Below, one piece after another: positions 1 through 40,161 of a DNA stretch of 40,161 nt (position 1 is its first letter; the number at the start of each line of letters is the position of its first letter). Origin of the DNA: Promethearchaeota archaeon. GTDB lineage: Archaea > Asgardarchaeota > Lokiarchaeia > Sigyniarchaeales > SOKP01. The position numbers were made by a program, and so were the translations under genes. Under the pieces are notes generated by a model that was not told the DNA's origin, did no database searches, and worked only from the letters and a program-made list of their open reading frames with translations. The stretch spans positions 1-40,161 of the forward strand of contig JAUWGH010000013.1 in NCBI GenBank assembly GCA_030606485.1, in the 5' to 3' direction.

Positions 1-1
1 G

Positions 2-1375
2 AAAATTCTAGGTTATTCTAACGATGATATGTTGGGAAAAACCCGATTAGATTTAATACATCCAGATGATATTAAACAAGGCATGAAAGCTTTAAGAAAT
101 GGCTTTAAGTATGGAGAAGGAATAGCAGAATTACGACTTAAGCATAAGGATGGGCACTATATATGGATTGAAACTAAAGGAAAAACTTTTATCGATTATA
201 ACAGAGAAGTTAAAGCATTAACAATCTCAAGAGATATTACAGAGCGTAAGAAGGCGGAGCAGAAAATAAAAGAATCAGAAGTAAAATATCGGGAATTGGT
301 TGAATTATTACCAGATGGTATTTCTGAGATCGATACTAAATTTAATATAACATATGCCAATTCAAAAGCTTTTGAGTTATTTGGATATTCTCAGGAAGAT
401 TTTGATAAAGGTTTAAAAGTTATTCAAATGATTGCTCCTGAGGATTTAGAAAAAGCAATTAAAGGTATAAAAAGACTTTTTAATGGAGAAATTATTGAAC
501 CTCAAGATTATCTATTATTAAAAAAGGATGGAACTAAGTTTTATGGTAGAATAAACTATCGTACGATTTATGAAGAAGGAAGAATTGTGGGATATCGATG
601 TGTGATTAGTGATATAACAAGGCGTAAGAAGGCAGAAGAAAAAATAAAAGAATCTGAGGCAAAATATCGAGATGCCTATAACCTTATTAGTTTTTATAAA
701 GACGTATTTACTCATGATATGAATAATATCCTTCAAAATATCTTAACATCTGTGGAATTGTTGTCCTTATTCATGGACAATCCTGAAAAATCAGAAGAAA
801 ATAAAGAAATATTGCAAATTTTAAAAAGCCAAGTAAAAAGAAGTGCAAATTTAATCTCAAATGTACGAAAATTAACAAAATTGGAAGAAGCTCAGATTGG
901 TACCCAATCAACTGAAGCAATTAGTGTTTTAACGAAAACAATAGAATTTATTAAAAAAAGTGTCCAAGAAAGAGATATACTAATTGAGGTTGAAAAAAGT
1001 TTTAAAAAGGTCTTTGTCCAAGCAAATGAACTCTTGGTCGATATTTTTGAAAATATTTTATTAAATGCAGTGAAATATAATGATAATCCAAGAGTAGAAA
1101 TCCTCGTTATTATTTCAAAAATGCAAAAAAAAGGTATTAAATATTTGAAAATTGAGTTTAAAGATAATGGAATAGGGATAACGGATCCTGCAAAAGAGAT
1201 AATTTTTAAAGGAGGATATAAAAGAGATAAAAAATTGAAAGGTATGGGTTTAGGATTATCACTTGTTAAAAAAATATTAGCAAGATATAATGGAGAAATT
1301 TGGGTTGAAGACAGAGTTCCAGGAGATTACTCAAAAGGAAGTAATTTTGTGGTTATTATTCCTGAAACTGTTTAA
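2..1375 (+). CDS. PAS-domain sensor histidine kinase (5' end outside window)
   Basis: Two-component sensor kinase, cut by the window start: the frame is open from base 2 and the residues before the first ATG (base 29) already read as PAS sequence, so that ATG is internal. Numbering from it, a first PAS/PAC segment covers about residues 1-75 and a second about 83-200; each ends in a short charged coil (ERKKAEQKI, RRKKAEEKI). The H-box is near residue 229 (FTHDMNNIL), the N-box near 342-350 (NILLNAVKY), the G1 box is DNGIGI at 379-384 and the G2 box GMGLGL at 405-410. No transmembrane segment lies in the visible part, so it is probably a cytosolic sensor, though the missing N-terminus could change this. 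No receiver or response-regulator gene follows within the window. The signal is unknown. Confidence 0.93.
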   Translation, partial: KILGYSNDDMLGKTRLDLIHPDDIKQGMKALRNGFKYGEGIAELRLKHKDGHYIWIETKGKTFIDYNREVKALTISRDITERKKAEQKIKESEVKYRELVELLPDGISEIDTKFNITYANSKAFELFGYSQEDFDKGLKVIQMIAPEDLEKAIKGIKRLFNGEIIEPQDYLLLKKDGTKFYGRINYRTIYEEGRIVGYRCVISDITRRKKAEEKIKESEAKYRDAYNLISFYKDVFTHDMNNILQNILTSVELLSLFMDNPEKSEENKEILQILKSQVKRSANLISNVRKLTKLEEAQIGTQSTEAISVLTKTIEFIKKSVQERDILIEVEKSFKKVFVQANELLVDIFENILLNAVKYNDNPRVEILVIISKMQKKGIKYLKIEFKDNGIGITDPAKEIIFKGGYKRDKKLKGMGLGLSLVKKILARYNGEIWVEDRVPGDYSKGSNFVVIIPETV

Positions 1376-1499
1376 TTGAACTTATTTCCTTTTAATCACG
1401 CCTTTAATTCTTCCAGTGATGCTATCATTCCCCAAATTTTATCTTTATTTTTGAAAATTATTAATTATAAATAAAATTGACAACTTAAATTATTGATTA

Positions 1500-1964
1500 T
1501 TGTTGTTAGATAAAGATAAATTAAGAAATGTTGTTGGTTGGAAAAATGCTCCTGTCCCAATTTGTATGGGAGGAGATTATAGATCTTTAACATTCTGTTG
1601 TAAGCCAGGATATTCACTTACTTTTGGATTTAAGTGTTTGAGAGAGCATACATTAAAAGAAGTAGGACTAACTCCTGAAGAATTTATGAAAATTAAAAAA
1701 CAATTTTCTAAAGATAATAACTGGGATTCGGATATTGTTTGTTTTGGATCGATTAGTTATTGTTGCATGCGAGCAGGTGGATGTGAACGTAGGGATCTTG
1801 CGCTTTCCTTAAAGTATCCTAATATGGATTGGAATAAAGTAATGGAAACTTATTTTAAAAAGAAAAAAGAACTTGCAGAAATTATATTAAAACATATTAC
1901 TAATCCTACTGCCCGAAGAAGAATAAATAAAATAATGGAAGAATATCAAATTATTGAACTATGA
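1500..1964 (+). CDS. Cys-rich protein resembling methanogenesis marker 9
   Basis: A 154-residue protein with a TTG start. It has exactly eight cysteines, in two similar units: C22, C33, C34 and C46 (ICMGG then TFCCKPG), and C81, C88, C89 and C95 (VCFGS then SYCCMRAGGC). This fits what I recall of the methanogenesis marker 9 domain: eight conserved Cys and a duplicated aromatic-CC motif, proposed to bind metal. The C-terminal 50 residues are a basic helical tail. The stop overlaps the start of the DHH gene (ATGA), so the two are almost certainly co-translated. The exact function of the family is unknown. The family call rests on motif memory, and another zinc or Fe-S binding family remains possible. 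Confidence 0.6.
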   Translation: MLLDKDKLRNVVGWKNAPVPICMGGDYRSLTFCCKPGYSLTFGFKCLREHTLKEVGLTPEEFMKIKKQFSKDNNWDSDIVCFGSISYCCMRAGGCERRDLALSLKYPNMDWNKVMETYFKKKKELAEIILKHITNPTARRRINKIMEEYQIIEL

Positions 1965-2902
1965 TTGTTTTAATAAATCATGCACTTGACCTAGATGGAT
2001 TAGGAAGTCAAGCAATTTTAAAAAAATATTTTGAAGGACTAAGAGAAGAATTAAAATTATTTTATGCAATCTATCCCAATTTTATTGAAATAATACGCCA
2101 AGCCATAAATCTAAAGCCGAAGAAAATTATTATCGCAGATATTGGATTTAATGAGTCATTTAAGGAAATCTTCTCGATTTTTAAAAAGGCAGTTAACAAA
2201 GGTATTCAAATTTCTTGGTTTGACCATCATCTTGTAGATTCTCAGATACAAGAACAACTAAAAAAGATTTTATTCATTTATCTAAATGATCCAAAACGAT
2301 GTGCTTCTCAAATTGTATTCGATTATTTTATACCAAATGATCCAATTGCAAAAGAAATCGCTGAATATGCATATGATGCTGATTTTAATGAGAAAAAGTT
2401 TCCAATTTCTCAAAATTTACAGATGATTATTGCACATAATAGAGAAAACAGTAAAATTTTAGAAAAAATTGTTGACTTACTTTCAAAGGGAAAATTCAAT
2501 AATAATTTTATCAAGAATGAAATAAAAAAGGCTCAAAAATGGAAAGATGAGCAAATTATTAAGATTGAGGAAAATTATAAAACATATTCTATAGAAAATG
2601 GCAAAAATTTAGCAATTTCATTCGCGAAATTTAGTGCAAGCAGAATTAGTAGAACACTTGAGGCGAAATATCCTAATAATTATCTTTTTATAGGGTTTGA
2701 TAAACGTACAAACGAAGTAGTAATTAGGAGCAAACATTATAATTGCCGAGATATAGCCATCAGCTATGGAGGTGGAGGTCATATCGGGCGAGCAGGATTT
2801 TCCTCAAATATAATACTAATTAAAAATGAAGAAACAAACAAGGATCAATTAACAATAAATGAGGAATTCATTAGAGATTTTATTCAAAAATTAAGGTTTT
2901 AA
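1961..2902 (+). CDS. DHH-family phosphoesterase
   Basis: A 313-residue DHH/DHHA1-type phosphoesterase, probably Mn2+-dependent. Visible motifs: HALDLDG at 7-13 (the DxD metal motif), IADIG at 58-62, the DHH triad at 88-90 and the GGGGH substrate motif of the C-terminal DHHA1-like domain at 270-274. The length matches short archaeal members related to nanoRNase/pAp phosphatase and RecJ-like proteins, not full bacterial RecJ. The likely substrates are short oligonucleotides or nucleotide phosphates, but they cannot be told from sequence. It starts inside the last codons of the Cys-rich gene by a 4-base ATGA overlap, which suggests a functional link. It ends just before the convergent hsp20 gene. 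Confidence 0.88.
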   Translation: MIVLINHALDLDGLGSQAILKKYFEGLREELKLFYAIYPNFIEIIRQAINLKPKKIIIADIGFNESFKEIFSIFKKAVNKGIQISWFDHHLVDSQIQEQLKKILFIYLNDPKRCASQIVFDYFIPNDPIAKEIAEYAYDADFNEKKFPISQNLQMIIAHNRENSKILEKIVDLLSKGKFNNNFIKNEIKKAQKWKDEQIIKIEENYKTYSIENGKNLAISFAKFSASRISRTLEAKYPNNYLFIGFDKRTNEVVIRSKHYNCRDIAISYGGGGHIGRAGFSSNIILIKNEETNKDQLTINEEFIRDFIQKLRF

Positions 2903-2912
2903 TTCAGTCTGA

Positions 2913-3539
2913 CTAATCAATACTAATATTTTTAGTTTTTCCCGTAATTTTATTAAGCTTAATTTCTAAAATACCGTTTTGATATCGAGCACGTGCGTGA
3001 TCAGGATCAATAGCATTGGGTAAATTAATATTTTTTTTATATCTTCGTTTATTAATATCCGATTCTGCACTTATTGTTAAGGAATATTCAGTTGCTTTTA
3101 ATTCAATATCGGTTTTCTGAATGCCTGGCATTTCTGCTACAATTATAATATGATCTTCCTCTTCCATAACCTCGGTGAGAGGTTCACGAAAGTTTTTTAC
3201 TATTTCTCTCTTTCCCATTTTTGGTTGAATATTGCCAAATTTTGAAATTTTTGGCTTCCCATCAGGTCCAACAGATAAATTAATGCCATATACAAAAGGA
3301 CCTTGTAAATTAAATTTATCACGATATTTACCGAAGTTCTTCATTAATTCTTCAGGTGTAAATTTACTGAGATTAGAGAAGCCTTTCGTTTGTCTCAAAA
3401 AATCCTTCATAATTTTATTGATAATGTTCTTAAAAAAATTTGAATCACCTAGAGATTTAAAATCGCCCCAGAAATCGCCCCATTCATCACTTTGGTCAAA
3501 ATTCTCGTCATCTTCTTCATCATTATTTTTCTTACTCAT
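2913..3539 (-). CDS. Hsp20/alpha-crystallin small heat-shock protein
   Basis: A 208-residue ATP-independent holdase chaperone. The alpha-crystallin domain spans about residues 120-208 and includes AEMPGI at 135-140, the ARxxNGILEI signature at 184-193 and a C-terminal I-x-I motif (ISI, 205-207) that docks neighbouring subunits in oligomers. The N-terminal arm is unusually acidic and Trp/Phe-rich (EEDDENFD, then DEWGDFWGDF), followed by a helical stretch. The central segment (SVGPDGKPKISKFGN) is typical of archaeal members. A GGTGG Shine-Dalgarno lies before the ATG. It is divergent from the AAA ATPase gene across a 163-base AT-rich region. Confidence 0.92.
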   Translation of the reverse strand: MSKKNNDEEDDENFDQSDEWGDFWGDFKSLGDSNFFKNIINKIMKDFLRQTKGFSNLSKFTPEELMKNFGKYRDKFNLQGPFVYGINLSVGPDGKPKISKFGNIQPKMGKREIVKNFREPLTEVMEEEDHIIIVAEMPGIQKTDIELKATEYSLTISAESDINKRRYKKNINLPNAIDPDHARARYQNGILEIKLNKITGKTKNISID

Positions 3540-3702
3540 AACATTTCCACCTTTTTTATCCGAATTCTATTAACATAAATTTAATAACGATTATTTAAAT
3601 TAAACAATTATATATAAGAAAGGAATGGCTAATAAATATATATTTAATCAATTATATCTTTTAAGTTAAAATTTTTAATTAAAAAATAAAAGCGAAATTA
3701 CC

Positions 3703-5649
3703 ATGCTTAAAGATATTAGCGAAGATGAAAAGGAATTATATTTAGATGTCTTAAGAGAAGGAACTTTTACTCCTTTTGATAAATTTGTATCTCGCGGAGA
3801 TTTACCTGATGTAATTGATATTGCAAATCCAAGAAAAGAGATTGACAAAAATATTTTCCGAGCAATAAAACAAACAAATAGAGATAAATCAACTAGACTA
3901 ATCCCGATTTTAGGTAGCGCCGGAAGTGGAAAAACTCACGCATTTTGGGCTTATAAAGATAAAATTGGGCAAGTGGAAGAATTTGAAGTAGAAGGCTTAG
4001 AACCTATAAATTGGACAATTGTATACGTTCCCTCGCCTCCAGCAAGCGTTAGAGTATTATTTCATATTTATACATGTATTATAGAAGAATTAGGAGCAGA
4101 AGTTATAAAAACTGTTTCAGAAAAATTAGTAACCAAGTGGGGTGGAAAGAAAAGAGGATTTTTCAGTAGACCTAAAGCTGATGATGTTATTTCGCGTGGA
4201 ATAAGAGAATTTCCGGGTGTTGGTGCTGATATTGTCAAAGCATTAGTCTATTTTCGTTTAGAAAAAGATAAAAGAGCGTTTGCTGAACGCTGGTTACTTG
4301 GGGAAGATCTTGAAGATGATGAATTAGATGATTTAGGAATAAATAGTGTAATCGAGGATGATGACACTTGTTTGGCAATGATAAAAATAATTACAGAAAA
4401 TTTGGGAAAAGTAATTGTATTGTATTTTGATGAGATCGAATCTCCTTATAGGATGCATGGAGAGCTTGCTGAAAGGAAATTCTTAGAAGTATTAAAAAAG
4501 CAATATAATGAAGTTCAAAAATTAGTTATAGTGATTGCAGTTCTGAAAGAAATATGGCCACGTATATTGGAGATTGCCGACCAACCATTACGTTCTCGAA
4601 TGGAACCCGAACAAGAACTCAAACCATTTAGTTTAAATGATTTAAAACTTTTCTTTGCAAATACTATGGAGCATTATTGGGACCAGAATAATTTAAATCC
4701 ACCCCTATATCCGCTTTTTCCATTAAATGAGGAAGTAATAAATGTAATTTATGAAAAATCAGGGGGAAATCCAAGGGATGCAATTAAATTGTGCAATAGA
4801 TTTATTAATAAAATGATTAATAGGGAGATGTCTCTTGAAGAATTATCTTCACTGGAGGTAGATATTGTGGCTACAGCTCAACCTCCTTCAATCTCTGCAG
4901 ATACAGCAATAATTTCATCTAAAGTATCAGCAGCTCGTAAAAAAATTGAAGAAATATTTGACACCGAATATCTCATTAAAGTTAATCCAGCCTCAATAGC
5001 AGGAGCTGCGTTAAAAAGTATTATTGACTTAGGAGAAGTGAATAAAAAGGATTTTAATTATGAAATGGAATATAAATTTAAAATCGAGAAACGAGAATAC
5101 ACTATTGCTGCAATGATTGAATTCGGTATGAAAAAGTGGGGTTTGGAAATTCCATCTATAAAAACATTTGATCGAAGTGGAGGAGTGGCAGCATATTATG
5201 CTGCAAAAAGATTAAATGATGCTATTATTAATGGAGCAATAACGAATGGAATTTTAATTGTCCCTAGGGGAACAGCAGGGAAGAAATTTTCTTTAATTCT
5301 TGAAAGGGCACATGAAATTGTTAAGTTTGAGATAAATGATGAAGAAGGGGAGGAATTAATTCGTTCTGCTATGCGATATCCATCAAGGATTGGTTGGGAA
5401 ATGGCAAAAACAACATTCGAGCAAATTGAAGATTATTCTCCTCCAGAAGAGGAGAGTCTAACCGATACAATGGAGGAAAGATCTAAAATTGAAGAAGATT
5501 TCATCGAAATTAAGGATACTCCAACCGAAATCAAGGAGGATATGGTTAAAGAAACTCAAGAAGATAGTCTTGAAGAAGAAATAGAAGAAGAAAGTGGAGA
5601 ATCTATAGAAAACATTGAAGATAATAAAGATTTAGATGAACTTTTTTAG
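3703..5649 (+). CDS. AAA/STAND-type P-loop ATPase, ORC1/Cdc6-like
   Basis: A 648-residue ATPase. Walker A is GSAGSGKT at 71-78, Walker B is VLYFDEIE at 239-246, and a GGNPRDA segment near 354-360 looks like the arginine-bearing sensor 2 of ORC1/Cdc6-like and STAND ATPases. Residues about 400-560 form a second alpha/beta region I cannot assign. The last 80 residues are a strongly acidic, low-complexity tail ending DLDELF, perhaps a protein-interaction tail. No winged-helix DNA-binding domain is obvious, so an origin-binding role is not supported; a regulatory or remodelling ATPase is as likely. The 3' end overlaps the convergent longin-like/TPR gene by 18 bases. Confidence 0.75.
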   Translation: MLKDISEDEKELYLDVLREGTFTPFDKFVSRGDLPDVIDIANPRKEIDKNIFRAIKQTNRDKSTRLIPILGSAGSGKTHAFWAYKDKIGQVEEFEVEGLEPINWTIVYVPSPPASVRVLFHIYTCIIEELGAEVIKTVSEKLVTKWGGKKRGFFSRPKADDVISRGIREFPGVGADIVKALVYFRLEKDKRAFAERWLLGEDLEDDELDDLGINSVIEDDDTCLAMIKIITENLGKVIVLYFDEIESPYRMHGELAERKFLEVLKKQYNEVQKLVIVIAVLKEIWPRILEIADQPLRSRMEPEQELKPFSLNDLKLFFANTMEHYWDQNNLNPPLYPLFPLNEEVINVIYEKSGGNPRDAIKLCNRFINKMINREMSLEELSSLEVDIVATAQPPSISADTAIISSKVSAARKKIEEIFDTEYLIKVNPASIAGAALKSIIDLGEVNKKDFNYEMEYKFKIEKREYTIAAMIEFGMKKWGLEIPSIKTFDRSGGVAAYYAAKRLNDAIINGAITNGILIVPRGTAGKKFSLILERAHEIVKFEINDEEGEELIRSAMRYPSRIGWEMAKTTFEQIEDYSPPEEESLTDTMEERSKIEEDFIEIKDTPTEIKEDMVKETQEDSLEEEIEEESGESIENIEDNKDLDELF

Positions 5650-6552
5650 CAAATTTTTAATTATCTCATCATTTTGTCTTATATTTTCAGAAAGGTTAGA
5701 GCATTTTTTACACAAATTAATTAATTCATTTAAATCTGTAATAATTAAATCATCATCGAGTTTTTCAGAGAGTTCTACAGCCTTATTGATGTGTTCTATC
5801 GCTTGTAAATAATATCCATCCTTTTTAAAATCAATTTCACTTAAGATATATTTTAAATTCTTATAAGCTTCATCTCGTTCCCTTAAATAAGTTGGATAAT
5901 TTTCAGCAGTTTTTGCCTTTTCCTCTAATACTTTATGAATTTCAAGTTCTTCTATTTTTTTTGCCAGTTCTGCTGCTTTTACATAATGTTTTTTAGCATT
6001 TTTATAATCCTGAGATTTAAATAATTCTTCCGCAATTTTAACTGATTGAGCAATCTCATCAGGAATGATCTCACCCAAATCAATTAAATTTCTTGCTTCT
6101 TGGATCCTTTCCTCATCCAGAAGATCCTTTATTCGTTCGTTAAGTTTTTCTCTAATTAATTTCGGTTCTTTTAATTTCTCATTTAATTCTATTCTTGAAT
6201 GGATAATCTCTTTTAAAAGGGATTTTAATTTTTCTTTATCTTTTGAAAAATTTTCCACGATTTTTACTTCAATTTCATCAAAAACTGCTATAAAAGAGTC
6301 AATAAATTCCCCGGATTTTGTAATTAAACCTAAATACAATGATAATTTTTCATCTAATTTAATTTCTTTTGAATAATATTTCAAATCATCCTGTGTATAA
6401 GTGACATAGTTCAAATCTGATTTTTTTAAATGATTATCGCCTAAGTTTTTTAAGATCTCTTTAGTTATTCCTATCTCCTTAATATAATATTCTGCCAAAA
6501 GATTAGGACCAAATGATTCGTCTATTTCATATAAAAAAATTCCAAGGGGCAT
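5632..6552 (-). CDS. Longin/roadblock-like N-terminus with TPR-like helices, unknown function
   Basis: A 306-residue protein in two parts. Residues 1-125 alternate strands and helices (MPLGIFLYEIDESFGPNLLA, later LSLYLGLITKSGEFIDSF), a layout reminiscent of the longin or roadblock folds that Asgard archaea have in numbers. Residues 150-300 are helical, and the QDYKNAKKHYVKAAELAKK unit resembles a TPR. There is no signal peptide or membrane segment. A longin plus TPR protein would be an adaptor, perhaps acting with a small GTPase, but this is inference from residue pattern. It converges on the AAA ATPase gene with an 18-base overlap. Confidence 0.7.
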   Translation of the reverse strand: MPLGIFLYEIDESFGPNLLAEYYIKEIGITKEILKNLGDNHLKKSDLNYVTYTQDDLKYYSKEIKLDEKLSLYLGLITKSGEFIDSFIAVFDEIEVKIVENFSKDKEKLKSLLKEIIHSRIELNEKLKEPKLIREKLNERIKDLLDEERIQEARNLIDLGEIIPDEIAQSVKIAEELFKSQDYKNAKKHYVKAAELAKKIEELEIHKVLEEKAKTAENYPTYLRERDEAYKNLKYILSEIDFKKDGYYLQAIEHINKAVELSEKLDDDLIITDLNELINLCKKCSNLSENIRQNDEIIKNLLKKFI

Positions 6553-6591
6553 TTTTAAAAATTCACATCTATTCTTTCTTGTTATCTTTTT

Positions 6592-6897
6592 TCATAAAAT
6601 AATCATTTGCTCTTTTAAAATACTTTCTTTAAGAGAAGGGTGTATAGATTTATATGTAAGAACATCTACTTTACACTTTAATAGTTCCTGAAGTTCTAAT
6701 TTTAAAGCAGCAAGATCTAATAAGCTCTTTCTTCCCTCAAATTCAATTAATAAATCTATGTCGCTTTTATCTGAAGCTTCTCCTCTCACAATTGACCCAA
6801 ATAAAGACGCTTTTTTGACATTGTATTGTTTAAGGACATTCAAGATTTTCCCTTTAATATTTTCGATTTTATGAGACAATTTTTTAATCTCACTCAT
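6592..6897 (-). CDS. MNT-type minimal nucleotidyltransferase
   Basis: A 101-residue nucleotidyltransferase of the DNA polymerase beta superfamily. The GSxxRG motif is at 34-39, the catalytic SDIDLLIEF at 45-53 (Asp46, Asp48) and the third Asp in KVDVL (Asp78). Such proteins usually act as the antitoxin of HEPN/MNT toxin-antitoxin pairs, adenylylating the HEPN RNase. No HEPN gene with an RxxxxH motif is found on either side: the neighbours are the longin-like/TPR gene 39 bases downstream and a divergent DUF998-like gene. It may be an orphan, or its partner may lie elsewhere. Confidence 0.85.
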   Translation of the reverse strand: MSEIKKLSHKIENIKGKILNVLKQYNVKKASLFGSIVRGEASDKSDIDLLIEFEGRKSLLDLAALKLELQELLKCKVDVLTYKSIHPSLKESILKEQMIIL

Positions 6898-7051
6898 TTA
6901 ATTTTAGTGAATAAATAAAAGTGTAAATCAAATTTAAAATATTAGTAAAATCAAGATTATTAAGTGTTTTCAATAAAAATTAAGAATTAAAATTTTTAAA
7001 GATGTTTTTTCTATCCCAATAGAAACTCTTAAAAATGCCGTTTCACATATT

Positions 7052-7082
7052 TTAGATTTTTGACACCCTTGTTAAAATCTAA
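7052..7082. repeat. 9-bp inverted repeat between divergent genes
   Basis: Perfect arms TTAGATTTT (7052-7060) and AAAATCTAA (7074-7082) are separated by 13 bases. A second, interleaved pair TTGAC (7060-7064) and GTCAA (7084-7088) overlaps it. The site is about 90 bases before the DUF998-like start and 155 bases before the nucleotidyltransferase start, a position that suits a dimeric regulator. In AT-rich DNA a 9-bp palindrome can arise by chance. Confidence 0.35.
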
Positions 7083-7170
7083 CGTCAAACTTGTAAGAAA
7101 TCTTATATTGTTATCAGTTTAATATTTATTTTATTAGCCTTAAAAAATAAATCAATAATAGTGAATAAAA

Positions 7171-7956
7171 GTGGAATTATTAGAAAAATTAAATGAGAAG
7201 TTAGATATTTTATTAGCTTGGATAAAAACCCAATATGATAAGGCAGAAGATTTTCTCACGGATCACCGGAATGTGAAAATATCAATGATTATCACAGTAA
7301 TTGGTTATCATGCTTTATTAATTTTAGGTGTAATTATTGCCCAGTTTAATTCTAATTTTACAGCAATTGATGGATATAATATATGGGATAATTGGATAAG
7401 TGACCTTGGTGGGAGCACTTTTACTCCTATGCCTATTTTCTATGATTTAGCTGCTTGTTTAGCTGGAATATTAACAATACCTTTAACTTTTTTTATAGAA
7501 AAAAGTGTAGCGTCGGTTCCTTCTAAACTAGAAGAACTCCATCAATATTCTCGATGGAGATTTAGGTTTGCTAGTTATGGTTTCTTATTTGGACTTATTG
7601 GAAATGTTGGATATATATTTGTTGGGTTGTTTTCAGCAGACAGAAATTATTGGGGGCTCCATGGGATTGCAAGTATTTTATCTTTTGGAGGTTTTGTATT
7701 CGCTGGATTTTTCTTCGGTTTATGTATTGTATTTTATAAAACGAGCATTCCCAGAGAGTTTGGTATTTATATGATTATTGTACCCCCTTTAACGATGATA
7801 TTGTATCAGATATTGCCAGCATATACACCCATATCGGATCCATTTATGGAATGGATGTTGCTTTTTTCTATTCTTGCATGGGTAGATCCACTCTGTATAT
7901 ACACTATTAGACAGTTTAAAAAAGAGAAAATGCTTCAAAAAAAGTTAATTAAATAA
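7171..7956 (+). CDS. DUF998-like six-helix membrane protein (copy 1)
   Basis: A 261-residue integral membrane protein with a GTG start. About six membrane segments are visible (roughly 37-58, 87-108, 131-153, 167-190, 197-218 and 225-245). A short extracellular-type loop carries the DNWISDLGGSTFTP motif characteristic of DUF998-like proteins, and a charged amphipathic N-terminus of about 35 residues precedes the first segment. The function of the family is not established. It is followed 34 bases later by a clear paralogue with the same motif order, so the two arose by tandem duplication and are probably co-transcribed. Confidence 0.8.
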   Translation: MELLEKLNEKLDILLAWIKTQYDKAEDFLTDHRNVKISMIITVIGYHALLILGVIIAQFNSNFTAIDGYNIWDNWISDLGGSTFTPMPIFYDLAACLAGILTIPLTFFIEKSVASVPSKLEELHQYSRWRFRFASYGFLFGLIGNVGYIFVGLFSADRNYWGLHGIASILSFGGFVFAGFFFGLCIVFYKTSIPREFGIYMIIVPPLTMILYQILPAYTPISDPFMEWMLLFSILAWVDPLCIYTIRQFKKEKMLQKKLIK

Positions 7957-7990
7957 AAATAAAAGTTAAAATGTTCGAGATGTGAAATAA

Positions 7991-8740
7991 TTGAGTAAAA
8001 ATGACAAGTTTAAAATGAAAATTAATAATTTTTTCGATTGGTTGCAAAAAAAAGAAGAAAAAATTGAAGTTTCTTTAACGATTCCTAAAATTGTAAGGAT
8101 TTCGACAATTGGAGTAATAGTAATTTTTATTTCTGCATTAATTATAGGCGTGATTGTTGCTCAATTGGACCCTGATGGCTATAATATTATTGATAATTAT
8201 ATAAGTGATCTTGGATCATTTAATCACACTCCTATACCTTATTTTTTGGACTATGGAGCGATGATTTCAGCTTTTTTATTAATCCCCATTATATTTTATA
8301 TGGAAAAACAATTTGCGCCACTCCCAAAGGATGCAAAAGATTTACAAAATTATTCTCGAATGAGATTTCGATTAAGTAGTCTCGGTTTTCTATCTATGCT
8401 TATTGGAGTAGTGGGATTTTTTGGGATTGGATTATTTTCCGAAGATCGTACAACACCATTGGGTTTACATATGATATTTTCGATTATTGTATTTAGTGGG
8501 TTTGTAATTGCCGGAATTTTTTTTGGATTATTAATCACATTTTATCCTACAAGGATTCCAAGACCAATTGGGATATTTATGATTTTTGGACCCCCCATTG
8601 TAGCAATAATATTTTTATTAAATTTTCCCCCATCAAAACCATTTTGGGAGTGGATGATTATGTTTTCGATATTTATTTGGATAATTCCAGTTGGAATAAT
8701 ATTAATTAAAAAAATAAGTAAAGAATTGGCTTTAAAATAA
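7991..8740 (+). CDS. DUF998-like six-helix membrane protein (copy 2)
   Basis: A 249-residue paralogue of the preceding gene, with a TTG start. It shares the charged N-terminal helix, the DGYNIIDNYISDLGSFNHTP loop after the first membrane segment, the YSRMRFRLSSLGF segment (YSRWRFRFASYGF in copy 1) and GLFSEDR (GLFSADR in copy 1). Six membrane segments are predicted by eye. The copies differ mainly in the N-terminal helix and the last loop, suggesting an old duplication. The function is unknown; co-expression with copy 1 is likely and a hetero-oligomer is possible. Confidence 0.8.
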   Translation: MSKNDKFKMKINNFFDWLQKKEEKIEVSLTIPKIVRISTIGVIVIFISALIIGVIVAQLDPDGYNIIDNYISDLGSFNHTPIPYFLDYGAMISAFLLIPIIFYMEKQFAPLPKDAKDLQNYSRMRFRLSSLGFLSMLIGVVGFFGIGLFSEDRTTPLGLHMIFSIIVFSGFVIAGIFFGLLITFYPTRIPRPIGIFMIFGPPIVAIIFLLNFPPSKPFWEWMIMFSIFIWIIPVGIILIKKISKELALK

Positions 8741-8769
8741 TTAAAATTAGCCATTTATGTTTTAAATTG

Positions 8770-9450
8770 TTAAGTTGATTCAGGTGTGCCTTTCTTAAAG
8801 GGTTTTAAGCGGGGAAATCCTTTTTCAATCATATTGATAATGTTGCCGTAATTTCTATTAAATTCGATTTCAATTTCATCATAAGGAAAATCAATATATA
8901 CGCCCCTATCTCCGACATATTCTACGAAAATATTTCCATTAACATCATAAGGAGCCAAAAGTCCGTCATTTTCACCATCAAATTCAACCATTGGTAAAAA
9001 TCCAGCTTTAAGGGCAGTATTTTTATCAAAAACGGGAGTAGCCTTAACCCATTTACCATTAAGATAGAGTTCAGAATATCCATGAAAATAAAATACATTT
9101 GTCCCCATTAATTCCACAATTCTTTTAGGAACTAGATGATTTATGATGTCCACTATATGAAGTTTAGCTGGTATCCCGACAGCTCTCGCTAATGTAGATA
9201 ATAAAATCGCCTTAGACACACAAAATCCGTTCATTCGGCGAATAGTTATACTTGCCTTGAAATTATTTTTACGCATGTAAAATGCCATCATGTTATATTT
9301 TATTTTATCTCTAACCCAATAAAAAAGAGCAATCGCTTTCTCTTTATCAGTTTTTAAACCTTTTGTGATTTCAAGGGCTTTCTCTCTAACATTGCGCTTA
9401 TTAAAATTGAAAAATTCAGTTGGTTGTAAATATTGTTCTAATTTATTCAT
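8770..9450 (-). CDS. Transglutaminase-like Cys-protease-fold protein
   Basis: A 226-residue transglutaminase-like domain with the full catalytic triad: Cys77 in RRMNGFCVSKA, His123 in YFHGYSELYLNGKW and Asp142 in TPVFDKN. The order and spacing are those of archaeal and bacterial transglutaminase-like proteins, most of which are predicted to be peptidases or amidases, not cross-linkers. There is no signal peptide or membrane segment, so it should be cytosolic. The C-terminal 60 residues extend beyond the core and are not recognised. It ends 29 bases from the convergent DUF998-like gene and lies just downstream of the dehydrogenase-CBS gene on the same strand. Confidence 0.88.
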   Translation of the reverse strand: MNKLEQYLQPTEFFNFNKRNVREKALEITKGLKTDKEKAIALFYWVRDKIKYNMMAFYMRKNNFKASITIRRMNGFCVSKAILLSTLARAVGIPAKLHIVDIINHLVPKRIVELMGTNVFYFHGYSELYLNGKWVKATPVFDKNTALKAGFLPMVEFDGENDGLLAPYDVNGNIFVEYVGDRGVYIDFPYDEIEIEFNRNYGNIINMIEKGFPRLKPFKKGTPEST

Positions 9451-9533
9451 AACCTGATTTATTATATTGTGAATAAAAAATAAATATTATTAATATTTTT
9501 AGTAATTGCTTAGTTAAGCAAAATTAAATAATT

Positions 9534-11390
9534 TTAATGATCCTGCAATAAATGTTGAAGATATCGTTGAGCAATCAGGTCTGAACTAACTTTACCTAAA
9601 ACCTTTCCTTCTTTAACAACTGGTATAGCTGAAATTTGATATTGTTCAAACTCTCGTACAATATCTAGAATAGTAAAATCTGGAGAGGCTGTAATAACAT
9701 CCTTTGTCATTATTTTATCAAGATTAACATCACCAACTTCATCAGCATTAGATTTAGTAATATCCCATACAGTTACCACTCCTACAAGCTTATCTTCAGA
9801 AAGTACAGCAATAATACTGCTATTTTTTTCAATGATCAATGTAGAAGCCTCTTGTATATTGCTATTAACATCAATGGTTGGTATTGGAATCATGATATCT
9901 TTCGCTGTGCGCTCACTTTCTTTTGCGGTGAGACGTTGAAGGCTGATACGCTCAGCGGCTACACAAGGGAGCATATCTGGGTGTGATACTAATAAATCAA
10001 CCAATTCTATCATGTTATTATGAATAACATTTTCTCTATATTCCTCTCCTGCTTTCAAACGTTGTTTTGAAAGTTCAACAAATTCTTTAGTGTGATCTGT
10101 TAGCCATTTTTCCACTGCTTCACGATCACCTAACATTTCCTCGGGAACTTGTAAATAGTCTGGTGTCTTTACAATATGTTCTTGCGCAGCAAAAATTACA
10201 CCACCTGAATTTACCAAATAATCATTTGCTATCATTACTCCCTTTTCACGATACACAATTTGTTCCATGCGGGTCCGAGCAGCTTTTCTATTTGGATCTG
10301 GGGAGTAAGTATTTGCGCCTTCAATAATTACTGTCCAGTTTCCCACATGATCAACTGTTGTTGATGCATTTTCAGATGGATGAACACCCAGATAATTAAA
10401 TATAGGAGCGGCAGGCACTAAACAAAAAGCATTTTCAAGAAGTAAATTATTTGAATTTGTAGAAAATTTAGTAGGATGCTTATATCCCTCCAATATTATA
10501 TTTTCTTTAAAATAAGCATTAGTAACTAACCTCTGTTCTCTCCATAATTTGAAAAGGTCCTCAATTGGAAGGCCAGATTTATTATATAAATAACCCTCCA
10601 AATCACTTATACCTATTATTTTGGCTTCAGGAATCCGCTCTTTCAAAATACGTGCTGCATGTGCGCCAACAGCACCAAAACCTTGTATTAATATTTCAAG
10701 ATCTTTAGATTCTGGAATTTCTAAATTTACAAATTGTGGAAGCACTCTCAACCTGGGCATTATTTCCAGTAATGTCTGCAGAGCAATTATTACACCCCCA
10801 GCAGCAGCTCCAAGTTCATCAATTCTGTTGCCACCCATATCAGCAGGTTTAGATACAGCAAAATCCAATCCATTTTCTATAGCAATAGTCTTCATATCAG
10901 CATCATTAGTACCAACATCAGGTCCCGGCACATAAACATCTCGATAACGGCGAATTAAGCGAGCAATGCCTCGTACCACTTCAACATGTTCCTCAGGTGA
11001 GAGATTGCTTTCAGCTACAATCCCTAATTTTCCACCGCCATAGGGAAGATTAGCAGCTCCATTTTTTAAAGTCATACCTCGCGCTAAATTATAAATATCA
11101 GAGGGACTAACATCCGGCAACATTCTAATACCACCCATTGACGGGCGCCCCATTGAAAGGTTATCAACTACTAAATACCCACCAATTTCTAATTCTGATC
11201 TCTCATCCCATATACATGCAACAAGATCCGGACCAATTTTATCGCAAACAATTCCTATGCTGGATAAAAGATGTTCATCTGTATGACTAAATTCCAAATA
11301 ACATTTCCCATCCTCTTTTTTAAGCCGATTCATAATAGCTGCCTTCGGAAGATGAGAACGAAGATAAGCGTCCATTTTTTTTGGAATCAT
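9534..11390 (-). CDS. Glu/Leu/Phe/Val-dehydrogenase fused to a CBS-domain pair
   Basis: A 618-residue NAD(P)-dependent amino-acid dehydrogenase with a C-terminal regulatory module. The catalytic domain has GGIRMLPDV (87-95), TLKN (Lys109), GGGK (catalytic Lys121), PGPDVGT (catalytic Asp158) and the Rossmann motif GFGAVG (237-242). Two CBS units follow from about residue 495 (KDIMIPIPTIDV and KIMTKDVITASP). The Lys that precedes GG[LI]R in glutamate dehydrogenases and binds the gamma-carboxylate (Lys89 of the Clostridium symbiosum enzyme) is Met86 here. The enzyme therefore resembles leucine dehydrogenase at this point and may act on a branched-chain or other hydrophobic amino acid. CBS pairs usually bind adenosine nucleotides, which suggests control by energy charge. 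An AGAGGGA Shine-Dalgarno precedes the ATG. Confidence 0.9.
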   Translation of the reverse strand: MIPKKMDAYLRSHLPKAAIMNRLKKEDGKCYLEFSHTDEHLLSSIGIVCDKIGPDLVACIWDERSELEIGGYLVVDNLSMGRPSMGGIRMLPDVSPSDIYNLARGMTLKNGAANLPYGGGKLGIVAESNLSPEEHVEVVRGIARLIRRYRDVYVPGPDVGTNDADMKTIAIENGLDFAVSKPADMGGNRIDELGAAAGGVIIALQTLLEIMPRLRVLPQFVNLEIPESKDLEILIQGFGAVGAHAARILKERIPEAKIIGISDLEGYLYNKSGLPIEDLFKLWREQRLVTNAYFKENIILEGYKHPTKFSTNSNNLLLENAFCLVPAAPIFNYLGVHPSENASTTVDHVGNWTVIIEGANTYSPDPNRKAARTRMEQIVYREKGVMIANDYLVNSGGVIFAAQEHIVKTPDYLQVPEEMLGDREAVEKWLTDHTKEFVELSKQRLKAGEEYRENVIHNNMIELVDLLVSHPDMLPCVAAERISLQRLTAKESERTAKDIMIPIPTIDVNSNIQEASTLIIEKNSSIIAVLSEDKLVGVVTVWDITKSNADEVGDVNLDKIMTKDVITASPDFTILDIVREFEQYQISAIPVVKEGKVLGKVSSDLIAQRYLQHLLQDH

Positions 11391-11554
11391 GATTTGTTTC
11401 CCTCTATGATAATTTATTTGTCAAATAAGATATGATGAATGATCTATGCAACTTCTTTATAGATCATAATATTTGAATATAATTACTTTTTTTATATTTA
11501 CTGATATGGATTATAATAATTTTAAAATTTTTCTTTAAAAAAAAATTAAAATAG

Positions 11555-11680
11555 TTAATTCCCCCAAACTCCTTGTAGAACAGAATCGACATTACGACTG
11601 TAAGCATGTCGCATATAAATATCAGCAGAGATAAATCTTTCTGAAACGATTTTTTTTAATTTTTGATATACTTCAGACAT
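11555..11680 (-). pseudogene. Relict 5' end of a duplicated FAD-oxidase gene
   Basis: A 41-codon reading frame whose product matches the N-terminus of the intact FAD-oxidase encoded at 12967-14481. The relict reads DIYMRHAYSRNVDSVLQGV where the intact protein reads DIYVRHAYSRNVHPDLQGV (15 of 19 identical), and both have QKL..IVS before it. Twenty bases are identical in the two genes (11589-11608 and 14393-14412). The frame then runs into a stop (GVWGN, stop) with no FAD-binding motif, so no functional oxidase is possible. It lies 59 bases downstream of the Fe-S subunit gene, as expected if a second module once followed it and was mostly deleted. A purine-rich AAGGAAT before the ATG could still allow translation of a short peptide. 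Confidence 0.8.
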
Positions 11681-11739
11681 ATTTCATTCCTTAGAAAAAT
11701 CTTAAAAAATTTTAAAAAATAAAATTTGATTTAAATATT

Positions 11740-12966
11740 TTATATTTTTGTAGCAATGTAATCAATGATATCTAATACTTTCATATTTGTTTTTTCTTTT
11801 TTTACACTATCTGCTAAATTTCCAACGCAAAATGGACATTCTGTAAGCAATATATCTATACCAGACTCAACTGCCTCATCAATCCTATCTTTTGCAATAT
11901 CCAAAGCTAATTCAGGAAATTGACTTTTTACTCCACCTCCAGCGCCGCAACACCAGGCATTATTTCTATTTCGCCTTAATTCAATCATTTCTGTATTTGG
12001 TATTTTCACAATAACTTCTCGAGGTGGCTCGTAAAAATCCATATGCCGACCTAAATGACAAGGGTCATGATAGGCAACTTTTATTGCTTCTATATCCTTT
12101 TCAGGAATTTTTAAACTTCCATCGTTGATTAGATCTAAGAGAACTTCTGTAACATTAACAACTTCAAAAGGCAAATCTTGACCGAATATTTCAGGCCAGT
12201 CCTTTTTTAAAGTCCTATAACATCCTGCACATGCTACAAATACCTTTTTTGCACCAGTTTTTTTAATTTGCTCAAGATTGTGCTCAATATTCGGCTTTAC
12301 AGATTCAATATCACCAATACGTATTGCAATAGAACCACAACACCATTCATCTTCTATAACAGCAAATTCTTTTCCTGCCGAATTAAAAATTTTGGCTAGA
12401 TTTAATAAGGTTTCCTTTTGTCTTAGAGGTTCAGTACAGCCAGCATAAAAAGTGATATCCCCCATTTTAGAAACACCTTTAACATCATTGAGCCACTCAA
12501 ACTTTTTCGCTTTAGGTTCACCATAAGGATTTCGCATATCCGGATTATTCATATATTCAATTAATTTGGCATGTCGATCCAATGGTGCAAAACCTGCTTT
12601 AATTAAATCTTGCCTTAAAGCATGCCATACCTCTACATGATCAATCCATTTTGAAGTATTTAGAACAATATATGGATTATGCGTTTCATGACACGTGTCT
12701 GTACATGAACCGCATTCAGAACATTGATAAGCAAATTCTGCCAGCTCCTTACTCAAATCGAGGTTTCCTTCTAAAATACTTTTAAGAACATTCATTCTAC
12801 CTCGGGCAAACCAAATTTCAAAACCTTCTTCTCCTTTTGCTTCTTTTACAGGACAAACTAAATATCTCCCCACCGCTGGTCTTACGGCAAAACCACAATC
12901 ACCACACCCCATGCAGGACATTATGGCTTCCCATTGTTTTTTTAAATTTTCTATTTTGCTCATCAT
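11740..12966 (-). CDS. HdrD/GlcF-like Fe-S subunit with two CCG domains (module 1)
   Basis: A 408-residue electron-transfer subunit. Two ferredoxin-type [4Fe-4S] motifs lie near the N-terminus (C18, C21, C24, C38; C82, C85, C88, C92). Two CCG domains follow, the first with CTEP, WCCGS and CAGC, the second with HDPCHLGRH, WCCGAGGG and CPFC. This is the layout of HdrD, GlcF and lactate-dehydrogenase Fe-S subunits; CCG domains can bind a non-cubane or [4Fe-4S] cluster. It begins directly after the stop of the FAD-oxidase gene, with GGGAGGA Shine-Dalgarno inside that gene's end, so the two are translationally coupled. It most likely accepts electrons from the FAD subunit and passes them to a membrane or soluble carrier. 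No membrane segment is present, so the final acceptor is unknown. Confidence 0.9.
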   Translation of the reverse strand: MMSKIENLKKQWEAIMSCMGCGDCGFAVRPAVGRYLVCPVKEAKGEEGFEIWFARGRMNVLKSILEGNLDLSKELAEFAYQCSECGSCTDTCHETHNPYIVLNTSKWIDHVEVWHALRQDLIKAGFAPLDRHAKLIEYMNNPDMRNPYGEPKAKKFEWLNDVKGVSKMGDITFYAGCTEPLRQKETLLNLAKIFNSAGKEFAVIEDEWCCGSIAIRIGDIESVKPNIEHNLEQIKKTGAKKVFVACAGCYRTLKKDWPEIFGQDLPFEVVNVTEVLLDLINDGSLKIPEKDIEAIKVAYHDPCHLGRHMDFYEPPREVIVKIPNTEMIELRRNRNNAWCCGAGGGVKSQFPELALDIAKDRIDEAVESGIDILLTECPFCVGNLADSVKKEKTNMKVLDIIDYIATKI

Positions 12967-14481
12967 TTAATCATCCTCCCAAAAATTAAATTTCCCACGA
13001 CTTAAAATCATGTGTGGATCGAGGGTTTTTTTAATAGATTTCATAAGGTTATAATATTCAGAAGTATAGGCGCCAATTTCAACCATAAGACGAGAGGGAA
13101 TGCTACCCATCATATAAAATTGGACTCCATGTTTTAAAACCAAGGTTAAAAATGATTTCCATAATTTAAGATTGATATCTTTGATAATTTCATGGTATTC
13201 TCCATCATGATAACAACCAAAAGTGGTAAATCCGCAAGTTAATTCTACATTATTACCATCAACCAATGGAACAACTCCAGTTCCACTAATTGGACGAAAT
13301 CCCGCTATTTTCTCGATTTTTTTCATGTTTTCTTCATTTTCCATATCCCATACTTCGATATCTTTGAGAATTTTAGGAAAAGAATTTATTGGTGTAAAGC
13401 ATTCCGTGGTAATATTTTCAAAAGCAGGTATAATCCCCCAGCAATTATGATATGTCTGCCATTGTCCTTCGGTATAGTGCCATTTGGCAAAATTCCCATT
13501 AGACATTTCTGGACCTAAATCTTCACACTTTTTATTCAAAAAAATTTTATCTAGTTGTTTTACTTTTTCTTCTAATTCTTGTTCAGAATTTGCTTCTACG
13601 ACATAAAAGACTATACCCCTTTTTCTTTTTAGATGCTCAAACATTGGATACATTCCGAATGTATTAGTGCCAAGTTTTATGAGGATTTCATCAATATACA
13701 TGGCGTCATAAACATCTATTCCTTTTTGTCTTATTTCAGTATAAATTTGAGCAACAACGTCAGCTGAATTCCGCGGACACAAGAATGTTTTATAATTCGC
13801 AAAGGGAGGTTTTGGAAATACTTGTAAGGAAACCTTAGTTTTAACACCATAAATTCCGTTATCTCCACAAAATAGTCCTGCCAGATCAGGCCCGTTGCCA
13901 AATCTGTTGAAGGGAAACTTTGAAAATTTATTTGCTTGAGATCCTGTCTCAATTATTTCACCTGTGGGAAGGACTACTTCCAAAGAGACGAGTTGGTTTG
14001 TGCAAGCTCCATATTTAGCGCACCCACCAGCACCCACAGAGTGATGAGAGATTCCACCACCAATTGAAGCAGTTAAACCACTTCCTGGACCCATACAACC
14101 AGTATAAAGTCCAAACCGAGATAAATATTCATTTAATTTTCCCCATGAAATTCCAGCCTCTACCGTGCAAATAAGATTCTCTTCATCGAGATTCACGACA
14201 TTATCCATTCTTTTCATATCTAAGATAATTCCAACATCTCCAGTTGCTATACTTCCTCCCCATTCACAATCTCCACCACCACGTGGTATAACGGGAATAT
14301 TTTCTTCATTGGCCACTTTTAGGATTTCTGATATTTCCTTAGCATCTTTTGGTCTAACTACATATTCTGGAACGCCTTGTAAATCCGGATGTACATTACG
14401 ACTGTAAGCATGGCGCACGTAAATATCATCGGAAGCAAATTTTTGAGAAACAATATTTTGTAATTTTTGTATTAAAGTCAT
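12967..14481 (-). CDS. GlcD-like FAD-linked oxidase subunit (module 1)
   Basis: A 504-residue flavoprotein of the VAO/PCMH family, related to glycolate oxidase GlcD and D-lactate dehydrogenase. The FAD-binding domain includes PRGGGDCEWGG (66-76), DMKRMDNV (88-95) and GPGSGLTASIGGG (131-143); a C-terminal FAD-oxidase domain ends in KKTLDPHMILSRGKFNFW. It should oxidise a 2-hydroxy acid or similar organic substrate and hand electrons to the HdrD-like subunit encoded immediately downstream. The substrate cannot be read from sequence; this copy has a Cys/Gly-rich loop (HHSVGAGGCAKYGAC) near the flavin. The gene is divergent from a polyferredoxin-like gene across 354 bases. Confidence 0.9.
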   Translation of the reverse strand: MTLIQKLQNIVSQKFASDDIYVRHAYSRNVHPDLQGVPEYVVRPKDAKEISEILKVANEENIPVIPRGGGDCEWGGSIATGDVGIILDMKRMDNVVNLDEENLICTVEAGISWGKLNEYLSRFGLYTGCMGPGSGLTASIGGGISHHSVGAGGCAKYGACTNQLVSLEVVLPTGEIIETGSQANKFSKFPFNRFGNGPDLAGLFCGDNGIYGVKTKVSLQVFPKPPFANYKTFLCPRNSADVVAQIYTEIRQKGIDVYDAMYIDEILIKLGTNTFGMYPMFEHLKRKRGIVFYVVEANSEQELEEKVKQLDKIFLNKKCEDLGPEMSNGNFAKWHYTEGQWQTYHNCWGIIPAFENITTECFTPINSFPKILKDIEVWDMENEENMKKIEKIAGFRPISGTGVVPLVDGNNVELTCGFTTFGCYHDGEYHEIIKDINLKLWKSFLTLVLKHGVQFYMMGSIPSRLMVEIGAYTSEYYNLMKSIKKTLDPHMILSRGKFNFWEDD

Positions 14482-14835
14482 AATTATAAGATTAGATAAA
14501 AAGAAATAAAAGGTTTAATTTTTTAAAAAATATTTTTCAATTTATTCAGGATGGTTTGTATCTATGCAGAAAAAGAAAGTTGTTTTTTTTTGTATAAACA
14601 GAGAAGCCAATTATCATTATATGTTGTTTGAATTATTGTTTCTATGAAAGAAAAGATTCTTATAATTTTGGATAAGGGGATCTAAATATATGGTAGTTAA
14701 GGAAATGATCGTATGATGAATCTTCTTTTTATTAGATTTGTAGGAAAAATTTATATTTTTATATAATGTGCCATCAATGTATTCTTTATTCGAAAAGATC
14801 TAATATTAATTTTTAAATAAAAATTGCTGATATAA
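14482..14835. other. 354-bp divergent intergenic region
   Basis: This region separates the FAD-oxidase start (minus) from the Fe-S protein start (plus) and must hold both promoters. A TATA-like AT block (TTTATATTTTTATATAATG, about 14750-14768) lies roughly 70-85 bases before the plus-strand ATG. No coding frame, strong repeat or RNA-like fold was recognised. Confidence 0.4.
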
Positions 14836-15975
14836 ATGACAATTGAGAATTTGGAAAGTAACGAATCTGAATTAGGTGTATATAGGCAGTTACAGCAAAC
14901 CCTTGATGAGATGCCTAAAGGATTCCCTTCAACAAAATCGGGTGTAGAAATACGTTTATTAAAAAGGCTTTTTACTCCTGAAGAGGCGAAAATCGCTTCA
15001 AAATTAAAATTTCACTGGAAAGATTGGGAATCGTTAGAGAATATTTACAAGAGGTTGAAACCGTTAGGGTATTCGAAAGAAGAACTAGAAAACCATTTAG
15101 ATAGTATGATTAATAAAGGAGCTATATGGGGTAGGAAAGAAGGTGATAAAAAATTATACAGTCTTGCATTGCTAATTATAGGAATATACGAATTTCAAGT
15201 AAATAAATTAACAAAAGAATTTCTTGAAGATTTCAATCAATATATGCAAGAAGCTTGGGGGGAAAATGCACAAAAAATAGCTATTCCTCAAATGCGAACA
15301 ATACCAATTGGATTAAATCTTGAACACGATATTGGAATTGCTAATTATAATGACATAAAACAGCTTTTTGAAAATGTTGAGGGGCCATTTTCAATAATTA
15401 ATTGTATTTGCCGTCAAGAAATGGATCTCTTAGGTGACCCATGCCAAATTACTTCACGAAGAGAAGTGTGTATGGCATTTGGTTCTATGGCTAAATCATA
15501 TAACGATGCAGGTTGGGGGCGTGAAATCACTAAGGAAGAAGCTCTTGAAATTTTAAAGAAAAATGAAGAAGAAGGGTTAATTTTTCGACCGGGGAATTCA
15601 CAGAAAATTGATTTTCTATGCTCATGTTGTACCTGTTGTTGTGGTGGAATAAAAGGTTTAAAACAGCTACCGAATCCAGCAGATTTTGTAACATCAGATT
15701 ATTATGCTGAGGTTGATCCTGATTTATGTACTGGATGTGGAACTTGTATTGATCGTTGTCAAATGGATGCAATTTCACTAGTAGAAGATATTTCTATAGT
15801 AAATCGAAAACGCTGTATTGGTTGTGGAAATTGTGTGTTTGTTTGCAACGATGATGCCGTCCAGCTCAAAAAAAAAGATAGACAACATGTACCACCAATG
15901 ACAGGAACGGACTTATATGATGAGATTACTAAGGTAGAGTCTAAATTAAAAGCGAGAGAATTATTAAAGAAATAA
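14836..15975 (+). CDS. Cys-rich 4Fe-4S dicluster ferredoxin-domain protein
   Basis: A 379-residue iron-sulfur protein. Residues 1-170 are mostly helical, and about 60-125 could be a winged-helix-like region. A Cys-rich middle part follows: C190 and C192 (NCICRQ), C203, C212 and the cluster CSCCTCCC at 262-269. The C-terminus has two ferredoxin motifs (C298, C301, C304, C308 and C327, C330, C333, C337), each followed by the next cluster's usual linker. The extra cysteines could hold one or two more clusters or a metal. It should be an electron-transfer protein, and its divergent position next to FAD/Fe-S module 1 makes an electron-relay role plausible. A saccharopine-dehydrogenase-family gene follows 169 bases downstream on the same strand. 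No membrane segment is seen. Confidence 0.85.
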   Translation: MTIENLESNESELGVYRQLQQTLDEMPKGFPSTKSGVEIRLLKRLFTPEEAKIASKLKFHWKDWESLENIYKRLKPLGYSKEELENHLDSMINKGAIWGRKEGDKKLYSLALLIIGIYEFQVNKLTKEFLEDFNQYMQEAWGENAQKIAIPQMRTIPIGLNLEHDIGIANYNDIKQLFENVEGPFSIINCICRQEMDLLGDPCQITSRREVCMAFGSMAKSYNDAGWGREITKEEALEILKKNEEEGLIFRPGNSQKIDFLCSCCTCCCGGIKGLKQLPNPADFVTSDYYAEVDPDLCTGCGTCIDRCQMDAISLVEDISIVNRKRCIGCGNCVFVCNDDAVQLKKKDRQHVPPMTGTDLYDEITKVESKLKARELLKK

Positions 15976-16144
15976 AGACGAGAAAAAAGAGCTGTAAGAT
16001 AATAGCTAATATTCCTATTGAACGATCAATTTTTTTTAAAGAAAGTTAAATTCTTTAACTGGTAATCTTAAAGATAATGGATAAATATAATATCTTTAAT
16101 TTTTCCTATATAAACAAAAATAATAAATTTTAGAAGGTTAAGTA

Positions 16145-17365
16145 ATGAACGTTTTAGCATTAGGTGGATGTGGGGATATGGGGAGAATGGTAGTTGCTAT
16201 TCTTCTTGAATCCCCCAAAATTTCATTAATAACTATAGCTGATAAAAATTATGAGCTTGCGAAAACAATTGTTGAGATGATCGGTTCAGATAAATTATCT
16301 GCATTTGAAATTGATGTAAATGACAGTGAAAAACTATTTAATTTGATAGCGTCGCATGATATTGTGATGAATACTGTAGGTCCTTTTTATAAATTTGCGA
16401 AAATGATTTTAGAAGCTTGTATAAAAGCTAAAAAGCCATATATAGATATTTGTGATGATTGGAAACCGACTTTAGATTTACTGGATATGGATGAAAAAGC
16501 AAAGACTGCTGGAATCTCCGCTATTATCGGGATAGGTGCAAGTCCAGGTATTACTAATCTCTTAGCTGTTCTTGCTTGCTCTAAGCTTGATGAAGTAGAC
16601 GAGTTAATAACTGCATGGGGTTTTAGTGAAGGAAAAGAAGGAAAAAGACCTCGGTATTATGTTACAGGAAAAATGCTAAAGAAAAAATTAGGTCCTCCTC
16701 CTGAAAGAGCCAATGCCGCCGTAGAGCATCTTCTTTTCGAGACTCTTGAAAAAATTCCAACTTTTAAAAATGGAAAAATCATCGAAATTGACGCACTTAC
16801 CGAAGCTGAACCGCTTCAATTTCCTGGTTTTAAAGATACTTATGTATGTCACATTGGGCACCCAGAAACAGTCACGCTACCAAGAATAATTAAAGCTAAA
16901 ACAATATCACTGGTGATGTTTTTGGGAGAAACAGCCACTGATCTTACCCGTGAATACCGCCAGAAAATATTGGAAAAAAAACTAACTATAACCGAAGCCG
17001 CAATTGTGTTAGATAGAGAATTTAAAAATTTAATAAAGCGTGCTAGAATGGGACGAGCCCCAATAAAAGAATACATTGGAATGCCTCCAAGTTTATGTGT
17101 CATTGCCACTGGTACGAAAGATGGAAAAAGAAAAAAAGTTGCAATCGCACTTGGTCGCAATCCTTACGATGAGATGGCAGGTTTAACAGGTGTTCCATTA
17201 GCAATCGCAACAATCATGATGATTGAAGGCAAAATTAAAGGAAAAGGGGTTCTTACACCCGAAGAATCAATTGATCCTGATGAATTTTTCGATAAACTTG
17301 CTCCTTATTGTGGAAAAAATCTTATGGGAAAAGATATTTTACTTAAAAGGGAAGTTGAACTTTAA
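16145..17365 (+). CDS. Saccharopine-dehydrogenase-family oxidoreductase
   Basis: A 406-residue NAD(P)-dependent oxidoreductase. The N-terminal Rossmann motif is LGGCGDMGR (6-14), followed by the family pattern DIVMNTVGPFYKF (about 76-88), in which an intermediate Asn-Thr-Val-Gly-Pro segment closes over the cofactor, and by PYIDICDDW and GASPGITNLLA. Family members act on saccharopine, carboxynorspermidine or related imines; many archaeal ones have no known substrate. No lysine or polyamine synthesis gene lies nearby, so a role cannot be inferred from context. An AAGG Shine-Dalgarno precedes the ATG. It sits between the dicluster ferredoxin protein and a CPBP protease gene on the same strand, probably with its own promoter in the 169-base gap. 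Confidence 0.85.
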   Translation: MNVLALGGCGDMGRMVVAILLESPKISLITIADKNYELAKTIVEMIGSDKLSAFEIDVNDSEKLFNLIASHDIVMNTVGPFYKFAKMILEACIKAKKPYIDICDDWKPTLDLLDMDEKAKTAGISAIIGIGASPGITNLLAVLACSKLDEVDELITAWGFSEGKEGKRPRYYVTGKMLKKKLGPPPERANAAVEHLLFETLEKIPTFKNGKIIEIDALTEAEPLQFPGFKDTYVCHIGHPETVTLPRIIKAKTISLVMFLGETATDLTREYRQKILEKKLTITEAAIVLDREFKNLIKRARMGRAPIKEYIGMPPSLCVIATGTKDGKRKKVAIALGRNPYDEMAGLTGVPLAIATIMMIEGKIKGKGVLTPEESIDPDEFFDKLAPYCGKNLMGKDILLKREVEL

Positions 17366-17466
17366 TTTTTAATTTTTTAAAAATTCTTGATATTGAAAAA
17401 ACGTTAATTAAATTAATATTATTACAATTAGAGAAAATAATTTAATGAAAATGTTGGATAATTAAT

Positions 17467-18333
17467 ATGAAAGGAAAATCAATTATTGAAGTTCTATTAG
17501 TTTATATTTGCATTTCTTTGATTTCTTGGGTTCTACGTGCATTATTAGCCGATTTATTTATTTTAGAAATTGAAATTTTAGGCTGGAGTTATATTGGAGG
17601 TACCATTCAAATTTTGATTACATTATTTATTCTACTAATAATAAAAGGAGATTTTAAATCGTATGGAATCACAAAAATGGGCTGGAAATTTAGCCTTGAT
17701 ATTGGTTTAACAAGTTGGTTAGTCATATTAATTCCAATTGGAGTTCTTATGGTATTCCAATTAAATTATATGGGGTTTTTAGATGCAATAATTTTAGCTG
17801 GATGTGAAGCTATTGCTATAGTGTTGATTCTTTTGATCATTAGAGGGCGTAATATAGAAGATTATGAAATAGACTCATCAAAATCCCGAATAAACGTTAT
17901 ATTTATTGTTTTTTTATTATTATTTCCTATTTTTTTAGGTCTTTTCTTCAATAAATCTCCAAATATAATGCTAAAAATTATTTCAACAGTAATTTGGCAA
18001 TTTATTTTTTCTGGATTCGGTGAGGAACTTCGTTATAGAGGATATTATCTATCAAGAATAAATGAAGAGTTTGGAAGACCTTACGAATTACTTGGTGTAA
18101 AATTTGGTCTTGGGCTAATTTTATCTTCTCTTTTATTCGGACTCAGCCATGTCTTAAATCCATTTAGTCCTTTTGAAGGAAAATTTGAATTTGCATGGTG
18201 GTGGGGTTTGTGGACATTTTTTGCAGGGTTATTCTTTGGATTTTTAAAAGAAAAGACAAATAATATAATAGCACCAGGTATAGCTCATGGTTCTGATGCT
18301 ATAGGAGAAGCGCTAAATTTAATTTTTTCTTAA
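17467..18333 (+). CDS. CPBP-family intramembrane metalloprotease
   Basis: A 288-residue multi-pass membrane protein of the CPBP (Abi/Rce1-like) family. The conserved motifs are EExxxR as GEELRYRG (Glu186, Glu187, Arg191), FxxxH as FGLSH (Phe224, His228) and the last-helix His274 in GIAHG. These Glu and His residues form the catalytic site in Rce1-type enzymes. About eight membrane segments are visible, the first four lying before the conserved core. Possible roles include processing of membrane or prenylated proteins; the substrate is unknown. It is 101 bases downstream of the saccharopine-dehydrogenase-like gene and convergent with a GPH transporter. Confidence 0.9.
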   Translation: MKGKSIIEVLLVYICISLISWVLRALLADLFILEIEILGWSYIGGTIQILITLFILLIIKGDFKSYGITKMGWKFSLDIGLTSWLVILIPIGVLMVFQLNYMGFLDAIILAGCEAIAIVLILLIIRGRNIEDYEIDSSKSRINVIFIVFLLLFPIFLGLFFNKSPNIMLKIISTVIWQFIFSGFGEELRYRGYYLSRINEEFGRPYELLGVKFGLGLILSSLLFGLSHVLNPFSPFEGKFEFAWWWGLWTFFAGLFFGFLKEKTNNIIAPGIAHGSDAIGEALNLIFS

Positions 18334-18497
18334 TTTTTTCTATTTTCAAGTTATTAAAATTTAAAAACCCATTAGAAATTTATGTAATCGCTTACCTAAA
18401 GTATATAAGATTAGATAATGAGAAATAAAAGATTTTATTTAATGAATAAAAAGAAAAAATCAAAAAAAAAGATTTAAAATTTTTAATAGATTTTTTT

Positions 18498-19904
18498 TTA
18501 ACTCTTTAATTGTAACTCTTTTAATTTTAACTCTTTTTCAGCGTGTATATCCAAGATTTTCTGTTTAACTTCTTTCAGATAATCTCCTTTAAGAGGATAC
18601 AATATAAGAATTATTGCACCAATTAATACCAATATACCAGGAATTAAACCAATCAGTGCTTTTATTACCAATAATGCAGATGTGGGTTGAGGTAAAATGA
18701 TTTCACCTGTTGCAGAGGTTAAAAAACCCGCAATTGTTAATAACGATGGACCTATTATTAAAGAGAGAGATTGAGCAGGTTTTGTTATCAATGCATTTAC
18801 TCCGAAGAAAGCGGCTTCTCTTCTAACGCCTGTCCTTATTTCATCTTCATCACAAACTTGTGCAAAGAGAACATTTGTCAAAACTAATGGTCCGGATAAT
18901 CCGAAGCCAGCTACGAGTAGAAAGAGATATATAATAACCCCATCAACGAAAAAGATTAACATTAAAGGAATAGAACCGATAACCAAAAGCAGTTGATTAG
19001 CCTTAACTACACCAAGTTTACCTGCAAGAATATTGGCAACAAATGTCCCAACTATAAGTCCGATGATAACGCATAAATATAAGAATATCGAACTAACTTG
19101 CATAACATAATCAGCTAAATAAAAAATGTGGCTAAGTAATAGTTGTTGCATAAAAATAGACATAAAATTCGCACTTACTAATATTATAAATGATTTACTC
19201 TTAAAGGTATATTTCAATGAATCTTTTAAACCAAGAGGGATATCTACTTGCGTGAACTCTGGACGTTCTTTGAACTTATAAGTCGTAATTAGAATAAGTA
19301 TCGCACCAACAATTCCTATTATCATCATTCCTATGTAGAAAGGGAATAGATCTGTTTGACCTACATGAGGTCGTAATATCTCTGGTAAGACAAATCCTAA
19401 AATCATTCCCACTAAAGATAATAAAGAAGCATACGTTTGAAGTGACCCTCTTTCCTTCTCATCCTCTGTGATTTCTGGTAATAGTGCTGAATAGACTAAA
19501 AAGATAATCGTGTAGAATGTATCATAAAGTGCCATGGTCACCAACATCCAAATGAATATCCCAATTTGATCCAAACCTATTGGAACTAACCAGACTAAAA
19601 TGAAAGTTAATCCCAAAAATGGTGCTGAATATCTCATGAAAGGGATACGCCGACCCTTTTTACTGCGACTTCTATCTGACCAAAATCCGAATAATGGATC
19701 ATTTACGGCATTCCATACAGCATACATTATAGCAGATAGTGCAATCCAGGAAGCACCTAAGTTCATATAAACATGATAAAAGTACTGCAATGTAGCACCA
19801 TAAATATTAGAAATGATAGCGCCACCGAAAGAAGCACTAGCCCAAAATATTTTTTCTTTTCTTGAAAATTTTCGCATTATTTTACTTCCAGCCATATATT
19901 TCAC
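18498..19904 (-). CDS. GPH-family sugar:cation symporter (MelB-like), copy 1
   Basis: A 468-residue, twelve-helix transporter of the glycoside-pentoside-hexuronide:cation family. The helix-II signature is WNAVNDPLFGFWSDRSRSKKGRR (from residue 64), with Asp69. Compared from memory with E. coli MelB, the first cation-binding Asp (Asp55) is Asn65 here and the Asp124 site on helix IV is Phe135, so Na+ coupling as in MelB is doubtful; H+ coupling or another substrate type is possible. A charged C-terminal tail (EKELKLKELQLKS) follows. A long T-rich stretch downstream on the minus strand (18465-18473 as A on plus) could be a terminator. It resembles the transporter at 37144-38544. Confidence 0.88.
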   Translation of the reverse strand: MKYMAGSKIMRKFSRKEKIFWASASFGGAIISNIYGATLQYFYHVYMNLGASWIALSAIMYAVWNAVNDPLFGFWSDRSRSKKGRRIPFMRYSAPFLGLTFILVWLVPIGLDQIGIFIWMLVTMALYDTFYTIIFLVYSALLPEITEDEKERGSLQTYASLLSLVGMILGFVLPEILRPHVGQTDLFPFYIGMMIIGIVGAILILITTYKFKERPEFTQVDIPLGLKDSLKYTFKSKSFIILVSANFMSIFMQQLLLSHIFYLADYVMQVSSIFLYLCVIIGLIVGTFVANILAGKLGVVKANQLLLVIGSIPLMLIFFVDGVIIYLFLLVAGFGLSGPLVLTNVLFAQVCDEDEIRTGVRREAAFFGVNALITKPAQSLSLIIGPSLLTIAGFLTSATGEIILPQPTSALLVIKALIGLIPGILVLIGAIILILYPLKGDYLKEVKQKILDIHAEKELKLKELQLKS

Positions 19905-20099
19905 TTTTTTTTTATTTGTATCTTTTAAAATCGAATTTAACTAATTTTTTATTAAATTTTCTTGAATTTTATTAGAATATTTTTTGTTTAAGTATTATTT
20001 AATGTTATCTAATGTTTTATATTGTAAAATTATAAATTGATTTAACTTTTCTCCATAAAATAATATTAATGATATTTAAGTTGTAATGAATTTTCTGAT

Positions 20100-20122
20100 A
20101 AAAAAAAGATTTTAAAAAAAAG
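20100..20122 (-). terminator. T-tract downstream of PIG-L gene
   Basis: Read on the minus strand, two T-runs of about seven lie roughly 80-100 bases after the PIG-L stop, separated by AAAATC. Archaeal transcription often ends at such T-tracts without a strong hairpin. In DNA this AT-rich the call is weak. Confidence 0.3.
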
Positions 20123-20201
20123 GTTTACAATTTGGTTATATAATATGTATCTCAGATTTTATGGCTGAAAAATATATTAAATCTGACCTTAATTATTTGT
20201 T

Positions 20202-21044
20202 TTAGCTGATTTTGGGTGGTACGGGAGGATTTCCCAGCATTTCCCTCATCTGCTCTTGAAAGTTATCGAAGTGTCCGGGTAAAATTTTTTGAACATAGAA
20301 TGCTTCGGCTGCTTTAAGTTTAACCTTCTGTCCAATGCCAGCAGCCATGGAACGAAATAATTTATTTGCATATTTAGATAGTTTTTTCAGATCCTCTGGA
20401 CTAACATTGGCAGGGTCAATATTTGGTGCAAATAATTGAGCTATGAGTGTTAGTGAGACTTCGAACTTTAGGATAGCATTAATTTTCTTTTCGAGGGTTG
20501 AAGAGATGTCTACAAAGTAATTAGGCAAGTGGCCTAGCAAACCCATATACCATACTTCAGAGCATGCATAAGGCTCGATACCCTCTTTAATTTGTTCAGG
20601 ATATAGCAATGGGAAGACTGCGAAAGCTCCTGCCTCTGATGCCATTCGTCCCACAATTAAGTGGTCGGGATGCACTTCATAAGTTGCCCAAGGATCTAAA
20701 GTTACTATTCGGTCTGCTTTTAATTTCCTAACATAATATACAAGCTTTTTTCGTAGCTCTGGTCCTGGTATAAATCCACCATCTGGATACTCTAACATTA
20801 GACTTTCTTTCACTCCAAGTATTTTATTAGCAACTCTGAGTTCTTTTTCTCGCATATCAGCTACCTGTTCCCTTGTTAAATCAGTTCTTACTGTTCCTAT
20901 ATTTCCGCTTGTGCAACATACCACATAAATGTTATGCCCTTCTTCTGCCCACTTAGCTATTGTTCCCGCACAGAAGAATGTTAGGTCGTCGGGATGAGCA
21001 ATAATCGCGACAATATTTAAAGATTTGGATTTCAACATAATCAC
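20202..21044 (-). CDS. PIG-L/LmbE-family deacetylase
   Basis: A 280-residue Zn-dependent deacetylase-like protein. The zinc motif AHPDD is at 16-20 (His17, Asp20) and the third ligand lies in HPDH (125-128); the SGNIGT loop (46-51) and the PDGG segment (87-90) are family typical. Members remove acetyl groups from N-acetylglucosaminyl lipids, mycothiol precursors or diacetylchitobiose. An archaeal sugar or glycolipid substrate is likely. The residues after 180 are a helical extension typical of the longer forms. An AGGTGATT Shine-Dalgarno lies just before the ATG. It neighbours a GPH sugar transporter on the same strand (298 bases apart), a suggestive but weak link to sugar metabolism. Confidence 0.9.
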   Translation of the reverse strand: MIMLKSKSLNIVAIIAHPDDLTFFCAGTIAKWAEEGHNIYVVCCTSGNIGTVRTDLTREQVADMREKELRVANKILGVKESLMLEYPDGGFIPGPELRKKLVYYVRKLKADRIVTLDPWATYEVHPDHLIVGRMASEAGAFAVFPLLYPEQIKEGIEPYACSEVWYMGLLGHLPNYFVDISSTLEKKINAILKFEVSLTLIAQLFAPNIDPANVSPEDLKKLSKYANKLFRSMAAGIGQKVKLKAAEAFYVQKILPGHFDNFQEQMREMLGNPPVPPKIS

Positions 21045-21341
21045 CTAGAGATCTCTCTCATTTTTATTATATACATGTTGTCCACTTTTTAGAAAGATAA
21101 TTTATATTAATTAAATTTTGATCTTATTAGAAAACTTTTTGTATTAGAAATATTTAATGATTTTCATTATTATAATTATAATAACCCTAATGGGTTTTTA
21201 GCCATAAATTTTATTTAAATGTTCAAACTATGTTAAAATTATTGTAAAAAAAAAAACATTATTAAAAACTAAAAGATTGTAATTAGATTATATAATTATT
21301 ATTTAATATTTTAAGAAATCCCAATCAACGGCAGATTTTTT

Positions 21342-22022
21342 ATGGTAAGAATTGAAGAGGATGGCCGAATACACATAAAAGTTTTATACTGGGGAATGGC
21401 TGGTTCTGGTAAAACTACTATTGTAGATACTTTACATCGTCTTACAAAAGAACAAAAATTAGATATGACACCCAAGGGAGAATTAAAAAAAATAGATATG
21501 GCAAATGGTTCTACTTTATACTTTGATAGAGGGATTTTTCAATCCACAAAAACCCCTAAGATTTTTTACCATATTTATACAGTTGCAGGTCAAACTCAAT
21601 TCTCTCCGTTAAGAAAGACGGTATTCGAAGGAACAGATGGAGTACTTTTCGTTGTGGATTCTCAAACTTTTCTTTTTGAAGATAATATTGAATCATTAAA
21701 AGAATTAAAAAAAGTAGCTCAAGGAGATTTAATAAAAGAAATTCCCATGGTTGTAATGCTTAATAAGAAGGACTTAGATGAAACAATTGGTGCCAGTGAA
21801 TTTGAGCATATTTTAAAAGAAGAAGGATTATGGTATTCTCCCCCTAATAAATTATCTCTATGGAATCCTATTATTTTTGAGACTTGTGCATTATATGATT
21901 TAAAAAGGGATATATATCGGAGTTTTTATGAATGTGCTAGAAGAACAGCACTATATCACATATATGGAAATGGAACCGCACCTATTGATGATGAATTTTT
22001 AAAAAAGTATGATAAAAAATAA
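21342..22022 (+). CDS. MglA/Ras-superfamily small GTPase
   Basis: A 226-residue GTPase with no membrane segment. G1 is GMAGSGKT (18-25), G3 is TVAGQ (80-84), G4 is NKKD (141-144) and a G5-like TCAL lies at 181-184. The IYTVAGQTQFSPLRKTVFEGTDG segment and the VVDSQ strand resemble bacterial MglA, whose G3 has the same T-V-x-G-Q form, so this is closer to the MglA branch than to Rab or Arf. The glutamine of G3 is kept, so intrinsic or GAP-stimulated hydrolysis is possible. There is no prenylation (CaaX-type) Cys at the C-terminus (DKK), so membrane attachment would need a partner. The gene stands alone with a 197-base gap to the HExxH gene; no roadblock gene is adjacent. Confidence 0.9.
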   Translation: MVRIEEDGRIHIKVLYWGMAGSGKTTIVDTLHRLTKEQKLDMTPKGELKKIDMANGSTLYFDRGIFQSTKTPKIFYHIYTVAGQTQFSPLRKTVFEGTDGVLFVVDSQTFLFEDNIESLKELKKVAQGDLIKEIPMVVMLNKKDLDETIGASEFEHILKEEGLWYSPPNKLSLWNPIIFETCALYDLKRDIYRSFYECARRTALYHIYGNGTAPIDDEFLKKYDKK

Positions 22023-22219
22023 ATGAGTAATTAATATCCTTGTTATGATCTTCTTTTTTACCTTTTCATTGAGTTTTAGAACTTCTTTTCTTATTTCTAG
22101 ATCTTAATTTTTATTAATCTCTAGTAAGACTTTTGTTATTTTGAAAACCAATAAAAGTATATGCCCTATGAAAAATAGAAAATAAATTTTTATTTCCGGA
22201 ATTGATTTAAAAAATATAT

Positions 22220-22720
22220 ATGAACTTCCAGGAATTACTTGAGCAAATGCCTGATATTTTTGAAAAGGTTAAAGATGATGTTCGAAGAGTGGTAGGACAT
22301 CATAGGGCAGGTTTAAGTTTGGGATTGGTAGATATGGGTATGTTCAAAGGAAATTTTATCGGTGGAATGTTTTTTCCTGGTGGGACAATGATTCTAATGA
22401 ATAGAACCCCTTTAAAAATAATAATTACAGAACAACCAAATAATATCGTGTGGGCATATACTTATCATATCCTATTGCACGAATATATTCATTCGTTAGG
22501 TGTTTTTGATGAACACGCCTGTCGAACAATTACCCGTGAGATTACTGAAAAAACTTTTAGTAATCTTTCACATCCAGCGGTTGTTTTAGCAAGACGTGGG
22601 TTAGGGACCTATTTTCCTAATTTACATTTAATATATGCACCCTCTGATATAGACACGAGTGAGATGGAGATTGAATACGTAAAGGGTTTTGATAGAGAAA
22701 GTCAAACTTATTTTGCTTAA
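22220..22720 (+). CDS. Small HExxH putative metalloprotease
   Basis: A 166-residue protein of unrecognised family. It carries a zinc motif HEYIH (His87, Glu88, His91) followed by SLGVFDEH, so His99 could be a third ligand eight residues on. The spacing is shorter than in classical metzincins (HExxHxxGxxH). The segment before the motif (IVWAYTYHILL) is a helix, as expected for a zincin core. There is no signal peptide, so it is likely cytosolic. It follows the small GTPase gene on the same strand, 197 bases apart. A substrate cannot be inferred. Confidence 0.65.
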   Translation: MNFQELLEQMPDIFEKVKDDVRRVVGHHRAGLSLGLVDMGMFKGNFIGGMFFPGGTMILMNRTPLKIIITEQPNNIVWAYTYHILLHEYIHSLGVFDEHACRTITREITEKTFSNLSHPAVVLARRGLGTYFPNLHLIYAPSDIDTSEMEIEYVKGFDRESQTYFA

Positions 22721-23151
22721 TAATTGGACAATGTTTTAAATATGAATTTATTCATAGATTTTCCATCTAAATTGAAAATTCATAAAAAAAATTGATTTAT
22801 TTATTGAAATAATGAAAATCCTTGAAAGTACCAGAAGAATAGATTGAGTTATTTAAAATAAAAAGGTAGCCCAATTTTGAGATATTATGTTTTTTTTAGA
22901 AAATATTCTTTATTTCTCTTATAACCATCAATATTTTATTTCATTAAAGAATCTCTATCTCGATATTTAACTTTGATAATTAGAGTTAATCATTTTCTCT
23001 AAAAATTTGTTGAGAAATAACATTGATGGTTTGAATTTTAAAAAAGTTAATTTAAAATTTGGTAAATAATTTCTCTAAATGTTATTTTCAATTTATTTAA
23101 CTATGAAAAGGAATCATAAAAAATAAAAAATATAATTTCGAGGAAAAAACT
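22721..23151. other. 431-bp noncoding AT-rich region
   Basis: No coding frame of note. It holds the promoter region of FAD/Fe-S module 2. A 10-bp inverted pair (AACCATCAAT at 22923-22932 and ATTGATGGTT at 23022-23031) has a loop of about 90 bases and is weak. A GAGG Shine-Dalgarno (about 23139-23143) precedes the next ATG. Confidence 0.4.
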
Positions 23152-24642
23152 ATGAGTTACAAAAAACCTGATAATAAAGATTTGGAGGCTATGATTGGGA
23201 TTGTAGGTAAAAATTACGCAACCGCAAACGATGCAATCTGTGCGTCCTATCTTAGTAAAAGCGTTATGGGACTCGAGGCTCAAATCCCTGACATCGTTAT
23301 TCGTCCAAAATACCCTGAAGAAATTAGAAAAATTCTTGTCTATTGTTCTCAAGAGAAGATTCCAGTGTCGCCCATATCTGGAGGATTATCTGGAGGGTTC
23401 GCATGCCCATTAATAAGACCCGGAGGCGTTGTATTAGATTTAAGTAGAATGGATCGTATAATAGAAATTGATACCGAAAATAGAATTGCAATAATTGAAC
23501 CCGGAGTAACACTCGGTCAATTATGGGCATATATGCATAAGCACACCCCAGAATATTGCCCTCCCATTCCCGATGGAGCTCCTCCTTCATCAACCGTTAT
23601 GGGAGATGCAATTGATAGAGGGTTCTCTTTAGTCACCTCATCCATGGGGCCTCAAGGAGATATATTCATGTGCGCAGAAGTAGTCATTCCAAGAGGTGAT
23701 ATACTCTATACAGGTTCGTGGGCTCTCCCTACAGCAAAACCATTTTATAAATATGGTATAGGACCAGATCTGTGGTCTACCTTAATGGGCTCACAAGGAA
23801 CTATGGGGGTCATCACAAAAGTAGCAATTAAAATCTTTCCCCATCCAGAACATAAGACTGTTGTGGTTTGGGGCATGAGTAACCCACAGGATATGCAAAA
23901 TTTAACATGGCAAATTGGAAATCAAGAATTTGGAATTGCACATCACTGTGTTATGGTTCAAGGTGGAAATTATCCACTTGTAATGACGCGCTGGCCTAAA
24001 GAGAAAGTTCCTCATGATTACGAATTTTACAAAGAAATTGGATTTTCTAAGTGGTGGATGAATTTTGAAGTCTGGGCACAAACTCAAGAAGAATTAGAAT
24101 ATACTGAAAAAAGAATCGATGAATTTGCTAAAAAATTTATGGAATCTAAAGAATGCAAAGATCCGAAATCTATAAAAAAACAAGAATTACATCCAAAACA
24201 AATTGCCAGTAGATTAAAGAAACCTAACAAAATTGCAATTCCATATGGCTACTGGGAAGCTGGATTTCTCTTCATAACCTGGTATACGCCATGGAAAGAT
24301 TGTGCGGAATTTGCTGAAATGTACACTAAGGTCCTTGAAGATCATGGTATTGCACCGGTAATGTGGATTGCAAGCGTTGAAAGATGTAGACAAGCTATTT
24401 GTATGCCAATAATTTGCTTTGACTCAACGAAACAAGAAGATTTTGAAAAAGTACAAGAAATTAATCGTATCACCACTGAATATTCCATTAAAAGAGGTTG
24501 GTTAAATTATCGACCGGATCCTTACATCCATGCACCAATGATGTATTCTCAAGCAGGTACATATTTGAAATATTTAAGAGAGGTTAAGAAAATGTTTGAT
24601 CCTAATTTTATAATGCATCCAGGGAGGTTAATGCTTCCATAA
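23152..24642 (+). CDS. GlcD-like FAD-linked oxidase subunit (module 2)
   Basis: A 496-residue flavoprotein of the VAO/PCMH fold, divergent from the module 1 copy. The FAD-binding region has SPISGGLSGG (73-82), where module 1 has PRGGGDCEWGG, then DLSRMDRI (96-103), EPGVTLGQLW and the SSMGPQGDIFMCAE segment. The C-terminus ends KKMFDPNFIMHPGRLMLP. The Cys/Gly loop of module 1 is absent, so the substrate probably differs. Translation of the Fe-S partner starts 26 bases downstream behind a strong AAGGAGGT. Expected role: oxidation of an organic acid or alcohol, electrons passing to the Fe-S subunit. Confidence 0.88.
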   Translation: MSYKKPDNKDLEAMIGIVGKNYATANDAICASYLSKSVMGLEAQIPDIVIRPKYPEEIRKILVYCSQEKIPVSPISGGLSGGFACPLIRPGGVVLDLSRMDRIIEIDTENRIAIIEPGVTLGQLWAYMHKHTPEYCPPIPDGAPPSSTVMGDAIDRGFSLVTSSMGPQGDIFMCAEVVIPRGDILYTGSWALPTAKPFYKYGIGPDLWSTLMGSQGTMGVITKVAIKIFPHPEHKTVVVWGMSNPQDMQNLTWQIGNQEFGIAHHCVMVQGGNYPLVMTRWPKEKVPHDYEFYKEIGFSKWWMNFEVWAQTQEELEYTEKRIDEFAKKFMESKECKDPKSIKKQELHPKQIASRLKKPNKIAIPYGYWEAGFLFITWYTPWKDCAEFAEMYTKVLEDHGIAPVMWIASVERCRQAICMPIICFDSTKQEDFEKVQEINRITTEYSIKRGWLNYRPDPYIHAPMMYSQAGTYLKYLREVKKMFDPNFIMHPGRLMLP

Positions 24643-24668
24643 ATGGAAGGAAAAGGAGGTTAATAGAT

Positions 24669-25976
24669 ATGGAAAGATTAGAAGTAATGAAAAAAGAACT
24701 TTATCGTTGTATTCATTGCAAGGCGTGTAAATTTACATATAGTGGAGATCCAAGCAGAGATGGAGTAGGAGAACATAAAGGAGTCCTATATGAAGGCATG
24801 GTTCCGAGCTGTCCAAGTGGTTTAGAATATGGCTGGGAGAGTTTTTGGAATGCCGGAAGAATGTGGATTGCTCGTTGTATTTTGGAAGGAGATTTAGAGT
24901 TTTCGGAAAATGTCCGTGATACGATAATGCAATGCATAACTTGTGGGATGTGTGAAGTCCAGTGTGAAAATAAGGTTCCATGCGTTGATATTATTGAATC
25001 ATTACGGGCAGCTTGTTATTTTTCTGGAGTGCCTCTTATCGAGAAACACGAATTAGTCTCAAAATTCGTAGTAGAAAGAAATAATCCTTATGGTGGAGAT
25101 AAAGACAAAAGATTTGAATGGGTAAAAGAAAATGGGCTTGAAGAATACTTAGACAAAAAAGGTGCCAAAATTGCTTATTATGTAGGTTGCACTGCAAGTT
25201 ATAGGCAAATAAATATTGCGGTCGCTACTTGTAAAATTTTTAAAAGATTAGGTATTGATTTTGCGTTGGTCACAAAAGAAGTTTGCTGCGGTAGCCCATT
25301 CTTTAGGATTGGAAGAACCGATATTTCGCAAGATTTAATGAATACAAACCTTGAACTTTTTAAAAAATATGAAATGGTTTTATTTTCTTGCGCTGGCTGC
25401 TATCGAACCTTTACAGTGGACTATCCGAAATGGATTAAAAAAGAATTACCCTTTAAAACAAATCATGCTTTTGAGTTAATTTCAGATATGGTGAAAGATG
25501 GAAAAATTAAATTTAAAGAAAATCCAGAATTAAGAGGAAAAGTAGTCACATATCACGATCCTTGCCATACTGGTCGTCATTTTTTCATTGATGCTCAGAG
25601 AAAAATTATTGATGAGTCTAAGAATTTAATATTTGACTTAAGAAAGATTAATAAATGGAAAGAGGAATGGTTTGAGAAGCCTAGAATCATAATTCGTGCA
25701 TTACCCGGTGTTAAATTTAAGGAGATGTACAGAATTCATGAGAATTCGTTCTGTTGTGGAGCAGGTGGTGGAGTTAGAGCGGGATATCCTGATTTCAGTT
25801 TAAAAACAGCAAGTTTAAGGCTTGATGAAGCTGAAGCCGTTGGTGCTGATATTATGTTAACGGAGTGTCCATTCTGTTGGAGGAATCTAGATGATGCAAA
25901 CACAATGTTCAATCACGGCATACCAGTTTATGGCATTTTAGAATTAATTGACAAATATGATTTAATTGCAGATTAA
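24669..25976 (+). CDS. HdrD/GlcF-like Fe-S subunit with two CCG domains (module 2)
   Basis: A 435-residue electron-transfer subunit. The ferredoxin-type clusters are C14, C17, C20, C48 and C89, C92, C95, C99; the first is stretched by a 27-residue loop before C48. The first CCG domain has CTAS, VCCGS and CAGC; the second has HDPCHTGRH, FCCGAGGG and CPFC. Relative to modules 1 and 3, an insert of about 25-30 residues lies between HTGRH and FCCGAGGG (including the WKEEWFEKPR segment). A strong Shine-Dalgarno (AAGGAGGT, 8-base spacing) precedes the ATG. A hairpin terminator overlaps the stop codon. Confidence 0.9.
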   Translation: MERLEVMKKELYRCIHCKACKFTYSGDPSRDGVGEHKGVLYEGMVPSCPSGLEYGWESFWNAGRMWIARCILEGDLEFSENVRDTIMQCITCGMCEVQCENKVPCVDIIESLRAACYFSGVPLIEKHELVSKFVVERNNPYGGDKDKRFEWVKENGLEEYLDKKGAKIAYYVGCTASYRQINIAVATCKIFKRLGIDFALVTKEVCCGSPFFRIGRTDISQDLMNTNLELFKKYEMVLFSCAGCYRTFTVDYPKWIKKELPFKTNHAFELISDMVKDGKIKFKENPELRGKVVTYHDPCHTGRHFFIDAQRKIIDESKNLIFDLRKINKWKEEWFEKPRIIIRALPGVKFKEMYRIHENSFCCGAGGGVRAGYPDFSLKTASLRLDEAEAVGADIMLTECPFCWRNLDDANTMFNHGIPVYGILELIDKYDLIAD

Positions 25977-26002
25977 AAAAATTAATTTTTAATCTTTTTT
26001 TT
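25971..26002 (+). terminator. Hairpin plus T8 terminator after module 2
   Basis: Perfect 9-bp arms GATTAAAAA (25971-25979) and TTTTTAATC (25986-25994) enclose a six-base loop and are followed at once by eight T residues (25995-26002). The stop codon of the Fe-S gene lies in the left arm. This is a classic intrinsic-terminator shape, although the stem is AT-rich. Confidence 0.6.
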
Positions 26003-26200
26003 CTTAATTATACTAAATACTAAAAGATTTAGTCGAAGTCTTTATTATTCTAATTAATTTACTTAAAGGAATTTAGTTATTACTTTGTTTTTTGATAGAT
26101 TTTAGCTGATTGGGAGGTTATTTTATTTTTATTTTTTTTAACCATAATTATTTATTTTTAATTTATTATATCTAATTTAGAATTTACAACAAACAATTAT

Positions 26201-29200
26201 TTGGTTGAGCACAAAAACATGGCAGAGGTAAAAGATAATTCAGCATATCCGTATGTATCGGTATTCAAAAAGAAACCTTTTAGGTCATTTACTTTTGCCA
26301 TAGAGGAAGATATAGGGAATTTTTTTATACCAGATTATAATAAGATCGTAGAATTTTACAGATATTTTGAAAAAAATTTATTAAATTTTAAAAATCTGAA
26401 TTTAGAGAATATATATTGGTTTCTTTTATTGGGGAAATATTTGAGGGAAGATATATCCATAAATCTCAAAAAGATCATTAATTTCATAACAGGATGTGAA
26501 ATTTTTGAAGAAAATTCCCTAGGATTTAAGTTCTCTCCTGAATCTAAACAGAGAAAACCCGATAATTGGTCAACCTTTTTTGCTTTAGCCAGTTTAAATT
26601 TATTAGGACAATTAGATGCTTATTTGTCTACACATCCAAGAGAAAATATAAAAGAAAAGATTATTAATTTTATTTTTAAGACCAGAGATAAAGGGCGTTT
26701 TGTTCATTGTTTAAACAAAAATTGTACAATTTGCCAAAAAACAACGCCTATTAGAACAAGTTTTTTCGTAATAGAAGCATTAATTCTTCTAGATTTTGAT
26801 ATCAAATTACAACAAAATGTGTTTTTAAAATATTTTAATGATTTAAAAAAGAAATATTCTATAATATTTCAATTACTGAGTCTTAAATATTTTGATTTAA
26901 TTTCTGATATCGAGACTAAACACTTAAAATATTTACACCAATTTCAACAAAATGATGGTGGTTTTAGTTTTAAGGAAAATATTGGAAAAATTAATGAAAC
27001 ATTTTGGATTATTTATGTTTTGGAAAACTATTCCTGGTTGCTTGATTACAATCGTGGAAGGATTTATTCTTTTCTCTCAACGAAAATCAAAGGCTTAAAT
27101 CATGATTATAATTCATTTAATACCTTGAAATTGATGGATATTTCGAAAATTATTTTAATGTGCTCATTTATTTGGTCTAAATTTATTGAAGAAGTTGAGA
27201 GAACCGCTTTTAGACATTTGGATATAAATACTTCTTTAGACTTAAATATTTTGAAAAAAGAGTTAGGAATAAATGAGGGAATACCAGAAATTCTTAGATA
27301 TATTAATCAGAAATATAACTTTAATTTAGAGATTTTAGATAATGAAATTGAATTTAATAATTATTTAAGAAATTTAACTCGAGAAAATGCATATTTAGCT
27401 AAATCAGTATATGCGTCGATAAAAAATAATAGCGTCATCTATTTAAATAAACTTCTGAATGACTATAAATACAATTACCCAAATAAGTCAAAAAAAATTA
27501 GGGATTTGATCCTTCTAATAGAAGATTTAATTTCGCACAACTTTTTCCAAGGTCGAATTCTTCGGAAAAACATGATTTTTTTTAGTAAATATTATTTATA
27601 TAAAGACAAATTTATTTATGAAGTAATTAGAATTGATTCTGATATAAATAGCGAAGAAATAATTAATGAAAAATTTAAATTGGAGGAAATCAAAACAGAT
27701 ATTTATAATATTATAATTAAATTAAAAGATACGCCAAAAAAGATTAAAGAAGAGATTAAAAGCCTAATACTTGTAAATGAATTCGACTTAGCAAAAGAAA
27801 GGTTAAAATATAATGTTAAAAATGCTTTAATGGAAGCCGATTTTTTAAATGAAAATATTGAAAATTCCTTTTCTACAGATTTTAAATACATAAATCCAAA
27901 TTATCAGTTATCTAATGAGATAGTAGAATGGAACAAGAATTATTCGGAAATTCGAGGCAAGTATTTTAATTTACAAAATTATTTTAATGAAATTTTCAAG
28001 GAAAAAGAAAATTTAAAAAATTTCAAATTAATTTTGAATAAATTGGAAGACATAATTGACAAAAATGAACAAAAGATCTATTCTTTAATTGATCACTTTA
28101 AAAACTTATTTAGAGAATCCCTAGAGAAATCATATTCCAATGAAATTGTCCAACAATTATTAAAAGTATGCGAACATCTTAATTCAGAAATTATGAAATT
28201 AGATACGCAAATCTATGAAATATCACATAAAATTACTTCTAAAGAAAAATCCATTCAAAAAGTGCAAAAGAAGGTCATCTCAAAATGGATATCAATTAAA
28301 GAAGATGCAGATACGTTTATTGATTATTTCCTAGAAGGATTTAAGATTTATGAAAATGATAAAAATGAAATGAATGAAATAGAACAAAGTACTTCTATGA
28401 TGATTAATGAACTCAAAAACACAGTTGATTTAATTTTAAAAGAAAAGAAATATCAACTGGCACTGGAAATTATTGAAGAGAAAACTGAGAAGCATTTAAA
28501 TGAAAAATTAGAATTAGTTAAAAATTCTCAATCGAAGTTAAAGGAAAATATGAAGAGTAAGAGAAAACTTTTTCTACTTCTAAAAAAAATTCAAGAGGAT
28601 TGGAATAATTTAGAGCAAAAAATAATTGCGAAAATTGATAATTATCGAAATTCTATTGAAGAGAAAGTTATTCAAGAACGCGAACTTGAGAAATTAAAAG
28701 AATTTGACTATTTTATAAAAAGCAATATTTCTATTTTAAAAGAACAAATAAGAAAGAAAGAAAATGAATGTGAGAAAGATTTAAATTATCAAAAACTTAA
28801 AATCAACAATTTAAAATCTCGAATTGATAAACTTTCTAAAGAGTATTCAGATCTCAACGAAAAAGTTAAAAATAAAGTAAAACAACTTACTAAAATTGTA
28901 GTGGATTTTCAAGAGAAATCAAAGTTATGTATGTTATCATGGAATAAATTCCTAGATCTATTTAAAAATAATTTGAATGATTTAAAAAATAAATATACAA
29001 ACGAAATTATTAAACAAGAGATTCTGTCAACTAGCTCACAATCAAAAACAAATCTCATAAAACTAGATGATTTAAAGAAAAAATTGAATCTTAAATGTAA
29101 TGTTTTAATAGAAAGAATTAATGAAATGATAGAAATTACAAAATTAGACGGAGAATTGGATGAAAATGACAAAGAACTTCTTGTTCACACTGATGATTAT

Positions 29201-30631
29201 TATAAGAATAAACAATTGCGAAATTTTATTGAAAAACAAATAGAGAAATTAGGAAATGATTTCGGAAAATTAGTATCTCTATATGAATCTGCAATAAAAA
29301 ATAAATCTCTTAAAGTTAATATTTTAGAAATTCAAAATAGAATAGAAGATTTTAATACACGGCAATTAAATTTAGAAAGAAGTTACCAAAATGAAATTTT
29401 AAAAATTGGTATAAATATAAATAGAGATGATTTCTTAGCGAATAGAAATTTTTTCAATACTGAACTTAATAGATATAGAGATATTATTGATGAAATTAAC
29501 AAAAATACAATACTTTTTAATCAACTTATTAATTTCATCGGTGGAGTATTCAACTCTCTAAGAATCCAATTACGGGAATTAAATAAATCCTTTCAAGATG
29601 AAGCTGAAAAAATAAATGATTATGAGAAACTTTTAAATAATTTTAGCGGAAAAATCTTGAAATTATCTGAAACTATGAGAGTTTCTTTCAATAAAAATGA
29701 GCAAGAAATTAGCACCACGATGATCCAGAATGAAAGTTTAAAAATATTAAATTCTGAAATTCGAGAAGAGCTCGTTTTTAATAAAAATTTATTTAATAAA
29801 GAATTTGAAGAATTTAAGGAAAATGTATCAAAAAAATTAAACTTGATTAAAAATGACGCTTTAAAAGAGAATTTAATGCATTTTATAAATAGAAACCAGG
29901 TTCTACTTAATCAAATGCTAGGATCCTTAGAACGAAAAGTTGAAGATAAATTAGAAATTAAAGATTTTAAATCTACAAGTATTATGGTTCAAAGAAGGGT
30001 TAAGAAAATACGTGAAAAATTAAAATATATTGAAAATGAAACATCTAAACTTAAAAAAGAATTCAAAAAAGCATCTCCTACATTCAATACAAAAAATAAA
30101 TTTCTTTTTGATGATTTCAAACATTTTCTGCATGAGTATGATGAGATAATTAATGAGAAAATTAAAAAATTAGAGCAATTAATTCTAAAAAGCTATGTTG
30201 AAATTGTTATTAAAGCGGTAAAAGACGAATATATAACAATATCTTTTTTGGCGCACGAACTAAAAAATAAAAAAGATAAGATTCAAACATATATTATAAA
30301 TATGATTGGTGCTAATGAATTACCTGGAAAATATGACCCTGAACTTCAGATTTATTTTGAAAATCTTGAGATTATTGATAATCTAAACCCGGCTCAGCTA
30401 AAAGTAATTAAAACTACTAATTTTAAACTCTATGAATTTCTTAACCGGTTACGTTTTTTTACCAGTCAATATAGTTCCATACTTACTTTTATTGCCGCAA
30501 TTTTCACAATAACATTATCCCTTTATAATTTATCTGGGGGAAATCCATTAACAGTAATAATTCCTCTCTCTATTGCGATATTAATTACCTTATATCTTTT
30601 ATTAAGAAAGCAAAAAGAAGAGAAAATATGA
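26201..30631 (+). CDS. Giant toroid / coiled-coil / winged-helix membrane-anchored protein
   Basis: A 1,476-residue protein from a TTG; the ATG at 26219 (MAEVKDN) is an equally good start, six codons in. Residues 1-330 look like the alpha/alpha toroid of prenyltransferase/terpene-cyclase-type repeats: DNWSTFFALASLNLLGQLDA (about 126) and QQNDGGF (about 248), with a possible metal site C170, C175, C178. No catalytic motif of those enzymes is visible. Residues about 430-465 (RDLILLIEDLISHNFFQGRI) look like a winged helix; about 480-1330 is coiled coil. A second winged-helix-like region lies at about 1340-1395 (LAHELKNKKDKI, then ELPGKYDPE). Two hydrophobic segments (about 1427-1444 and 1449-1470) precede a basic tail (RKQKEEKI), so it is a tail-anchored protein with a huge cytosolic part. 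A membrane-scaffold or remodelling role is inference only. Confidence 0.7.
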   Translation: MVEHKNMAEVKDNSAYPYVSVFKKKPFRSFTFAIEEDIGNFFIPDYNKIVEFYRYFEKNLLNFKNLNLENIYWFLLLGKYLREDISINLKKIINFITGCEIFEENSLGFKFSPESKQRKPDNWSTFFALASLNLLGQLDAYLSTHPRENIKEKIINFIFKTRDKGRFVHCLNKNCTICQKTTPIRTSFFVIEALILLDFDIKLQQNVFLKYFNDLKKKYSIIFQLLSLKYFDLISDIETKHLKYLHQFQQNDGGFSFKENIGKINETFWIIYVLENYSWLLDYNRGRIYSFLSTKIKGLNHDYNSFNTLKLMDISKIILMCSFIWSKFIEEVERTAFRHLDINTSLDLNILKKELGINEGIPEILRYINQKYNFNLEILDNEIEFNNYLRNLTRENAYLAKSVYASIKNNSVIYLNKLLNDYKYNYPNKSKKIRDLILLIEDLISHNFFQGRILRKNMIFFSKYYLYKDKFIYEVIRIDSDINSEEIINEKFKLEEIKTDIYNIIIKLKDTPKKIKEEIKSLILVNEFDLAKERLKYNVKNALMEADFLNENIENSFSTDFKYINPNYQLSNEIVEWNKNYSEIRGKYFNLQNYFNEIFKEKENLKNFKLILNKLEDIIDKNEQKIYSLIDHFKNLFRESLEKSYSNEIVQQLLKVCEHLNSEIMKLDTQIYEISHKITSKEKSIQKVQKKVISKWISIKEDADTFIDYFLEGFKIYENDKNEMNEIEQSTSMMINELKNTVDLILKEKKYQLALEIIEEKTEKHLNEKLELVKNSQSKLKENMKSKRKLFLLLKKIQEDWNNLEQKIIAKIDNYRNSIEEKVIQERELEKLKEFDYFIKSNISILKEQIRKKENECEKDLNYQKLKINNLKSRIDKLSKEYSDLNEKVKNKVKQLTKIVVDFQEKSKLCMLSWNKFLDLFKNNLNDLKNKYTNEIIKQEILSTSSQSKTNLIKLDDLKKKLNLKCNVLIERINEMIEITKLDGELDENDKELLVHTDDYYKNKQLRNFIEKQIEKLGNDFGKLVSLYESAIKNKSLKVNILEIQNRIEDFNTRQLNLERSYQNEILKIGININRDDFLANRNFFNTELNRYRDIIDEINKNTILFNQLINFIGGVFNSLRIQLRELNKSFQDEAEKINDYEKLLNNFSGKILKLSETMRVSFNKNEQEISTTMIQNESLKILNSEIREELVFNKNLFNKEFEEFKENVSKKLNLIKNDALKENLMHFINRNQVLLNQMLGSLERKVEDKLEIKDFKSTSIMVQRRVKKIREKLKYIENETSKLKKEFKKASPTFNTKNKFLFDDFKHFLHEYDEIINEKIKKLEQLILKSYVEIVIKAVKDEYITISFLAHELKNKKDKIQTYIINMIGANELPGKYDPELQIYFENLEIIDNLNPAQLKVIKTTNFKLYEFLNRLRFFTSQYSSILTFIAAIFTITLSLYNLSGGNPLTVIIPLSIAILITLYLLLRKQKEEKI

Positions 30632-30652
30632 ATTAAAATTACATAAAATTTT

Positions 30653-32200
30653 TTATACGTTTACTTTTCTTGCTTGCTCAATCACTTTCATTGGTGATTG
30701 TTGTACCGTTAAATCTTCATACATATTGTTTTCTTTTAATTGAGAGCTAATTACATCTCCAGAAACTCCCATAGTACGAAGCATTTGGTAACCATTTCTT
30801 ATTACTGCTTTAATGAATCTAGGGACTTGGGGAAGCATCCAATTGAATTTGGAAAATGGATTAATATAACGTTTTGCTATCATTTTGAGCCAATCTCTGC
30901 CCATATAATAATCAGCATAAGCTTCTGCCACTAACCCATACATCTCTTGATTGCTTAATTGTTCTGTTCTCATCATAGCATGGAAGAGATCGTAGTACTT
31001 ATAGTTGTTGGTTGTAATCATATTTTTACTCTTCATCTCGTCGTAAAAGGGAGTGCCAGGAAAGGCGGTAATTGGTGTAAATTGTACAAAAGTCAAATTA
31101 AGCGATTTTGTGAATGAAATATTTTGACGGACCATTTCTTTGGTTTCACCAGGATAGCCAATTATTACACCTCCAAAAATAGAAATACCATGATCTTGCA
31201 GCATTTTAACAACTTTTATTATTTTAGCAGGTGTAGTATTTATTTTACCCATAGCATCAAGGCTTTGTTGATGAACAGATTCAATGCCAAGAAATACTTG
31301 TCTCATACCTGCTTTTTGCATAAGATCAACTAACCATGGATTTTGGTAAAGTGTATCGACTCTTGATTGGCAGCTAAAATAAAATTTATTTGGAAACCCC
31401 GTCTGGATAATAGTATCTAAAATTTTTTTGGTACGTTTAGCTTTAATAGTAAAATTATCTTCACAGAAAAAAATAAAATTATGACCCAAATTCACATCAT
31501 ATATTTCTTGCATGATTCTTTTTACGCTTTTAGTTCGATATGAGATATGGTGGATGGGATCTTTCCACATTTTAATGATACAACAAAATTTACACGAGTG
31601 GGGGCATCCTCTTGATGTTTCAAGTTGAGCCACTCTTGTACCTAAATAAATATACTTTTTCCATTTTAATAAATCTCTTCTAGGCATAGGAAAATTATCT
31701 AAGTTCGTTTCTAATCTGCGATCCTTATTATGAATAACTTTCCCATTATTATTTTTATAGGAAACACCATCTATTTCTTTTAATGCTACTTGATTTAGAT
31801 TTCCATCAATATAATCAATTATTTCTTTAAAAGTATGCTCACCTTCACCCCGAATTGCATAGTCAACGGATTGATGTTTAGCTACATAATCCGGATCGAG
31901 TGTTGGATGATATCCGCCAATAATTGTTGTACAACCCTGTTCTTTGGCCATTTGTGCAACTTCAAACGCGTGATCTATTTGGGGTGTCATACTTGTAATC
32001 GCAACAACATCATGACGGTTTAATTCGCGTCGAAATCTTTTTTCTTTAAATTTATCAATTTTGAAATCAAATAATTTTGCGTCATGTTCAGGAACCATAG
32101 CTGCGATTGAAATAAGACTCAGTGGGGGACCTTTAATGATCGCATCAAGCCCAGATTCGAGTCGAGCTGGATTAACATATAAGATTCTCATACTACTCAA
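30653..32200 (-). CDS. B12-binding-domain radical SAM enzyme
   Basis: A 515-residue enzyme. The N-terminal cobalamin-binding Rossmann-like domain spans about 1-170 and includes DVVAITSMTPQ (64-74) and IIGGYHPTLDPD (93-104); its DxHxxG motif is absent, as in most radical SAM versions. The radical SAM CxxxCxxC motif is TSRGCPHSCKFCC at 195-207 (Cys199, Cys203, Cys206), followed by a TIM-barrel region with FCEDNFT. The C-terminal 130 residues, after the barrel, are unassigned. It belongs to the BchE/HpnP-like class that methylates or cyclises unreactive carbons. The substrate is unknown; neighbours are the giant coiled-coil gene (convergent) and the Fe-S subunit of module 3. Confidence 0.9.
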   Translation of the reverse strand: MSSMRILYVNPARLESGLDAIIKGPPLSLISIAAMVPEHDAKLFDFKIDKFKEKRFRRELNRHDVVAITSMTPQIDHAFEVAQMAKEQGCTTIIGGYHPTLDPDYVAKHQSVDYAIRGEGEHTFKEIIDYIDGNLNQVALKEIDGVSYKNNNGKVIHNKDRRLETNLDNFPMPRRDLLKWKKYIYLGTRVAQLETSRGCPHSCKFCCIIKMWKDPIHHISYRTKSVKRIMQEIYDVNLGHNFIFFCEDNFTIKAKRTKKILDTIIQTGFPNKFYFSCQSRVDTLYQNPWLVDLMQKAGMRQVFLGIESVHQQSLDAMGKINTTPAKIIKVVKMLQDHGISIFGGVIIGYPGETKEMVRQNISFTKSLNLTFVQFTPITAFPGTPFYDEMKSKNMITTNNYKYYDLFHAMMRTEQLSNQEMYGLVAEAYADYYMGRDWLKMIAKRYINPFSKFNWMLPQVPRFIKAVIRNGYQMLRTMGVSGDVISSQLKENNMYEDLTVQQSPMKVIEQARKVNV

Positions 32201-32308
32201 AATATTATTTGTTTGTTAAATCTACATAAAAATCAATTTACTTAGAACATAGTAGTTAAAAAAAGTATTTAAACTTGTCTGTTCTACATACCCTTATAAA
32301 TAAAATTA

Positions 32309-32328
32309 GAAAAAAAAGAAAAAAAAAG
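32309..32328 (-). terminator. T-tract after module 3
   Basis: On the minus strand two runs of eight and seven T, separated by one C, start 20 bases after the stop of the Fe-S subunit gene. This suits the end of the SCP2/FAD/Fe-S operon. No strong hairpin precedes it, as is common in archaea. Confidence 0.45.
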
Positions 32329-32347
32329 GTTTGTAAAGTTCTATTCT

Positions 32348-33526
32348 CTAAATTTCAACGTCATACTCTAATTGGTCGATAATTTCTATTAGATCTAAGA
32401 TTTCAAACCCCATATTAAATTTTTCATTTGCATCGCTTAAATTGGTTCTACAAAATGGACATGTTGAAGATACAATAGATGCCCCAGTTTCTTTTGCTTC
32501 TTCTAATCTTTCCTGTGATATTTCAACGGACCAATCTGGATATCCAATCTTAACACCTCCTCCAGCACCGCAACACCATGCATGATTCCGATTTCGTCTC
32601 ATTTCTACAAAATTTATTCCAGGAATCTGTTTATAAACATCTCTTGGGATTTCATATATACCAGAATGTCTACCTAAATGACATGGATCGTGATAGGTCA
32701 CAGTTTTATTGTAATTTGATTTGAATTTTAATTTACCTTTTTCTATTAATTCCTTAAGCAGTTCACAAGTATGATATAGTTTAAAATCATATACAATACC
32801 AAATTTTTTAAAATCATTCTTTAATGTTCGATAACACCCAGCACAGGAAGTAATTACCTTAGTTGCACCCGCTTCTTTTATCTTTTCTATGTTATAATTC
32901 ATAAATTCTTTTGAAATCGAGATTTGACCCGTTCTTATCATGGGAGAAGTGCAACAATGCTCATCGATTAATGTAAAATTAATACTTGCCTTTTTGAGAA
33001 AGTTTAATGTTGCATCTCTTAAGGATTGTTGGCGATAATTTGAAGTGCATCCAATATAATATACCCATTCTGCTTTATCGGGTAAATCATATTTTTTCTT
33101 TAGCTCTTCATTATCAGAATTTGGTTCATCATAAGGATTAAATTTTTTAATAGCTCGCTCAATTAATTTTTCTTGGTTTTGGGCTGGACCAATATGTTTG
33201 ACTGCTAACTCTCTCAAGGCTTCTATCATATCAACAATATAATCTGCATGTGGTGCTTGACATGCATCCATACACGCTCCGCAAGTAGGACATGCAAAAA
33301 TGGCATCTTTTAATTCATCATTCCATTCTAAATCTCCATTTAATAACCCCCTTATAGTTCTTATCTTACCAGATGCCCAAAATGATTCAAATAGGAATTT
33401 TTCACCTGAAGGACATGATGGTTCAAAAGTCTTATAACTATATTTGCACGTACTACATTTTATACACCGCTCAAAAGCCATTTCTAGATACTCTTTCCCC
33501 ATTAAACTATTATCTATTTCTACCAT
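32348..33526 (-). CDS. HdrD/GlcF-like Fe-S subunit with two CCG domains (module 3)
   Basis: A 392-residue subunit, the shortest of the three copies. Its ferredoxin-type motifs are C21, C24, C27, C38 and C79, C82, C85, C89. The first CCG domain has CTSN, HCCTSP (Thr in place of the Gly of CCG) and CAGC; the second has HDPCHLGRH, WCCGAGGG and CPFC. The start directly follows the stop of the FAD-oxidase gene, with GGGAGGTG inside that gene's end, so the two are translationally coupled. It is the last gene of the SCP2/FAD/Fe-S operon. It should accept electrons from the FAD subunit. Confidence 0.9.
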   Translation of the reverse strand: MVEIDNSLMGKEYLEMAFERCIKCSTCKYSYKTFEPSCPSGEKFLFESFWASGKIRTIRGLLNGDLEWNDELKDAIFACPTCGACMDACQAPHADYIVDMIEALRELAVKHIGPAQNQEKLIERAIKKFNPYDEPNSDNEELKKKYDLPDKAEWVYYIGCTSNYRQQSLRDATLNFLKKASINFTLIDEHCCTSPMIRTGQISISKEFMNYNIEKIKEAGATKVITSCAGCYRTLKNDFKKFGIVYDFKLYHTCELLKELIEKGKLKFKSNYNKTVTYHDPCHLGRHSGIYEIPRDVYKQIPGINFVEMRRNRNHAWCCGAGGGVKIGYPDWSVEISQERLEEAKETGASIVSSTCPFCRTNLSDANEKFNMGFEILDLIEIIDQLEYDVEI

Positions 33527-35002
33527 TTATGTATTCCACCTCCCTGGATTAAAGATACCATTTGGATCCATACATTTTTTTATTTTTTCAAATAAGTTTA
33601 ACCAGCCAGGATTAATTTTTTTACGCATTTTTTCCGTCATCCAGGCAGGTGTTTTATAAGGGATACAACCCAATTCTAAACAAGTATCAACGATTTCTTC
33701 TAATAACTTATGAATTCTTTCCTCATCTTTAAATTTATCAAAGCGTATTATTGGTCTAAATATGCAATAATGTGAATATTTCATGCTTTTCATGTATAGG
33801 TACAACGGAACATTATATTTTTTAAAAAGTTTATCTACTTTTTGTGATAATTCTTCTATTTTATGAGAGGGAGCATAACTACCAAACCATGTTAAACCAG
33901 AATATTCAAATAAAGATAAAACCATTGATGGTAAATCTACTAAACTACGAAGTCTTAAGTTAAATAATTTTACAAATTCATCAAAATCTATTGAATATAC
34001 TCTAATACCTTTTTGTTTAATTTTCTCAACTGTATTTAAATATATCTCCTTTTTTGCTTTATATTCATTCTCTGTATGAGCCGTAATTATGGAAATCGAC
34101 ATCATTCTTGGCTCTCCAGGAAATGTTTTAGGTTCCGGAATTCCACAGCACATTTTAACTATTTCAATGCTTCCAAGGGCAATATCATCAATAACCTCCG
34201 TTCTTCCAATTTCTCTACTAATTTCTCCTACATCCTCCAAATTAAAAATTATTAATGCTTCAGATTTACGAATTGATTTCTTTGGCCATAATTGAACTGC
34301 ACATTTTGTTATTAATCCGGTCATACCTTGCCAATTTACAAATAATCCCATTAAATCGGGCATTGGATAACGACTCCACCAACTATCGGGGTCAGCTTCC
34401 TCTTTCCCATAAAAACATGAACCTATCCGTGCGATGTCGCCATCAACTGTAATAACTTCTAAACCGTTAATAGAATCCCCCATTGATCCGATTTTACATG
34501 ACAAATTATTCATACCGCTTAACATAACATTTCCTACTACACCTGCATAGGGTGGTGCAAAAGGATAATTATATCTAAGGTGCGGATAATTTTCATCTAA
34601 ATGCTTCTTTAATTGTCCAAATGTCACTCCGGGTTCTAGTAAAGCATACATCATATTTTCATTTATATGTAAGATTTTATTCATTTTTTTACCGAAATCT
34701 ACGATAATTCCTCCCCGTTCCGGTATTGTGAGGCCTCCAACATTATTTCCAGAGATATAGGGAACAATAGGGATTACATTTTGATTACAATATTTAACTA
34801 ACTCTACTAATTGTTCTTTATTTTCTGGGATTACAACAAAATCCGGCATATTCGGAGCGCATTCGGTCATATCGTAAGAATAAGGATATAAATCAACACT
34901 TTTACTTGATACATTCTCCTTTCCAAAAATTTCAACTAACTTTTTATAAACTTCTTCTTTATTGACTTTTTCAAAAATATTTGTTTCTTTTGAGATTGTC
35001 AT
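33527..35002 (-). CDS. GlcD-like FAD-linked oxidase subunit (module 3)
   Basis: A 491-residue VAO/PCMH-fold flavoprotein. The FAD-binding region has PYISGNNVGG (81-90), VDFGKKMNKI, EPGVTFGQLKKHL and APPYAGVVGN. The C-terminus ends KKCMDPNGIFNPGRWNT. It differs clearly from the module 1 and 2 copies in the flavin loops, so the substrate probably differs too. Translation starts 12 bases after the SCP2 gene; an AGGGGT Shine-Dalgarno lies close to the SCP2 stop. Pairing with a lipid-carrier-like SCP2 domain suggests a hydrophobic substrate, which is inference. Confidence 0.88.
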   Translation of the reverse strand: MTISKETNIFEKVNKEEVYKKLVEIFGKENVSSKSVDLYPYSYDMTECAPNMPDFVVIPENKEQLVELVKYCNQNVIPIVPYISGNNVGGLTIPERGGIIVDFGKKMNKILHINENMMYALLEPGVTFGQLKKHLDENYPHLRYNYPFAPPYAGVVGNVMLSGMNNLSCKIGSMGDSINGLEVITVDGDIARIGSCFYGKEEADPDSWWSRYPMPDLMGLFVNWQGMTGLITKCAVQLWPKKSIRKSEALIIFNLEDVGEISREIGRTEVIDDIALGSIEIVKMCCGIPEPKTFPGEPRMMSISIITAHTENEYKAKKEIYLNTVEKIKQKGIRVYSIDFDEFVKLFNLRLRSLVDLPSMVLSLFEYSGLTWFGSYAPSHKIEELSQKVDKLFKKYNVPLYLYMKSMKYSHYCIFRPIIRFDKFKDEERIHKLLEEIVDTCLELGCIPYKTPAWMTEKMRKKINPGWLNLFEKIKKCMDPNGIFNPGRWNT

Positions 35003-35014
35003 AAATTTTACCCC

Positions 35015-35437
35015 TTACCTGGTTTTCTTATTCAATTCAAAATAATTGGTATTAGGTTCCGCTGCAACCATTTGCATAGAAACCATAAAAATGTTATAGA
35101 ATCTAACCATTAAATCACTATCATCACCTAATCCTTCCATCTCCATTAATCCTTCTCCCACCCCAAGAAGGGGATCTTCCCGACCATAAGCAAAATCCAG
35201 CATAGTTTGCAAGTTAAGCTTTACTTTCATATCAGCCTTATCAGATTCTCCTATCTCGAACTTTATCATATTACCATCAAAGATAACAGTCAATGGATAA
35301 AATGGTTCTATATGAATAACAATTTTCTTATTCCAGTTAGAGACAAGTTCAATGAATTCTTCTTCATTTTTTCTATAGCTAAAAATGTTATGCAAGGATA
35401 TCGAAATTAAATCCTCGGGTTTTTGTATAGAAATCAT
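35015..35437 (-). CDS. SCP2 sterol-carrier-like lipid-binding protein
   Basis: A 140-residue stand-alone SCP2-fold domain. The strands VIHIEPFYPLTVIFDGNMIKFEIGESDKADMKVKLNLQTM match the first beta sheet and the conserved Leu/Met-rich helix of the fold (long run given by motif only: HIEPFYP about 42-48, DFAYGRED about 82-89, GLMEMEGL about 97-104). SCP2 domains bind acyl chains, acyl-CoA or other hydrophobic ligands. It is the first gene of an operon with FAD/Fe-S module 3, so it may deliver or hold the oxidised substrate. No signal peptide. Divergent from the ACS-like gene with 85 bases between them. Confidence 0.78.
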   Translation of the reverse strand: MISIQKPEDLISISLHNIFSYRKNEEEFIELVSNWNKKIVIHIEPFYPLTVIFDGNMIKFEIGESDKADMKVKLNLQTMLDFAYGREDPLLGVGEGLMEMEGLGDDSDLMVRFYNIFMVSMQMVAAEPNTNYFELNKKTR

Positions 35438-35522
35438 TTTTTAATCACATTAATTTTGGTAAATATTATTTATGTTATTATTTGATATTAGTTATAATTA
35501 ATATTATATTTTTATTAAGTAT

Positions 35523-36302
35523 TTGAAAAGTGAAATAAAAATAGAATACTTGCAAAATCTAAGGAAAATCATTGAAGATATTGAGACTAATAATGAAAAT
35601 ATTAAAATTTATGATTCTCCTCAAAATCTATCAGAATATTTGAAAACAATGGAGATAGGCGTTAAACTAGACGCATTTAATGAGATTATTTTGGAGGAGG
35701 AAACTCAGATTGAATTAGGAGGCATTAATAAATACTCTACTTCTGTAATTTATCCATTATCCAATAAAAATAACATTCAAAATGGACAAATAACATTAAT
35801 TGGTCCCGAAATTCAAGAGATCCGAGAAAATAATATCGATTTTGGTCAAATAATAATTATTGGAGGAAAAAAGATATCAGAATCTCATTACAATGATTTC
35901 CAGAGATTGCAATTTATTTCAGATGGAATACAGGGGTTCATGATTCGCTCCATTCCTCGAAGGTTTTGGTGCAGAATAAGTAAAGATGTGATTAAGAAAG
36001 GTTTTTCATTTAATTTATTGGGAAATTCAATTATCTATCTATTCAAAAAACAATTTCCAGAGTTAATAGAAGCTGTAGAGATAATTTTTATAAGCGCGAA
36101 TGAGCTAAATATCAAAAAATTTGAACCAGTTATTTCAAAAATTAGAGAAATATATAAAAGAAATTGGGCTAAAAAAATTGAAGAATGGAAAGAACGTGTA
36201 GATTGTAATTATGATTGGATCTGTGATGTGTGTCCTTATAACGAAACATGTTATAATATTTCAGATATATATGAGCTAAGAAAAAATATTGAATTCGACT
36301 AA
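35523..36302 (+). CDS. Truncated acetyl-CoA synthase beta (CdhC/AcsB)-like protein
   Basis: A 259-residue protein from a TTG. It resembles the N-terminal half of archaeal CdhC: VELGG-type strand (IELGGINK, 63-70), ITLIGPEI (90-97), GQIIIIGG (108-115), IQGFMIRS (136-143), RRFWCRISKDVIKKGF (146-161) and the GNSIIYLFKKQFPELIEAVEIIFI stretch that matches the CoA-binding part. A Cys group follows, C228, C234, C237, C243 (CDVCPYNETC), at the place of the A-cluster's first ligands, which are C-x2-C-x8-C in CdhC. The CDS then stops: the later Cys and the CGC distal-nickel motif are missing, so a working A-cluster is not expected. It is 14 bases upstream of a CooC-like ATPase. No CODH genes are nearby. 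Confidence 0.72.
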   Translation: MKSEIKIEYLQNLRKIIEDIETNNENIKIYDSPQNLSEYLKTMEIGVKLDAFNEIILEEETQIELGGINKYSTSVIYPLSNKNNIQNGQITLIGPEIQEIRENNIDFGQIIIIGGKKISESHYNDFQRLQFISDGIQGFMIRSIPRRFWCRISKDVIKKGFSFNLLGNSIIYLFKKQFPELIEAVEIIFISANELNIKKFEPVISKIREIYKRNWAKKIEEWKERVDCNYDWICDVCPYNETCYNISDIYELRKNIEFD

Positions 36303-36316
36303 TTAAAAAAATTATT

Positions 36317-37117
36317 ATGAGCCAAAAAAAACCTTATATTATAGCAGTTATAGGAAAGGGTGGTTCAGGAAAATCAGTATTTTGCGCCATCTCAATAATG
36401 ATAATTGCTAATATGAAAAGATTTAAATTATTTGCTGTTGATGCAGACCCAACTCATTCTCATTTATCTGATCTTCTTGATGTGAAAATTGATAAAAGTT
36501 TAGAAGCAATCAGGAAGGAAATTATTAAAACTGCAGCACAAGGAAGGGAATCTGGAAAAATAAAATTGGCAGAAGACATAGATTATTTAGTTTATAATGC
36601 AATCGTTGAAAATAAAGATTTCTCCTTATTAGCTGTAGGACTGCCCGAAGGTCCTGGATGTTTTTGTCCAGCAAATAGTTTACTGAAAAAAGTAATATCT
36701 TCAATATCTTTGGATTTTGATATAGTTCTAATTGATTGTGAAGCCGGTTTAGAACAAATAAGTAGAGAAGTAATCAGCAATGTGGACACAATAGTAATAA
36801 TATCAGACATTTCAGTTAGGAGTATAGAAACCGCTAAAACCCTACTTCAAAACTCTAAAAAATTTACAAAATATAAACATATCGGCATTGTCGTTAATAG
36901 AGTTCGAGGAGATATATCTTTTCTAAGAAAAAAAATTAATGATATGAATATACCTACTTTTGGAGAAATCCCCGAAGATGATAATGTTATAAAATTAGAT
37001 ATTGAAGGTAAATCAATGAGAAATTTATCCTTTGATACATCAATATATAAAAGTATTGAGAAAATTATACAGAAAGTTTTAGATTTCAGGGTATCATTAA
37101 AAGATTTAAAGATATAA
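36317..37117 (+). CDS. CooC/AcsF-like nickel-insertion-type ATPase
   Basis: A 266-residue ATPase of the MinD/CooC (SIMIBI) class. The deviant Walker A is GKGGSGKS (13-20), with the DADP motif at 42-45. The CxC metal motif is GPGCFC (Cys115, Cys117) and a Walker B-type LIDCEAGLEQISR (138-150) matches the CooC family's xxEAGLEHLxR signature. CooC and AcsF load nickel into CODH and acetyl-CoA synthase, using a dimer bridged by the CxC. It lies 14 bases after the ACS-like gene, so the pair is very likely an operon. It keeps all the motifs needed for activity, which argues that its partner still takes up a metal. Confidence 0.88.
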   Translation: MSQKKPYIIAVIGKGGSGKSVFCAISIMIIANMKRFKLFAVDADPTHSHLSDLLDVKIDKSLEAIRKEIIKTAAQGRESGKIKLAEDIDYLVYNAIVENKDFSLLAVGLPEGPGCFCPANSLLKKVISSISLDFDIVLIDCEAGLEQISREVISNVDTIVIISDISVRSIETAKTLLQNSKKFTKYKHIGIVVNRVRGDISFLRKKINDMNIPTFGEIPEDDNVIKLDIEGKSMRNLSFDTSIYKSIEKIIQKVLDFRVSLKDLKI

Positions 37118-37143
37118 TTAAAAAAAAAATTATAAGATATATT

Positions 37144-38544
37144 TTAAACACTTATATGTTTTTCTAATTTTTCTTTATGTAATTTATCAGCTTCCAGTTT
37201 TATTTGTTCATATTTTTCCTTAGTAATTGGAAATCGACTCATTGATACGATTCCAATGCATAAGGCAATCGCTGGGAAAATAAACATCAAACTGCGAAGT
37301 CCAAAAATTGTTTGTTCTGTAGTTCCTAAGGGGTCAAAAACTGCCCAACCAACACTAGTAAAGACAATACTAATTGTAAGAAATATTAAAATCGTTGATA
37401 GTTTTGTTATCAAGGCATTTATTCCGTAATATCCCCCTTCTCGCCTTATTCCGGTAGTTAATTCATCCTCATCAATGACCGCAGCTAAAACGAGATCTAC
37501 ATATAATATATCTCCTGCAAGACCTATTCCAACAAGAAAAAACGCTATAAAGGCAGTAATAACATCAGAAATGAACATGAATGGAAGAAGTGTGATAATA
37601 AACGTAGTCATTGACATCATTAGACCTTTTTTTACTCCAACCTTAACAACTACCCAACGCCAAAAAAATACAAATATAGCTGCAGAAATAAATGTTACTC
37701 CCAATAAAAGACCTAATATTGTTGAATTCGATTCATTTAAAACAAACAGACCGTAAAGTGGTACAATAGTTGGAAGCATTCCCACAACGAACCAATGTCC
37801 AAGATTTGCAATGATAAAAGTTCTAAATCCTTTATTTTTCATTGAAACTTTTAAAGATTTTAATAATGAGGGAGCTTTTTTATAATCATCAGAAAATTCA
37901 ATTCTTTCCCGAATACCAAACTTGATTAATATGATTGCGCCTATAGCTATACAAATACACATAAATATCCCTGCATAACTGTATTCCGCTATATAAATAG
38001 GATTTGCTAATTCAGGTATGAAAAAGGTCGGCATTATAAAGGCAAAAATTAACCCTAACACTGTAAAAATTTGTTTAATAGTATTAGCTTTAGCTCTATC
38101 GCTTAACTTTAAGAACATCTCAGGAAACAAGGATGCATAGTTTAAGTCATACATTGTATAGAAGAATTCCCATAGGATTATTATAAACAAAAAATATATG
38201 AATTTTGTAATATCCGTTGTAAGAACTGGAGTCCATAAAAATATCATTATAACACATAGCGGGATAAATGCAACAATAATATACGGTTTTCTTCGACCCC
38301 ATTTCGTCCTTGTACGATCAGATAATGCTCCTAATAGGGGATCATTAAGTGCGTTCCAAATAGCCCAAATAATAAATCCTATTGTAATATAAGTTACATC
38401 TAATCCAACTACAGCATAATAGAATGTGAAAATTAAGAATGTAAACATTTGGGAGGCAATTGTATCCGAGAATTGACCTACTCCATAGGTTGCTGCTTTT
38501 CTTAATGAAAAAAATTCTTCAGTTTTTTTAGTTTCTTTACTCAT
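37144..38544 (-). CDS. GPH-family sugar:cation symporter (MelB-like), copy 2
   Basis: A 466-residue, twelve-helix transporter of the GPH family. The helix-II signature is WNALNDPLLGALSDRTRTKWGRRKP (from residue 63), with Asp68. As in copy 1, the MelB Asp55 position is Asn (Asn64), but the Asp124 position is kept (YDLNY, Asp133), so the two copies probably differ in cation coupling or substrate. It ends 26 bases from the convergent CooC-like gene and lies downstream of the stand-alone PEP-synthase-type ATP-grasp gene on the same strand (146 bases apart). Confidence 0.88.
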   Translation of the reverse strand: MSKETKKTEEFFSLRKAATYGVGQFSDTIASQMFTFLIFTFYYAVVGLDVTYITIGFIIWAIWNALNDPLLGALSDRTRTKWGRRKPYIIVAFIPLCVIMIFLWTPVLTTDITKFIYFLFIIILWEFFYTMYDLNYASLFPEMFLKLSDRAKANTIKQIFTVLGLIFAFIMPTFFIPELANPIYIAEYSYAGIFMCICIAIGAIILIKFGIRERIEFSDDYKKAPSLLKSLKVSMKNKGFRTFIIANLGHWFVVGMLPTIVPLYGLFVLNESNSTILGLLLGVTFISAAIFVFFWRWVVVKVGVKKGLMMSMTTFIITLLPFMFISDVITAFIAFFLVGIGLAGDILYVDLVLAAVIDEDELTTGIRREGGYYGINALITKLSTILIFLTISIVFTSVGWAVFDPLGTTEQTIFGLRSLMFIFPAIALCIGIVSMSRFPITKEKYEQIKLEADKLHKEKLEKHISV

Positions 38545-38690
38545 TTTTATTCATTTATCTTAGATTTGAATTTAATTATATTGAATAAATTTTCATCAAC
38601 AAATTATATAATATTTTAGTTTGGGAAATTTAATTTATAGTTAAATAATTCTTCTAAAATTTAAAAAGTATCAACAAACCGTTCAATTCT

Positions 38691-39674
38691 TCATTTTTTT
38701 AATGTGGTAATTGGACGGCTTTGTAATATGTATATTTTATCATTTTCTATTGCCCATTCAATATCTTGAGGTAAATTGAATGCATTTTCAATTTTTAATC
38801 CTAAATTATGAAGTTGGCGAAGTTGTTTTTCGTTTATAGAGCAGACAGTCCTGGATTGGGGGTCTGTTTCTATCAAAATTGTATATGGCCCTTCAGGATT
38901 CTTAATCGACTTTTTCTCTTTTTTACCGATAATCCTCTTTATAATTTCGAATTTTTTTTTTTTAATTATAATAGTATCTGGGATTATTAAATCATCCGCA
39001 ATAGTATCACCAAGCCCCCATGCGGAATTTATCAACATTTGGTTCGAATCATTATTTATTACATTAGCTGTAAAAAAAACTCCTGATATTTGTGAATTAA
39101 CCATTTGTTGAACAATAACAGCCATATGAATATCAGATAATGAAATATTTAATCCTTTTTTCCGCATTTGAAGGATATAAAGCAGTGATTGAGGGGAAAA
39201 TAATGATAACCAGCAATTTTTTAAAGATGCTATAATATCATGAATATTATTGTTATGTAAATAGGTATCAGCTTGTCCAGCAAAGGAGAATTTTTTGGAA
39301 TCTTCGATTGTTGCTGAAGATCTAACTGCGAAAGAAATTTTACTCCCAATTTTTCCTTTAATCTTATCAAATGCTACTCTGATTTCATCGATTATTTTTT
39401 TAGGAATTTTTGATTTCAATATTAAATCTCTGATTTTTATTGAGTATTGTAGAATTTCTTTTAAATGAAATTGTTTTGATAATAATTTCATCAATTGATT
39501 GCTGTATTTAGATTCTTCAAGGAATTTTTTATAAGATTTTGTATTGATAATGAATCCAGAAGGGACCCTTACTCCTATTTTTATTAATTTGATTAAATTG
39601 GATCCTTTACCTCCCAATAAATCAATATTAGGTGTTACTTCTGAAAAAAATACAACGTATTGCGAAAGTTTCAT
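38691..39674 (-). CDS. Stand-alone PEP-synthase-type ATP-grasp domain (PPDK_N)
   Basis: A 327-residue protein made only of the ATP-binding (PPDK_N) domain of PEP synthase and related phosphotransferases. Motifs: GGKGSNL (21-27), VPSGF (37-41), AVRSSAT (116-122), FAGQ (131-134), VQQMV and the closing ILQSRPIT (316-323), where the domain normally ends. The full-length enzymes continue with a swivelling phosphohistidine domain and, in PEP synthase, a PEP-binding barrel. Both are absent here, with no frame continuing downstream. A phosphohistidine-domain gene starts 268 bases away on the opposite strand, suggesting a two-protein enzyme. The phosphate acceptor is unknown: rifampicin-phosphotransferase-like and PEP-synthase-like roles are both open. 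Confidence 0.85.
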   Translation of the reverse strand: MKLSQYVVFFSEVTPNIDLLGGKGSNLIKLIKIGVRVPSGFIINTKSYKKFLEESKYSNQLMKLLSKQFHLKEILQYSIKIRDLILKSKIPKKIIDEIRVAFDKIKGKIGSKISFAVRSSATIEDSKKFSFAGQADTYLHNNNIHDIIASLKNCWLSLFSPQSLLYILQMRKKGLNISLSDIHMAVIVQQMVNSQISGVFFTANVINNDSNQMLINSAWGLGDTIADDLIIPDTIIIKKKKFEIIKRIIGKKEKKSIKNPEGPYTILIETDPQSRTVCSINEKQLRQLHNLGLKIENAFNLPQDIEWAIENDKIYILQSRPITTLKK

Positions 39675-39942
39675 AGATATTCTTTGAAATAGTAATAAAT
39701 AAAATATATTTAATTAAATATTAAAAATTTTTATCATTTTAAATTAACTCCTTTATTATTTTTATTTAATTTAATAAAAATAGCAAATACGAGTTTCCTA
39801 ATTTATTAATTTTTTAATTTTTAAGATATCATAAAGCATATTTTTATTTGAATCTTTTAAAAAAATAAAGTTTTATTAAAGATTAAATGAAATAATAAAT
39901 TAATAATTATTCAAAATAATATTTTCAATATAGTTGATTTAG

Positions 39943-40161
39943 ATGAAAAAAATTGGGGAAGGATCATCTTGTTCGTCCAATTCAGAAGTTTTAGGAGAAT
40001 TTGTGTATATCCAATCCGTCGAAGACGTAATAAATTTATTTGATGATGCTAACGGGAAAATATGTATCGTAGATGATTCGGGTACTACTACTCTTGGTCC
40101 AATTTTATCAGATTTAGCAGGAGTATTGTGTCCACTCGGTTCTGCGGGCTCACATCTAGCT
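39943..40161 (+). CDS. Swivelling phosphohistidine (PEP-utilising) domain protein, 3' end outside window
   Basis: An open frame from ATG to the window end (73 codons so far). It reads like the mobile phosphohistidine domain of PEP-utilising enzymes: ICIVDDSGTTTLGPIL, then LAGVLCPLGSAGSHLA, corresponding to the usual AxVTDxGGxxSHxAI motif with His71 as the phosphorylated residue. It is divergent from the stand-alone ATP-grasp gene (38691-39674), with which it could form a split phosphotransferase. The first 25 residues (SSCSSNSEVLGEF) precede the domain. The C-terminal part, including any PEP barrel, cannot be seen. Confidence 0.75.
   Translation, partial: MKKIGEGSSCSSNSEVLGEFVYIQSVEDVINLFDDANGKICIVDDSGTTTLGPILSDLAGVLCPLGSAGSHLA

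Follow-up and report, generated by a model that had tools for sequence, protein, structure and literature searches.

A stand-alone ATP-grasp protein and a free swivelling phosphohistidine protein in Asgard archaea: candidate components of a split dikinase

Two divergent genes at the end of a Lokiarchaeia contig raised the question of whether a dikinase can be built from separate proteins and, if so, which protein takes over the phosphate from its carrier. The window, that is, the whole stretch of DNA analysed, is a complete contig (C9) of 40161 bases from a 3.75-Mb genome, and its end cuts the second of the two genes. The features concerned are the following:

38691..39674, minus strand: ATP-grasp gene, 327 aa, stand-alone kinase component consisting of a complete PPDK_N domain only
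39675..39942, no strand: divergent intergenic region of 268 bp, AT-rich, in which only TATA-like words were noticed
39943..40161, plus strand: swivel gene (his), codons 1-73, predicted phosphohistidine carrier, truncated at the contig end; full length in the genus, 118 aa
40153..40155, plus strand: codon of His71, the predicted phosphate carrier, in the motif G-S-x-G-S-H-L-A

Analysis of the minus-strand reading frame revealed a PPDK_N match (Pfam E 2.5e-83) covering 309 residues (18-326 of 327), and the protein ends with ILQSRPITTLKK followed by the stop codon. The plus-strand frame begins with MKKIGEG and leaves the contig at GSAGSHLA; by itself, this 73-residue fragment has no Pfam match. 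The region between the genes presumably carries the promoters for both. Elsewhere in the window, a P-loop ATPase with the motif GKGGSGKS, MinD/CooC-like by eye, is encoded at 36317-37117 on the plus strand, close to a GlcD-like FAD-binding oxidase at 33527-35002.

A second, complete swivel copy was found in the same genome (C8:16-369, 118 aa), 93% identical to the window copy over the shared part. It matches PF00391, the PEP-utilizers mobile domain, with E 3.7e-9, and can thus be assigned to that family on sequence grounds. Other full-length relatives also match PF00391 and stop right behind the domain: at all 52 other Asgard loci with the gene pair (see below) the swivel frame spans about 116-147 aa from stop to stop, with no further domain, and the histidine is kept in 55/55 sequences. 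The second gene therefore ends soon past the window, but behind a complete swivel domain in every relative, which removes the concern that it might be a stub. The end of contig C9 and the start of C8 carry similar his copies (DNA 89% identical over 227 bases). In a relative (G002) the gene order is ATP-grasp (minus strand), his, cl3, his, cl3, cl2 (minus strand), cl3 and cl2 being the two protein families described below. The C9 end aligns with the first his copy of this relative and the C8 start with the second, about 1.7 kb being absent between them. From this synteny we infer that C9 and C8 join here, and the contig break probably results from the his-cl3 tandem duplication.

A single scan of species-representative genomes yielded 80 loci. 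Besides the window, 52 Asgard loci have a stand-alone ATP-grasp gene adjoining a free swivel gene, in Loki-, Hel-, Hermod- and Thorarchaeota and in one genome labelled Njordarchaeota. The last of these (L074, on a contig titled Candidatus Njordarchaeum) has a Loki-type cassette and is nested among Lokiarchaeia in the tree, and its label may be a binning error. The sequence-only reading had stressed the divergent arrangement. This is real in the window's lineage but confined to it (9/52 loci); in the other 43 the genes are co-directional, with swivel upstream of ATP-grasp and mostly short spacing, as in an operon. The same stretch also contains a cl3 gene at 50 of the 52 loci and a cl2 gene at 49. 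The window's lineage has the ATP-grasp gene on one side and his-cl3, divergent from it, on the other; in other lineages the his and ATP-grasp operon is mostly divergent from cl3-cl2. The unit is therefore a four-gene cassette (ATP-grasp, swivel, cl3 and cl2) rather than a pair.

A tree that also included fused PEPS-like, RPH-like and bacterial enzymes placed all 53 stand-alone Asgard ATP-grasps (window included) together as one side of a branch with an SH-aLRT of 100. The ATP-grasp of a Patescibacterial locus (L128) fell outside this clade. Among solved structures, PEPS and RPH come closest, and residues K23, R118, T137 and E306 correspond to K22, R117, T136 and E297 of RPH, positions with described catalytic roles (PMC4844700). 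The first two are present in 53/53 stand-alone homologues and position 137 is T or S, while E306, Q318 and R320 are invariant in all 52 proteins that reach them. Within the genus, the ATP-grasp gene has a dN/dS of 0.32-0.62 and the swivel gene one of 0.20-0.21, and the catalytic residues of the stand-alone ATP-grasps are kept under purifying selection. Since both proteins are separate and conserved, phosphate must pass from one chain to the other, as had been proposed from the sequence alone.

Transfer between chains is not new, since the two-component dikinases HpeHI, CreHI and PpsAB (phenylphosphate synthase) are already known (PMC12167813, PMC6114531), and a two-chain dikinase is functional in vitro (PMC12167813). 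The premise that known enzymes carry these domains in one chain and in fixed order does not hold: in RPH the His domain is C-terminal, and in PpsAB, CreHI and HpeHI the ATP-grasp is on a separate chain (PMC4844700, PMC12167813). The Asgard system resembles the latter three in that its ATP-grasp, a homologue of the PEPS/RPH N-domain with conserved predicted ATP-site residues, is a subunit of its own, and in moving phosphate between chains through the swivel His. It differs in the partner chain. In those enzymes a single polypeptide (HpeH, 71 kDa; PMC12167813) holds both the swivel and a large substrate-binding domain, whereas the Asgard swivel is free, 118 aa long and has no substrate-binding domain. 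On a Rhizobium leguminosarum plasmid (L202), an HpeHI-type pair has the same order as the Asgard operon, swivel protein and then ATP-grasp; its operon also encodes biotin carboxylase and HAD hydrolase, which is consistent with a phosphorylation-carboxylation aromatic pathway. RPH and RPH-like enzymes share homologous ATP-grasp and swivel domains and the catalytic residues, but are single chains, and their substrate-binding domain has no sequence relation to cl3. PEP synthase and PPDK have the ATP-grasp and His domains in common with the Asgard proteins, which, in contrast, are separate genes without the PEP/pyruvate-binding domain PF02896. The lone archaeal ATP-grasp SSO2820 of Sulfolobus, an orphan PPDK_N (PMC6474364), is similar but has no known partner.

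The cl3 proteins are about 390 aa long (385-466). No Pfam family scored above the cut-off; a RepA_C match of one member (E 3e-4) was below it and was taken as chance, and the cl3 profile gave only a chance match among PDB sequences. An earlier model, built on 19 sequences, was of poor quality (pLDDT 67), and a fold search with it is meaningless. The AlphaFold2 model from 44 sequences was confident (pLDDT 94.9, pTM 0.92) and matched nothing at E <= 0.001 in the PDB plus a viral structure library. Two candidate identities for cl3 were rejected by hhalign: a detached RPH-like substrate-binding domain (probability 0-0.4%, positive control 100%) and an HpeH-type substrate-binding domain (0.1%), to which cl3 is thus unrelated in sequence. 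In view of these results, the acceptor role of cl3 rests on gene linkage; we regard cl3 as probably the acceptor-side component. A second cl3-cl2 pair in the genome (L176:5937-8029, on C5) has no ATP-grasp or swivel genes nearby, and kinase-less pairs likewise occur in three other genomes (G001, G002 and G003) and in Helarchaeota. The C5 pair would fit either one carrier serving several acceptors or a separate use of cl3-cl2.

We take cl3 as a third component chiefly because it recurs with free swivel genes in Patescibacteria. In a Paceibacterota locus (L128), a free swivel gene of about 113 aa is followed by one for a 378-aa cl3-like protein; cl3 aligned to this single sequence over 212 columns with an hhalign probability of 69%, whereas none of 40 shuffles exceeded 1.8%. 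Searching 384 genomes identified four further Patescibacterial homologues (one weak, broken match was left out). The resulting five-member family (L128, L209, L210, L211 and L212) matched cl3 at 93.8% (E 1.7e-7, 311 columns). At 5/5 of these loci a free swivel gene of 115-121 aa adjoins the cl3 homologue or lies within about 3 kb of it, and a stand-alone ATP-grasp is nearby at three. These results indicated that the link between cl3 and a free swivel has either been kept across domains or arisen twice. Searches of plasmids and viruses with the Patescibacterial cl3 gave no match. At one of the five loci (L212) there are also genes for two proteins of 493 aa whose C-terminal domain is a swivel. 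Other Patescibacterial loci (L109, L118 and L127) have two-component dikinases made of a lone ATP-grasp and a protein of 376-504 aa that has the swivel at its end; these were considered as cl3-swivel fusions and rejected, their N-terminal parts being unlike cl3 or HpeH.

The cl2 proteins are DUF7064/DUF7065 proteins that resemble the Rv3169 family, below the cut-off of that model. A profile of 38 members matched 25-phosphosteroid lyase in the PDB (9fzn, E 6.5e-9), the homology at family level covering the N-terminal half of the lyase only. The sequences of 9fzn and 9g4c differ by an Asp to Asn change in the aligned G-S-R-D-R-S-W-G, which suggests that this Asp was mutated as a catalytic residue. 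It is present, within the motif RD-x-SWG-x-R, in 45/45 cl2 proteins, and this residue together with the homology places cl2 in the lyase family. In Sterolibacterium, 25-hydroxysteroid kinase and the lyase, called putative in the cited literature, carry out an ATP-dependent dehydration of 25-hydroxysteroids (PMC8449060). The Asgard cassette likewise sets a kinase beside a lyase homologue with the RD-x-SWG-x-R motif, but its kinase would be a split dikinase, whereas 25-hydroxysteroid kinase forms a ternary complex with ATP (PMC8449060). Within about 2 kb of the fused RPH-like dikinases in Lokiarchaeia there is usually a cl2-like gene as well (most of 14 loci); at two of these loci, L155 and L159, none was found within the stretch read. 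The DUF7064/DUF7065 gene near such enzymes (L009:1237-4995 on C10; L147-L158) has the motif GQRDHTYG[IV]R. On Pseudonocardia and Sphingopyxis plasmids, cl2 homologues adjoin a gene annotated as phosphotransferase family protein, and on a Sulfitobacter plasmid the two occur in one cluster. In Mycobacterium branderi, a fused dikinase has a hypothetical protein as its neighbour, which was discarded as a cl2 homologue: it has no Pfam family, and its profile search was empty.

The best reading of these data, which we hold to be probable, is a dikinase of the PEP synthase/rifampin-phosphotransferase superfamily of small-molecule dikinases that is split in three (ATP-grasp, swivel and cl3) and would phosphorylate an alcohol, cl2 then eliminating the phosphate. 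The ATP-grasp protein would bind MgATP, the free 118-aa swivel would dock on it, and the beta and gamma phosphates would be transferred to His71. Loss of the gamma phosphate would leave phospho-His, AMP and Pi, an outcome predicted from the conserved His and ATP-site residues. These steps are well supported by homology and conserved catalytic residues, and on that basis the kinase role of the ATP-grasp and the carrier role of the swivel are very likely. The charged carrier would then leave the ATP-grasp, dock on cl3 and pass its phosphate to an alcohol group of a probably hydrophobic substrate, and cl2, by analogy with 25-phosphosteroid lyase, would eliminate it to form a double bond, the net reaction being an ATP-driven dehydration. 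The acceptor, substrate and dehydration steps are suggested by gene linkage and homology, and for the last of them, catalysed by cl2, we see even chances. A wider proposal is more tentative: the phosphohistidine carrier may be diffusible and serve, in the manner of HPr, at least one cl3 acceptor enzyme in trans, acting together with the lyase relative to dehydrate a lipid alcohol by way of its phosphorylation; the ATP-grasp/swivel/cl3 core would have a counterpart in Patescibacteria.

Other explanations were weighed against this one. The contig end cuts the second gene at a place where there is also a tandem duplication, so the two genes might be what is left of a full-length gene that broke up, or might have arisen as an artefact of the assembly. 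This is extremely improbable, and refuted as far as tested: the genes are intact at the 52 other loci, in independent assemblies, neither the catalytic residues nor the His has been lost, dN/dS is low, and the operon order, His and then ATP-grasp, is opposite to that of fused enzymes. The genome does encode full-length enzymes, a PEP synthase (C1), an RPH-like enzyme (C10) and a PPDK (C12), yet the stand-alone ATP-grasps form a clade of their own, and the sequence-only reading was right not to take the pieces for remnants of such a paralogue. Its PEP-synthase label fared less well. PEP synthases are the best full-length homologues by sequence, and the two proteins could in principle form PEP together with a separate pyruvate-binding protein. 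However, PF02896 occurs in this genome inside the C1 and C12 enzymes only and nowhere free-standing, the complete PEP synthase and PPDK are already available, and the conserved neighbours, cl3 and the lyase relative, are unrelated to PEP. A split PEP synthase is thus largely refuted and very unlikely.

A phosphorelay is a more serious competitor, although still an unlikely one. In such a system the ATP-grasp would charge the swivel, which would phosphorylate cl3 or other proteins in a regulatory or PTS-like manner, cl2 being the lipid enzyme under control. A free carrier is akin to the HPr/EI-N logic, it could be shared by the several cl3 paralogues of a genome, some of which lie away from the kinase, and a regulatory role has been suggested for Sulfolobus SSO2820, which lacks PEPS/PPDK activity (PMC6474364). 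Against this, the His of the cl3 HGPY motif is unlikely to be the receiver, since ten Asgard copies have Q, M or N in its place. The steady presence of the lyase relative better suits a metabolic role, and cl2-like genes adjoin fused RPH-like dikinases too.

We met with no description in the open-access literature of a free-standing swivel, of cl3, or of a dikinase coupled to a phosphosteroid-lyase relative. If the three-part dikinase is confirmed, it would represent swivelling-domain catalysis in a minimal form, in which a normally tethered mobile domain acts as a free carrier and the docking steps can be tested separately. It may also explain orphan ATP-grasp proteins such as Sulfolobus SSO2820. 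It would give a likely function to two unnamed families, cl3 and the archaeal DUF7064/7065 proteins, both found repeatedly in the archaea most closely related to eukaryotes. The cassette points to an unrecognised chemical dehydration of alcohols in Asgard archaea and suggests ATP-dependent double-bond formation in these organisms, perhaps in lipids or isoprenoids.
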